From Clostridia bacterium DTU025 (GTDB lineage Bacteria; Bacillota; DTU025), in the NCBI GenBank assembly GCA_001513145.1, contig LFSP01000025.1, positions 12,967 to 66,786 of the forward strand: a stretch of DNA of 53,820 nucleotides, written 5' to 3'. A program made the translations under genes and the position numbers. Below, one piece after another: positions 1 to 53,820 of the stretch; the stretch's first letter is position 1, and each line of letters starts with the position of its first letter. The notes under the pieces were generated by a model, which saw only the letters and a list, made by a program, of their open reading frames with translations, did not search any database and had not been told where the DNA came from.

Positions 1-1405
1 GCCCGCCGCTGACTGTGGCGGGATACACCACCCGCTGGCCCGACGGCGCCTCCGCCTCCAGCACCAGGCTGGGAACACACACCTCGCCGCCGCGGGCCAC
101 CGCCGCCATCATGGTGGCCGCTTCCACCGGCGTCATCTCAACGTGCAGCTGTCCCAGGGCGAGATTGGCAAGGCCTGCTTCGCTGGCGGTGTCGTACACC
201 GAGCCGATCCTCCCCGAAAGGGCCGACGGCAAGTGCAGTCTCGCGCGGAAGGCGTAGTCGCCTATGCCGAAGGCCTGCGCTTGCCGACGGATCGCCTCTG
301 CCCCCACCTCCTCCGCCAGGGCGATGGCAGCCGTGTTGCATGAGAGCGCCAGCATCTCACCGATCCCCACGCTCCCGTGCCCTCCTGCTTCGCTTGCAGC
401 GCACCTGAAGACGTTGCTGCCCACAGCTATTGACCCCTCGTCAGTGTACCGCCACTCCTGGGGCCTCACGCCGGCCTCCAACGCAGCGGCTGCCACAACC
501 ACCTTGAAGACCGAACCTGGATAGTACGCCCTCACCGCCCTGTTCAGCATCGGGGCCCCCTCGCGGCCCAGCTCAGCGGCAACGTCTCCCGGGTCGTAGA
601 CGGGGGCGCTGGCCATGGCAAGCACCTGGCCCGTGCGCACGTCCAGCACCACCACCGCCCCGGGCGCGCCCTGCTTCGCCAGCGCCTCCTCGGCCGCGCG
701 CTGCAGGGGAAGGCTGAGCGTTGTCCGCACGTAGCCCGTCCAACCCGCGCCTCCTTGCGCTCCCCGTGACGACGCCGACGCCCCTAGGCCGGCGATGCAC
801 CGGCCGTCTGCGTCCACCGCCAGCCTCACGTACGACTGGCGGGCGGAACCAAGCGCCCACTGAAAGGAGGCCTCCAACCCGTCCAGGCCCACCGAGGCCG
901 CACTGAGGTGGCCCACCGCATGGACGGCGGCGCTCACGGCGCGTCCGCTGAGCTGGAAGGGCACCACCCCCACCACGCTCCGTGCCGCCTCCGCCAGCTC
1001 ATGGGAATGGTCGGCCGGAAGCCTGACGACCCTGGGATTGCCGGCAGATAGCGGGCCGAGGCTCCTCTCAAGCACGGCGATGCTGGACGACGGCCCGCGT
1101 ACCGCCTGAGGAAAGATGGCTGCGTGGGTGAACGGAGGCCCCGGTGCGGGGCCTCCGGCGCTGGCGGCCAACACTTCGCCCTCCCTGTCCGTGATGGCGC
1201 CCCGCGCCGACGCCACCGGAACCGATAGGGCCCTCTGTGCCACTGCCATTTCCGTGAAGACTGGACCTCTGACGAGGCAGATGTAGGCGCACCGCGCCAA
1301 CAGAAAGAGAAAGACGGACACGGTGACCCAAAGGACGAAGCCCAGCCTCAGGGCTTCTCCGGGACGCTCATGCCCGCCGTCGGCGTGTCGCTGTGAAGAT
1401 GTCAT
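1..1405 (-). CDS. Penicillin-binding protein (class B transpeptidase), partial
   Basis: The window edge cuts this gene; about 468 N-terminal residues are visible. There is a short cytoplasmic N-terminus, one membrane segment (about residues 21-45), a long extracellular part, and then the start of a transpeptidase domain. The active-site SxxK reads SVFK (residues 298-301) in the context YYPGSVFK, and the second motif SxN reads SCN (355-357). The KTG box would lie beyond the edge. These motifs make it a DD-transpeptidase that cross-links peptidoglycan outside the membrane. It follows udk by 20 bp, the position of B. subtilis yrrR (pbpI), so a sporulation or septation PBP is possible. The ATG at 1403-1405 is the natural start before the membrane anchor. 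The exact PBP subclass cannot be fixed from this fragment. Confidence 0.9.
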   Translation of the reverse strand, partial: MTSSQRHADGGHERPGEALRLGFVLWVTVSVFLFLLARCAYICLVRGPVFTEMAVAQRALSVPVASARGAITDREGEVLAASAGGPAPGPPFTHAAIFPQAVRGPSSSIAVLERSLGPLSAGNPRVVRLPADHSHELAEAARSVVGVVPFQLSGRAVSAAVHAVGHLSAASVGLDGLEASFQWALGSARQSYVRLAVDADGRCIAGLGASASSRGAQGGAGWTGYVRTTLSLPLQRAAEEALAKQGAPGAVVVLDVRTGQVLAMASAPVYDPGDVAAELGREGAPMLNRAVRAYYPGSVFKVVVAAAALEAGVRPQEWRYTDEGSIAVGSNVFRCAASEAGGHGSVGIGEMLALSCNTAAIALAEEVGAEAIRRQAQAFGIGDYAFRARLHLPSALSGRIGSVYDTASEAGLANLALGQLHVEMTPVEAATMMAAVARGGEVCVPSLVLEAEAPSGQRVVYPATVSGG

Positions 1406-1425
1406 CTGACAGCCTCCCAGGGCTA

Positions 1426-2085
1426 TTATGCCCGGGGCTGTCCGTTCTCGCTCCCTATGGCCGCTCTCAGCCTCGCGATGAGGAGATCGATGGCCACGCG
1501 GTTGAACCCGCCTTCAGGTATGATGATGTCGGCGTATCTCTTGGTGGGTTCCACGAACTGAAGGTGCATGGGCCGAACCACGTTGAGGTACTGGTCGATC
1601 ACCGACTCCAGAGTCCTGCCCCGCTCGCGCACGTCCCGTGTGAGCCTGCGTATGAACCTGACGTCGGGATCCGCGTCCACGTAGGCCTTGATGTCCATCA
1701 GCTGCCTCAGCCGCACGTCCTCCAGCACCAGGATGCCCTCGATCACCAGCACCTTACCAGGCTCCACCCTGACAGTGTCCTTGGTCCTGGTGTAGAACTC
1801 GAAGGAGTAGACAGGCCGGTCCACCGGCTTGCCTTCCATCAGCTCCCTGACGTGCTCGATGTAGAGGTCGGTATCGAACGCCAGCGGGTGGTCGTAGTTA
1901 ACTTGCAGCCGGTCCTCGAAGCTCAGGTGGCTCTGGTCGCAATAGTATGCGTCATGCTCCAGCACCGCCACGTGTTCACCTATGGCGTCGCGGATGGCGC
2001 GCACGACGGTGGTCTTGCCGGACCCGGAGCCGCCCGCTATTCCAACAACTAGAGTAGACTTAGCCATGGACTGAGGTTGCACCAC
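1426..2085 (-). CDS. udk: Uridine kinase
   Basis: A protein of about 213-219 residues in the pyrimidine salvage pathway, phosphorylating uridine and cytidine to UMP and CMP with ATP or GTP. The P-loop GGSGSGKTT lies near the N-terminus, and the nucleoside-binding region with YYCDQS and DHPLAFD follows, as in bacterial Udk. The length is normal. Two starts are possible: the GTG at 2085, directly after the mltG stop with GGGAG a few bases upstream, or the ATG at 2067 (MAKSTLVV), which fits the family N-terminus better. It is translationally close to mltG and precedes the PBP gene, as in the B. subtilis mltG-...-udk-...-yrrR order. Confidence 0.95.
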
Positions 2086-3213
2086 CTATCTCCCGGCTTG
2101 CTTTTCTATGAGGGCCTTAGCCCTGAGGTGCTCGGCGTAGCTGGACGAGAACACGTGTCGTCCGTCGGGCTGCGCCACAAAGTAGAGCTCGTTGCCATCG
2201 GCCGGGTTAAGCACTGCTTCCACCGAGCTGAGGCCAGGGTTGCTTATGGGACCAGGCGGCAACCCTGACACGATGTACGTGTTGTACGGCGAATCGATCT
2301 GCGTGTCCGCCACGGTGAGGTGCTCTTTCGGGGTGGGCAGCACATACTGCACCGTAGCGCAGCTTTGTAGCGGCATGCCGATCTTGAGCCGTCGCAAGAA
2401 TACTCCGGCAATTACGGGCCGCTCCTCAGGCACCTTCGCCTCGCGCTCCACTATGGAGGCCAGCACCAGGGCCTCCCTTGGCGTGAGCCCCCGCATGAGC
2501 GCATCGGAGCTCCCTGACTGCAGCGCCCCTTCCAGCCTGGACTGAACCACCTGTTGGAACCTGCCCAGCATTGCCCGGACCACCCTGGACGCCGCGATGC
2601 CCTTGGCGAACGAATAGGTATCGGGAAACAGGTAGCCTTCGAGAGAGGCCCCTGGCTCGACGAAGCTGAACTCCGCGTGCACCCACTCCGGCGGGGCGTT
2701 TACGATCTCCATGAACTTATCGGCTCCGGTGACGCCGGCGCGCTCCAGTGCCTGCGCCATCTGGGCCGCGGTGAGCCCTTCGGCCAACGTGACCCTGACC
2801 TGAGCCACCTCGCCCCTGGCCATCGCGCCGACAATGTGCATTATGCCGGTGCCCTTCACGATCCGGTACTCGCCCGCCTTGAGCTGTCCCGCCTTGCCGC
2901 TGAGCCTGGCCGCCAGGTCGAAAAGGAAAGCGTCAGGCGCAAGGCCCGCCTTCTCCAGCAGCGCGCCTATGCGACGGGCGGTGGCTCCCTGCTCCACCAC
3001 GACGGTAACCGCCTCGCCGGACCGGGGCCTGGCATAGGCCACCGCGTACCCCAGGCCCGCCGCAGTGCAGAGCAACGCAAGCCCGATCACCAGCGCTGCC
3101 ACGCGAACGAGCCTTGCGGGCCTTTCGGAAGCTCCGGGCCGTCCGAACCGTATCAACCTTGCCAGCCACCGCTGCCGCCTGGACGTGCCAGAGGGGGCCA
3201 GACTGCCCTGCAC
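2086..3213 (-). CDS. mltG: Endolytic murein transglycosylase
   Basis: A protein of about 375 residues of the YceG/MltG family, an inner-membrane lytic transglycosylase that cuts nascent glycan strands. One membrane segment (VAALVIGLALLCTAAGLGYA) follows a basic cytoplasmic tail. A LysM-like region and then the catalytic domain follow; ASIVEREA contains the conserved glutamate and LPTPKEHL is the typical downstream motif. The GTG at 3213 is preferred because AGGAGG lies 11 bases upstream and the sequence further upstream is not conserved-looking. A promoter at 3254-3282 suits this start. An ATG nearby at 3220 is in another frame. Confidence 0.93.
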   Translation of the reverse strand: MQGSLAPSGTSRRQRWLARLIRFGRPGASERPARLVRVAALVIGLALLCTAAGLGYAVAYARPRSGEAVTVVVEQGATARRIGALLEKAGLAPDAFLFDLAARLSGKAGQLKAGEYRIVKGTGIMHIVGAMARGEVAQVRVTLAEGLTAAQMAQALERAGVTGADKFMEIVNAPPEWVHAEFSFVEPGASLEGYLFPDTYSFAKGIAASRVVRAMLGRFQQVVQSRLEGALQSGSSDALMRGLTPREALVLASIVEREAKVPEERPVIAGVFLRRLKIGMPLQSCATVQYVLPTPKEHLTVADTQIDSPYNTYIVSGLPPGPISNPGLSSVEAVLNPADGNELYFVAQPDGRHVFSSSYAEHLRAKALIEKQAGR

Positions 3214-3253
3214 CTGCCATTCCACCTCCTGAAAATCGCGAAGGTCATGAACT

Positions 3254-3282
3254 ATTATAGAATCAGGCGTGACGCGGCGCAA
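3254..3282 (-). promoter_or_regulatory. Probable sigma-A promoter for mltG-udk
   Basis: On the minus strand a perfect TATAAT (3254-3259) is separated by 17 bp from TTGCGC (3277-3282), a weak -35 box. The expected transcription start lies about 35 bases before the GTG of mltG. Confidence 0.6.
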
Positions 3283-3365
3283 GGAACGCGCGAACTCGCA
3301 AACTCGGAACGCGCGGGTGCTCTGCCCGCCTACATCGTGATGTCGCCACACCCGGATAGCGGACA

Positions 3366-3385
3366 GGCGGCGCACAAGCGCCGCC
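3366..3385 (-). terminator. Hairpin after the DUF1292 gene, possible terminator
   Basis: A perfect 8-bp stem (GGCGGCGC / GCGCCGCC) with a 4-base loop lies about 45 bp downstream of the DUF1292 stop codon and upstream of the mltG promoter. No U-tract follows, so it may be a weak terminator or a 3'-end stabiliser. Confidence 0.35.
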
Positions 3386-3427
3386 CGCCTTGCCGGATGC
3401 CAAAGAGCTTAACCGGGCTCTGAGGGA

Positions 3428-3751
3428 CTAGTACTCGTCCTCCTCGTCCTCGTCGCTCTCGTCGTCCTCGTCTTCGAACTCGTCCTCTGCGAAGGCCTCG
3501 AGGACCTCAACGACTCTCTCGAACTCCTCATCGTCCTCGATATCGGCAAGGTACTCCTCGCCGTCGTCGTCAACCTCAACCCTCATAATAACGGCATCCT
3601 CGCAGATCTCCTCGTCCTCGTTCTCGTAGCACTCCACGGGGATGAGAATCGCATACTTCACGTCGTCGATCTCAACGATCTCGTCGATGGCGAAGTCCTG
3701 CTCGTGACCGTCCTCGTCAACCAGTGTGACAACGCTCTCCGGATCTGACAT
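3428..3751 (-). CDS. DUF1292 family acidic protein
   Basis: About 107 residues, strongly acidic, ending in a run of Asp and Glu. The opening VTLVDEDGHEQDFAI and the following beta-rich core match the DUF1292 family (B. subtilis YrzB), whose function is unknown. The ATG at 3751 is chosen because GGAG lies 8 bases upstream; a GTG three codons earlier overlaps the Shine-Dalgarno. It sits between ruvX and mltG exactly as in B. subtilis (yrrK-yrzB-yrrL). The acidic tail is longer than in typical members and has a repetitive GAx codon pattern. Confidence 0.9.
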   Translation of the reverse strand: MSDPESVVTLVDEDGHEQDFAIDEIVEIDDVKYAILIPVECYENEDEEICEDAVIMRVEVDDDGEEYLADIEDDEEFERVVEVLEAFAEDEFEDEDDESDEDEEDEY

Positions 3752-3814
3752 GTTGTTCACTCCAATCTTATGTATCGTATCCGATCGCCGCCAGGCGAGC
3801 CCTGGGAACCCAGA

Positions 3815-4228
3815 TCATCTAGACACGTAATCAAGGTAGTTCTGCAAGATCAGCGATGCCGCTGCCTTGTCCACCGCCTTCTTCCTCTTCGCCCTCGACA
3901 GGTCGGCCTCGAGCATGGCCCTGGTGGCCTGCACAGTCGAGAGCCGCTCGTCCCACAGGAGCACCGGCACGGAAAGCGATTTCCTCAGCCTCTCGGCGAA
4001 CTCCGTGGCCTTGTGGGCCCTGGGGCCGTGGGTCCCGTCCATGTTCACAGGAAGGCCCACCACCACTTCGCCAGCACCGACTTCTTCCACTATCCTCGCG
4101 ATGTTCTCGATATCCCGGTTCCATCCCGCTGATGTTAACACACTGTGGGGCGAGGCTACAATGCCCAATTCGTCGGAAACGGCAATGCCAATCCTTGAGT
4201 CGCCTAGGTCTATGCCTACTCTGACCAA
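3815..4228 (-). CDS. ruvX: Holliday-junction resolvase-like / pre-16S rRNA nuclease YqgF
   Basis: 137 residues with an RNase H fold. The N-terminal GIDLGDSRIGIAVSD carries the first catalytic Asp; VVGLPVNMDGT and LWDERLSTVQA are the second and third family motifs, and the C-terminal DKAAASLILQNYLD completes the domain. In E. coli, YqgF trims the 5' end of 16S rRNA. The start is a TTG with AGGAC nearby. The gene follows the aldo/keto reductase gene by 13 bp. In most Bacillota it directly follows ireB; here two genes are interposed. Confidence 0.94.
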   Translation of the reverse strand: MVRVGIDLGDSRIGIAVSDELGIVASPHSVLTSAGWNRDIENIARIVEEVGAGEVVVGLPVNMDGTHGPRAHKATEFAERLRKSLSVPVLLWDERLSTVQATRAMLEADLSRAKRKKAVDKAAASLILQNYLDYVSR

Positions 4229-4241
4229 TCAGTCCTCCCCC

Positions 4242-5189
4242 CTACAGCACCTTGATGCAGAAGTCCCTGCACTGGGCCACGCAGTAGCCGCACAGCACGC
4301 ACCTGGAGTGGTCCACCTCCAGGCCCGACGGCCCCAGGCGCAGCGCGCCCTGATGGCACGCCTTGACGCATCGGCCGCACCTGAGGCACCACCCTTCGAT
4401 GAACAGCCTCTTGTCGCAGGCGATGCGCTGCAGGGCGCCCTCGTCGACGGGCCTGCCCTCCACAAGGGCAACGTCGATCTCGAGCTCCCTGAGGTCGCGG
4501 ACGCCGATGGCCATGGAGTCGACACATTCGTTCGACAACACCCATGCGATGGCCTGCAGCGCCTGCTTAAGAAGGTGCCCGCCTCCGAGAGGTTTCATGC
4601 TGTACACGCCCACCCCTCTGGCGCGGACCTTGCGGATGGCTTCTGCCATCTGCTCTACGTGCCCATCTATTATACCAATCCCGCGCATGTTGAAAATGGG
4701 GTGCACAACGTCTACGCCGTGCCTGTCTCCGAGGGCCTCAACTACCTCGATGGCGTGCGTCGACACGCTCACAGCCCTGATGGTACCGGCCCGCTTGGCG
4801 TCGGCCGCGCACAGCAGGGCGTCTTCATGACCAGACAAGGTGAGAGCAGTCTCCTGCTCGTGCAGCCCGAAGATGTCGATGTAGTCCGTGCCCAGCGCCT
4901 CGAGGGCGCGATGGATGGCGGCCTTCATGCCACGGTACGTGTATTCGTAGCATCTCGACGCGATAACGACGCGCTCGCGGGGTATCCTCCGCAGCGCCAG
5001 CGCCAGGTGCTCGTAGGTGCCGTAAAGGTCGGCGGTATCGAAGAAGGTGACGCCTCGTTCGTACGCTTGAACTATGAGCTCGGCACCTTCCTCGGGGCTG
5101 AGCCGCGCCTGCAGCGGCCCCATGGTCAGTGTGCCCATGCACATACGGGATACTTCTATTCCGGTGTTGCCCAGGAATCTGCGTTCCAA
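4242..5189 (-). CDS. Aldo/keto reductase fused to a 2x[4Fe-4S] ferredoxin domain
   Basis: 315 residues. Residues 1 to about 250 form an aldo/keto reductase barrel: FFDTADLYG gives the catalytic Asp and Tyr, and DIFGLHEQE gives the His. The position of the catalytic Lys (usually IATK or similar) reads IASR, so Lys is replaced by Arg (codon AGA). The C-terminal 60 residues hold two Cys clusters of CxxCxxCxxxC form (CLRCGRCVKAC and CVLCGYCVAQC), typical of bacterial 2[4Fe-4S] ferredoxins. Such fusions are common in anaerobes and are thought to couple NAD(P)H or ferredoxin to a carbonyl substrate; the substrate is unknown. TTG start. It stands between ruvX and the large membrane protein. Confidence 0.88.
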   Translation of the reverse strand: MERRFLGNTGIEVSRMCMGTLTMGPLQARLSPEEGAELIVQAYERGVTFFDTADLYGTYEHLALALRRIPRERVVIASRCYEYTYRGMKAAIHRALEALGTDYIDIFGLHEQETALTLSGHEDALLCAADAKRAGTIRAVSVSTHAIEVVEALGDRHGVDVVHPIFNMRGIGIIDGHVEQMAEAIRKVRARGVGVYSMKPLGGGHLLKQALQAIAWVLSNECVDSMAIGVRDLRELEIDVALVEGRPVDEGALQRIACDKRLFIEGWCLRCGRCVKACHQGALRLGPSGLEVDHSRCVLCGYCVAQCRDFCIKVL

Positions 5190-5195
5190 GGACGG

Positions 5196-7541
5196 TCATC
5201 TCCCGGCCTTCGATGAGTCCAGCGTATGCCCTACCATGAGGAACGTGGGCAGCATCGCCGCGGTGGCGCACGCCACGACGCCTGAATCGTTAGCAACCAT
5301 TGCGGCCAGCGCCGCCGCCACCCCGGCCAGCACGGCCACGCGGCGCTCAACGGCCAGCGCCGGGCTGCCCTCCGTGAGCCTGCACCTGCCCGACGCCACA
5401 ACCACCACAGCCGCGAGCAGCGCCCAGAGAAGCCTGGTCCAGGCGGTATAGCGTAGAAGCCTGAGGTTGACCGCCATCTTGCGTGCTGCGATGGCGGCAA
5501 GCTCCCGCCGACCCGCGGCAGAGCTCGCGAGGCGCACTGCCCTTCCGATGTGGGTGCTTCCCGATACAGCGTTGACGAAGACCATCGCGGCCACCAGGGC
5601 GAGGGCAGCGATGCAGGCTAGCGCGGCCGCTGCTCTGCCGCGTCGAGGCAGCCCTACCCAGATGGCCACGCACGCTGCGGCGGCCGCGGAAAGCACGCCT
5701 CCGAAGTTGCTGCCATGGGTGGGACTTCCCAGGAGCGCCGCCACCAGGACAGCCGCCAGCGCCACCAGCACGGCCCCCCGCGGCCTGCCACGAAGCCGCG
5801 ACGCGCGGCGCCACAGGCCGGCGGCGCCCACCAGCGCGGCTCCCAGCAACACGCCCATGAACTCATTTCCGACGCCGTAGAACCTGGCCCCTATCAGCGC
5901 GGAATGCCCGAGCACTGACGAGCGGGCCAGCGCGCCGCCGGTGAGGGCGTCCGCCGCGATGACGAGGGCCGTCACCGACGCCAGGGCTTCCACCGCCGAC
6001 GCGGCGCCGCCTCCGGATGGCCGGACCAGCGCCAGAGTAGCGGCGCCCAAACCTATGGAGGCTACGAACATCAGGGCTAGTAGCGGCGCGGTATCGACCA
6101 CGCCGAAAAGAGGCGCGACGATAAGTACTGCAGGCGCGGCCGCAGCGCTGGCCAGCGCCAGACCTGCCGCGTCCATCAGAGGGCGCGGATGCCCGGGGTG
6201 CAACATGGCCACGATGCAGAGAGCTATCGCCACCACCAGAGAGCCGATGAAGACGCTGAGAACCGGGCCGCGCGAGCGCCCCTGGGAGGTTATGCTCCGC
6301 GAGGTGCTAAGCAGCACGTCCCACTGCTCCTCGGTCGATCTGTCGCCCTGTCTGACGTCCGCTGGAGCGGCGGGGTTCCCCAGGGGATCCCATGCCGGCA
6401 GAACGCCCAGGATGCCAAGGAGCGTCGGAGCCACATCCACCAGGGATATGAGCCCCGGGCGGCGGGTGGTGGCGGAGCTCAACAGGCCCTGCCCGATGCC
6501 AGCCCCCACGCCAAGGAAAAGACCGGGCTCGTCCTGCGCGGCTAGAGACAGCACGAAGATGCCGACATCGCTCGAAGGCCCGCCCAGGGTTGCCGTTAGC
6601 GCTTCCAATAGCTCCTGAAGACTGTGGTACGCCGCCTGCAGCCGCGCTGTCCTCGCGCCGTCGTCAACTGACGTCGACTCAGACAGCGCCCTGGCGATGT
6701 CTGAGGAATCCACTGCCACAAGTGCCACGCCGGGCTCCGCCAGGGCCCTCGCTACCGCCTCAGCCACCCGATCGGCATCGGTGCGCCAGCCTCCAGGCGC
6801 CATGGGGTCGGCGGCAGCAAGGTGGCGGCCCAGCTCCGCCCATGCTACCACGCCGTCGGCGTCGGCTGCAAAGAGGTATCCGGCGCCGCTGGGCTCCGGA
6901 TACTCCGGCGAGACCACTGCCGCCGCCATCCCCGCCTGCCGCAGCGACTCGCCGAGCAGCCCGGGCCTGCCGCGGTAGGGGGACTCAGCGTTGAGGGCCC
7001 GCAGCCAGAACCAGGCAGGCGACACGGCGCTCGTCTCCGGCAGTCTGGCCGCCGCGCCGCGCCCCGACCGTCTGCTGTAGGCCGACGCCATGGTCTCCGC
7101 GTTGAAAGCCTGGTCAGGAGCGCCCGACTCCACAGGAAGCCCTGCGGAGGTCATGGGGACGCCGCTCCCGGCGGTCAGCGCTGCCGAGGCTACATCATCG
7201 CCTCCGGCCGTGCGCTGCGCCACCAGCGCGAAGGCGCCGGCCTCAGCCAAGGCGCCCAGCGCGCCGCCGTCCACCACCAGCTCAGGATCAAGGCCCTGGA
7301 CCAATATCACAACTGCCTTCGTGCCGTCGCCGTCGCCGCCTGCGGCCCCAGGCCCACCGCCACGGCTCGGGGCACCCGCGATCGCCGTGGAGCTCACAGC
7401 GCCCGCGGGGCCTGCAGCGCCTGCAGCGCCCGCGGGGCCCGCGGCACTTCCCAATAAAATGACACAGAGCGCGAGGGCTGCTGCCCCCGCGCTCGCCCTG
7501 CCTCGCCTACTTGCCCAGGTAACTCCTGACAAGCTCCTCAA
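5196..7541 (-). CDS. Large membrane protein with an alkaline-phosphatase-like N-terminal domain
   Basis: About 781 residues; function unknown. After an Ala/Gly-rich signal region (about 20-75) comes an extracytoplasmic domain of some 320 residues that resembles the alkaline phosphatase/phosphoglyceromutase superfamily: [12 protein letters not shown] where the first metal ligands would be, and [16 protein letters not shown], a phrase typical of that fold. Canonical metal residues are incomplete, so it may be a pseudo-enzyme. The C-terminal half has about ten hydrophobic segments, with conserved-looking [24 protein letters not shown] and ANDSGV. The start is uncertain: the TTG at 7541 overlaps ireB by 35 bp. 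It lies between ireB and the reductase-ferredoxin gene, interrupting the common ireB-ruvX pair. Confidence 0.75.
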
Positions 7542-7767
7542 TGATCTCGTCTCGCTCCACTCGGCGAATGGTGTTGCGGGCGTTCTTGTGGCTGGTGATG
7601 TAAGTCGGATCGCCCGAAAGCAGATAGCCCACCAGCTGATTCACGGGATTGTAGCCCTTCTCGGCCAGCGCCTCTATGACCTCGTTCAGCACGCGCCTAA
7701 CGGGGCTTATCTCCTGCTCCGCCTCTACCGCGGAGTACCGGACCGTCTCATCGCCACGACCGTTCAT
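7507..7767 (-). CDS. ireB: IreB family regulatory phosphoprotein
   Basis: 86 residues matching the former UPF0297/DUF965 family (B. subtilis YrzL, Enterococcus IreB): [20 protein letters not shown], then [16 protein letters not shown] and [14 protein letters not shown]. In Enterococcus faecalis IreB is a substrate of the kinase IreK and affects cephalosporin resistance. The ATG at 7767 has GAGGTGG upstream. The gene lies 31 bp after alaS, its usual neighbour. Confidence 0.95.
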
Positions 7768-7798
7768 AGCTTACACCACCTCGGGCTCAAGTTAAGTG

Positions 7799-10456
7799 TC
7801 ACCTGGCGACACCGGTTTGATGTGCCCTCACAGCATCCACTCCGGCCTCAAGAGCCAGCTTTATCTTGGAGACGTCCTTGCCTCCTGCCTGGGCCATATC
7901 GGCCCTGCCGCCCCCCCCGCCGCCGGCCACCGTCGCAGCCTGGCGGACTATGGCGCCGGCGTTGAAGCCGCGGGCGGTAAGATCCCTGGTGACTGTGACC
8001 ACGAAAGACGCCTTGCCTCCGACGGCGGCACCCAGGATGACTATACCCGACCCGATCCTGTCACGAACCATGTCGGCCATGCTGCGAAGGCCGTCGATGT
8101 CAGCGACCTCGACCTGGGCGGTCACCATCTTCACGCCGTCAACGTCGACGGCTGACGCCACCAAGCCGTCGATGCTCCCCTGGGCCAGTTTCGCCCTGAG
8201 GCGCTCCAATTCCTTGTCAGCCGCGTGCAGCTCCGCCTGGAGGCGCTCCACGCGGGAAAGGAGGTCGTCTTCGGACGACTTGAGCAGCCCGTTCAGGCGC
8301 TCTATCAGGTTGCGGCTGCGCCTGACGTAATGGAGGGCGCCCATCCCCGAGACAGCCTCTATCCTGCGGATGCCCGCAGCGATGCTACTCTCCGATACTA
8401 TCTTCACCAGGCCGATGTCGCCAGTGCGGCACACGTGCGTGCCTCCGCACAGCTCCAGGCTGACATCGCCCATCTTGACCATGCGCACGGTGTCACCGTA
8501 CTTCTCATCGAACAGCGCCATGGCCCCTGCCCGGCGCGCCTCCTCAAGGGAGCCGTACTCTATGTTCACCGGGAGGTTCATCAGCACCCAGCCGTTGGCG
8601 ATGTCCTCCACCTCTTCGATCTGCTCCGGGGTGAGGGCGGTGTGGTGCGAGAAGTCGAACCGCAGCCGATCGTGGTCCACAGCCGACCCGGCCTGCTGCA
8701 CGTGCTGGCCTAGCACCCTCCTTAACGCCGCGTGCAGAAGGTGCGTGGCGGAATGGTTTGCCGCGGTGGCGCGGCGCAGTGACTCGTCCACCTCCGCGAT
8801 CACGGTATCGCCTACCGAAAGACCTCCGCTCTCCATCACCACCTGGTGGACTACGGCGTCGCCCAGTGGCCTGGTGACACTGACAACCTGGGCAACAGCT
8901 CCCGAATCCGACACTATCCTGCCGGTGTCGGCCGCCTGTCCGCCTGACTCTGCATAGAAGGGAGTGGCATCAAGCACGATCTCGCCGCGCTCGCCGGCCT
9001 GCAGCCGACCCACCGCCTCGCCGGACGCACCTATCATGGCAACCACCTTGGCGCGGGTGCGCAGCTCCTCGTATCCGGTGAACCTGGTGTCAACGTCGCC
9101 TATGGCTTCGTGATACCGCTCGCTCCTGTCATCCAAGTAGGAGCTGGCGCCGCGCGCAGCGCGGGCCTTCTCCCTCTGCTGCTCCATGGCACGGTCGAAC
9201 CCGGCCTTGTCTACGGTGAGGCCCTTCTCGCCTGCGATCTCCACCGTGAGCTCGTACGGGAACCCGTAGGTATCGTACAGCCTGAACGCATCCTCACCCG
9301 GAAGCGCGCTGCCGCCAGCATCGACGATCCGCGACACCATGGCGTCGAGCACCGCCGATCCCTGCTCCAGAGCCGAAAGGAACCTCTCCTCCTCCAGCTT
9401 CACGGTGAGAAGGATCCTGTCGCGCTCCCTCTCAAGCTCGGGGTACGCAACCTTCATGGTACGGATCACGGCATCCACCGCCTCGGGCATGAACACTTCC
9501 TTCACGCCCACCAGACGTCCGTACCGCACGGCGCGCCTGAGCAGCCTCCTCAGCACGTAGCCACGGCCTTCGTTGGACGGCAGGATGCCATCGCAAACCA
9601 TGAACGTGGTGGCCCTCGCGTGGTCGGTGATCAGGCGCACCGCCACGTCAGCGAGGCCGCCGTGGCCGTACTCCACCTTGGTAAGCTCCGCCACGCGGTC
9701 TCGAATGGCCTTGGTCTCGTCGGTGTCGAAGATGGTGGGCACGTCCTGCAGAACCGCAGCGACGCGCTCCAGGCCCATGCCGGTATCGATGCCCTTTCGC
9801 TCCAACGGGGAGTACTTGCCGTCCTCGTTCCTGTGGAACTGGATGAACACCAGGTTCCATATCTCGATGAACCTGCCGCAGTCGCAGTCCAGACCGCAGT
9901 CGGGCTTGCCACACCCGTACTTCGGCCCGCGGTCGATGTGTATCTCGGAGCACGGGCCGCACGGCCCCACGCCGATCTCCCAGAAGTTGTCCTCCTTGCC
10001 CTTGCGCACTATCCTGGAGGCGTCCACGCTGATCTTCTTGTTCCAGATCTCGAAGGCCTCATCATCGTCGAGATATATGGTTATCCATATCTGCTCTTTG
10101 GTGAAGCCCAGATGCTCGGTGACGAACTCCCAGGCCCAGGCGATGGCTTCGTCTTTGAAATAGTCGCCAAATGAGAAGTTGCCAAGCATCTCGAAGAAGG
10201 TGCCGTGGCGGCTCGTCCTTCCGACGTTCTCTATATCTGCAGTGCGGACGCACTTCTGGCACGTGGTCACCCGCGTGTGCTCCGGCTTGGCGGTGCCCAG
10301 GTAGTACGGCTTGAACGGCACCATTCCGGCCGCGGTCAGCAGAATAGTAGGGTCGCCCGCCGGCACCAACGATGCTGAAGGCAGGATATGATGGTCCTTG
10401 GATTCGAAGAATTTCAGGTACGCCTGGCGCAGCTCGTTTGCGAGCAAGTTCAACAC
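7799..10456 (-). CDS. alaS: Alanyl-tRNA synthetase
   Basis: 885 residues, full length. The class II catalytic domain (KFFESKDHHILPS, GRTSRHGTFFEMLGNFSFGDYFK) is followed by the tRNA-recognition domain, the editing domain with the HSATHLLHAALR zinc motif and CGGTHVCRTGDIG, and a C-terminal DHHA1-like part (GGGGGGRADMAQAGG). It charges tRNA-Ala and clears mischarged Ser and Gly. The start is GTG or TTG near 10456. Only 64 bp separate it from the upstream permease gene, so there is no room for a T-box leader. Confidence 0.97.
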   Translation of the reverse strand: MLNLLANELRQAYLKFFESKDHHILPSASLVPAGDPTILLTAAGMVPFKPYYLGTAKPEHTRVTTCQKCVRTADIENVGRTSRHGTFFEMLGNFSFGDYFKDEAIAWAWEFVTEHLGFTKEQIWITIYLDDDEAFEIWNKKISVDASRIVRKGKEDNFWEIGVGPCGPCSEIHIDRGPKYGCGKPDCGLDCDCGRFIEIWNLVFIQFHRNEDGKYSPLERKGIDTGMGLERVAAVLQDVPTIFDTDETKAIRDRVAELTKVEYGHGGLADVAVRLITDHARATTFMVCDGILPSNEGRGYVLRRLLRRAVRYGRLVGVKEVFMPEAVDAVIRTMKVAYPELERERDRILLTVKLEEERFLSALEQGSAVLDAMVSRIVDAGGSALPGEDAFRLYDTYGFPYELTVEIAGEKGLTVDKAGFDRAMEQQREKARAARGASSYLDDRSERYHEAIGDVDTRFTGYEELRTRAKVVAMIGASGEAVGRLQAGERGEIVLDATPFYAESGGQAADTGRIVSDSGAVAQVVSVTRPLGDAVVHQVVMESGGLSVGDTVIAEVDESLRRATAANHSATHLLHAALRRVLGQHVQQAGSAVDHDRLRFDFSHHTALTPEQIEEVEDIANGWVLMNLPVNIEYGSLEEARRAGAMALFDEKYGDTVRMVKMGDVSLELCGGTHVCRTGDIGLVKIVSESSIAAGIRRIEAVSGMGALHYVRRSRNLIERLNGLLKSSEDDLLSRVERLQAELHAADKELERLRAKLAQGSIDGLVASAVDVDGVKMVTAQVEVADIDGLRSMADMVRDRIGSGIVILGAAVGGKASFVVTVTRDLTARGFNAGAIVRQAATVAGGGGGGRADMAQAGGKDVSKIKLALEAGVDAVRAHQTGVAR

Positions 10457-10504
10457 CCCACTTGTGTGGCAGAGATTCTTGGACTAACTTATCACAACCT
10501 GAAT

Positions 10505-10522
10505 GAGCGCACAACAGCGCTC
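10505..10522 (-). terminator. Small hairpin between the permease gene and alaS
   Basis: A perfect 6-bp stem (GAGCGC / GCGCTC) with a 6-base loop overlaps the permease stop codon and precedes alaS by about 50 bp. No U-tract follows; it could be a processing or attenuation element. Confidence 0.3.
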
Positions 10523-11612
10523 ACGCGTCGGGAGCCAACAGGCTGCGTGCGATGATGAACAGCACGGCGGCAGCGGGAACTGCTATGAGTAGCCCCACCA
10601 CGCCAAAGAGCTTTCCTCCGATTATCAGGGACGATATCACAGCCAGCGGGTGGAGTCCAACGCGGTCTCCCACTATCTTCGGAGACAGCACCGCAGATTC
10701 CACCTGCTGTATGGCGCCGAAAGCGAACACCGTCAAGACGGCTCGAGTGGTGGACACGCGGGACGCCATCAGCACCGCAGGCAGCATTCCCAGGAAAGGC
10801 CCGAAGTACGGGACCGCCTCCAGCATCCCCGCGATGAAGGCCAACGGAAGGGCGTATGGCACTTTCAACAGGGTCAAGACGGCGCCGGACGCCAACAGCA
10901 CGAAGGCCGACACTATGGCTATGCCCCGCACCCAGCCTGCCAGGGCGCTGTCGATGGCTGACACGGTGGCCATTATCGCCTCTCGGCATCCCGCAGGCAG
11001 CCACGACGCGAAGCTCTCGCGGATGCAGTGGACGTCCCGGGTGAGGTAGAACGCGATCACGGGGGCCAGCAACAGGTTCCCGATCTGCCCGGCTACGGCC
11101 GAGAGCGCCTCCACCGCCTGGCGGGCCAGCGAACCAATGTAGCGCTCTATCCTGTCCACCAGCAGCGCTGCGATTTCCGCTCCGGCCCCGTCGCGCGCTA
11201 TGCCGAGGCCAGTGAGCCAGCCGTCTGCCAGGCCGTCGAAGCCGACCTCCGGCTGGCCGTGGAGGTATGCCGTGACTATCCCCTCAAGGCCTTTCACCAG
11301 AGGCGGCAGCACGAAGGCCAGAGCGAAGCCGAGCGCCAACACCACGATGACGTAAGCGGTGAAGATGGCGGCCACACGTGGAGCTCCGCGGCGTTCCGCA
11401 GCCTCCACCAGCGGGCTTATGATGTACGAGATCAGCACCGCCAGGCCGAAGGGCGCCGCAAGCCAGCCGGACCTGGCCAGAAGCACCGCCAGCACGATGA
11501 CCAGGGCGGTCCAGCCGACCCGCGCCAGGACGGACCTGAAAGATACAGGCCGGCCCTGGCCTTGTAGGCGGCTGGCCGGCCTGTGGTCTCGCTCACTCCC
11601 AGCGTCATTCAT
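10521..11612 (-). CDS. AI-2E family transporter (YrrI-like permease)
   Basis: 363 residues with about eight membrane segments. The C-terminal PYFGPFLGMLPAVLMA and a terminal GGKLFGVVGLLIAVPAAAVL are family signatures of the former UPF0118 group. Some members export autoinducer-2 and others act as Na+/H+ antiporters; the substrate here is not known. The ATG overlaps the stop of the upstream small gene (ATGA-type coupling). In B. subtilis yrrI occupies the same place before alaS. Confidence 0.88.
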   Translation of the reverse strand: MNDAGSERDHRPASRLQGQGRPVSFRSVLARVGWTALVIVLAVLLARSGWLAAPFGLAVLISYIISPLVEAAERRGAPRVAAIFTAYVIVVLALGFALAFVLPPLVKGLEGIVTAYLHGQPEVGFDGLADGWLTGLGIARDGAGAEIAALLVDRIERYIGSLARQAVEALSAVAGQIGNLLLAPVIAFYLTRDVHCIRESFASWLPAGCREAIMATVSAIDSALAGWVRGIAIVSAFVLLASGAVLTLLKVPYALPLAFIAGMLEAVPYFGPFLGMLPAVLMASRVSTTRAVLTVFAFGAIQQVESAVLSPKIVGDRVGLHPLAVISSLIIGGKLFGVVGLLIAVPAAAVLFIIARSLLAPDA

Positions 11613-11844
11613 GCCCGATCCCGAATCGCCGGACCACCGAACGCACTGCAGACGTTGCGGGGTTTGTAGTCGTCCTGACCCTCGACGCCGCCCTGGTCAC
11701 CCGGCGCACCGAACCCACTGGCCCGTGTCGCACGGCCTCCTCGCGCACCACCTCACGGCCCGCGCTGGTCCGCGACATCATCAGCACACTGAGCCCTGCT
11801 CCGATCAGGCTACCTGTGATCAACGTTCGCCAAAACCTGTTTAT
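11605..11844 (-). CDS. Small YtxH-like membrane protein, probable AUA start
   Basis: About 79 residues: one N-terminal membrane segment (LITGSLIGAGLSVLMM) and a basic Arg-rich tail. The form N-R-F-W followed by the hydrophobic stretch is what small YtxH-domain proteins show at their N-terminus. No ATG, GTG or TTG stands at the expected place; instead an ATA codon at 11842-11844 lies 7 bases behind a near-perfect AAGGAGGG. The frame stays open to 11898, but that extension overlaps the nifU stop, has no Shine-Dalgarno and would place residues before the anchor. Its stop overlaps the permease start. Function unknown; B. subtilis has small yrz genes at this location. Confidence 0.65.
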   Translation of the reverse strand: MNRFWRTLITGSLIGAGLSVLMMSRTSAGREVVREEAVRHGPVGSVRRVTRAASRVRTTTNPATSAVRSVVRRFGIGHE

Positions 11845-11894
11845 CGCACGTCCCTCCTTCCGCAGAGGTATTATCCCCGCGTGGAGAGGATGTA

Positions 11895-12338
11895 TCACTC
11901 GTGCGCGTGCCCGTGTTCGTGCCCGTCGAGGTCGACCTCGATGGAAGCCGGATCGATCCCAGTGTCATCGTCGGGATGGCGCTGGAGGTAATCCTTGATG
12001 GCCATGTGAAGCGCATCGGCCGCAAGATTCGAACAATGCATCTTCACCGGCGGCAGCCCTCCCAATGCCTCTGCCACCGCCTTGTTGGTGATGGCCAGGG
12101 CCTCCTTCAGAGTCTTGCCCTTCACCATCTCCGTGACCATGCTGGACGTGGCGATGGCTGCTCCGCATCCGAAGGTCTTGAACTTGATGTCCGATATCAC
12201 GCCGTCCTTGACGGAGATGGCCATGCGCATGATGTCGCCGCACCTGGGGTTGCCCACCTGGCCCACGCCGTCCGGATTCTCGATATCGCCTACGTTCCGA
12301 GGATTCATGAAATGGTCCATCACCTTATCCGTATACAT
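11895..12338 (-). CDS. nifU: Fe-S cluster assembly scaffold (NifU/IscU N-terminal type)
   Basis: 147 residues. The three cluster ligands (C33, C58, C102) and the conserved Asp after the first Cys (NPRCGD) are present, along with the LPPVKMHCSNLA motif. NifU/IscU builds [2Fe-2S] and [4Fe-4S] clusters on sulfur from the cysteine desulfurase encoded directly upstream. The C-terminus ends in a His-rich run (GHEHGHAHE), a possible metal-binding tail. The ATG at 12338 is chosen because GGAGGTGA lies 5 bases upstream; the longer frame has no such site. The LPPVKMHCS end makes it the IscU-like rather than the SufU type. Confidence 0.95.
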   Translation of the reverse strand: MYTDKVMDHFMNPRNVGDIENPDGVGQVGNPRCGDIMRMAISVKDGVISDIKFKTFGCGAAIATSSMVTEMVKGKTLKEALAITNKAVAEALGGLPPVKMHCSNLAADALHMAIKDYLQRHPDDDTGIDPASIEVDLDGHEHGHAHE

Positions 12339-12404
12339 AACCTTCACCTCCAAGGTGCGCAACTGGAATGTATGGGGCACGGCGCCGCGCGGCAGTGCGC
12401 GCCG

Positions 12405-12455
12405 TGGCTGCCTTGCCCTGCCCTGCTCTCCTCTGCTCTGTTCTGCTCTGCCCGT
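12405..12455 (-). repeat. Low-complexity purine tract between nifS and nifU
   Basis: In the nifS-nifU mRNA this stretch is built from short GAGCAGA and GGGCAGG units and is almost free of pyrimidines other than C. It occupies about half of the 147-bp gap between the two genes. No ORF or terminator is evident in it. Confidence 0.5.
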
Positions 12456-12485
12456 GCCCCGTACCGGGCTACTCCGCCCTCCCGC

Positions 12486-13745
12486 TCACTTGCACGAGTA
12501 GGGACCGGATTGAACGCCGGAGCCCGCGCCGGCTCTGTGGCAGCCCTCCGGGTTTGCGCACAGATCCTTGATGGCGCACTCTCCCGCTCTATCATATATT
12601 GGAGACATCATTCTGAGCTTCTGCACTATGCCTGGCAGCACGCTCACGACGTAGTCCACGTCCTCGACCGTCGTTCCCCTGCCGAGGGTCATCCGCACAG
12701 ATCCGTGGGCCACCTCGTGCGGGATGCCCATGGCCAGCAGCACGTGGGACGGTTCCAGAGAGCCTGAAGTGCACGCCGACCCGCTGGATGCGGCGATGCC
12801 CGCCATGTCAAGGTTCAGCAGCAGAGCCTCTCCCTCAACATACAGGAAGCTCACGTTCGCGTTGTTGGGCAGCCGCATGGTGGGGTGGCCGTTCAGCTTG
12901 ACGTGCGGGATGTGCGTCATAAGGCCGTTGACAAGCCGATCGCGCAGCGCGGCCTCCCTGGCGGCCTCCTGGTGAAGCTCGGTCATGGCAAGCTCAGCTG
13001 CGACACCCATGCCAACTATCCCGGCGGTGTTCTCCGTACCCGCCCGGCGCTTGCGCTCCTGGGCGCCGCCGGTGATCAGAGGCGCGATCCGGATCCCCTT
13101 TCTGATGTAGAGGGCGCCCACGCCCTTCGGCCCGTAGAGCTTGTGCGCAGCCATGGAAAGCATGTCAACGCCGAGGTCTCTGACGTCCACGGGCACGTGT
13201 CCCACTGACTGCACCGCATCGGTGTGCATCAACACCCCCGCCTCGCGGGCGATGGCGGCGATCTCCTTGATGGGCTGAAGCGTCCCCACCTCGTTGTTGG
13301 AGTGCATTATGGTGATGAGGAACGTGTTCGGAGTGATCGCCGCGCGAACATCGTCCGGGTTCACCATGCCGTACTGGTCCACCGGCACCACCGTTACCTC
13401 GAAGCCGAGGCTCCTCAGGCTTAGGGCGGTGTCGAGCACCGCATGGTGTTCCACCGCTGATGTGATGATGTGGTTCTTCTTTCCGAACGCCGCCAGCGCA
13501 GCACCTCTGATGGCATGGTTGTCGGCCTCAGAACCTCCTCCGGTGAACACGATCTCCTGAGGCTCGGCGCCGATGAGGGCTGCCACGCGCTCCCTGGCCT
13601 TATCAAGCTCCATCCTGGCCTCGCGCCCGAAAGAATGGATGCTGGAGGGGTTACCGAACCTCTCAGTGAGGTACGGCACCATCGCCTCGAACACTTCCGG
13701 TCTCACCGGGGTCGTCGCCGCGTGGTCAAGGTAAACCCTTCTCAT
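12486..13745 (-). CDS. nifS: Cysteine desulfurase (NifS/IscS)
   Basis: 419 residues, a PLP enzyme that takes sulfur from cysteine for Fe-S clusters and thio-tRNA. YLDHAATTPV opens the protein; the PLP lysine is K202 in AAHKLYGPKG; the catalytic cysteine is C325 in SSGSACTSGS, with the long-loop SSGSAC sequence of IscS/NifS. Beyond the usual end (about residue 385) there is a 35-residue extension with C390, C396, C402 and C418, which resembles a metal-site or persulfide tail. The start ATG follows CGGAGGGA. It lies between the Rrf2 regulator and nifU, as in many Clostridia (iscR-iscS-iscU). Confidence 0.95.
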   Translation of the reverse strand: MRRVYLDHAATTPVRPEVFEAMVPYLTERFGNPSSIHSFGREARMELDKARERVAALIGAEPQEIVFTGGGSEADNHAIRGAALAAFGKKNHIITSAVEHHAVLDTALSLRSLGFEVTVVPVDQYGMVNPDDVRAAITPNTFLITIMHSNNEVGTLQPIKEIAAIAREAGVLMHTDAVQSVGHVPVDVRDLGVDMLSMAAHKLYGPKGVGALYIRKGIRIAPLITGGAQERKRRAGTENTAGIVGMGVAAELAMTELHQEAAREAALRDRLVNGLMTHIPHVKLNGHPTMRLPNNANVSFLYVEGEALLLNLDMAGIAASSGSACTSGSLEPSHVLLAMGIPHEVAHGSVRMTLGRGTTVEDVDYVVSVLPGIVQKLRMMSPIYDRAGECAIKDLCANPEGCHRAGAGSGVQSGPYSCK

Positions 13746-13814
13746 TGCATGTGTCCCTCCGATGCTTCCTCCAAGAAGATGGGAATGCCTACTGTCGTCA
13801 GCGTCGAATGCCGG

Positions 13815-14249
13815 CTAGTCGGCAGGGTCGGAGCCCGCCGAGGTGCCAGCCAGATCGCCCAGCGTGGTGGAGTCAAGTATTGAGACGATGCCCTTCTGCA
13901 GCTTATCCCATACAGGGTGGGCAGCGCACAATGACCTCTTGTGGCATTGCACCCCGTCGCGGTTCTCACTAGTGCAGTCGCACACCGCGATAGGGCCGTC
14001 CACGGCCCTCACCACGTCCGCTACGCTTATTGTGTGTGGCTCACGGGTTAACATGTAACCTCCGCCGGAACCCCTGGCACCGTGAACCAGCCCTGCTTTG
14101 CGCAGCTTACGAAACAGCTGCTCGAGATATTTCTCAGGTATGCCTTCCCTCGATGCCACTTCCCTGATGGAGATAGGCCCGGCTCCATGGGATGCAGCCA
14201 GCTCCACCATGGCCCTCACCGCGTATTCCGATCTGGAGCTCAATCGCAT
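13815..14249 (-). CDS. iscR: Rrf2 family transcriptional regulator, IscR-like
   Basis: 144 residues. A winged helix-turn-helix (RSEYAVRAMVELA through GARGSGGGYML) is followed by a cluster-binding region with C90, C92, C102 and C108. The spacing of the last three Cys fits an Fe-S-sensing IscR rather than CymR, which lacks them. It probably represses its own iscR-nifS-nifU unit when clusters are plentiful. The ATG at 14249 has AGGAGG 8 bases upstream. A sigma-A promoter and a dyad lie directly upstream. B. subtilis has cymR at this place. Confidence 0.9.
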   Translation of the reverse strand: MRLSSRSEYAVRAMVELAASHGAGPISIREVASREGIPEKYLEQLFRKLRKAGLVHGARGSGGGYMLTREPHTISVADVVRAVDGPIAVCDCTSENRDGVQCHKRSLCAAHPVWDKLQKGIVSILDSTTLGDLAGTSAGSDPAD

Positions 14250-14278
14250 TCCGACAGCCTCCTATCTTCCCCGGGATC

Positions 14279-14303
14279 AAATCAGACTAATTTGGTATGA
14301 TTT
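14279..14303 (-). promoter_or_regulatory. Putative Rrf2/IscR operator dyad
   Basis: An AT-rich island in GC-rich sequence. On the minus strand AAATCA (at 14298-14303) and TGATTT (at 14279-14284) form an inverted repeat with a 13-base spacer. It lies just downstream of the -10 box, where a bound repressor would block transcription. Assignment to the neighbouring regulator is inferred from position. Confidence 0.45.
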
Positions 14304-14310
14304 CAACTCA

Positions 14311-14339
14311 ACTATACGCCACGGTCTCCCAGTTGTCAA
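14311..14339 (-). promoter_or_regulatory. Sigma-A promoter of the iscR-nifS-nifU unit
   Basis: Minus strand: a perfect TTGACA (14334-14339), a 17-bp spacer and TATAGT (14311-14316). The predicted start lies about 55 bases before the iscR ATG, leaving the dyad inside the 5' leader. Confidence 0.8.
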
Positions 14340-14442
14340 CAATAACGGAAGGCAGGGTCACGCCGTAACCGCCCGAGTTCGGGGGCATGGCAGTTCTTGT
14401 GGTCCGGGCAGCGTGATTGTGGGACTGCTCCGGGTTTTCGAG

Positions 14443-15297
14443 GGGCAGCTCCGCCTCCGCTGGCGTCCACACGAGCCGCGCCGGCGCGGTTTCGGCGTTT
14501 TCGAGGAGTAGCTCCGTTTCTGCTCCTCGATCCGGAGGCGCAAACCCGCCACAGCTCCTCGATTCGGAGGAGAACACCTTTGTCGGGGCGTGTGCGATCG
14601 CCCTCGCCTGGGTCCCCTCAGCAACACACCTCACCTAGCTGCGTCTTTGTGGCAACGCCTTCGCGCGGCGACGCTTTCCGCTCAGCAGCTCCGCCTCCGC
14701 CGCCGTCCACACGAGCCGCGCCGGGGCGGTTTCGGCGTTTCCGAGGAGCAGCTCCCCTTCTGCTCCTCGATCCGGAGGCTCAACCCCGCCGCAGCTCCTC
14801 GATTCGGAGGAGAACACCTTCATCGTGGCGTGTGCGATCGCCCCCGCCGGGGCCTCCTCACCAAAGCACCTCATCTAGCTGCGTCTTTGTGGCAACGCAT
14901 TCGCGCCGCCGGGCTTTCCCATCAGCAGCTACGCCCCCGCCGGCGTCCACACGAGCCGCGCCGGCGCGGTTTCAGCGTTTCCGAGGAGCAGCTCCCCTTC
15001 TGCTCCTCGATCCGGAGGCGCAACCCCGCCGCAGCTCCTCGATTCGGAGGAGGACACCTTCATCGTGGCGTGTGCGATCGCCCTCGCCGGGGCCTCCTCA
15101 CCAACACGCCTCACCTAGCTGCGTCTTTGTGGCAACGCATTCGCGCGGCGACGCTTTCCCCTCAGCAGCTCCGCCTCCGCCGCCGTCCACACGAGCCGCG
15201 CCGGCGCGGTTTCGGCGTTTCCGAGGAGCAGCTCCCCTTCTGCTCCTCCATTCGGAGGCGCAAACCCGCCACAGCTCCTCGGTTCGGAGGAGAACGC
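14443..15297. repeat. Tandem array of a 240-bp hairpin-rich repeat (about 3.6 copies)
   Basis: Four copies in exact 240-bp register: 14443-14640 (truncated at its left end), 14641-14880, 14881-15120 and 15121-15297 (truncated at its right end). No indels separate them. Each unit has (a) CGAGGAGCAG and CTGCTCCTCG flanking an 8-base loop, (b) a short CTCC...GGAG hairpin just after, and (c) CTCCTC / GAGGAG with a 6-base loop. Three GCAGCTCC sub-repeats occur per unit. Differences cluster in the first 60 bases of the unit. On the minus strand one frame gives an 79-codon ORF per unit, joined TAG-GTG or TAG-ATG, with a nonsense change in the third copy; substitutions show no excess at third codon positions. 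No known gene is recognised. Confidence 0.95.
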
Positions 15298-15454
15298 ACG
15301 CGGTGGCGCCTTCCGAAAGCTGTAGTCGACGATCTAAGCGTCGCCGACATTCCGCCCCGCTGACGCCGCTTGGCCGCCGTCGGCGCCCCGCTGAGGCATT
15401 GCCGGAGATCGAGTGCGCCGGCGCGCCAATCACCGTGCGCCTATTCGGCTCGGG
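15298..15454. other. Intergenic sequence with no recognised gene
   Basis: GC-rich sequence between the 240-bp array and the 17-bp inverted repeat. Open frames run through it on both strands, as expected by chance at this GC content. I see no promoter, RNA or protein signature. Confidence 0.5.
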
Positions 15455-15496
15455 CCCCATGATCCAATGAGACCATCGACTCATTGGATCATGGGG
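15455..15496. repeat. Perfect 17-bp inverted repeat with an 8-base loop
   Basis: The arms CCCCATGATCCAATGAG (15455-15471) and its exact complement (15480-15496) enclose accatcga. No T-run follows on either strand, so it is not a standard intrinsic terminator. It stands between the repeat array and the only plus-strand gene. The sequence cagctaggtg at 15547-15556 is the inverted match of cacctagctg found at each junction of the 240-bp units. Confidence 0.9.
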
Positions 15497-15619
15497 CAGG
15501 TAATGCCTTCGAACGGCACGAATAGTGCTCTCACAGAAGGGTCTATCAGCTAGGTGCACCGGCGCGGCCCGGCCACGCCATGGCCTAAGAGCAAGGGAAG
15601 CGTGAAGGGAGGCGCATGC

Positions 15620-15934
15620 ATGCACGTTGGAGCCGCAATTGCCGTGGTGATACTCGCCATCACGGGCCTGGCGTCACTGTGGTTCGCACGCACCCTGGGC
15701 AAGGGGAGATTCGAGCTTATCAACGGATTCAAGCCTGAGAAAGCGAAGGACGCCCGCGCGCTCGCTGGCGTCCTGCGAATCTGCTATTCCATACTGGGCT
15801 GGGCGCTCCTGGGCTCCGCCTTTCTGACAGCAGGCACGGGCTCGTTGGCGGCAGGCCTGATCGCAGCGTCGCTCATCATCACCGTCACCCTGACGTTCAT
15901 GATATCGACAATGTCGAAGTACTACCGCCTGTAA
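15620..15934 (+). CDS. DUF3784-like small membrane protein
   Basis: About 104 residues, with membrane segments at the N-terminus (VGAAIAVVILAITGLASLWF) and two more in the second half, and a central loop reading LINGFKPEKAKDARAL. This layout resembles the DUF3784/SdpI-related proteins of Bacillota, which have no firm function. The ATG at 15620 has GGGAGG 7 bases upstream; an earlier ATG at 15554 lacks a Shine-Dalgarno. It is the only gene on the plus strand and converges on the ZIP transporter gene, 32 bp away, with no terminator between them. Confidence 0.7.
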   Translation: MHVGAAIAVVILAITGLASLWFARTLGKGRFELINGFKPEKAKDARALAGVLRICYSILGWALLGSAFLTAGTGSLAAGLIAASLIITVTLTFMISTMSKYYRL

Positions 15935-15966
15935 CTCGAGGCAGCAATGCCGCCATCGACACGGCG

Positions 15967-16794
15967 TCAACCGAAGGCCACATCCAGCACCATCATCACC
16001 GTGAAGCCCAGGATCACTCCTATCGTCGCGATGTCGGTGTTCCCCTGGGACTGCGCCTCAGGGATCAGATCCTCAGCCACCACGAACACCATGGCTCCAG
16101 CCGCGAAGGCCAGCGCGTACGGGAGCACCGACGCCACCTGCATCACCAGCGCGGCGCCGAGAACCCCGGCGATTATCTCCACCACCGCCGAGAACTGCCC
16201 CCACATGAAGCTGGCCCACGGGGAGAGCCCCGCCCTGCGTAGCGGAAGCGCTACAGCCATGCCTTCCGGAAAGTTCTGAATCCCTATGCCTAGCGCCAGG
16301 GCAGCCGCCCCGGCCACGCTGGCGGTCTCAATCCCTGCTACGCCTGCTCCGCCGTTCGCCGCCCCGAAGGCGACGCCCACAGCGAGCCCTTCCGGAATAT
16401 TGTGCAACGTCACAGCCAGCACCATCAGCACTGCAGGCCGAAGCTCGGAGGCTGGGCCATCCGCCACGTTCTCGGATAGGCTCGGATGCAGGTGGGGTAC
16501 CAGCGCATCGGCCAGACGCAAGAAGGCGGCGCCGCCCAGAAACCCAAGTGCTGCAGGCACCCATCCTACCCCGCCCCTGGTTTCAGCCATCTCTATGGCC
16601 GGCGCCAAGAGCGACCAGTAGCTGGCCGCCAGCATCACCCCTGCAGCGAAACCCAGCATGCCGTCAAGGAGCTTTCGCGACATCTGCGCCCTCACTAAGG
16701 ACACTGACGCGCCAACTGCAGTAAGGGCCCACGTGAACATGGTAGCCAGCAGCGCCCCTACCACCGGGTGCAGGCTCTCAAGAAACGCGATCAT
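15967..16794 (-). CDS. ZIP family divalent metal transporter
   Basis: 275 residues, about eight membrane segments. The metal-site motifs HNIPEG and QNFPEG are present in two consecutive helices, with a His-bearing cytoplasmic loop (LVPHLHPSLSE) between helices 3 and 4. It is probably an importer of zinc or another divalent metal. The start ATG is 6 bp after rarA, so the two genes are likely co-transcribed, though no functional link is known. Confidence 0.92.
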   Translation of the reverse strand: MIAFLESLHPVVGALLATMFTWALTAVGASVSLVRAQMSRKLLDGMLGFAAGVMLAASYWSLLAPAIEMAETRGGVGWVPAALGFLGGAAFLRLADALVPHLHPSLSENVADGPASELRPAVLMVLAVTLHNIPEGLAVGVAFGAANGGAGVAGIETASVAGAAALALGIGIQNFPEGMAVALPLRRAGLSPWASFMWGQFSAVVEIIAGVLGAALVMQVASVLPYALAFAAGAMVFVVAEDLIPEAQSQGNTDIATIGVILGFTVMMVLDVAFG

Positions 16795-16800
16795 CCGGCG

Positions 16801-18075
16801 TCACTCACTCTCCTCACCGTCGGAACCCGGCCGCGCGACCGGCTCGTAGTACTTCACGCCCAATAGCTCATCCGGCATATACTGCTGCTCCACCCAGTTT
16901 CCCGGGTAGTCATGAGGGTACTTATATCCTATTCCCGCGGTGCGCAGATGGACCGGTACGTGGCCTATCGTCTTGTTCTCCACGTCGGCTATGGCCCTGC
17001 CTATCGCCGTCACCACGGCGTTGCTCTTGGGGGCAGTAGCAATGTATATGGTGGCATGAGCTAAGATGATCCTCGCCTCCGGCATCCCCACCTTCTCCAC
17101 CGCCGTCAGGGCGGCCGCCGCCACCAGGAGCGCCCGCGGATCGGCCATGCCCACGTCCTCGCTTGCGTGAATCATCAGTCTTCTGGCTATGAAGCGGGGA
17201 TCCTCGCCCGACTGTATCATCCTGGCGAGGTAGTGAAGGGCGGCGTCGGGGTCAGAGCCACGCATGCTCTTGATGAAGGCGGAGACGACGTCGTAGTGCA
17301 TGTCGCCGGCGGCGTCGTAGCGCAGTGCGCGGCGCTGGATGGATTCCTCCGCCACACCCAGGGTTATGTGCACGACGCCGTCGGGCCCTGGCGGGGTCGA
17401 TAGCGTCGCCACCTCCAGCGCATTCAGAGCCGACCTGGCGTCGCCGTTGGCGTACTCGGCGAGGTGGTCCGCGGCGTCGTCATCGAGGCGCACCTGCATG
17501 TTCCCCAGGCCTCGTTCGGCATCCTCAAGGGCGGAACGAGTCAGGGAAAGGATGTGCTCCTTACGCAGGGGCTTCAACTCGAAGACACGCGACCTTGACA
17601 CCAGCGGGGCATTCACTTCGAAGAAGGGGTTCTGGGTGGTGGCGCCGATGAGAACCACGACGCCGTTCTCCACGTGGGGAAGGAGAGCGTCCTGCTGCGC
17701 GCGGTTGAATCGGTGGATCTCGTCGAGGAAGAGGATGGTGCGCTTTCCGTAGAGCTTGAGGTTGTCGAGTGCCCGGGCCACTACCTCTCTGACGTCCGCC
17801 ACGCCCGCGGTGACCGCGTTCAGCCGCACGAACTCGGCCCGTGTGATGTTGGCTATGACCTCGGCGAGGGTGGTCTTCCCCGAGCCTGGGGGCCCCCACA
17901 GGATCATGGAGCCTATCCTATCTGCCTCGATGGCCCGCCTGAGGAGGCGCCCGGGGCCCAGAATGTGGTCTTGGCCGAGCACCTCGTCAAGGGTGCGCGG
18001 CCTCATCCTGGCCGCCAGCGGCCGGCTATCTTTCAGCTGCTCGACGCCGAAGTCGAACAGGTCTGAGTCAGCCAC
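16801..18075 (-). CDS. rarA: Replication-associated recombination AAA ATPase RarA (MgsA)
   Basis: 424 residues. Walker A GPPGSGKTT, Walker B LFLDEIHRF, and the DNA-clamp-loader-like AAA+ core are present; the C-terminal part (HASEDVGMADPRAL, YKYPHDYPGNWVEQQY) is the tetramerisation domain of RarA/MgsA/WRNIP1. It acts at stalled replication forks. The start is the GTG at 18075 (VADSDLFDFG), with GTGAGG upstream. Preceded by a probable 6S RNA that shares its promoter. B. subtilis yrvN occupies the matching position. Confidence 0.95.
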   Translation of the reverse strand: MADSDLFDFGVEQLKDSRPLAARMRPRTLDEVLGQDHILGPGRLLRRAIEADRIGSMILWGPPGSGKTTLAEVIANITRAEFVRLNAVTAGVADVREVVARALDNLKLYGKRTILFLDEIHRFNRAQQDALLPHVENGVVVLIGATTQNPFFEVNAPLVSRSRVFELKPLRKEHILSLTRSALEDAERGLGNMQVRLDDDAADHLAEYANGDARSALNALEVATLSTPPGPDGVVHITLGVAEESIQRRALRYDAAGDMHYDVVSAFIKSMRGSDPDAALHYLARMIQSGEDPRFIARRLMIHASEDVGMADPRALLVAAAALTAVEKVGMPEARIILAHATIYIATAPKSNAVVTAIGRAIADVENKTIGHVPVHLRTAGIGYKYPHDYPGNWVEQQYMPDELLGVKYYEPVARPGSDGEESE

Positions 18076-18091
18076 CCGACCTCACTCCCCC

Positions 18092-18297
18092 GGAAAATGG
18101 CAAAGAACCCCACCATGCCGTATGTCTGGCCGTTTCTCCCCCGCTCCGCGAGGTGGGTGCCCTCCTGCCGCCTTTACGATCCGCGCTACGGCGCGGCCCC
18201 ATGCCAGTGGCAGAGTTAGGCTCCCAGTGTTCTTGTGTTGGAAGCAAACAGCCAGATACATTACGCACACAGCAGGGTTGCATCCACTGCGTTTTTC
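18092..18297 (-). ncRNA. ssrS: Probable 6S RNA
   Basis: About 206 nt between a consensus promoter and rarA, with no credible ORF. It folds as a long rod. An apical stem pairs TCTGGCTGTTTgCTTCC (18240-18256) with GGGAGAAACGGCCAGA (18125-18140): 16 pairs with one bulged base. The outer part pairs AACCC with GGGTT, and a large two-sided bubble (about 18 and 14 nt) lies between, which is the hallmark of 6S RNA as a mimic of an open promoter. Inside the apical part is a hairpin CCGCGC-CGTA-GCGCGG. In B. subtilis 6S-1 RNA lies between aspS and yrvM, the equivalent site. The 3' end is not marked by a terminator, so processing from the rarA transcript is possible. Confidence 0.65.
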
Positions 18298-18303
18298 GCC
18301 TTC

Positions 18304-18332
18304 ATGATAGCACAGAGCCCGTTGCGTTTCAA
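18304..18332 (-). promoter_or_regulatory. Sigma-A promoter for the 6S RNA-rarA transcript
   Basis: Minus strand: TTGAAA (18327-18332), 17 bp, TATCAT (18304-18309). The expected transcription start is near 18297, just downstream of the hisS stop codon. Confidence 0.75.
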
Positions 18333-18358
18333 CAGAGACGAGCAATTCGGGACTACCA

Positions 18359-19618
<1,260 letters not shown>

Positions 19619-19666
19619 ACCTAGTCCTCCCTGACACGTATCTTCCATCGCACGTGTATGTGGCTT

Positions 19667-19700
19667 ACGCCACTATGCGCCCTACACGCCACTACGCGCC
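19667..19700. repeat. Short direct repeats in the hisS leader
   Basis: acgccactatgcgcc (19667-19681) is repeated at 19686-19700 with one change, and a partial third unit follows near 19701-19713. The 19-bp period lies between the terminator and the hisS start. No promoter-like boxes are evident in the leader. Confidence 0.6.
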
Positions 19701-19716
19701 ATCATGCGCCCCTATG

Positions 19717-19741
19717 AAAACGGGCGGGATCGCCCCGCCCG
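19717..19741 (-). terminator. Intrinsic terminator after the SurA/TPR gene
   Basis: Minus strand: an 8-bp GC stem CGGGCGGG / CCCGCCCG with a short loop, followed by TTTT. It lies about 60 bp after the stop codon of the SurA/TPR gene and separates it from hisS. Confidence 0.8.
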
Positions 19742-19800
19742 CAAGTGTCTTCTCCCGGCGCCGCAGCCTACCGAGCCTACCGACCGATCGGCCTACGGGC

Positions 19801-20931
19801 CTACTCTTCAGGCTCGGATTCGGCCTCGGCCTCGGCTTTAGCTGCCTCCGCCTCAGCCGCGCGCTGACGGTTGGCCTCTCGGATCGCGTCCACCTTAGCC
19901 CTTATCTCCGCGGCGCGGTCGGTGTTGCCCATCCCGTTGTAACCGTCGTACACCAGGCCCAGGATGTAAATGTCGTCGCCCGCCAGCTGCGCGGCTTTCT
20001 GGAGCGCTTCGTCGGCCCCCTCCGCGTCCTTCTGCTGGCCCAGCATCCGGCCCTTGAGGACGTAGTAATACGCGTCATCGCCGGCCAGCTTGTCAGCCTT
20101 GCGGAATGTGGAGGTGGCGTTCTTGCGGTCGCCCACAGCCACATAGGAGACGCCCAGCGGCATGAGCACGTACGGATCCTCCGGCGCGTCCTTGGCGTAG
20201 CGCTTGTACTGCTTCACCGCTTCCTGGTAGTTGCCTTCGTTGTATGCCCTGTATGCCAAGACGCCGGGATCCAGGATCTCAGGCGTCACTGACTTCTTGG
20301 CTTCCTCAAGCACAGCATCTCTGGCTTCCTGCATCTTCCGCCTGGCCAAGACGTTCTCGATTATGGACCTCGACTCCTCCAGAGACCAGGAAGTGTTGAA
20401 GCCCGCGACCTTCTCGAACTCAGCCTGGATCTCCTCGTCGGTGATCTCATACGGGTACGCCACCGACGGATACATGGAGATGAGCAGGCTGTCGGCGATG
20501 GCCTGCTTGAAGGTTTTCACCGAATAACCGGAGCTCGCCAACACGGCAACCCATTCCGACTCGTCAGTGAAGTACTGGCGCTGCGCCTCGTACTGGGCGT
20601 CTATGTCGGATTGGGGCGCCACGTAATTGGCCTTCTTGGCGGCGTCCAGGATGTATGCGTCCTCGATCAGGTTGTCAAGGGCGTCCGAACGAAGGGCCTC
20701 ATACTCATCGGGCAGGATCTCGGAATAACCCCGCTCCTGATAAAGCCTGTATACCTCGCGCTTCAGGTCGAGAGCGGTGATGCGCTCGCGCCCCACCTTC
20801 GCCACGACTATGGTTGCCTCGACGCCGCCTGGGTTCGCTCGGGTGAAGATCATGGGGACGATCATGCCCACGGCCACCAGGCCAGCGATCACAGCAATTA
20901 TGGTGCTCGAACGCTTACGCATTCCGATTAT
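19801..20931 (-). CDS. SurA-like N-terminal domain and TPR repeat protein
   Basis: About 376 residues. An N-terminal membrane anchor or signal (STIIAVIAGLVAVGMIVPMI) is followed by a helical SurA/trigger-factor-like region (residues about 45-215; VGRERITALDLKREVYRLY is typical of SurA_N), then TPR-like repeats (GNYQEAVKQYKRYAKDAPEDP, GDRKNATSTFRKADKL) and an acidic Ala/Glu tail. No PPIase domain is seen. It is probably a membrane-attached chaperone or assembly protein on the outer face. The TTG at 20931 has GGGAGGG 8 bases upstream; the ATG at 20922 is too far from it. It has its own promoter. Confidence 0.75.
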   Translation of the reverse strand: MIGMRKRSSTIIAVIAGLVAVGMIVPMIFTRANPGGVEATIVVAKVGRERITALDLKREVYRLYQERGYSEILPDEYEALRSDALDNLIEDAYILDAAKKANYVAPQSDIDAQYEAQRQYFTDESEWVAVLASSGYSVKTFKQAIADSLLISMYPSVAYPYEITDEEIQAEFEKVAGFNTSWSLEESRSIIENVLARRKMQEARDAVLEEAKKSVTPEILDPGVLAYRAYNEGNYQEAVKQYKRYAKDAPEDPYVLMPLGVSYVAVGDRKNATSTFRKADKLAGDDAYYYVLKGRMLGQQKDAEGADEALQKAAQLAGDDIYILGLVYDGYNGMGNTDRAAEIRAKVDAIREANRQRAAEAEAAKAEAEAESEPEE

Positions 20932-20972
20932 CAATTGAGACGCCCTCCCACCGTTCGTGAATAGCCTAGGCA

Positions 20973-21002
20973 ATTGTAACGCACGCCACTTGCCAGTGTC
21001 AA
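20973..21002 (-). promoter_or_regulatory. Sigma-A promoter for the SurA/TPR gene
   Basis: Minus strand: TTGACA (20997-21002), 18 bp, TACAAT (20973-20978). The -35 box overlaps the stop codon of the hydrolase gene upstream. Confidence 0.75.
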
Positions 21003-21718
21003 CGCGACCGGCCCACCCCGTGCCATTCCTTTTCCGCAGCTATAGTGGTCTCTACGCCGTGTCCGGGGAGCACGATGGTCTCGTCGTCTAGCGAGAAGAG
21101 AACCTCATAGATCGAATCCATCAGCGTGGACTCGTGGCCGCCGGGAAAGTCGGTGCGGCCCACTCCCCGGCAGAACAGGGTATCGCCTGTGAACACCACC
21201 TTGTGATCTCGGAGCCACAGGCTGATCCCGCCAGGGGTGTGCCCGGGAGTGTCCAGCACCGCGAACTCCAGCCCCGCCACCCTCAACGTCTCGCCACCGC
21301 GAAGGATTCGGTCGGCGGCAAGGTTCTCCCGGCTGGCCCCGGACCTGTCCAGCAGCCCGAAGAGGTCCAGCGGCGCCTCGAGCATGGGGGCATCCCCCTC
21401 GCCGACGTATACAGGCGCCCCGGTGGCTTTGCGTAGCGCTGCATTGCCCCCGATGTGGTCGGGATGCCCGTGGGTATTTATGATGGCCTGTACATCCAGG
21501 CGGTTTTCGCCGATGACGTTCAGCAGACGCGCCGGAGCAGCTCCGGGGTCGATCACCACGGCAGGCGCCCGGTCAGCCTGGGCCTCGCCCTCCGCTGCGC
21601 CACGATGTGCCCGCTCATCACCTCGCTGATGGGCCGGCCCCGTCAGCCACACCAGGTAACAGTTGGTGGAAAGCGGCCCCACCGGCACGCGTCTTATCTC
21701 AATGCTCTGTCTATCCAT
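20999..21718 (-). CDS. Metallo-beta-lactamase fold hydrolase (glyoxalase II-like)
   Basis: 239 residues. The metal-binding motif THGHPDH is intact, followed by DTPGHTPGG, the bridging Asp in FTGDTLF, and the final His in PGHG. This is the compact YcbL/YqgX-like group, often called hydroxyacylglutathione hydrolase, though glutathione is unlikely in such an organism and the true substrate is unknown. An insert of about 25 residues rich in Ala, Glu and Arg (HQRGDERAHRGAAEGEAQAD) follows the first strands and looks like an expansion. The ATG at 21718 has GGAGG 11 bases upstream. Confidence 0.9.
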   Translation of the reverse strand: MDRQSIEIRRVPVGPLSTNCYLVWLTGPAHQRGDERAHRGAAEGEAQADRAPAVVIDPGAAPARLLNVIGENRLDVQAIINTHGHPDHIGGNAALRKATGAPVYVGEGDAPMLEAPLDLFGLLDRSGASRENLAADRILRGGETLRVAGLEFAVLDTPGHTPGGISLWLRDHKVVFTGDTLFCRGVGRTDFPGGHESTLMDSIYEVLFSLDDETIVLPGHGVETTIAAEKEWHGVGRSR

Positions 21719-21789
21719 TGGCGAGCTGTCCTCCAATCGTCCGCCTGTCCTCTGCCGGTCGTCCGCAGGCCTGCCTGGGCATGCGCCTC

Positions 21790-22248
21790 CTAGAAGGCTT
21801 TCCCGCTGTCAAGCAGTATGGTCACCGGTCCGTCGTTTACCAGCTCCACCTGCATTTCCGCCCTGAAGACGCCGCGGGCCACCGGTATGCCGTGCGCCGC
21901 GATACCGTCTGCCACGGCGTTGAAGAGCCGCTCGGCCTCATCCGGCGGCGCTGCGTCAGTGAAGCTGGGCCTCCTGCCTCGGCGAACGTCTCCGTACAGA
22001 GTGAACTGCGAGACGGCAAGAACCTCCCCGCCGACGTCGGCGACGCTCAGGTTCATCTTGCCGTCATCGTCTTCAAAGATGCGAAGGTTGGTGATCTTGT
22101 CCACTATGTAGGCGGCGTCGCGTTCGCCGTCGCCGACCCCGACGCCCACCAGGGCCAGGATGCCCCGGCCGACCTTTCCGCACACTTCTCCGCCTACCCT
22201 GACCTCAGCGCGGCTCACCCGCTGCACCACGGCTCTCAGCACTAACAC
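21790..22248 (-). CDS. dtd: D-aminoacyl-tRNA deacylase
   Basis: 152 residues. The signature SQFTLYGD and the C-terminal [11 protein letters not shown] (the NxGPxT motif with its cis Gly-Pro) identify Dtd, which removes D-amino acids and glycine wrongly attached to tRNA. Length is normal. The start lies 3 bp after the relA stop, as in the conserved relA-dtd pair of Bacillota. Confidence 0.96.
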
Positions 22249-22251
22249 CCC

Positions 22252-24432
22252 TCAATTTGGCCGCACCCGGTGCACGTCCTTCACTCCGCTCACCCGTCGC
22301 AGCCTCGATATGACGTTGTTCATGTGGTCCACGTCGTCTATCTCCACCGTCATGGCTATCAGGGCGGTGGAGTTTTTCGACGTCCTGGCGGTCACGGCGC
22401 TGACGGTGGCCTTCGTCTCTGCCACGGCGTTCATCACCACCGTGAGCAACCCGGGCCTGTCCAGCGCCTCCATCTCGATGTCCACCGGATATGAGGACCT
22501 CTCCCGCGTGTCCCACCACACCTCTATGGTGCGCCCGGGGTCGGCCCTGAGGATCTGGGACGCGTTGGGGCAGTCTTCAGTGTGAACAGACACACCGCGC
22601 CCCCTGGTGATGTAGCCCACTATGGGGTCGCCAGGCACCGGTGTGCAGCACTTGGCGAACCTCACAAGCACGTTGTCGATGCCCCGCACCACAACGCCCC
22701 GGTACGACCTTACCGAGGGCTTGGCGGGCACGGCGGCCAGCTCCTCCGCGGGCTTCTCGACGCGCTCCGGCGCCAGCCTGCCCGCCACCTGCAGCGCTGA
22801 CACCTTGCCGTAGCCGATGGATGCCAGGAGGTCGTCGGCGCTGGCGTGGCTGAGTTTGGCGGCCACCTCCGCCAGGCGCTCCTCCTTCATGTTGGCGTGC
22901 ACCTCGAGGCCCATCCGCCTGAGCTCCTTCTCCAGGAGCTGACGGCCCTGCTCGATGGATTCCTCTCGGCGCTGCTCCTTCACCCACTGGCGTATCTTGC
23001 TCTTGGCCTTGGAGGTCTTGGCGAATTTCAGCCAGTCCCTGCTCGGCCCGGCCTGCGCCTTGTTGGTGATGATCTCCACTATATCCCCTGTAGACAGAGG
23101 GGTGCTCAGCGGGACCATGCGCCCGTTGACTCTCGCGCCGGCGCACTTGTGGCCGACGTCAGTGTGCACGGCGTAGGCGAAGTCCACAGGCGTAGACCCG
23201 GTAGGGAGGATCTTCACGTCGCCTTTGGGCGTGAACACGTACACCTCGTCGGAGAACAGGTCCACCTTGAGGGTCTCCACGAACTCCGCGCCGCTGCGGG
23301 TCTCCTTCTGCCACTCCAGTATCTGCCTGAGCCAGGTAATCTTGTCCTCGAAGTCGCCTCCCGACGTGCCCTCCTTGTAGCGCCAGTGGGCGGCGATGCC
23401 GTACTCGGCGGTCCTGTGCATGTCCCAGGTGCGGATCTGTATCTCCAGCGGCTCTCCCCGGGGCCCCACAACGGTGGTGTGCAGGGACTGATACATGTTT
23501 GACTTGGGCATCGCTATGTAGTCCTTGAACCTTCCGGGGATGGGCTTCCACAGGCTGTGGATGGCCCCCAGCACCGCGTAGCACTCCCTCACCGTGTCCA
23601 CGATGACCCTCATGCCCATCAGGTCCCATATCTCACCGAAATCCTTGCCCTGGCGGACCATCTTCCGATAGATGCTGTAGAAATGCTTCGGCCTGCCCTG
23701 GATCTCGGCCTCGATGCCTATCTCCTGCAGCGCCGCGTGTAGGGTCTGCCGGGCCTCCTCGATGCGCTCCTCCCGTTCCTGGCGCTTGGTGGCCACCCTC
23801 TCCACCAGCTCGTAGTAGGCCGCTGGTTCCAGGTAACGCAGGGCCAGGTCCTCAAGTTCCCACTTCATGCGCCACATGCCCAGCCTGTGGGCAAGCGGCG
23901 CGTATATCTCCACGGTCTCGCTGGCCACCCTGACTTGCTTTTCCGGATTGCTGTGCCGGAGGGTGCGCATGTTGTGAAGCCTGTCTGCAAGCTTGATCAG
24001 TATCACCCTGATGTCGCGGGCCATGGCCACCAGCATCTTGCGGAGGCTCTCGGCCTGCTGCTCCTCGCGGGTCTTGAAATCCACCCGCGACAGCTTCGTC
24101 ACGCCGTCCACCAGCGCCGCCACCTCGGGGCCGAAGAGCGCCGCCATCTCCTCGTACGTCTTCCCCGTATCTTCCACCACGTCGTGAAGCAGGCCAGCGG
24201 CTATGGTGTTGGGATCCAGGTCCATCTCGGCCAGGATGAAGGCCACTGCCGCAGGATGGTCGAAGTAGGGCTCGCCGGATTCCCTGATCTGCCCCGCGTG
24301 GGCCGACTCCGCGTACTCCCACGCCTTCCTGACCACCTCGACGTCGGCAGCACTCCTTCCCGCCTGCATCATGCGGGCGATCAGGGCCTCCAGCGTCCGC
24401 GCCGAATGCCCGTTATTCTCCTCCCCTGTCAT
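22252..24432 (-). CDS. relA: Bifunctional (p)ppGpp synthetase/hydrolase
   Basis: 726 residues with the full Rel architecture: HD hydrolase domain (LLHDVVEDT intact), synthetase domain (RFKDYIAMPK with the RxKD form of bifunctional enzymes, and YQSLHTTVVGP), TGS domain (TPVDFAYAVHTDVGHKC), a zinc-finger-like region (CCTPVPGD ... EDCPN) and a C-terminal ACT domain (LDRPGLLTVVMN). It makes and degrades (p)ppGpp in the stringent response. The ATG at 24432 follows AGGAGGTGG at 6 bases, 17 bp after the recJ stop. In B. subtilis the order recJ-apt-relA-dtd is the same but apt is absent here. Confidence 0.97.
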   Translation of the reverse strand: MTGEENNGHSARTLEALIARMMQAGRSAADVEVVRKAWEYAESAHAGQIRESGEPYFDHPAAVAFILAEMDLDPNTIAAGLLHDVVEDTGKTYEEMAALFGPEVAALVDGVTKLSRVDFKTREEQQAESLRKMLVAMARDIRVILIKLADRLHNMRTLRHSNPEKQVRVASETVEIYAPLAHRLGMWRMKWELEDLALRYLEPAAYYELVERVATKRQEREERIEEARQTLHAALQEIGIEAEIQGRPKHFYSIYRKMVRQGKDFGEIWDLMGMRVIVDTVRECYAVLGAIHSLWKPIPGRFKDYIAMPKSNMYQSLHTTVVGPRGEPLEIQIRTWDMHRTAEYGIAAHWRYKEGTSGGDFEDKITWLRQILEWQKETRSGAEFVETLKVDLFSDEVYVFTPKGDVKILPTGSTPVDFAYAVHTDVGHKCAGARVNGRMVPLSTPLSTGDIVEIITNKAQAGPSRDWLKFAKTSKAKSKIRQWVKEQRREESIEQGRQLLEKELRRMGLEVHANMKEERLAEVAAKLSHASADDLLASIGYGKVSALQVAGRLAPERVEKPAEELAAVPAKPSVRSYRGVVVRGIDNVLVRFAKCCTPVPGDPIVGYITRGRGVSVHTEDCPNASQILRADPGRTIEVWWDTRERSSYPVDIEMEALDRPGLLTVVMNAVAETKATVSAVTARTSKNSTALIAMTVEIDDVDHMNNVISRLRRVSGVKDVHRVRPN

Positions 24433-24449
24433 GCCGCCGCCACCTCCTG

Positions 24450-26174
24450 CTACAGCCGTTTCGACTCCGCCAGGTCCTTCAGGAGCAGCTCCACGCTGGT
24501 CCGTCCGTTCCACTCGTTTACCTCCAGCGAGTATGCCACGTCAACCTCTTCAGCCGCCATCGCCACTCGGGCCAACTTCTTGCTGAGCCTGAACCCTATG
24601 GCGTCAAGGACCCTCCGTCCCCTGCCCAGCTTCACCTTGAGGTGGCGCCCTTCGGGCCCCACCTGCCTGCACTCCAGCACCATCATATTGCGGCTCACGA
24701 ACACCGGAGACGGATTGCCCAGGCCGAAGGGCTCGAGCCTGGAAAGCTCCAGCGCCAGCTCAAGGTCGATCTCGTCCTCCGCCAGCTCCCCGTCCACCCT
24801 CATGGTGGGCACCAGTTCGCCCCTGCGCAGGCACTCCAGGCCTATCTCGTTGAGGCGCTCCCTGAAGGCGTCCAGCTGGTCCGCGCTGATGGATATCCCC
24901 GCCGCCTGTGCGTGCCCACCGTACTTCAGGAGCAAGTCGGAGCATTCGCCTAAAGCTTCGTACAAATTGAAGCCGGGGACGCTGCGACAGGATCCTCTCC
25001 CAACATCGCCTTCAAACGCCACCAGCACCGTCGGCCTGAACGTCATCTCCGCTATCTTGGAGGCGACTATGCCTATCACCCCGCTGTGCCACTGGGGAGA
25101 GCCCATCACGATGGCGCCGGTTGACCTGACGTTCATCTTGCTCACAGGCTCCCATACCTGCCGGAGGATGTCCATCTCTATCTCCTGGCGCCTGCGGTTC
25201 TCCTCGTCCAGCATGGCGGCGAGGGAGTTGGCCTCCTCCTCCGAATCCGTCAGGAACAGGCGCGCCCCCAGGCTCGGATCGCCTAACCTGCCTGCGGCGT
25301 TGATCCGGGGTCCCAGCCCGAAGCTGATGTGCCCGGCCTTGAGCGCTCGCCCCTCCAGATCCGAAACGGCCATTAGGCTCCGGATGCCCAGGTTCGATGT
25401 GCGCTCCATCATCGAGAGGCCGTGGCTGACTATGGTCCGGTTCTCGTCAACGAGGGGCACCACGTCGGCGACGGTGCCCAGCGTCACCAGGTCAAGGTAG
25501 CGCAGGGGCTCCGCCTCAGCCACCTGGCGGAAGTACCGGTCCCACACGGCCGACGCCAGCTTGAATGCAACCCCCACGCCTGCCAGCCCTTCGAACGGGT
25601 AGGCACAGTCGCGCCTCTTCGGGTCCACCACCGCCACGCAGGTGGGGAGGGATTTGCCGGGCTCATGGTGATCGGTGATTATCACGTCGAGGCCCAGGGA
25701 GCTTGCCAGCTCCACCTCGTCGAAGGCGCCGATGCCGCAGTCCACCGTGACCAGGAGCCCCACGCCATCCTCGGCGCTGCGCGTCACCGCGTCGGCGTTG
25801 AGCCCATACCCTTCAACCAGACGATTGGGTATGTAGTAATCGACGTTGGCGCCACAGGCTCGAAGCACCGATACCAATAGCGACACCGCCGTGATGCCGT
25901 CCACGTCGTAGTCTCCGTATATCCTGATGTGCTCACCATCTGCGATCGCCCTTGCCAGCCGGCTTGCGGCCGCGTCCATGTCGGGCAGGAGAAAGGCGTC
26001 GTGCAGCTTGTGAAGATCCGGATAGAGAAAGTCCTGCACAGACTGGGGATCCGTCAGCCCCCGCGCACACAGCACCTTGGCCAGCGCCTTCGATACGCCG
26101 CACTCCCGGCTTATCCTTTCAACCAGCTTGTCTTCGACTGTAGCCACTTCCCATACTGTGTTCAACTGCGGCAT
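24450..26174 (-). CDS. recJ: Single-stranded-DNA-specific exonuclease RecJ
   Basis: 574 residues. The DHH motifs are present: YGDYDVDGI, VDCGIGA, ITDHHEP and LVTLGTVADVVPL, then the DHHA1 region with KYGGHAQAAGIS. The C-terminal OB fold closes the protein. It degrades 5' single-stranded ends in recombination and mismatch repair. The length is that of the compact RecJ form and lacks the extra C-terminal domain of B. subtilis RecJ (about 790 residues). The ATG has GGTGGGG upstream. Confidence 0.96.
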   Translation of the reverse strand: MPQLNTVWEVATVEDKLVERISRECGVSKALAKVLCARGLTDPQSVQDFLYPDLHKLHDAFLLPDMDAAASRLARAIADGEHIRIYGDYDVDGITAVSLLVSVLRACGANVDYYIPNRLVEGYGLNADAVTRSAEDGVGLLVTVDCGIGAFDEVELASSLGLDVIITDHHEPGKSLPTCVAVVDPKRRDCAYPFEGLAGVGVAFKLASAVWDRYFRQVAEAEPLRYLDLVTLGTVADVVPLVDENRTIVSHGLSMMERTSNLGIRSLMAVSDLEGRALKAGHISFGLGPRINAAGRLGDPSLGARLFLTDSEEEANSLAAMLDEENRRRQEIEMDILRQVWEPVSKMNVRSTGAIVMGSPQWHSGVIGIVASKIAEMTFRPTVLVAFEGDVGRGSCRSVPGFNLYEALGECSDLLLKYGGHAQAAGISISADQLDAFRERLNEIGLECLRRGELVPTMRVDGELAEDEIDLELALELSRLEPFGLGNPSPVFVSRNMMVLECRQVGPEGRHLKVKLGRGRRVLDAIGFRLSKKLARVAMAAEEVDVAYSLEVNEWNGRTSVELLLKDLAESKRL

Positions 26175-26251
26175 GATTTCCCCACCTTTATTCAGGCAGA
26201 ATTCGACTTATCTTCGGGTTTCACCTGCTTACACACGGCGGTATGTTGGCG

Positions 26252-27964
26252 CTATTCTGTTCCAAGCCTGCCGCGCTCGCCCGCCACCAGCTTCGCCAGG
26301 AGATCCCGGTCGAACTCTTCCACAATGTACAGGGTGCCGCAGGCCTCCTGCGTCAGCCGCTTCAAGAACGATTTATTTGGAGACAGCCCTATGCACGTGA
26401 AGGGAATCCCCGCAGACCGTATCCTGCGTGCTGCCGTCAGGGCATCCCTGGCCGGGTCCGACGTGTAGCTGTTCATGGTTGGTATCCCGTCTGTGAGTAG
26501 CACCAGCATCGTCCTGCTGCCGCCCTTGCGCTCCAAGAGCTTCACCGCCTGCTCGATCCCGGCAGCCATGGGGGTGAGGCCCCGCGGGCGCACGGAGGCA
26601 AGGCCGGTCTCCAGGGCCCGGGCCGAGCGGGCTCTCACCACGTGGGCCGTGACGTCCCTGTCCTGAAAGGTGAGGACGCTGACCCTGTCGCGGCACGAGT
26701 AGAACACGTGCCTGGCCAGGTGCCTTGCGGCGTGGATCCTGGAGCCAGCCATGCTGGCGCTGGCGTCGATGAGCAGGCATACGTCCATGGGCCTTCTGCG
26801 CCTCGGAAGCGACACCATGAGGTCCTGAGGTCCCGGGCGGAGCAGACGGCCCGCGCTCGCGCACCTTCCCGCCCACTTCAGCACCGTGTCAGGCACGGAG
26901 ATGGACTGCCCTGGCCCCTGCGACCGCGGCACGCACGCCGCCGAGCGCCGACGCCCGGCGCCTGTCGCCTTACGCCCATCGGAGTAGTCGCACCTGTCCA
27001 CCGGCATCCTCGAGGGCGAAGCGGCGCGCCTGATCAGCCTGCGCATCTTCACCTCCAGCTCCCTGGCGGACTTCCGGATGAAGGCCACCAGGGCCTGTCC
27101 CTTCTCCGTAACGGCCAGGCACGAGCCGTCGCCTTCCACCAGCCCCAGGGTCCGAAGCTTCGCCACGATGGAGTCGGCGTCGCCGTACTCCCTGTCCAGA
27201 AAGGCATAGGGGCTTTCCCGGCGCCAGCCCGACCCCAACTGCTCCAGGAAGCTTCGTAGCGCCTGGACGGAGCCGAAATCGCTCGCGGCGTCAAGGGCCT
27301 CCCGCGCCAGCTCCTCATCGCTGTGGCACCCGCCTGCTCCGGACTCGCGCATGATCGAATCGGTGGCGGAGGTGTACGGCTCAAGGTCGCGGGGCCGACC
27401 GGTCTCGGCAGCAACGTTCCGCAGCGCCTCCACCCGCCTGAGCTCCTGGCCGCACCTGATGATGGCCTGCTCCACCGCTTGTACCGCAAGGTAAACGAAC
27501 CCCGCACCCGTCGGCGGCACCATAGCTGCAACGTGCACGTGGCCTCGGTGGGCCATCCGCAGCGACTGTCTGCCGCCGAAACTGAGAGTGCCGGTGATCC
27601 TCCCGCCTCCCATGGAGGTCTGCACGTCTACGGCGTCCGCCAGCACCGGATGGGCGCCGATGCGCCTCGCCTGCTCCGCCCATTCCTCGGCAGCCTGCCG
27701 AAGCGCAGCGGCCACCACCACCTGGCTGACGTCGCCTGGGGAGTGGAACACGTCGATATGGACTATCTGGTTCGGAGCCTGGCGTCCGTAGAACGCGGCC
27801 CCGGCGTCAACCTGCGACCTCACCTGCACCTCGTTGGGGCGCGACGCGTCGATCACGTGCACCCTGCGCGAGACGACGGCGGCCTCGCCCACCCTGGCTC
27901 CCAGTCCACGCTCTGTTAGGCCGCAGAGGGCGGCGGCGAACGCTTCCAGGTCAGGCAGGCTCAA
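26252..27964 (-). CDS. VWA domain protein, chelatase D-subunit-like
   Basis: 570 residues. The C-terminal domain is a von Willebrand A fold with an intact MIDAS: DASAS at 400-404, T464 in GLTPMAAG, and D492 in LLTDG. The N-terminal 220 residues have no clear match, though a winged-helix-like stretch (about 250-300, FLDREYGDADSIVAKLRTLGL) is visible. It overlaps the AAA gene by TTGA at its start, so the pair is translationally coupled and probably forms an AAA/VWA complex like ChlI-ChlD or MoxR-VWA systems, which insert metals or remodel protein complexes. No chelatase H-type subunit is near. Start TTG with GAGGAGG 8 bases upstream. Confidence 0.8.
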   Translation of the reverse strand: MSLPDLEAFAAALCGLTERGLGARVGEAAVVSRRVHVIDASRPNEVQVRSQVDAGAAFYGRQAPNQIVHIDVFHSPGDVSQVVVAAALRQAAEEWAEQARRIGAHPVLADAVDVQTSMGGGRITGTLSFGGRQSLRMAHRGHVHVAAMVPPTGAGFVYLAVQAVEQAIIRCGQELRRVEALRNVAAETGRPRDLEPYTSATDSIMRESGAGGCHSDEELAREALDAASDFGSVQALRSFLEQLGSGWRRESPYAFLDREYGDADSIVAKLRTLGLVEGDGSCLAVTEKGQALVAFIRKSARELEVKMRRLIRRAASPSRMPVDRCDYSDGRKATGAGRRRSAACVPRSQGPGQSISVPDTVLKWAGRCASAGRLLRPGPQDLMVSLPRRRRPMDVCLLIDASASMAGSRIHAARHLARHVFYSCRDRVSVLTFQDRDVTAHVVRARSARALETGLASVRPRGLTPMAAGIEQAVKLLERKGGSRTMLVLLTDGIPTMNSYTSDPARDALTAARRIRSAGIPFTCIGLSPNKSFLKRLTQEACGTLYIVEEFDRDLLAKLVAGERGRLGTE

Positions 27965-29442
27965 GCCAGGTCCTCCTCACCGAAGACCACCTTCGGCCTC
28001 ACCTGATCGATGGGCCGGGCGGGGTTATCGGGGCATACCACTGCCTGCCCCGGAGTCTGCTGATCCAGGCGCTGCTCCGGCCTGCCCGGCCTGTCAGTCT
28101 GCACCGAGCCGCGCCTCAGTCCATCCGTGGGCTGGGCTCCGGTGCTGTCTTCAGTGGCGGAATCATGGCGCGGGCGCGCGGACCCGCCGGGCTGGGCCGA
28201 TGAGAGCTGGTCGTGCCTGACTCGATCCAGGAGCCCTTTGAGAACAGCCCTAAGACCAGCGTCAGCCTGCACGTCGCCGCCGCCCGGCCGCGCCGTCGAC
28301 GGCTGCGCGGCGGGTTCAGCCTCGCCGTGTCGCGGGGATGCGTTGCCTCCGATGCTGGCCCTGGCAGCGCCGACCGCGTGGCGAGGCTCTGACGCACGTT
28401 CAGCCAGGGCGTCCAGCGCCCGAAGCGCCCCGGCCATCTGGGCGGCGTCAACCCTGTGCCTGAGCGCCATGGGCAGCACTGCCCTGAGGTCGGCGTAGGT
28501 CACCGTGGTCCTGCCTGCCAGGGCGGCGCGGCACCGCGCGGCGGTGCGGGCGGCCTCCATCGCACGGATGCTCTCGATGTCAAAATCCACGTATAGCGAG
28601 GCCATACAGTCGAGGATCTCATCGGGGAATTGCACCCTGGCCACTAAGAGCGCAGCCGAAGCCAGGCGCCGGGCGGTTGCTCCCACAGCATCGCTGGCCC
28701 CGCCCGCAGCGTCGGCGCCGGCGCAGAGGCGCCCGAAATCGGGCGTGTCAAGGATCCGCCGTATCAGCCACGGGTCGCTGGTCCTCCCCGCCTCGACGCA
28801 TAGGTCGAACCTGTCTGACAGCTGGCGCCTGATGTCCTCCAGCGGGCCCGGCTCCTCGTCGGGGTTGGAAGCCGCCCACACGCTGCACTCGACCGGCAGG
28901 GTCACCACCGGCAGACCTGACTCCTCTATCTGCACCCTGCCTGGTTTGGTGCCCATGACGTCAAGGAGGACGTCTGTGAGCTCGGGCGAGGTGTCGGCGA
29001 GCCTGTTCACCTCGTCTGTGAAGAGGATGCCGCGGTTCGCCCTGGGGATGGTGCCGGGAAGCAGTGCCGCCTCAGGCGAGCCCGAGCTGACGAGGCGGGC
29101 AAGGTCGATGCTGCCCACCACGGTGCCGAGCTTGGCGGAGTGCGAGATCTCCAGGAAGGGCATGGGAATCCATTCCGATTCGAGGCAGAGGCCCTGGCGG
29201 GCCCGGTGTTGGGGGCAGTGGGGGGTCGATGGCCGGCAGTTGTGGGGGCACCCTTTGACCCTTTCGATGGCCGGGAGGACGCTGGCCGCAGCGCGCATGA
29301 TGGTGGTCTTCCCAGTGCCTCTGACCCCTTCTGCGTGGACGTGAAGTGGCCGGCCGGCCAGGGTCGACACGATGGACATCTCCGCTGCGGCGAACAGGCC
29401 GAGGTTGCCCTCGTGCCTGACCAGGCTGTCATAGCAGTGCAA
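27961..29442 (-). CDS. AAA+ ATPase, Mg-chelatase I-subunit-like
   Basis: 493 residues. Walker A GVRGTGKTT (39-47) and Walker B ILFTDE (139-144) lie in a ChlI/BchI-type core with LLDVMGTKPGRVQIEESG and ASNPDEEPGPLEDIRRQLSDRFD. Between them sits an insert with C65, C69, C76 and C86 plus His residues, likely a metal site as in some clostridial chelatase-like proteins. The last 130 residues form a Pro/Ala/Gln-rich linker. The start TTG (29442) is inside a perfect RNA hairpin (29439-29484). It is 73 bp after an HD phosphohydrolase gene. The substrate is unknown; true chlorophyll or cobalamin chelation is not indicated by the neighbours. Confidence 0.82.
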   Translation of the reverse strand: MHCYDSLVRHEGNLGLFAAAEMSIVSTLAGRPLHVHAEGVRGTGKTTIMRAAASVLPAIERVKGCPHNCRPSTPHCPQHRARQGLCLESEWIPMPFLEISHSAKLGTVVGSIDLARLVSSGSPEAALLPGTIPRANRGILFTDEVNRLADTSPELTDVLLDVMGTKPGRVQIEESGLPVVTLPVECSVWAASNPDEEPGPLEDIRRQLSDRFDLCVEAGRTSDPWLIRRILDTPDFGRLCAGADAAGGASDAVGATARRLASAALLVARVQFPDEILDCMASLYVDFDIESIRAMEAARTAARCRAALAGRTTVTYADLRAVLPMALRHRVDAAQMAGALRALDALAERASEPRHAVGAARASIGGNASPRHGEAEPAAQPSTARPGGGDVQADAGLRAVLKGLLDRVRHDQLSSAQPGGSARPRHDSATEDSTGAQPTDGLRRGSVQTDRPGRPEQRLDQQTPGQAVVCPDNPARPIDQVRPKVVFGEEDLA

Positions 29443-29484
29443 TACTACCCCTCCGTGCTTGAGCGATGTCGCAAGTAGTATTGC
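29439..29484 (-). promoter_or_regulatory. RNA hairpin covering the AAA start codon
   Basis: In the mRNA GCAATACTAC (29475-29484) pairs perfectly with GTAGTATTGC (29439-29448). The loop of 26 nt holds the Shine-Dalgarno GGAGGGG, and the 3' arm contains the TTG start codon. The fold could hide the start codon and regulate translation of the coupled AAA/VWA pair; as DNA it could instead be a dyad operator. Confidence 0.7.
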
Positions 29485-29515
29485 TCGGGGGCATTGCCAC
29501 GATTCTACAGCCGCC

Positions 29516-30175
29516 CTACAGCAGCACTGCCCCGTTTATCTCTATCTTGAACTGACAGCCCAGCACCTCGGCGGCCCGCCGGCACATCGACATCCTGGTG
29601 AGGAATATCTCGAAGTAATCCAGCACCGGGCAGATGGACGTGTCGATGGCAAGATCGAGGGTGATGATCTTCTTCTCGGGGTTCACGTCCAAGAACGACC
29701 TCTGGGCTGCGTACGACACGCGGTCGTGTATGTCCATGTAGGCCGCGTCCTTCTTCCTCACGCGGGTCCAATGCACGTCGCTCTTGTCGGCCAGTATCAC
29801 CGCGGCCGAGATCTCGTTCACCGGGTGCCCGTACTCCTCCTCGTGGTTGCCCACCGCCGCCATGATCAGCGCGATCTCGTCGTAGTCCATCCCCAGTCTC
29901 TCCAGGATGTGCATGACCATGATGGCGCTGCTCTGCCCGTGATGGTCGCGGGACACGACGTTGCCGACATCGTGCAGGTACCCGGCGATGCCCGCCAGCT
30001 CCGCGGTGCGGGCAGGGTAGCCCAGTCTTTCCAGGATGTTATAGGCGATGCTTGCCACCAGGCCACAGTGCCTGTGGCCGTGCTCGGTGTAGCCCATGGC
30101 GTCCAGGTTTCGGTCGGCCCTCTTCATGAAGGCCTCCACCTGAGGATCTTGTTTGACTTGTTTGAGGGTTACCAT
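29516..30175 (-). CDS. HD domain phosphohydrolase
   Basis: 219 residues with an HD fold: YTEHGHRHCGLVA, GIAGYLHDVGNVVSRDHHG and NHEEEYGHPVNEISAAVILADKSD supply His/Asp metal ligands. The family includes YqeK- and YfbR-like phosphohydrolases, but the length and C-terminal half (a small beta domain, SFLDVNPEKKIITLDLAID) match neither well. The start is unambiguous: a perfect AAAGGAGGTGAT 3 bases before the ATG. It follows yajC by a hairpin and precedes the AAA/VWA pair. Substrate unknown. Confidence 0.85.
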   Translation of the reverse strand: MVTLKQVKQDPQVEAFMKRADRNLDAMGYTEHGHRHCGLVASIAYNILERLGYPARTAELAGIAGYLHDVGNVVSRDHHGQSSAIMVMHILERLGMDYDEIALIMAAVGNHEEEYGHPVNEISAAVILADKSDVHWTRVRKKDAAYMDIHDRVSYAAQRSFLDVNPEKKIITLDLAIDTSICPVLDYFEIFLTRMSMCRRAAEVLGCQFKIEINGAVLL

Positions 30176-30202
30176 ATTATCACCTCCTTTGGCATTAGTG
30201 AA

Positions 30203-30234
30203 GCAGGCCCCGACCTTTGGGAGACGGAGCCTGC
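30203..30234 (-). terminator. Hairpin between yajC and the HD gene
   Basis: Minus strand: GCAGGC-t-CCG ... CGG-g-GCCTGC, about ten pairs around an 10-base loop, followed by TTCACTAA. The tail is weak, so partial termination or mRNA 3'-end protection is likely. Confidence 0.4.
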
Positions 30235-30266
30235 GTTATGTACGCGGGTATGAGCTCCGAGGCAGG

Positions 30267-30623
30267 CTACGCCTGGCCCTGGCTCTGCTCCTTCTCCTTT
30301 GGGGCGTTGTCCTTGCCGATGACGTCCTGAACTGCCCACTTGGTGGTCCTGACGGTCACCTTCTCCGAACCGGTGGACACGTTGAGGATGAGGGCGTCAT
30401 CCTTTATGTCGACTATCTCTCCGAACAGGCCGCCGATGGTGACGACCCTGTTGCCCTTGCGAAGGTTGGCGATCATCTGGTCCCTCTTCTTGCGCTGGAC
30501 GTTCTGGGGACGGATGACGATGAAATACATCACGCCCAGAACGATCGCGAAGGGCAGGAACGCGCCCAGGACGCTGCCTTGGCCGGCCGGGGCCGCGGTT
30601 CCAACTGCTGTTGCCAGCTGCAT
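30267..30623 (-). CDS. yajC: Preprotein translocase subunit YajC
   Basis: About 118 residues: one membrane segment (AFLPFAIVLGVMYFIVIRPQ) with the signature FIVIRPQ, followed by a small cytoplasmic domain (KGNRVVTIGGLFGEIVDIKDD). It is an accessory component of the Sec translocon. The ATG at 30623 has GGGAGG about 10 bases upstream; longer starts overlap tgt. The queA-tgt-yajC order is conserved in bacteria. Confidence 0.95.
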   Translation of the reverse strand: MQLATAVGTAAPAGQGSVLGAFLPFAIVLGVMYFIVIRPQNVQRKKRDQMIANLRKGNRVVTIGGLFGEIVDIKDDALILNVSTGSEKVTVRTTKWAVQDVIGKDNAPKEKEQSQGQA

Positions 30624-30660
30624 CAGTGAATTACCTCCATTTCCCATTTGGCCTCGCGCT

Positions 30661-31806
<1,146 letters not shown>

Positions 31807-32829
31807 TTAGACTATGAGCATAGCGTCGCCGAAAGAGAAGAACCTGTAGCGCAGGCGCACCGCCTCGGCGTAAGCGCGGAGCACCTTTTCCCTGCCGGCG
31901 AACGCCGACACCATCATGATCAACGTGGACTTGGGCAGGTGGAAGTTGGTTACCATGGCGTCGATGGCCTTGAACCGGTAGCCCGGGGTGATGAACAGGT
32001 CGGTGCTGCCGCTGCCTGCCATCACCCTGCCGTCGTCGGCGGACGCGCTCTCCAGCGTGCGCACGGTGGTGGTGCCAACCGCCACCACCCTGCCCCCGGC
32101 GGCCCTGGTGGCGTTGATGGCTTCCGCCGCCTCCACCGGCACGTGGTATCTCTCGGCGTGCATCCTGTGCTCCTCCACCACGTCGGTCTTCACCGGCCTG
32201 AAGGTGCCGAGCCCCACGTGCAGCGTGATCCTGACTATCCCCACGCCCATCTGCTCCACCTTCGCCAGGAGCTCAGGCGTGAAGTGAAGGCCCGCCGTTG
32301 GCGCCGCCGCCGATCCGCGCTTCTCGGCATACACCGTCTGGTACCTGTCGGGATCCTTCAGGTCGGCCTTGATATAGTGAGGAAGCGGCATTTGGCCTAT
32401 GGCGTCGACCACGGTGTCGAAGCCTTCAGGGGCGTTGAATCGGACCAGGCGGCCGCCGAAATCCGTCTTGCCCACCACCTCGCCGGTCATCCGGCCCCCG
32501 CCGAACCTCAGTGTCATGCCCACCGGCGCCCGACGGCCTGGCCGGGCAAGGCACTCCCACAGGTCGGCGCCCACCGGCTGCAGGAGGAGTATCTCAACCC
32601 TGCCTCCGGTGGGCCTCTCCGCCCAGAGCCTGGCGGCTATCACTTTCGTATCGTTCAGCACCAGCACGTCCCCGGGCCTGAGGTACTCCGGAAGATCGCA
32701 AAAATACCTGTGCTCCAGGGCGCCGGTATCCCGGTGCAGCACGGCAAGGCGAGAGGCGTCGCGCCTTTCCAGGGGGGTCTGCGCGATCAGCTCTTCGGGG
32801 AGGTAGTAATCGAACTCGTCAACTCGCAT
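31807..32829 (-). CDS. queA: S-adenosylmethionine:tRNA ribosyltransferase-isomerase
   Basis: 340 residues of normal length. [27 protein letters not shown] at the start (given here in part as [12 protein letters not shown]), [14 protein letters not shown]-like [14 protein letters not shown], and [20 protein letters not shown] are family signatures. It transfers the ribose part of SAM to preQ1 in tRNA, forming epoxyqueuosine. The gene follows era by 25 bp. Confidence 0.96.
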
Positions 32830-32854
32830 GTCGTATCGCCACTCGCTGCTCGCC

Positions 32855-33739
32855 CTACTCTCTGTAGCCCAGCCTGTTCAGCATCGCCTCGTCGTCCCGC
32901 CACTTGGGCCGAACCTTCACCCACAGCTGCAGGTTGACCTGGGAGCCCAGAAGGCGCTCGATCTCCGCCCTGGCAGCAGTGCCCACCTCGCGCAGCATGC
33001 GGCCGCCCGCCCCTATGACGATGCCCTTCTGGGAGTCCCGCTCCACCAGGATGGACGCGTCGATATCAACGATGTCGCGTTCCTCTCGGGCCCTCATGGT
33101 CTCCACCACCACCGCCACGGAGTGCGGCACCTCCTCGCGGGTGCGCTCCAGTAGCTTCTCCCGGATCATCTCCGCGGCGAGAAACTCCTCTGGCTTGTCA
33201 ACCACGGTGTCAGGAGGGTAGTACATGGGCCCTTCAGGCAGCCTCTGGGCGATATCATGCAGGAGGTCCTGCACGTTGTCGCCGCGGGCAGCCGACACCA
33301 GCACGGTGCGCTCGAACGGGTACATGGCCTCCAGCTCCGGCTTGATCTGGGCAAGCGTATCGCGGTCCACCGCGTCGATCTTGTTGATCACGAGCCACAC
33401 CGGGCACCCTGCGGACTGGAGCATCTCCGCCGTGGCCCTGTCGGACAGCAGTATCGGCGTGGTGGGGTCCGCCATGAACAGGATGAGATCCATCCCCTGA
33501 ACGGCCCCTCGCGCCGCCTCCACCAGGCGCCGGCCCAGGCCGTGCTTGGGCTTGTGCACGCCGGGGGTGTCGACGAACACCACCTGCGCGCCGGGCAGGT
33601 TGGCGATGCCGACGATGCGGTTGCGCGTGGTCTGCGGCTTTTCCGACACGATGGATACCTTAGTGCCGACGAACGCGTTGAGCAACGTCGACTTGCCCAC
33701 GTTGGGCTTGCCCACTATGGCGACGAATCCTGATCTCAA
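32855..33739 (-). CDS. era: GTPase Era
   Basis: 294 residues. G1 [13 protein letters not shown]3 [16 protein letters not shown]4 NKID and a C-terminal KH domain ([14 protein letters not shown]) are present. Era binds the 3' end of 16S rRNA in 30S maturation. Its start lies next to the cdd stop (33741), as in the conserved cdd-era pair of Bacillota. Confidence 0.97.
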
Positions 33740-33740
33740 A

Positions 33741-34142
33741 CTACTTCAACGCCTCCGGTGTGAACGCATCTGGCAGCAGCTCTCTCACGGTCATGGTGAT
33801 GCTCTCGCCGCTTTCGCCCACCATGGTGACGGGCACGTCAAGGCCGAACTCCGCCATGAACTGCCGGCATATCCCGCAGGGGCTCGTGGGGGATGAGTTC
33901 GGGCCCACCACCACCACGCGCTCGAACTGGCGCTCGCCTTCGGAGATGGCCTTGGTCAGGGCCACTCTCTCTGCACATATGGTGCCTCCATACGACGCGT
34001 TCTCTATGTTGCAGCCGGTGTAAACCTTTCCGCTGGAGCAGAGCACCGCGGCGCCCACCTGGAACCGCGAGTAGGGCACGTAAGCGTTGCGGCTGGCCCG
34101 CCGCGCGGCCTCAACTAGAGAGTCAAGTTCCATCATCATCAC
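33741..34142 (-). CDS. cdd: Cytidine deaminase
   Basis: About 131-133 residues, the tetrameric small form. The zinc-site motifs CAERVAL (with catalytic Glu) and PCGICRQ are intact, and NAYVPYSRFQVGAA is the substrate-binding opening. It deaminates cytidine and deoxycytidine. The start is one of GTG-ATG-ATG-ATG at 34133-34142; CGGAG lies directly upstream, and the first ATG overlaps the stop of the preceding gene. Confidence 0.95.
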   Translation of the reverse strand: MMMMELDSLVEAARRASRNAYVPYSRFQVGAAVLCSSGKVYTGCNIENASYGGTICAERVALTKAISEGERQFERVVVVGPNSSPTSPCGICRQFMAEFGLDVPVTMVGESGESITMTVRELLPDAFTPEALK

Positions 34143-35221
34143 TCCGTAACATCAACACGGGTAGACTGGCTGACAACGTGCACCCACGTGATCCCGGCAA
34201 GCAGCGGAATGTCGGCGCCGTCATCGCCGACGAGCCTCACCGGCTGACCTGCGCTCCGCTTCCAGCGCGCCTCGCGCACCGAGCCGCCCGACGCCACAAG
34301 GGCCCTGCCTGAGCCCACGAGCCCCAGCTCCAGCCTGCCCTCGGAATCGACCACCCGCGAGCTGACGAACATCACCACCACGTTCCGCGCCACGATCCTG
34401 TGGTCGCCCGAGGAGTCAATGTCAGGCGCCCCGTTGACAGAGCGTTCATACATCCCCGAACCTGGGGCGTAGGTCCAGCTCACGGTGTAGCCTACGCCCA
34501 TCCTCGATGACAGGCCCTGAGCCGACGATCCGGACTCGCCCCACGTGCCGGCGCTCCCCACACGCGGCCCCTGCTGGAACACGAAGCCGGTCCGCGCTGT
34601 GGCCGTGTCGAAGCCGGCCCTGGCGATCCGCCGGTACAGCGCCTCAGGCGAGGTGTACAGGTTGTGCGGCATCTTCCTGGCGGAGTCGCGGTAGAAGCCT
34701 GTACCGCCGTTGAGCTCGTTGATGGCAGGGTAGGACTTCTGCTTCACCATGGCCAGCGAGTCAGGGCTTCCGCCGCAGAACACCAGCGGAACGTCGTGGG
34801 CCTCGGCAAGGTCCATCAGGTACGACCTCAGGCTCCTGACCGGCCCCACCGGCCCGCTGGGCGCGCGGGAGTAGATCGCCAGGAACCTGGTGATCCCCCC
34901 TTCCACAGGCACCTCGTACACGAGGGCGGCCTCGTGAAGCCCGGTCTGCGGCCGCGCCGCCGGCGCGTTCTCCACCACCACCGCCAGGTGCATGGCCTCC
35001 TCGTCTCCGAAGACGGGAAGGCCTGTGAGGATGTCGAACCTGGTGGGAACCGGCTCAGGCTCAGCTTCCCCTGGAAGGTCCGCCCCTTCCGTTTCCTCAA
35101 TCCCCTCGATCCTGCCGGGCAAGTCAAGCCGCCCATGGCGTAGCCGCGATATGGAAACGCTCAGGCCCAGCGCTAGCATGGCGAGGGCCAGGGCGAAGAT
35201 GGCGATCCTACTTGGCTTCAT
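34139..35221 (-). CDS. DUF3048 family lipoprotein-like protein (YerB-type)
   Basis: 360 residues. An N-terminal membrane segment (IAIFALALAMLALGLSVSIS) without a lipobox Cys anchors a long exported part. DILTGLPVFGDEEA, VVVENAPAARPQTGLHEAALVYEVPVEGGITRF and GPVRSLRSYLMDLA are DUF3048 signatures (two domains, DUF3048 and DUF3048_C). Members are found in spore-formers and actinobacteria; function is unknown. Its stop overlaps cdd and its start overlaps the upstream DUF881 gene. Confidence 0.9.
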   Translation of the reverse strand: MKPSRIAIFALALAMLALGLSVSISRLRHGRLDLPGRIEGIEETEGADLPGEAEPEPVPTRFDILTGLPVFGDEEAMHLAVVVENAPAARPQTGLHEAALVYEVPVEGGITRFLAIYSRAPSGPVGPVRSLRSYLMDLAEAHDVPLVFCGGSPDSLAMVKQKSYPAINELNGGTGFYRDSARKMPHNLYTSPEALYRRIARAGFDTATARTGFVFQQGPRVGSAGTWGESGSSAQGLSSRMGVGYTVSWTYAPGSGMYERSVNGAPDIDSSGDHRIVARNVVVMFVSSRVVDSEGRLELGLVGSGRALVASGGSVREARWKRSAGQPVRLVGDDGADIPLLAGITWVHVVSQSTRVDVTE

Positions 35222-36297
35222 GCGCCCACCCTTCTATACGCCTCAATCCGCACGAGGCTCTCCCGTCTGACCTCCAGGAGCTTTCCAACCCTGGCGAACT
35301 CCACAGCGATGGGTTTCAAAGACTGCTCGATCCTGTCAGGATCCCCGATGGCCACCACGGTGACGGGGTTCACCGCCACCGGCCTCTGGTTCACCAGCAC
35401 CACCGGACCGATGCATCGGACGGAGCTGGTGGCCACGATCCTCTCCCCGCCCACCTGGGCCCCGAGGGCGCCTGCGGAGAACACCGCGTTGAGGATGCTT
35501 CCGACGTCGCGTTCATGTACTATCTCCTGGAAAGACCAGGCCTGCGGGGCATCGTAAGCGGCGATCACGACGCCAGGGCCTTCCATCTCAACGAGACCGG
35601 CCTCCATCCTAGCCGTGGCCAGTGCCGCCTGCAGCGCTTCCACCTCTGCGGAAAGCGCCCTGACCTGAAGGGCCGGATCGCCGGGCTCGAACGATACCCG
35701 GCCCGCGGAAACCGTCAGCTCAATGGCCTCGGCCGAGCGCGCGATGATGGGATCCTGCTCGATGAGGGCCACGGTGTCAGCGGAGAGCGCGCCCTGGCGG
35801 TCCTGCACCCCCGAGTCGCTGCCGTGCGGGGTAACCAGTATGTAAGCGGGGGTGTCTCTGTTGTACGCTCCGACCCTCGGATCGTCCGCCAGGATCTTGG
35901 CCAGGCGTTCCCGGGCCGCTGCGGTTCGATGGGCCTCGGCAGCCTGCGCCACCTCTCCGGCGCCGGCAGCCAGAAGCCTTCCGACATCCTCCACGGTGCG
36001 CGCCGACTTCAGCATCTGGCCCCAGGTGGCGGCCACCAACACCGCCTCAGACCCGGGGTCAAGCGCGCCCACCGCCTGCTCGATGTAGGCCGCCGCGCCG
36101 CTACGGGCAAGGTCAGCGGCGTTCATCTCCCCGGGAAGCGCGATCAGCCCGATGTGCCTGCCGATGACCACGGCGTCGAAGAGCAGCACCACCGAGGCCA
36201 GAAAGAGCAGGGCCAGCCGGTTCAGCCCGCCGCTTCTGACCTTCATGGCCCGCCTCATCCTGACGCGGCGACGCCTCAGCGTCACGCTATTGGGCAT
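35218..36297 (-). CDS. DUF881 family protein, second copy
   Basis: About 359 residues. A basic N-terminus and a membrane anchor (LALLFLASVVLLFDAVVIG) lead to an extracellular helical part (about 60-210) and a C-terminal DUF881 domain (GPGVVIAAYDAP ... GGERIVATSSVRCIGPVVLVNQRPV ... AIGDPDRIEQSL). DUF881 proteins are exported anchors of unknown role; some occur near cell-division genes. The start is uncertain: the ATG at 36297 is taken; another at 36246 has GAGG upstream. It is a diverged tandem copy of the next gene and overlaps it by 11 bp. Confidence 0.85.
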   Translation of the reverse strand: MPNSVTLRRRRVRMRRAMKVRSGGLNRLALLFLASVVLLFDAVVIGRHIGLIALPGEMNAADLARSGAAAYIEQAVGALDPGSEAVLVAATWGQMLKSARTVEDVGRLLAAGAGEVAQAAEAHRTAAARERLAKILADDPRVGAYNRDTPAYILVTPHGSDSGVQDRQGALSADTVALIEQDPIIARSAEAIELTVSAGRVSFEPGDPALQVRALSAEVEALQAALATARMEAGLVEMEGPGVVIAAYDAPQAWSFQEIVHERDVGSILNAVFSAGALGAQVGGERIVATSSVRCIGPVVLVNQRPVAVNPVTVVAIGDPDRIEQSLKPIAVEFARVGKLLEVRRESLVRIEAYRRVGA

Positions 36298-37363
36298 GGT
36301 AGGCCGATACGCTAAGCGACTCAAAGCGCTCAACTTCCATTCGGATCCCCCATCGCCTGAGGGAGTTTGCTATCAAGTCGAGGCTGCTGTCAAGCACTTC
36401 AGGATCGCCGATGGCCTTTATCACCACGGGATTCACCGGGATGGGCCTCTGGTTCACCAGGATTTGGGCGCCGGCCGACCGTATGGACGACGTGGGCGTA
36501 AGCCTTTGCCCGCCCACCTCCACCGCCTGCGCCCCGGCTGCGAACAGCTCGTTGACAATGTCGCGGATGTCGTTCTCCTGCACCACCTCGTCGCCGCTGA
36601 AACCGCCCTCCGCGTCATACACCGATACCACTATGCCTCTGCCCGTCATGGAGGCGCGGCCCGAAAACCGTCTGACCTCGTCGAGGGCGACGCGAAGCGC
36701 CTCCACTTCATCCCTGAGGATCCTCACTCGGTCCTGCATCGTCCTGACGGTGACCACGTTGGCCTTGCCCGACGAGATCTCAACGTCAATGGGGTTCGAC
36801 AGCCCCTGCAGCACCGGGTGCCTCTGGATGGCGTCGATCACGTGGGTGGGCAGCACCCGGCTGGCATCGTCCACCACTATACGCCCGTCCTGCCCCGCCA
36901 TGACGCTGATGATGGCCTGGCCCGTCACCGACGTGACGGACGGGTCGGAGTTGATGATGCTCACCACCGCTTCACGTCGGCGGTTCTCCTGCTCGCGTTC
37001 GAGCACGTCGGCGGTGGCCCGTCCGTAGTACCCGATGGTGTTGGCGATGGACTGCGCGTCGTTCGCCTTGGAGATCTCAAACTTGAACTTGGCCAGGGCC
37101 TCCCTGACAGCGGTGTTCCGGTCCAGGCCGAGCCTGACCGCCTGCGCCTCGTAGTAATCCGCCAACGCCGAGGCGCCGGCCTTCAGAAGCTCGGTGTCGG
37201 ATACCTCGCCGGGGAAGCTGATGAGCTCTGCCGACCTGGCCAGAACGAGTATGTTCACCACCAGCAGCAGTATCACCACGCCGGTAAGCCAGTTCCTCCC
37301 GGTGATGGACTGGCGCTTAACAGCTGGCCTCAACCTCGCCTTGCCGTTCACGGATGCCCACAC
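36287..37363 (-). CDS. DUF881 family protein, first copy
   Basis: 358 residues. The same layout as its neighbour: N-terminal anchor (LTGVVILLLVVNILVLARSAELISFPGE, partly quoted), a helical extracellular part, a coiled-coil-like stretch (about 205-230) and a C-terminal DUF881 domain with GGQRLTPTSSIRSAGAQILVNQ and VIKAIGDPEVLDSSL. The GTG at 37363 follows the dgkA stop codon directly, with GGAAG upstream. Both copies keep the region ELISFPGE / GLIALPGE after the anchor, showing shared ancestry. Confidence 0.87.
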   Translation of the reverse strand: MWASVNGKARLRPAVKRQSITGRNWLTGVVILLLVVNILVLARSAELISFPGEVSDTELLKAGASALADYYEAQAVRLGLDRNTAVREALAKFKFEISKANDAQSIANTIGYYGRATADVLEREQENRRREAVVSIINSDPSVTSVTGQAIISVMAGQDGRIVVDDASRVLPTHVIDAIQRHPVLQGLSNPIDVEISSGKANVVTVRTMQDRVRILRDEVEALRVALDEVRRFSGRASMTGRGIVVSVYDAEGGFSGDEVVQENDIRDIVNELFAAGAQAVEVGGQRLTPTSSIRSAGAQILVNQRPIPVNPVVIKAIGDPEVLDSSLDLIANSLRRWGIRMEVERFESLSVSAYHAQ

Positions 37364-37738
37364 CTACTTCCTGACCGGAATCAATGACAAAAGATAAGGC
37401 CCAAAGACGACTATTCCGACGACGACGGCCGCTATGGAGGTCACCAGCACCGCAGCAGCGGCGATGTTCTTCACCCTGGCGGCCAGCGGGCTGTAGCCGG
37501 GCATTGCCAGGTCGACGCAGCCCTCGATGGCGGTGTTGACCAGCTCCGCCACGATCACCATGGCGGACGCCACGGCCACCAGCGCCACCTCCGCCGCCGG
37601 CACGCGAAGCCCCGCAGCCAAGAGCACGGCGCCTATGGCCGCCGCCGCATGGATCCTGAGGTTGCGCTCGTTGGCCAGCGCCTGGCCCAGGCCGATCCAT
37701 GCGTACTTGAAGCTCTCAGCCAGGTTGCGAGCTTTCAA
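37364..37738 (-). CDS. dgkA: Diacylglycerol/undecaprenol kinase
   Basis: 124 residues, three membrane segments. The DagK motifs NERNLRIH and AELVNTAIEGCVDL are present. In Gram-positive bacteria the enzyme phosphorylates undecaprenol for wall synthesis. It is located 12 bp after ybeY, as in B. subtilis (ybeY-dgkA-cdd-era), but cdd is separated from it here by three genes. Confidence 0.95.
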   Translation of the reverse strand: MKARNLAESFKYAWIGLGQALANERNLRIHAAAAIGAVLLAAGLRVPAAEVALVAVASAMVIVAELVNTAIEGCVDLAMPGYSPLAARVKNIAAAAVLVTSIAAVVVGIVVFGPYLLSLIPVRK

Positions 37739-37750
37739 CTTGAGCCCTCC

Positions 37751-38284
37751 CTATCCGGCCAGGCCCATCGCGGACATCACGTACTCCTCGACCCTGCGCA
37801 TCCTCGCCTGGTCTTCGGTGTTCTCGTGGTCGTAGCCCAGCAGGTGCAGCGCCCCGTGAACCGCCAGGTAGCACACTTCCCTGATGAGGGAATGCCCGTA
37901 ATCTGCGGCCTGCTCTACAGCTCTGGGCATGCATATCACTATATCGCCCAGAAGGTCGCAGGCGTCCCCCGCCAGCGACTCCTCCGGGGGCTGTATATCA
38001 GGTATGTCAGGCAGCACGGCTATGTCGCCCTCCGGAGGGTCGTACACCGCCAGCTCACCCGGCTCGCACATGGGGAACGACAGCACGTCCGTTACGCCCT
38101 CGACCCCCCGATAGGCCGAATTGAGCCTGGCTATCTCGTCGTTTCCCACCAGGCTTACCGCAACTTCATACGAATCACTGTGCGTCGTCAGGTTCAACGC
38201 CAGCGACACCACCCTGCTGATGGCTTCCATCAGCTCCTGGCTGACTGGCACCTCCGTCTGCCTGTTGATTATCTCCGTCGGCAT
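37751..38284 (-). CDS. ybeY: Endoribonuclease YbeY
   Basis: 177 residues. The zinc motif HGALHLLGYDHE is intact and DVLSFPM is the conserved upstream motif. YbeY matures 16S rRNA 3' ends and takes part in 70S quality control. The ATG at 38284 follows AAGGAGAGG. Its first 110 bases overlap the end of the PgpH/YqfF gene in another frame, an unusually long overlap. Confidence 0.96.
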   Translation of the reverse strand: MPTEIINRQTEVPVSQELMEAISRVVSLALNLTTHSDSYEVAVSLVGNDEIARLNSAYRGVEGVTDVLSFPMCEPGELAVYDPPEGDIAVLPDIPDIQPPEESLAGDACDLLGDIVICMPRAVEQAADYGHSLIREVCYLAVHGALHLLGYDHENTEDQARMRRVEEYVMSAMGLAG

Positions 38285-40400
38285 CAGCCGCCTCTCCTTC
38301 CCCTTCGGCCCTACTGCGCACCGGCAAGTCAGGGTACTCCACTCTCTCGTGGTACACTCCGGACAGCACTTCAAGGAACGCGTTCTGGATGCTGTTGAGG
38401 TCGCGCAGCGTGAGGTTGCACTGGTCCAGTTGCCCATCGTTGAGTTTCCCCCAGATCACCTTCCGCACTGCGTTCTTGATCTGCCACGGCGACGTGTCGG
38501 AAAGCGATCGCACCGCCGCCTCCACGGCGTCCGCCAGCATCACGATGGCCGCCTCCGTGGTCTGCGGCACGGGCCCCGGATAGCGGAAGTCCTCTTCATC
38601 CACTGCGGAGTCCTTCGACTCGGTGGTGGCGCGATGGTAGAAGTACGACACCAGTCCGGTCCCATGGTGCTGACGGATTATGTCAACCACCGCCGGCGGC
38701 AGCCTGTGGGCGCGCGCTAGGTCCACCCCGTCCTTGGCGTGGGACGTTATCACCAACGTGGACAGGGCGGGGCTTATCTTGTCGTGCGGGTTGCCCTGGG
38801 CGAACTGGTTCTCCACGAAGAAGTAGGGGCGCTTCAGCTTACCCACGTCGTGGTAGAGCGCTCCCACCCTCACCAGCAGCGCGTCTGCGCCAACAGCCTG
38901 AGCCGCAGTCTCGGCCAGGTTAGCCACGAGTATCGAATGATGGTAAGTTCCAGGAGCCTCTATCAACAGGCGCTTGAGCAGCGGATGGCTGGGGTTGCTC
39001 AGCTCCAGAAGGCGCATGGGCGACGTCATGCCGAACAGCGCCTCGAAAAAGGGCAGGGAACCTAGGGTCATCACGGTGGATATTATACCATTGGCCCAAC
39101 CGGCATACCAAACCGTCATGACCTCGCCGTCGCGGGTCACCAGGCCGTACAACACCGACGCCAACGACATCGCCACTCCGATGTAGGCCACCGCACGGGT
39201 CATGCTCACCCTGTCCTTGAGGCCGGATACCGAGTACGCCCCGGCGGCACCAGCCGCCAGGCTGACCAGCATGGGGAACGCGTTGCCCCCCAGCACGATG
39301 CCGACCAGCACCGAAAGGGGTATGTTGAGCGTGAGGGCGACTTCCAGCGACACCAGGGCCGACACCACCATGGTGGCGAAGGCCGTCGGCACCAGCTGCG
39401 CGGCAAGCTGGGCCTGAACCAGGCTGGTGAGCAAGCCCGCAGCCAGGAGCACCACCGCGCACGCGATGGCCACCAGCGCCAGAACTCGGGCGTCGAGAGG
39501 GACGCGTCTGGTGAATGACCTGCCGTATGCGCCCACGTACAGCATCCCCATGCCAACCAGGCCCGCTACGCTGAACCAGCCCATCACATTCCTGCCGGCG
39601 CCCAGAAGGCCCAGGTCCTCGAGGATGGCGATCTGGTCCGCGTCGGCCACGTCGCCCCTTCTGATGATGTTCTGCCCCTTGAAGACGTAGACCGGCTGCA
39701 CCCTGTCGGCTTCCTCCGCCGCGGCCCGCTCCACCCTGGCCAGGTCCAGCGCAAGGTTGGGCGATATCGCCTTCGAGACCACGGCCGTCACAGCGGCGTT
39801 CCATTCCGGGGCAAGCCCCAGCCGCGTGAGGTCATCGGTGACTCCGGCCCTCACCTGCTGGAGGTTGTCTTCAGAGATCCTCACGTTCCGCATGGTGCTG
39901 GCGGTGAGGCTCACCGCTATCTGCCTGGCAGCATCCAGCTGAGAGGGCTCTATCCGAGCAAGGGCCGTGAGCTCGGCCTCGGTCAGGTTCATGGGGTTGC
40001 TCTCCAGCCCATTGAAGGCTGCCCTTCCCACCTGGGCCGCAGACGCCCCGGAGCCGGCATCGTGCCGAGCCTGGTGCACGGCGTTGAAAGCCGCCTCCAC
40101 CGCCTCCTCTGCCATGTAAGCGTACGCCGGGTTTATCTCGTAGTTCGCGGGATCGTTGGGCGCGTTCCTGACGTACGTCCTCCGCGCCTCCTCCTGCAGC
40201 CTCTCCGTGGCGGGCCTGTTCACGATGGTCCTGGGCGCATCGATGTCCCTCTTGGCCAGCTGGCCCACTTCCAGCGACACCGACTGCGGCAGCACCGACC
40301 AGGCGATGATCACCGTGAGCGCCACTAACGTGACGGCCGCCACCACGGACGCAGGCGATATCGCCCTGAGCCGCCTCCACAGCTGTGAGATGGGCTTCAC
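38175..40400 (-). CDS. 7TM-HD protein YqfF (PgpH-like c-di-AMP phosphodiesterase)
   Basis: 741 residues. An N-terminal membrane segment precedes an extracellular 7TMR-HDED domain (about 50-275), then about seven membrane segments (to about 475), then a cytoplasmic HD domain with PGTYHHSILVANLAE and ALYHDVGKL. In Listeria PgpH hydrolyses c-di-AMP. The HD ligands are complete. The C-terminus carries an extra 35 residues rich in Gly, Asp, Gln and Ala (about 705-741) that overlaps ybeY and may be dispensable. Order phoH-yqfF-ybeY is conserved. Confidence 0.93.
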   Translation of the reverse strand: MKPISQLWRRLRAISPASVVAAVTLVALTVIIAWSVLPQSVSLEVGQLAKRDIDAPRTIVNRPATERLQEEARRTYVRNAPNDPANYEINPAYAYMAEEAVEAAFNAVHQARHDAGSGASAAQVGRAAFNGLESNPMNLTEAELTALARIEPSQLDAARQIAVSLTASTMRNVRISEDNLQQVRAGVTDDLTRLGLAPEWNAAVTAVVSKAISPNLALDLARVERAAAEEADRVQPVYVFKGQNIIRRGDVADADQIAILEDLGLLGAGRNVMGWFSVAGLVGMGMLYVGAYGRSFTRRVPLDARVLALVAIACAVVLLAAGLLTSLVQAQLAAQLVPTAFATMVVSALVSLEVALTLNIPLSVLVGIVLGGNAFPMLVSLAAGAAGAYSVSGLKDRVSMTRAVAYIGVAMSLASVLYGLVTRDGEVMTVWYAGWANGIISTVMTLGSLPFFEALFGMTSPMRLLELSNPSHPLLKRLLIEAPGTYHHSILVANLAETAAQAVGADALLVRVGALYHDVGKLKRPYFFVENQFAQGNPHDKISPALSTLVITSHAKDGVDLARAHRLPPAVVDIIRQHHGTGLVSYFYHRATTESKDSAVDEEDFRYPGPVPQTTEAAIVMLADAVEAAVRSLSDTSPWQIKNAVRKVIWGKLNDGQLDQCNLTLRDLNSIQNAFLEVLSGVYHERVEYPDLPVRSRAEGEGEAADADGDNQQADGGASQPGADGSHQQGGVAGVEPDDAQ

Positions 40401-41386
40401 CTGTCGTCACCCCGCCTCTCCATGGCCGCATCGTGCCGCTCGTAAGCCAGAATGATCTTCTGGACGAGCTCATGCCTGACCACGTCCTGATCGGTCAAGT
40501 ACATGAACGCTATCCCCGGGATCCCCGCAAGCACCGTCCTGACCTCTTCCAGCCCGGAAAACTGCCTTCGGGGCAAGTCCACCTGCGTGATATCGCCAGT
40601 TACCACCGCCTTCGACGCGCGGCCCAGCCTGGTCAGGAACATCTTCATCTGCTCAGATGTGGTGTTCTGTGCCTCGTCCAGGATGATGAAGGCGTTCTCA
40701 AGGGTGCGGCCGCGCATGTACGCCAGTGGGGCTATCTCTATGATGCCGCGATCGCGGTAACGCTCGTACACCTCCAGCCCGAGGATATCGAACAGCGCAT
40801 CGTACAGCGGGCGCAGGTACGGGTCCACCTTCTCCTGCAGGTCTCCTGGAAGGAATCCAAGCTTCTCCCCGGCCTCAACCGCCGGACGAGTGAGCACGAT
40901 CCGCTCCACCTTCTTGGCCTTGAAATCAGCGATGGCCATCGCCACCGCCAAGTAAGTCTTGCCGGTTCCGGCAGGACCGATGCCGAACACGATATCGTTC
41001 CTGCGCATCGCGTCGATGTACTGCTTCTGACCCAACGTGCGAGGGCGAATCTGTTTGCCCCTGGCTGTGACCTGTATGACATCGCCCAGGATCGACGTGA
41101 GGGTCTCCGCCTTACCCTGGGACGCCAGGTCAGCCGAGTACTTCACCTCTCGAGCTGTCACCCGCACCCCGGAGCGGACGGCCGACTGCAAGTCGCTGAG
41201 CACCCTTACCGCCAAGTCAACGCCGGACTGGTTGCCGCCTATCGACACCTCCCCGTTGCGGACGACGATGGTGCAACCTGACAGCCGCTCCAGCAGGCGA
41301 AGGTGTTCGTCCCTGTTGCCCAAGACGGCGGCCGCCTCAGCGTTGCTTGATAGGGTGAACCTGGTCTCAACTGTCGGACTACTCAA
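40397..41386 (-). CDS. phoH: PhoH family ATPase
   Basis: 329 residues. Walker A GPAGTGKTYLAVAMA, Walker B FIILDEAQN and SRIGTKAVVTGDITQVDLP-like region RASKAVVTGDITQ mark the PhoH ATPase, linked to RNA metabolism. The start is a TTG at 41386; AGGAGG lies 12 bases upstream. Between them an ATG opens a five-codon frame that ends across the TTG, which could couple translation. The stop overlaps the yqfF start. Confidence 0.93.
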   Translation of the reverse strand: MSSPTVETRFTLSSNAEAAAVLGNRDEHLRLLERLSGCTIVVRNGEVSIGGNQSGVDLAVRVLSDLQSAVRSGVRVTAREVKYSADLASQGKAETLTSILGDVIQVTARGKQIRPRTLGQKQYIDAMRRNDIVFGIGPAGTGKTYLAVAMAIADFKAKKVERIVLTRPAVEAGEKLGFLPGDLQEKVDPYLRPLYDALFDILGLEVYERYRDRGIIEIAPLAYMRGRTLENAFIILDEAQNTTSEQMKMFLTRLGRASKAVVTGDITQVDLPRRQFSGLEEVRTVLAGIPGIAFMYLTDQDVVRHELVQKIILAYERHDAAMERRGDDR

Positions 41387-41410
41387 ATGCAGTCATTACC
41401 TCCTGGTCAG

Positions 41411-42568
41411 TCAGGCGCGGTCGCGCCTAGATGTTGGCTGGGCGATGCCCTCTACCGTCTCCACTATGACAACTGCTCTAATGAGGCCGTTCTCCAAATC
41501 GACTACTCGCTCCACGACGCTGGCTACTTCAGCCCCGTCGCCGATGCGTTCCACATACTCCATGGCACGCGCCCTGGCCTCCGCCAAGGCCATCGACGCC
41601 GCCTCTTCCCTCGAGATGTGCACTGTGTGGGTGGACAGCTCGTGCACCACCAGCCACCTCAGCTCGATGGCGCCGGCTCCTGCCCTGAACTCTTCCACAT
41701 CGTAAGCCTCGAATCCCACCTGCCCGCCGAGGTTCACCTCGCGGCCCCCGAAGGCCACCACAAACCTTCTGGCAATTCTGCCAGTTCTGAGCCTCACCTG
41801 AACGGACTGTGGCGCGTCGGCCGCGAACTCCCGCCATACTCTGCCCCGCACGATCGCCCTTGCCTGGGCCGACTCGCCCCCCTGCGCCGGAGCCGACACC
41901 AGCAGGTCGCCCTTGGCAACCACGTCGCCCTCCGCCACGTGGGACGTGCCTTCCAGCACTATCACCTGGGTTATCAGGGCATCGGCGCTGGAGACCAGAT
42001 CTATGGGGCCTTTGGGCACGTGGGGGATCTCCTTCTCCGCCACGGTGACGGTGAGGACCACCCCTCGCAGCTCCACCCCGACAAAGGCGAGGCCGTCCAC
42101 TTCCGCCCAGAGCTTGTTCCTTATGTGGTCGCAGTCCACAGCGGACCGGAGCATCCTGGGCCGCACGCCGCTGCCTTCTAGCAGCCTCACTATGCGGGCG
42201 GCGATATCGTCGGACGCCCCCACAACATCTATCCGCCACACGAACGATGCCAGCGCCAGAATAGTTCCAAAGAACGCTATGGCCCCCACCAGCGCGGTCT
42301 TGCGGCGCCAGACGGCCTGGAGCAGAAACGGAGCTCCGCCCCGCCTGAAAGCCAGCACCCTGCAGCCCGACCCGCGCTGCGCCTGTACCATCCGACGATA
42401 GTCGGCCACTCCAACCCTGGCGGTCACCGCCGACGGCCCAACGAAGCTCACGTCTGCGAACTCGATGCCCATGTCCATGCACTTGGACAGGAACGAGCCC
42501 ACGGAGCCGCCTGTGACCACGATTATAACATATCCCCTGATCCACTCCCACACGCCGGGTCGGCCCAT
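41411..42568 (-). CDS. yqfD: Sporulation protein YqfD
   Basis: 385 residues. An N-terminal domain (about 1-85), a membrane segment (ALVGAIAFFGTILALASFVW) and a large extracytoplasmic part with VVGASDDIAARIVRLLEGSGVRPRML-like region fit YqfD (partial resemblance to FtsQ-like POTRA domains). YqfD is made in the mother cell in B. subtilis and needed for normal spores. The start overlaps or abuts yqfC (42570). Confidence 0.9.
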   Translation of the reverse strand: MGRPGVWEWIRGYVIIVVTGGSVGSFLSKCMDMGIEFADVSFVGPSAVTARVGVADYRRMVQAQRGSGCRVLAFRRGGAPFLLQAVWRRKTALVGAIAFFGTILALASFVWRIDVVGASDDIAARIVRLLEGSGVRPRMLRSAVDCDHIRNKLWAEVDGLAFVGVELRGVVLTVTVAEKEIPHVPKGPIDLVSSADALITQVIVLEGTSHVAEGDVVAKGDLLVSAPAQGGESAQARAIVRGRVWREFAADAPQSVQVRLRTGRIARRFVVAFGGREVNLGGQVGFEAYDVEEFRAGAGAIELRWLVVHELSTHTVHISREEAASMALAEARARAMEYVERIGDGAEVASVVERVVDLENGLIRAVVIVETVEGIAQPTSRRDRA

Positions 42569-42569
42569 G

Positions 42570-42866
42570 TCACTGGGCCTCCCCAGGACCGAAGCTCACG
42601 CTGTGAAGAGTGCCCTGCACTATGACGTACTGCTTCGACAGGGCCACAAGCTTCAGGCCCTTTCCGCACACGCGCACAGGGCCCAGACGCGTGAGCACCA
42701 CTAGTCTGGAGGGGGTATACTCTGCCACGCCCTGGTGGTTCTCAAGCCCCAGGCGCTCGTTGCCCTCCAGCGTGATGAGGGGATGTTCGAACAGGACGTC
42801 TCCCCTGGCGCCCAGGACTCGCCATGCCCGGGCGCCGATGCTGCGGCCAGCTCCGTGTTGAGCCAC
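42570..42866 (-). CDS. yqfC: Sporulation protein YqfC
   Basis: About 98 residues. FEHPLITLEGNERLGLENHQ, then LVVLTRLGPVRVCGKGLKLVALSKQ, follow the YqfC pattern (hPxITh.G...hENHxGV). The GTG at 42866 is preferred since GAGGGG lies 7 bases upstream and the product has the family length; the frame is open further upstream without support. Forms a pair with yqfD. A sigma-E control is expected from B. subtilis, but I see only a weak -10-like CATACT upstream. Confidence 0.85.
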   Translation of the reverse strand: MAQHGAGRSIGARAWRVLGARGDVLFEHPLITLEGNERLGLENHQGVAEYTPSRLVVLTRLGPVRVCGKGLKLVALSKQYVIVQGTLHSVSFGPGEAQ

Positions 42867-43015
42867 TGCTCTACCCCTCGGCAGGGCCTGGTATGGGTGG
42901 AACCCCGCCGTGATAGGAGTATGCCCTCGCCGGGCAGGCAATGCCGGCCACGGCGGGGGCCCGTCACGGCGGCGGCTGGCCAAACCCGGACGCACCAGGC
43001 GACACCATAAGCAAG

Positions 43016-43049
43016 AGGCTCGCCCTGCGAACGCCGCGAGGGCGAGCCT
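43016..43049 (-). terminator. Hairpin after the unknown anchored protein gene
   Basis: Minus strand: AGGCTCGCCCT pairs with AGGGCGAGCCT, 11 perfect pairs around a 12-base loop, followed by CTTGCTTA. It starts 5 bp after the stop codon. The tail is only moderately T-rich. Confidence 0.6.
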
Positions 43050-43053
43050 GGCC

Positions 43054-43746
43054 TCAGGCTCGGTATCCGAACGGGCCTTTCCGCCTCCGCACAGGGGATT
43101 CCAGCACGATGGACCAGATTATCCCCTGCACCGCTGAGCGCGACCAATCCGCCGGCGCGCCGGCCCACGGGACAGGGGCCCACCGGGCGGGCTCGCTCCA
43201 TTCCTCGCTGCCGCCTTGCGGGGCATCCATCCCCGTCTCGTCGAAGTCGTCGCCTGCCCCCTCCAAGGTCGGCAGCTCCTCGGCCCATCCGTCCAGGTGG
43301 CCAAGGGAGCTCTCTCCGTCCGATGGCTTCACCGGCCGGAGCCGCTCTTGAGGCCGGCCCTGGACTCCGCCATGGTCCCTGGGGAGCTCAAGTTCAGGCA
43401 GTGACTGCAGCTCTGACACCCACTCTTGCCCCGGATGGGCCTCGGCATCCCCATAGTGCCCCTCGTGATCGCCGCCCTCGCCCTCGCCGCGCGACTCCAT
43501 CACCACCACCGGCCCCATAGGTTGGCCGGGCAGCGACGGCCACTGGGTCGGCAGCCCCAGCGGCGCGTCAGACACCTCCTCGTCGTCCGGCCGCTGCGGC
43601 AGAGGACCTGACGCCCTCCGGGCCCTCCTGGCGGCCTCTTCCTCCGCCCTTCGAAGGCCCCTGGATACCCCTCTTATCACCGATGACACGAACACCATCA
43701 GCCATACAATGGCTATAATGGCCTCAATCAGGTCCAGCGCCGCCAC
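43054..43746 (-). CDS. Unknown membrane-anchored low-complexity protein
   Basis: About 227-230 residues; not recognised. An N-terminal membrane segment (IEAIIAIVWLMVFVSSVI) is followed by an Arg/Glu region, then a long Pro/Gly/Glu-rich, probably unfolded stretch, and a C-terminal motif QGIIWSIVLESPVRRRKGPF, which looks like the conserved part. Such short C-terminal motifs (a hydrophobic helix then basic residues) are seen in anchored clostridial proteins. The GTG at 43746 overlaps the Shine-Dalgarno; a CTG at 43737 stands 8 bases behind AAGGAGG and would give a natural N-terminus (MDLIEAII). It sits between floA and yqfC, where B. subtilis has the small gene yqfB. Confidence 0.6.
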   Translation of the reverse strand: MAALDLIEAIIAIVWLMVFVSSVIRGVSRGLRRAEEEAARRARRASGPLPQRPDDEEVSDAPLGLPTQWPSLPGQPMGPVVVMESRGEGEGGDHEGHYGDAEAHPGQEWVSELQSLPELELPRDHGGVQGRPQERLRPVKPSDGESSLGHLDGWAEELPTLEGAGDDFDETGMDAPQGGSEEWSEPARWAPVPWAGAPADWSRSAVQGIIWSIVLESPVRRRKGPFGYRA

Positions 43747-43790
43747 CTCCTTCCCTCAGGTACCGTCCGCCTCTCAGAGTCGTCCAGAAC

Positions 43791-44807
43791 TCACTTGGCG
43801 CCAGGATCTCCGGAGGGCGCCTCGTCGCCTGCACCGGGTCTGGATGTGGCCCGGGAGATGGAATCCCGCATTCCGGTGTCGGCCTTGATGTTCAGGAGGT
43901 TGTAATAGTCCATCACCCCTATGTTGCCGCTGCGCAGAGCCTCAGCGAGAGCCCGGGGCACTTCCGCCTCGGCCTCGACGACCTTCGCCCTCATCTCCTG
44001 CACCTTGGCCTTCATCTCCTGCTCCAGCGCGAGGGCGGCGAACCTGCGCTCCGACGCCTTGGCCTGGGCGATGTTCTTGTCGGCCTCGGCCTGGTCCATC
44101 TGGAGCCTGGCGCCGATGTTGCGGCCGACGTCCACGTCGGCGATGTCGATGGACAGGATCTGGAAGGCCGTTCCCGCGTCAAGCCCCTTGGCCAGCACGG
44201 TGCGGGAGATCATGTCGGGGTTCTCCAGCACGATCTTGTGGCTCTCGGCAGAACCCACCGTGGTCACGATGCCCTCGCCGACCCTGGCGATGACTGTGGC
44301 CTCACCTGCCCCGCCCACCAGCCTGTCGATGTTGGCCCTCACGGTGACCCTTGCCTTTGCCCGGAGCTCGATGCCGTCCTTGGCCACGGCGGCCACCACA
44401 GGCGTCTCGATGACTTTCGGGTTGACGCTCATCTGCACCGCCTCCAGCACGTTCCTGCCGGCCAGGTCGATGGCGGCCGCCCGCTCGAACGTGAGGTTGA
44501 TGTCGGCCCTTTGGGCGGCGATGAGGGCGTCCACCACCCTGTCCACGTTGCCGCCGGCAAGGTGATGGGCCTCAAGCTTGTCGACGCTCACGTCGATGCC
44601 GGCCTTCACCGCTTTCACCATCGGCATGATGATGCGGGCCGGCTGCACCCTGCGGAGCCTCATGCCCACCAGGGTTACGAGCCCAACCCTCACCCCTGCC
44701 GCCAGGGCGGATATCCACAAGCCTACCGGTATGAAATTGAGCAGCACGATCAGGAAAACGATCACCAACAGCGGGATGAACCATGCCAACGGCGCAAGCA
44801 AGTACAT
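43791..44807 (-). CDS. floA: Flotillin-like protein FloA
   Basis: 338 residues. A membrane-inserted N-terminal hairpin ([20 protein letters not shown] and following) precedes the SPFH-like domain ([26 protein letters not shown]) and an Ala/Glu-rich helical region ([19 protein letters not shown]). FloA/YqfA organises membrane domains with NfeD. It is 3 bp after nfeD, the usual partner. Confidence 0.96.
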
Positions 44808-44809
44808 CG

Positions 44810-46156
44810 TCAGCCCTCCATATCCTCGTTGTGTATTCCTCTGACGAAAACGTTGTTCGCCTCCACTCTCACCACTCGAACCTTCGTGCCTGCCTCGACG
44901 AAATCTCCCTCGCTCATGGCCTCCACGCGGCGGCCACGGATCTCCACGATCCCCACAGGCTTCAGGCCTGTGACGGCCACGCCCTGCGCCCCCTCGAGAT
45001 CGAACAAGCGGTCAACCGCAAGGTACCCTCGGTCAGGCGTCTCCGAATGGTGCAGCACGAGCCTGCCTACCGGGCCGGCCTTTCCGCCCTTGCCTGCCCT
45101 TGCCAGGTACCTCACCACCAGCACGGCGATGGCCACCACCGCCACGATGGAGATAGACAGCGCTCGCATGGCCTGCGCAGGCGTGGGAAAGCTCAGGATC
45201 AGGCTGGCGAAAATGGCCAGTATCCCTAGGATCCCCGCAATGCCGAAGCCAGGTATCAGGAACAGCTCGATGAGGAGCAGCACGAACCCCAGGAAGAACA
45301 GGCCCACCACTTCCCAACCAGCCATTCCCCCGATCAGCCTGCCTCCGAAGAAGAGGCCCAAAGCGGTGAGGCCCACCACCCCTGGGATGCCGAAGCCCGG
45401 GGTCAGAAGCTCCACGGCGATCCCCAACAGGCCCAGAGTGAGCAGCACCTGCGAGACCACGTCGTTCGTGAGCATCCTGGCGGCGCGTTCAGCCATGGTG
45501 GTCTCGGCGTTCACCACCTGCGCACCCGCAAGATCCAGCTTCTCCAAGAGCTCGCGCACGCTGCTGGCGGAGAGGTCAGCAAACCCCAGCTCCGTGGCCT
45601 TCGCCGCGGTGAGCGTGAGGATCTTGCCCTTGTCTACCAGGCCAGGGATCTCCACGTCGGCGTCCACCATGGCAGCAGCGATGTTGGCATCGCGCCCCCT
45701 CATGCCGGCGGTTGCCGCGAACTCGGCTCTCACGGCGGAGATGTACTTCTCCTCATTGGGACGGGTCTCAGCCGCTCCCATGGAGCCACCTGGGTGCATC
45801 GCCAGGGTATCGCAGGCGATGGCCAGCAACGCTCCGGCTGACCAAGCCCTGGGATTGACGTACGCAACAGTCTTGACCTTCGCCTTCACAATGGAATCTC
45901 GGATCTTCAGCGCAGCGTCCACCAACCCGCCAGGGGTGTCGATGTCGAACACGATGGCTGCGGCGCCTTCCCCTTCCGCCTCGCGAACCGCCCTGGCCAC
46001 AAAAGCGGACAGACCGTACTCCACCGTGCCGTCTACGGGCACCAGATACACCTTGGACCCAGCACCGCGCAACTCCTGGCCGACGGCACCAGCCGCCATC
46101 AACGCCAGCGTCGCAACGAGCGCGATGCCAATCACCAGAAGCTTCAATCTCTTCAT
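44810..46156 (-). CDS. NfeD family membrane serine protease-like protein
   Basis: 448 residues. A signal peptide (about 1-30), a ClpP-like protease domain with [20 protein letters not shown] (likely Ser nucleophile) and [11 protein letters not shown], four to five membrane segments (about 245-375) and a C-terminal OB-fold NfeD domain ([20 protein letters not shown]). The long form (with protease) pairs with flotillins. The ATG at 46156 is preferred, with GGGAGG 13 bases upstream; the 5' leader is about 65 bases. Confidence 0.92.
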
Positions 46157-46225
46157 ATGGGCATCACAACCTCCCGCCGCCCGGGGGCCACTGCGACTGT
46201 ATCTAGATAGTCCTTTCACGTGTAC

Positions 46226-46234
46226 ATTATACCA
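46226..46234 (-). promoter_or_regulatory. Extended -10 promoter for nfeD-floA
   Basis: Minus strand: TGGTATAAT, an extended -10 with a perfect TATAAT (46226-46231). No good -35 box lies 16-18 bp upstream, as is usual for extended -10 promoters. It lies just before the gerAC stop codon, about 65 bp from the nfeD ATG. Confidence 0.65.
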
Positions 46235-46249
46235 TTCGACAGATGCCCA

Positions 46250-47548
46250 TCATATGGCGGTATCTTGCCCTGGAGACCTCATGGTCTGGCCCCGCTTTCG
46301 GATCTCGATGTTCGCAGTGACCTCTATGTTCAGCGTGCTGAACACCTCATCCCATTCGCCCTGAACTTGAGCCCACTTGCTGTGGGACATACGCTGCCTG
46401 AAACGCTCGCCGAGGCCTATCACGTCGGACCTGAACTCGGCCTGCGCTGTATGCAGCAGGTCGCGGATATCGCGCTCCACCCGGGCCGAGAGGTCCGCCG
46501 ACAGCCTCTCCAGGGATTCCAGGGTTAGGTACTGCTCACTTGATATCAGCTCGCGCAGGCGCACCAGCCCCGCCACGTTCACCCGCACAGTGGAGCCGCG
46601 GATCCGGGCGGGGTCAGTCAAAGACTCCCTGGGGATCGAGAACCTGGCGTTCGTGCTCAACAGGCTGAAGACCGCCCTGTTTTGGCCCTCGCCGGCCAGC
46701 TCGTGCGTGAACGTGTAGCCCTGTATCGCGTTCTTCAGCATCAGCACGGCAGCTGAAAGACGCCTGTCTATCCACCCCACCATCCTGTCGCCCTTGAACA
46801 CAGCAGCGCCGTCCACCACGGGAATCCTCGGCGCGGGCGCTTCGCCACCCGTTTCCGCCTCGCCTCCGACGCCTTCTCCGCTGCCACCTAGCATGGTATC
46901 AGCAGGCCCAGGACCTCCGCCGGCCTGGGGGGCGCCGCCACCGTCATCTTCCTGCTCCGCCAGGGCGAGCCTGGCCAGAAGCGCTTCCATCCCCCGCTCC
47001 TCCACGGCAAGGAGCAGGTCGATAAAGCGCGAGCTGGGAACGCCTGCTGTCGGCGCCTCCCTCTCCATGAGGTCGTTGATGTAGTTCGCGGCGACCTGGC
47101 CTCCCAGCGACACCTGCATCACCTCGCCCACCGGGTCGGGCGTCACCACCACCCATGACCTGTAACGGAACGAACCGTCCCTCACCAGCGGATCCAGCAG
47201 CGCCGCGATGCCCTCCCTGGCCAGCCGCTCCCCGATCACCACCACCCTAACGTGCCCCAGCATTATCCTCCTTGAAGACTGGGCCTGCGCCTTCATCAGC
47301 GCCTGGTAGAGAGTCTCGCCCGTAGTGATGAATGGCAGACTCTCCTGCTGTGCCTGGCCTTCCGGGCCGGAGCTGGGCAGCGCCATCTGAAGCCACAGCT
47401 TGATGCCGCTTTCCTCGTGGCGGTCGACGCCCATGGCCAGCACAAAGCCTATGTCCTCGATCTCAGCTGCGCCGCCGCATCCCGGCAGCATCACGCACAG
47501 CGCGAGAAGGCTCAAGGCGAGGAGCGCGCGTGTGAGGGCTCCCCTCAT
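46250..47548 (-). CDS. gerAC: Spore germination lipoprotein, Ger(x)C family
   Basis: About 432 residues. A lipoprotein signal ends in MLPGC, so the protein is anchored by lipid on the outer side. IEDIGFVLAMGVDRHE and the C-terminal domain (WVQVQ-like region, AQVQGEWDEVFSTLNIEVTANIEI) follow the Ger(x)C fold. A stretch of about 45 residues rich in Gly, Ala and Glu near residues 225-270 looks like an expansion. The ATG at 47548 overlaps the gerAB stop (ATGA). It is the third gene of a germinant receptor operon. Confidence 0.93.
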   Translation of the reverse strand: MRGALTRALLALSLLALCVMLPGCGGAAEIEDIGFVLAMGVDRHEESGIKLWLQMALPSSGPEGQAQQESLPFITTGETLYQALMKAQAQSSRRIMLGHVRVVVIGERLAREGIAALLDPLVRDGSFRYRSWVVVTPDPVGEVMQVSLGGQVAANYINDLMEREAPTAGVPSSRFIDLLLAVEERGMEALLARLALAEQEDDGGGAPQAGGGPGPADTMLGGSGEGVGGEAETGGEAPAPRIPVVDGAAVFKGDRMVGWIDRRLSAAVLMLKNAIQGYTFTHELAGEGQNRAVFSLLSTNARFSIPRESLTDPARIRGSTVRVNVAGLVRLRELISSEQYLTLESLERLSADLSARVERDIRDLLHTAQAEFRSDVIGLGERFRQRMSHSKWAQVQGEWDEVFSTLNIEVTANIEIRKRGQTMRSPGQDTAI

Positions 47549-48675
47549 CTGGACCGCCCCTCCCCCTGGTGCGCCCTTTCCGGCCGGCGCAGCATCGAGG
47601 CCACAAGCAGCGTCAGCGGCAGGCCCAGGGCGTACCATATGGTGTAGCGCAGGAACGCCCTGACCCACTCGAGCACCGCCACGACGGTTGTGGGATATAA
47701 GCTTGCCACCACCAGCGAGGCGCCCAGCGGCACGAGGGCGAGCTTGGGGTTCTTCAGGCCCAGCGTGTCCGCGATGGACCTGGCGCTGGCATGGAAGACC
47801 GTGGCCTGCTTGAGGAGGGCTGCGCAGAACCATACCGACAGCAGCAACACCTCCGACCTCTCCAGGAACTCCCCGAACCCAACGAGCTTCGCCACCTCCA
47901 GCACGGGAAAGATCACCCGAGTGACGGCGCGCGAGCCCAGCACGACGGTGTCGATGGCCACCACTGCCGCCATCATCACCATGCCGACCAGAACCCCCCA
48001 GGCCACCGCACGTCCCACGCCCTCAGGCTCGTTGGTGTGCGCCACAAACGCCATCATGACGATGCATTCGGCCCCGAAGGAGGAAGCCAACAGGGATGTC
48101 CTGAGAAGCTCCGGCACGCCGACGCCGACGGCAGGCAGGAGCCTTCCGGGAGCCGCCACCGGGACGGAAAGGCCTGCCAACACTAGAATGGACAACACCA
48201 CCACCGGGAAGAACACGATGGACGCCCTGGCTATGGCCTCTATCCCAAGGTTGGCGCCGTATAGTGTGACGGCGGCCACCAGAATTGCCAGCGTCAATGG
48301 GGAGGCGGTCTGCAGGAACGGTATCCAGATTGCCAGGATGAACTGCCGGGTACCTGCGGCCAGGAGCCACACGCAGTAGGCCGCGTAACTCAGCGACACC
48401 AGCTTCGAGATGGCCTTGGGAAGCACTGCATCGGCTATGCCCGACAAGTTCTTGCCCGGATGCATCTGCACCACCAGGCTGCACAGCCCAGCCACGGCCA
48501 GCCCGCCCAAGGCCCCCAGCAACGTTCCGAGCCAGGCGCCTGACTCGGAGATGGTGGCGAAGAGCCCTCCCACCGCGAGGAAGCCGGTGGAGAACACCGT
48601 CTGCGCGGTGAGCACGGCGAACTGCGCGTTCTTGATGTGGTTGCGGTCACCGCGACTCGCCATCGCCGCCGCCAT
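47545..48675 (-). CDS. gerAB: Spore germination permease, GerAB family
   Basis: About 376 residues with ten membrane segments, an APC-superfamily-like fold. NAQFAVLTAQTVFSTGFLAV is the first segment. The GerB subunit likely binds the germinant. The start is either ATG 48675 or ATG 48663, both inside the end of gerAA, with GGGGAAGGG upstream. Longer frames are not supported. Confidence 0.92.
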   Translation of the reverse strand: MAAAMASRGDRNHIKNAQFAVLTAQTVFSTGFLAVGGLFATISESGAWLGTLLGALGGLAVAGLCSLVVQMHPGKNLSGIADAVLPKAISKLVSLSYAAYCVWLLAAGTRQFILAIWIPFLQTASPLTLAILVAAVTLYGANLGIEAIARASIVFFPVVVLSILVLAGLSVPVAAPGRLLPAVGVGVPELLRTSLLASSFGAECIVMMAFVAHTNEPEGVGRAVAWGVLVGMVMMAAVVAIDTVVLGSRAVTRVIFPVLEVAKLVGFGEFLERSEVLLLSVWFCAALLKQATVFHASARSIADTLGLKNPKLALVPLGASLVVASLYPTTVVAVLEWVRAFLRYTIWYALGLPLTLLVASMLRRPERAHQGEGRSR

Positions 48676-50314
48676 CCCTTCCCCAGTCTTCAGGCTGACG
48701 TTGACTGGCCCACTCCCGGGAAGACCTCCCCTGCCTGATGCGATCCACCGGCCTTGCGAAGCTGGGACGGTACCTGTGGGTGAACATGGGCGAGCGCCAC
48801 AGGATGTCCTTGAAGATGTCCTGAGAGTGCAACATGGGCTGCAGGTACGGCACACCCAGGCTGGTAAGGGCGCTCAGGTGCAGGACTATGACCACCACTC
48901 CCGCCGCCAGCCCGAAAAGGCCCATGCCCGCCGCCAAGAGCAGCAGTCCGAACCGTAGCAGCCTCACTGCCAGCCCCACGGAGTAGTGCGGTATGGTGAA
49001 GGACGCCAGACCGGTGACCGCCACCACTATCACCATGATGGGGCTCACCAGGCCGGCCGCCACTGCGGCGTCGCCCAGAAGCAGCGCACCGACGAAGCCC
49101 ATGGTCTGCCCCACGGGATCGGGCATCCGCACCGCCGACTCGCGGATGAGCTCCAGCGCGAGCTCCATCAGCAACGCCTCCACCAGGGTGGGAAAGGGAA
49201 CGGGCAGGTGGGACCCGGCGATGGCCAGGGCAAGCGACGTTGGGAGCATCTCCTGGTGGTAGGTGGCGACACCCACGTACAGCGCGGGAAACACCAGGGC
49301 CAGCGCCCCTGCCACGTACCTGAGGGCCCTGAGCGGCCCGGCGAAAGGGTAACGATCGTAGTAGTCTTCAGCGGACTGAAAGAAGCTGGCAAGGTTGGCC
49401 GGGGCCATCAGCGCGAAAGGGGACGAGTCCACCAGCACGCCCACTAGCCCCTCGGATAGCCCTGCGCAGAACCGGTCGGGCCGTTCTGTATACTGCAGCT
49501 GCGGAAAGGGCGAGTCGGGCCGGTCCTCTATGAACTCCTCTATGATGCCGGAGTCGCCCACGATGTCCACGTTGATGCAGGCTATCCTCTGCTTGACCTG
49601 CTCAACGAGCTCAGGGTCGGTGATCCCCTTGATGTACACCACGACCATATCGGTCTTGGACCTGACGCCAACAGTGGTGCCGTCGAACCTCAGGTGAGGT
49701 GTTTTCAGCCGCCGCCTCACCAGGGCGGTGTTGACCCTTAGGACCTCGGTGAACCCCTCCCTGGGGCCTCGCAGAGTCTTCTCGGTGCTGGGCTCGTCCA
49801 CCCCGCGGTGCTCCCAGCCCTTGGCCTCGAACACCACCGCCTTGGGGCATCCCTCGATGAAGATGGCCGCCTCGCCAGTGAGCACCTTCTCGATGACCTT
49901 GTTGAAGTCGTCGACGGCGCTGATCTGGCCTGACGGCACCAGGTGGCTTATGAGGATGTCGGCAAGGACGTCCCCTCTGGCCGGTATCGGGTCCACCGCG
50001 GGGCAGCGCTCCCCGTGCATCAGAGGCTTGAGCCCTACGGAGTTGATGGTGGCGCGGTCCACCAGGCCCTCTATGTAGAACAGCAGCCCGTGGACTTCTG
50101 GCGCAGTCCAGAGGTCGACCCTGCGCATCACCACGTCGGAGTTGCTGTCGCCGAAGTCGGCTTTGAGCTCCGCCTCAACGTCATCGAGAGCCAGCGGAAT
50201 CCTGCGGAGCGGCGTTTCGTCCTGGGAAGGACTGCGGCCCGAGCCGCCGGGCCCTCCTCTTCCTGCCATACGAATGGCCCCTGCAAGAGCGGATAGCACG
50301 CGAAGCACGCCCAA
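48647..50314 (-). CDS. gerAA: Spore germination protein, GerAA family
   Basis: 555 residues. A soluble N-terminal domain of about 290 residues (RPDRFCAGLSEGLVGVLVDSSPFALMAP at its end) precedes five membrane segments with MELALELIRESAVRMPDPVG, the usual GerA motif (quoted in part). Together with the two following genes it forms a GerA-type receptor in the spore inner membrane. The start TTG at 50314 follows GGGAGG. No sigma-G promoter is obvious upstream. The operon stands between rpsU and nfeD-floA, where B. subtilis has yqeY. Confidence 0.94.
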   Translation of the reverse strand: MGVLRVLSALAGAIRMAGRGGPGGSGRSPSQDETPLRRIPLALDDVEAELKADFGDSNSDVVMRRVDLWTAPEVHGLLFYIEGLVDRATINSVGLKPLMHGERCPAVDPIPARGDVLADILISHLVPSGQISAVDDFNKVIEKVLTGEAAIFIEGCPKAVVFEAKGWEHRGVDEPSTEKTLRGPREGFTEVLRVNTALVRRRLKTPHLRFDGTTVGVRSKTDMVVVYIKGITDPELVEQVKQRIACINVDIVGDSGIIEEFIEDRPDSPFPQLQYTERPDRFCAGLSEGLVGVLVDSSPFALMAPANLASFFQSAEDYYDRYPFAGPLRALRYVAGALALVFPALYVGVATYHQEMLPTSLALAIAGSHLPVPFPTLVEALLMELALELIRESAVRMPDPVGQTMGFVGALLLGDAAVAAGLVSPIMVIVVAVTGLASFTIPHYSVGLAVRLLRFGLLLLAAGMGLFGLAAGVVVIVLHLSALTSLGVPYLQPMLHSQDIFKDILWRSPMFTHRYRPSFARPVDRIRQGRSSREWASQRQPEDWGRDGGGDGESR

Positions 50315-50407
50315 GCGCCTACCTCCCGACCTGCGGCCTCAAGAGCCACCTGACTCTACTACTCTGCCCGATGCCAGTGCAGCTTAACCAGGACCTTCAG
50401 GCGTCGG

Positions 50408-50442
50408 AAATAGAAAGAGGGAGAGGATCTCTCCTCTCCCTC
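50408..50442 (-). terminator. Intrinsic terminator of rpsU
   Basis: Minus strand: an 11-bp perfect stem GAGGGAGAGGA / TCCTCTCCCTC with a 4-base loop, followed by TTTCTATTT. It closes rpsU and separates it from the gerA operon. Confidence 0.9.
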
Positions 50443-50486
50443 AGGTCATATGTCCTGCACCCCGGGGGGTATCGAATCAGTTGGCA

Positions 50487-50663
50487 CTATCTGTACTTGC
50501 GCCTGCGAGCGGCCTCCGACTTCTTCTTCCGACGTACGCTAGGCTTTTCGTAATGCTCGCGCTTGCGGATCTCGGCCAACACACCTGCCTGCGCACACTG
50601 GCGCTTGAATCGGCGAAGTGCGCTGTCGAGGGACTCGTTCTTGCCAACCCTGACTTCTGACAT
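50487..50663 (-). CDS. rpsU: Ribosomal protein bS21
   Basis: 58 residues, starting [19 protein letters not shown] and ending in a basic [13 protein letters not shown] tail, the standard bS21 form. Length is normal. The ATG at 50661-50663 follows AGGGGGG. It has its own strong promoter and terminator. A small ribosomal protein of the 30S subunit that binds near the anti-Shine-Dalgarno region. Confidence 0.97.
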
Positions 50664-50756
50664 ACGGATACCCCCCTCTCCGTGCGAGAATCATCGGAAA
50701 TAGTTGCACGTCACGTCCGTGGATCCGTATGGCGTTCCACGAGGTAATCTTAACAG

Positions 50757-50786
50757 ATTATACTTTGCGGGCCAACTCAGTGTCAA
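50757..50786 (-). promoter_or_regulatory. Strong sigma-A promoter of rpsU
   Basis: Minus strand: TTGACA (50781-50786), 18 bp, TATAAT (50757-50762); both boxes are perfect. The expected 5' leader is about 85-90 bases. Confidence 0.9.
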
Positions 50787-50839
50787 CGACGCTTTGGCCC
50801 TCCGGAGGGGGGCGTTCGGCCTCACAGGCCAGCTGCTGA

Positions 50840-51193
50840 TCAACCTGGCGGCCAGCTGAACTGGCGCCCGCCCAGCACATGGATGTGCAAGTGATTCACC
50901 GTTTGCCCGCCGTCGGACCCGGTGTTCACCACTATCCTGTAGCCTGACTCGGAGTATCCCCTCTGACGTGCCAGCGTTGCGGCGAGCCGCATTGCCCTTC
51001 CGATAAGGGCATCGTGCTCATCGGAAAGCGCGTTGGTGCTGGCGACGTGCTCGACGGGCACGATCAGCACGTGCATCGGCGCCTGCGGGGAAATGTCCTC
51101 GAAGGCCACCAGCTGCTCATCCCTGTGGACTATGCTGGCCGGTATCTGAGACGCCACTATCTTACAGAACACGCAATCGCTGATGGTGCTCAC
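50840..51193 (-). CDS. hinT: HIT family protein (HinT-like nucleoside phosphoramidase)
   Basis: 117 residues. DCVFCKIV opens it, and the active-site triad HLHIHVLGG closes it. Members hydrolyse AMP-lysine or related adenylates. The start is the GTG at 51193. It lies 15 bp after mtaB in the mtaB-hinT-rpsU order. Confidence 0.95.
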   Translation of the reverse strand: MSTISDCVFCKIVASQIPASIVHRDEQLVAFEDISPQAPMHVLIVPVEHVASTNALSDEHDALIGRAMRLAATLARQRGYSESGYRIVVNTGSDGGQTVNHLHIHVLGGRQFSWPPG

Positions 51194-51208
51194 CCCGCTT
51201 TCGTGGAC

Positions 51209-52516
51209 TTAAGCTTCTACGCGCCCGCGCACGAATCCTGCCTCCGCCTCAGTGACGCGGACGCGGACGAAATCTCCCGGCTCAGCGGCTCCCAGTGCCA
51301 CCACCCTGACGTAGTCGCCTGTGAGCCCCACGACCTGCCCTGGCTTGGCCTGCTCCACCAGCACCTCGACTACTGATCCCACCTTGCGCCTGTGGTACTC
51401 CAGCGACAGCTCCTCGCCTACCTTGATCAGGAAGGCGCTACGCTCCCGCTTCACCGCTTCCGGCACCTGGTCAGGCATGCCTGCCGCCGGCGTTCCGGGC
51501 CGCTTGGAGTACGCGAACACGTGCATGCGGGAGAACCGCGCCTCGCGTGCCGCCGCCACCGTGGCCTCGAAGTCCTCGTCGGTTTCGCCAGGAAAGCCCA
51601 CGATCACGTCGGTGGTGACCGCCAGACCCTCTATGCTCTCCCGCGCGGCGCGAACCACCTCCTGATAATACGAGCTGGTATAGTCCCTGTTCATCCTGGC
51701 CAGCACCTTGTCAGACCCGGACTGTAGCGGGATGTGCAGGTGCGGGCAGATGGTCTCGGTGATGGCCATGGCGCGGATGAGCTTTGGCGTGACATCGCGC
51801 GGGTCGACGGAGCTGAGCCTGACCCGGCGGATGCCGGGAACGCTGGCGCAGGCCACCAGCATGTCTGCAAGGTCGGGGCTACCTCCGAAGTCGCGTCCGT
51901 ACGCTCCAAGGTTTATGCCTGTGAGCACCAGCTCTCTGTAGCCCATCTCCACGAGCCCCGTGACCTCAGCCGTCACGCGCTCCAGCGGCCGGCTCCTTAC
52001 CGGGCCGCGGACGTACGGCACCTTGCAGTAGGCGCAGTAGTTCTCGCACCCGTCCTCGATCTTCACGAAGGCCCTGGTGCGCTCGGCGCTTCCCAGCGCC
52101 GATAGCTCTTCGTACTCTCTGCATTCAGCCACGTTCGACACGATGTTGAGAGGAGGCGCGCCCGGCTGACGCTCCTGCATCAGCTTGAGAACAGCCTCCA
52201 CTATGGCCGCCCTGTCGCTGGATCCAGATACCAGCGCCACGCCCTCGATGGCCTCGAGCCTTTCGGGGTCGGACTGCGCGTAGCATCCTGTAGCCACCAC
52301 CAGAGCGTTAGGGTGGGCGCCGATGACCCTGCGCAACAGCTGGCGGCTTTTCTTGTCGCCGGTCTGCGTCACGGTGCAGGTGTTCACGATATACACGTCC
52401 GCCTCGTCGTCGAAACCGACGACGTCGAAGCCCGCCTGCCTGAAGCTCTGGGCCAAGGCGTCAGAATCGTACTGGTTCACCTTGCACCCTAACGTGGCGA
52501 TTGCTACTTTGGGCAC
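51209..52516 (-). CDS. mtaB: tRNA (ms2t6A37) methylthiotransferase MtaB
   Basis: 435 residues. The N-terminal cluster cysteines are in TLGCKVNQYD, VNTCTVT and ATGCYAQ; the radical-SAM CxxxCxxC is CENYCAYC; a TRAM domain ends the protein. It adds a methylthio group to t6A at position 37 of tRNAs reading ANN codons. The GTG at 52516 (VPKVAIATLG) is 8 bases behind AGAGGAG; another GTG three codons earlier overlaps it. B. subtilis yqeV matches. Confidence 0.95.
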   Translation of the reverse strand: MPKVAIATLGCKVNQYDSDALAQSFRQAGFDVVGFDDEADVYIVNTCTVTQTGDKKSRQLLRRVIGAHPNALVVATGCYAQSDPERLEAIEGVALVSGSSDRAAIVEAVLKLMQERQPGAPPLNIVSNVAECREYEELSALGSAERTRAFVKIEDGCENYCAYCKVPYVRGPVRSRPLERVTAEVTGLVEMGYRELVLTGINLGAYGRDFGGSPDLADMLVACASVPGIRRVRLSSVDPRDVTPKLIRAMAITETICPHLHIPLQSGSDKVLARMNRDYTSSYYQEVVRAARESIEGLAVTTDVIVGFPGETDEDFEATVAAAREARFSRMHVFAYSKRPGTPAAGMPDQVPEAVKRERSAFLIKVGEELSLEYHRRKVGSVVEVLVEQAKPGQVVGLTGDYVRVVALGAAEPGDFVRVRVTEAEAGFVRGRVEA

Positions 52517-52545
52517 ATGCCGCACTCCTCTTCAGCGTGGTGCAC

Positions 52546-53031
52546 TTATTCTATCACGCCCAGCCGCTTGAGCGCTCGCATCATCGGCACGCCCAGGGCA
52601 TACACGGCGATGGCCTCTCCGGCGGCCACCGAGAGCATGGAGGCGGGGATGGTCCAGAAGTGCACCTGCAGCCCGGCGACGAACGGGACGTACGCGCCCA
52701 CAACAAGCCCGTTGATGATTACGGGCCAGAGCGGCGCGAGATTCCCTCGCCCGCCGCGCGCGGACATCCAAGTGAGCCACGCGGCCAGGGTCGTGGCCGC
52801 GGTGCCCAGCACTACGTCCACCATGCCGAAAGGCCCCACCGCGTTGGCGATGAGGGCGCCAACGGCAAGGCCTGGCACGGCCTCCGGCCATGCCATGGGC
52901 AGCAGCGTCAGGGCCTCGGCAACCCTCACCTGGATCACACCGTATGAAAAAGGGGCGAGCAGCAGGCATAGCCCGGCATATACCGCTGCTATGACCGCCG
53001 CTCGCGCGACTTGCCTGATTCTAGGCTGCAC
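52546..53031 (-). CDS. queT: Queuosine precursor transporter QueT family
   Basis: 161 residues, five or six membrane segments. VIQVRVAEALTLLPMAWPEA and VGALIANAVGPFGMVDVVLG are QueT signatures. It is an ECF S-component that takes up queuosine precursors, probably feeding the tgt-queA enzymes encoded 20 kb away. The start is the GTG at 53031; GAGGAAGGG lies 14 bases upstream. No preQ1 riboswitch is visible in the 21-bp gap to the upstream gene. Confidence 0.93.
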   Translation of the reverse strand: MQPRIRQVARAAVIAAVYAGLCLLLAPFSYGVIQVRVAEALTLLPMAWPEAVPGLAVGALIANAVGPFGMVDVVLGTAATTLAAWLTWMSARGGRGNLAPLWPVIINGLVVGAYVPFVAGLQVHFWTIPASMLSVAAGEAIAVYALGVPMMRALKRLGVIE

Positions 53032-53052
53032 GACGATACGTTACACCCTTCC

Positions 53053-53517
53053 TCACGCGGATGGACTCTGCTGGGACACTGGCACTTCCACGACCTTGGT
53101 GGGCAGGCCAAGGCCTGTGGCCTTGAAAGCAAACACTGCCTGCTTGATCTCAGGACCGTCGGGTTTCCAAGCAGCCGCCGGCGGTTTGATCTCGTATTGC
53201 AGCTCTTCCAGGTCCAGCTCAAACGTTCGAGTGTCCCCAATCGGTGCGAGCCAGACTGCGATCTCGAATTGGTCCTGCTCGCCCTCGCCCATAGGTATCA
53301 CATCGTCATTCTCGTCAAGCCATTCAACCTTCAGCTCGTTGTACATTCCAAGTCCAAGGTAACCCGTCAGCACGAAGCTAAACGTGCCCGTGATGGGCGT
53401 GTTCTCGCTCACCGTGAGCTCGTCTTCACTGAAGGTCACGGTCACCCCAGCCTTGAGGCACCCAGTGGTCAGCATCGCGAAAGTCAGCACGGCCACAACG
53501 GCGATCGCACGTAGTAT
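53053..53517 (-). CDS. Unknown lipoprotein, possible AUA start
   Basis: About 154 residues; not recognised. The frame upstream of the first GTG (53496) encodes a proper lipoprotein signal: ILRAIAVVAVLTFAMLTTGC with lipobox LTTGC. That stretch holds no ATG, GTG or TTG except the late GTG, which would lose the basic residue and half the hydrophobic core. An ATA at 53515-53517 lies 5 bases after AAAAGGG. The mature part is beta-rich, with VTVTFSEDELTVSEN and LDLEELQYEIKPP. It comes before queT, 21 bp away. Confidence 0.6.
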   Translation of the reverse strand: MLRAIAVVAVLTFAMLTTGCLKAGVTVTFSEDELTVSENTPITGTFSFVLTGYLGLGMYNELKVEWLDENDDVIPMGEGEQDQFEIAVWLAPIGDTRTFELDLEELQYEIKPPAAAWKPDGPEIKQAVFAFKATGLGLPTKVVEVPVSQQSPSA

Positions 53518-53544
53518 GTTCGCCCTTTTCGTTTTCTCTCCCTC

Positions 53545-53580
53545 CCCTGCTCTGAACTTAGGTGACTACGTTGAGCAGGG
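53545..53580 (-). repeat. Leader inverted repeat before the unknown lipoprotein
   Basis: CCCTGCTC (53573-53580 on the minus strand) and GAGCAGGG (53545-53552) form a perfect 8-bp stem with a 20-base loop, just upstream of the Shine-Dalgarno-like GGGAGGGAG. No riboswitch class is recognised. Confidence 0.6.
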
Positions 53581-53615
53581 TATTCTACGAAGCCAGAGAG
53601 AATCCTGCCATTATC

Positions 53616-53653
53616 GAAACAAAACGCCTGCATCGTCAAGAGAATGCAGGCGT
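53616..53653 (-). terminator. Intrinsic terminator of the thioredoxin gene
   Basis: Minus strand: a perfect 10-bp stem ACGCCTGCAT / ATGCAGGCGT with a 10-base loop, followed by TTTGTTTC. It begins 17 bp after the thioredoxin stop codon. Confidence 0.88.
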
Positions 53654-53670
53654 CATACGATCCGTCCGGC

Positions 53671-53820
53671 CTACGAGGAAGCCTGGGCCCGCTCGATCCG
53701 TGCCTTGAGCACGGCCAGAGGGGTGACTCCCACGAGCCTGTCGATGGGCTTACCGTTCTTGAACACCACAAGCGTCGGGATGCTCATGATGCCGAATCTC
53801 TGTGCCGTCTCGGGGTTCTC
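53671..53820 (-). CDS. trxA: Thioredoxin, C-terminal part
   Basis: The window ends inside the gene; 49 C-terminal residues remain. FGIMSIPTLVVFKNGKPIDR contains the cis-proline of thioredoxins (IPT) and the usual following strand, and VLKARIERA is the last helix. The WCGPC active site lies outside the window. Confidence 0.9.
   Translation of the reverse strand, partial: ENPETAQRFGIMSIPTLVVFKNGKPIDRLVGVTPLAVLKARIERAQASS

Follow-up and report, generated by a model that had tools for sequence, protein, structure and literature searches.

A tandem array between iscR and a gene of no recognised family

The window, by which we mean the whole stretch of 53,820 nucleotides that was analysed, belongs to a draft genome of 2.0 Mb (here G000) and carries a tandem array between iscR on the left and a plus-strand gene for a protein of 126 amino acids on the right, the neighbours that a sequence-only reading of the same DNA had named. 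The array occupies 14445-15297 and consists of about 3.6 copies of a 240-bp unit with no indels between copies. This register, which the sequence-only reading had described correctly, is recovered by TRF (14445-15295, period 240, 3.5 copies, 90% matches, 0% indels, score 1429) as by far the strongest repeat of the window, and by a shift of 240 positions, under which 15-20 of every 20 bases agree across ~14440-15297 and identity is at background level outside. The copies themselves are not exact: their pairwise identity is 88-94%, with 28 differences between copies 1 and 2, 21 between 1 and 3, 10 between 1 and 4, 17 between 2 and 3, 8 between 2 and 4 and 11 between 3 and 4. The two stems described earlier, one of them CTCCTC/GAGGAG, are present, and the box sequence CTCCTCGATTCGGAGGAG with its variants occurs eight times in the window, always within the array, where 0.03 occurrences would be expected. 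The parts of the locus are as follows.

13815-14249, minus strand: iscR (Rrf2 family), left neighbour; Pfam PF02082, E=1.4e-41
14429-14444, no strand: degenerate extra box TCCGGGTTTTCGAGGG, read from the sequence, 63 bp left of the first box of cluster 1; probably a remnant at the left edge
14492-14571, no strand: cluster 1; boxes 14492-14507 (left half degenerate), 14524-14539 and 14556-14571, at a 32-bp pitch
14635-14643, plus strand: AGCT-core motif CTAGCTGCG in linker 1
14732-14811, no strand: cluster 2; boxes 14732-14747, 14764-14779 and 14796-14811
14875-14883, plus strand: AGCT-core motif in linker 2
14972-15051, no strand: cluster 3; boxes 14972-14987, 15004-15019 and 15036-15051
15115-15123, plus strand: AGCT-core motif in linker 3
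15212-15291, no strand: cluster 4; boxes 15212-15227, 15244-15259 and 15276-15291
15554-15934, plus strand: gene for the 126-aa protein, right neighbour; no confident family match

Measured between centres, the motif of linker 1 lies 75.5 bp from the third box of cluster 1 and 100.5 bp from the first box of cluster 2. Cluster 4 ends the array and is followed by no motif, and the shifted edge reported for copy 1 fits the degenerate box at ~14429-14444.

A family of arrays in two related genera

Searching the genome for further copies of the unit, as had been proposed, proved productive. DNA and pattern searches of G000 showed that many of its contigs carry clusters of this kind. A profile built from the sequence of 35 clusters alone (R1) then detected about 47 box clusters at about 13 loci. 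The layout of the unit is shared: three palindromic boxes of the form TCCTCC-n4-GGAGGA (consensus TCCTCCnnnnGGAGGA) stand 32 bp apart, separated by 16-bp spacers that are mostly unconserved, and are followed by a locus-specific linker of some 160 bp, in which only a motif of the CTAGCTGGG type, with an AGCT core, is shared among loci. The genes that flank the arrays may be divergent, convergent or co-directional, and they serve unrelated housekeeping functions. Some contigs end within arrays (C24 and C21, and the end of C40 and C5, each pair apparently being two halves of one array), and from these sequences the assembly appears to have been broken by the arrays. Beside the array of contig C32 lies a gene for a protein of 291 amino acids (L029:6400-7272), nuclease-like and with weak matches to helix-turn-helix families, which belongs to a multi-copy family with several copies in most genomes of the bacterial family; it was rejected as a trans-acting factor for the arrays, being present in relatives with and without them.

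The R1 profile also led to a second genus of the same family, represented by a draft genome (G004) in which about 10 loci carry related arrays. Its boxes read CCTCY-n4-GGAGG (consensus CCTCYnnnnGGAGG), so that between the two genera the box sequence has shifted as a whole set, from TGCTCCTCC..GGAGGAGCA in G000 to CGCCTCC..GGAGGCG in G004, as would be expected if a trans-acting protein co-evolved with it. Two of the placements are orthologous. At the PRC-barrel/spoIIR site an array occupies the same place in contig C51 of G000 and contig C96 of G004, within long collinear flanks. In contig C71 of G004, a tandem array (~246 bp) again lies beside iscR, with the orthologue of the 126-aa gene on its far side and collinear flanks; its boxes fall in assembly gaps, and the visible linker carries AGCTGAGTG.

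Beyond these two genomes the family appears narrowly distributed. A combined model (R2), run over 399 genomes of the phylum, found arrays only in the two genera (g1 and g5), with a few weak matches elsewhere and no comparable array. Pattern scans of about 85,000 GTDB genomes and of viral contigs found no relative; these scans demand the exact boxes of G000, so that a relative as diverged as G004 would escape them, and the collection may omit the genome of the window itself. Their one single match, in Paenibacillus camelliae, was unrelated on reading. Searches of phages and plasmids with blastn gave no relative, and arrays of this kind were described nowhere in the literature that we searched. 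The array beside iscR belongs to a family of tandem, non-coding arrays that had not been seen before and that occupies intergenic sites in two related genera.

Spacing is conserved in whole helical turns

The trait that these arrays have in common is spacing. Boxes recur at 32 bp in nearly every cluster of G000, with one case of 33, in a search that did not impose this spacing, and at 31 bp in every cluster of G004. The distances from motif to box, taken between centres, are 75.5 and 100.5 bp (±1; ranges 75.5-76.5 and 99.5-101.5) in 23 of the 28 units of G000, and the clean departures amount to +10 (C35), -11 (C36) and +32 (C32) bp; the two other departing units adjoin runs of N (C24 15228 and C32 5795). 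In G004, the motif stands 91 bp from the next box in eight of nine units and 90 bp in the ninth, and on its other side at 85, 96 or 107 bp, that is, in steps of 11, apart from one unit that contains an N gap and measures 93 bp. The departures are thus mostly whole helical turns (10-11 or 32 bp). Linker length is likewise kept: of the 25 units compared, 23 have linkers of 159-162 bp. The linker sequence, by contrast, has turned over between loci, identity being 33% between loci (27% for shuffled sequences; between-locus maximum 45%) versus 74% within a locus. A spacing constrained to whole helical turns points to double-stranded DNA bound by proteins.

The arrays also tend to take one orientation relative to GC skew, a modest signal that we regard as suggestive only. 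The orientation of the motif against the flanking skew is uniform in 10 of the 11 unambiguous loci of G000 (the exception being C40:102k, with C24|C21 ambiguous) and in seven of eight loci of G004, a count that includes one reversed cluster and omits one locus with near-zero skew. The polarity of the motif letters relative to the skew is opposite in the two genera, and, read along the G-rich strand, the side of constant distance (75.5 bp in G000 and 91 bp in G004) is the downstream one in each genus.

A proposed phased platform on double-stranded DNA

What is shown is a family of arrays that keep their spacing, that hold orthologous positions in two genera and that, as documented below, share neither a fold nor a reading frame. 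This suggests to us that the array may well be a double-stranded docking platform for putative DNA-binding proteins, a reading to which we would give slightly less than an even chance. The three boxes of a unit lie on the same face of the helix, since 31-32 bp make three turns, with the AGCT-core motif at a fixed phase to them, and because the units are repeated in tandem the lattice continues from one to the next. In such a platform, a lineage-specific dimeric protein would bind each box, three dimers would bind cooperatively in each cluster, and the motif would be recognised by the same or by a second factor; neighbouring clusters, held in register, could then form a large nucleoprotein complex. 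As unrelated genes have arrays upstream, downstream or between them, and as the arrays tend to keep one orientation with respect to the skew, the likeliest role of the arrays is at the level of the chromosome (anchoring, organisation or segregation) rather than in the control of iscR. A replacement of parABS by the arrays was considered and rejected, for ParB is present in 11 of the 12 genomes of the order regardless of whether they bear arrays. The purely double-stranded model accounts for the long perfect hairpins of some clusters only by mutation (template switching), and the family is known from two genera only, both represented by draft genomes.

Alternative explanations

The main rival is a non-autonomous mobile or recombination element, in which boxes and motif would be sites of a recombinase or transposase and the arrays would have grown by unequal exchange or through repeated insertion next to a box cluster already in place. 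The dispersed, intergenic copies agree with such an element, as do solo box clusters without a linker (C9 in G000, C54 and C1 in G004), the signs of tandem growth in the high linker identity within arrays, the absence of an array from the orthologous spoIIR/PRC-barrel site in G002, G003, G005, G006 and G008, and the finding that only about three of the ten G004 loci adjoin genes also found at G000 loci. These empty sites are too diverged to set the boundaries of an element, whether as terminal inverted repeats or as a target-site duplication. Weighing against mobility, the linkers of different loci bear no recognisable resemblance to one another, which speaks against any recent jump; both genera have an array at the iscR site and at the spoIIR site; no Y1 transposase was found in the two array-bearing genomes; and searches of phages, plasmids and viral contigs gave no match. 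We consider a mobile origin a possibility of rather low probability.

A structured RNA or an array of single-stranded DNA hairpins, the explanation that the sequence-only reading preferred, is unlikely. Hairpins can form in many clusters, and some are very stable (z down to -7.5 against dinucleotide shuffles); some pairs of boxes are exact reverse complements, unconserved centre included, and paired changes occur in C36 (TAGGA/TCCTA) and in C44 and C33 (GAGGG/CCCTC). The pairing partners, however, vary among clusters, being boxes 1 and 2, 2 and 3, 1 and 3, or box 2 alone. RNAalifold gave no covariation, its covariation term being about zero, and in two explicit structures (own-box and arm) pairing was no better than in shuffled sequences. 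Nor did folding energy exceed that of chimeras that keep the box half-sites and have the rest swapped between loci (mean z -0.21 in G000 and +0.44 in G004). Two outliers of the chimera comparison, the first cluster of L027 (z -4.9) and L038:8946 (z -3.0), have long perfect hairpins that look like products of template switching. Complementarity of the box centres looked significant for boxes 1 and 2 as written; since it involves different pairs in different clusters and is absent from the array of the window, we read it, too, as template switching. In three terminal clusters (L027:7862-7941, L034:5893-5973 and L037:10323-10402), hairpins of up to about 22 bp are centred on box 2. The unconserved spacers, moreover, keep an exact length for which loops of RNA or single-stranded DNA would have no need, no Rfam family matches at the array, and neither promoter nor terminator is predicted inside it. 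Neither RNAalifold nor the explicit pair counts nor the chimeras supported a fold as the maintained feature, and this reading was rejected. What stands of the earlier preference is its more general part: a functional non-coding element, as judged from the homologues at some 13 loci of this genome and 10 of G004 and from their orthologous siting, is strongly supported.

Slightly less probable again is a cluster of local operators that controls iscR or other neighbouring genes. An array does lie upstream of iscR in both array-bearing genera, and a further one separates a gene of the Fur family from its divergent neighbour. Against this, the predicted promoter of iscR (14339-14311, minus strand; sigma-70-like, TTGACA-17-TATAGT) is outside the array, other arrays are found between convergent genes (C46 and C44) or inside a gene run (ftsY-ylxM, C33) with no function in common, and related genera have no array upstream of iscR at the sites read.

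Neutral satellite DNA or a coding repeat is very improbable, for although tandem duplication alone could produce arrays and open frames run through this one, the spacing is kept at many diverged loci in two genera. The frames, one of 79 codons on the minus strand (14635-14874), as reported earlier, and one of 357 codons on the plus strand through the whole array, follow from 240 being a multiple of three; at most other arrays the units measure 241 or 242 bp and most have stops in every frame, which excludes a protein tandem repeat. The substitution count given earlier for copy 2 against copies 3 and 4 (28 sites, 12/10/6 over codon positions) has to be replaced by 17 (8/5/4) and 8 (4/2/2), respectively, and its conclusion of no excess at third positions holds.

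Relation to known systems

Intergenic repeats of bacteria are usually defined by their sequence and interpreted as mobile DNA or as hairpins, and dispersed repeats of the BOX, ERIC and bcr type form intergenic families that are limited to a lineage and likewise defined by sequence. The arrays resemble the latter as a lineage-restricted intergenic family and differ in being defined by helical-turn spacing with turnover of sequence. REPs are palindromes of 20-40 bp with GTAG or CGTC tags, many of them associated with RAYT transposases (PMC3733652, PMC3116915). Like REP, BIME and REPIN elements, the arrays are intergenic, palindromic, multi-copy and sometimes clustered in tandem; unlike them, they are built of 240-bp units with three phased boxes and a separate AGCT motif, and their boxes lack a GTAG or CGTC tag. 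Identity with REP/RAYT was rejected, as PF01797 (Y1/RAYT) has no match in G000 or G004, while G001, G003, G005 and G008 are positive.

The parS sites of ParABS are comparable as short palindromic sites on double-stranded DNA that are dispersed on the chromosome and bound by a dimeric protein, the binding being putative for the arrays. The boxes of the arrays, by contrast, change between sister genera and occur as phased triplets inside long tandem units; their consensus sequences (TCCTCCnnnnGGAGGA and CCTCYnnnnGGAGG) do not fit that of parS, and relatives without arrays have ParB just as often. CRISPR arrays share the regular alternation of conserved and non-conserved parts; as a layout, the present arrays differ in their 240-bp period, in linkers that are alike within an array and in variable boxes.

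What is conserved here, at about 20 loci in two genera, is a distance in whole helix turns, kept while the linker sequence turned over and the box sequence shifted as a set. Were the arrays to be recognised by a protein, they would show in nature how a DNA-binding protein and phased sites throughout a genome evolve together, and would perhaps amount to a further chromosome-organising system beside ParABS. It is conceivable, though on present evidence rather doubtful, that they represent a new class of chromosomal element, tandem, helically phased, conserved in geometry rather than in sequence and oriented relative to replication, on which lineage-specific protein complexes at a dozen sites would organise or segregate the chromosome alongside ParABS.

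Two further features of the window lie outside the array. Between the array and the 126-aa gene, a perfect 18-bp inverted repeat with an 8-nt loop (GCCCCATGATCCAATGAG/CTCATTGGATCATGGGGC) occupies 15454-15497; among the fetched loci, its 15-base core is found only in those covering the same place. The single Rfam match at gathering scores in the whole window, away from the array, is 6S RNA (RF00013; 18103-18281, minus strand, 67.4 bits).
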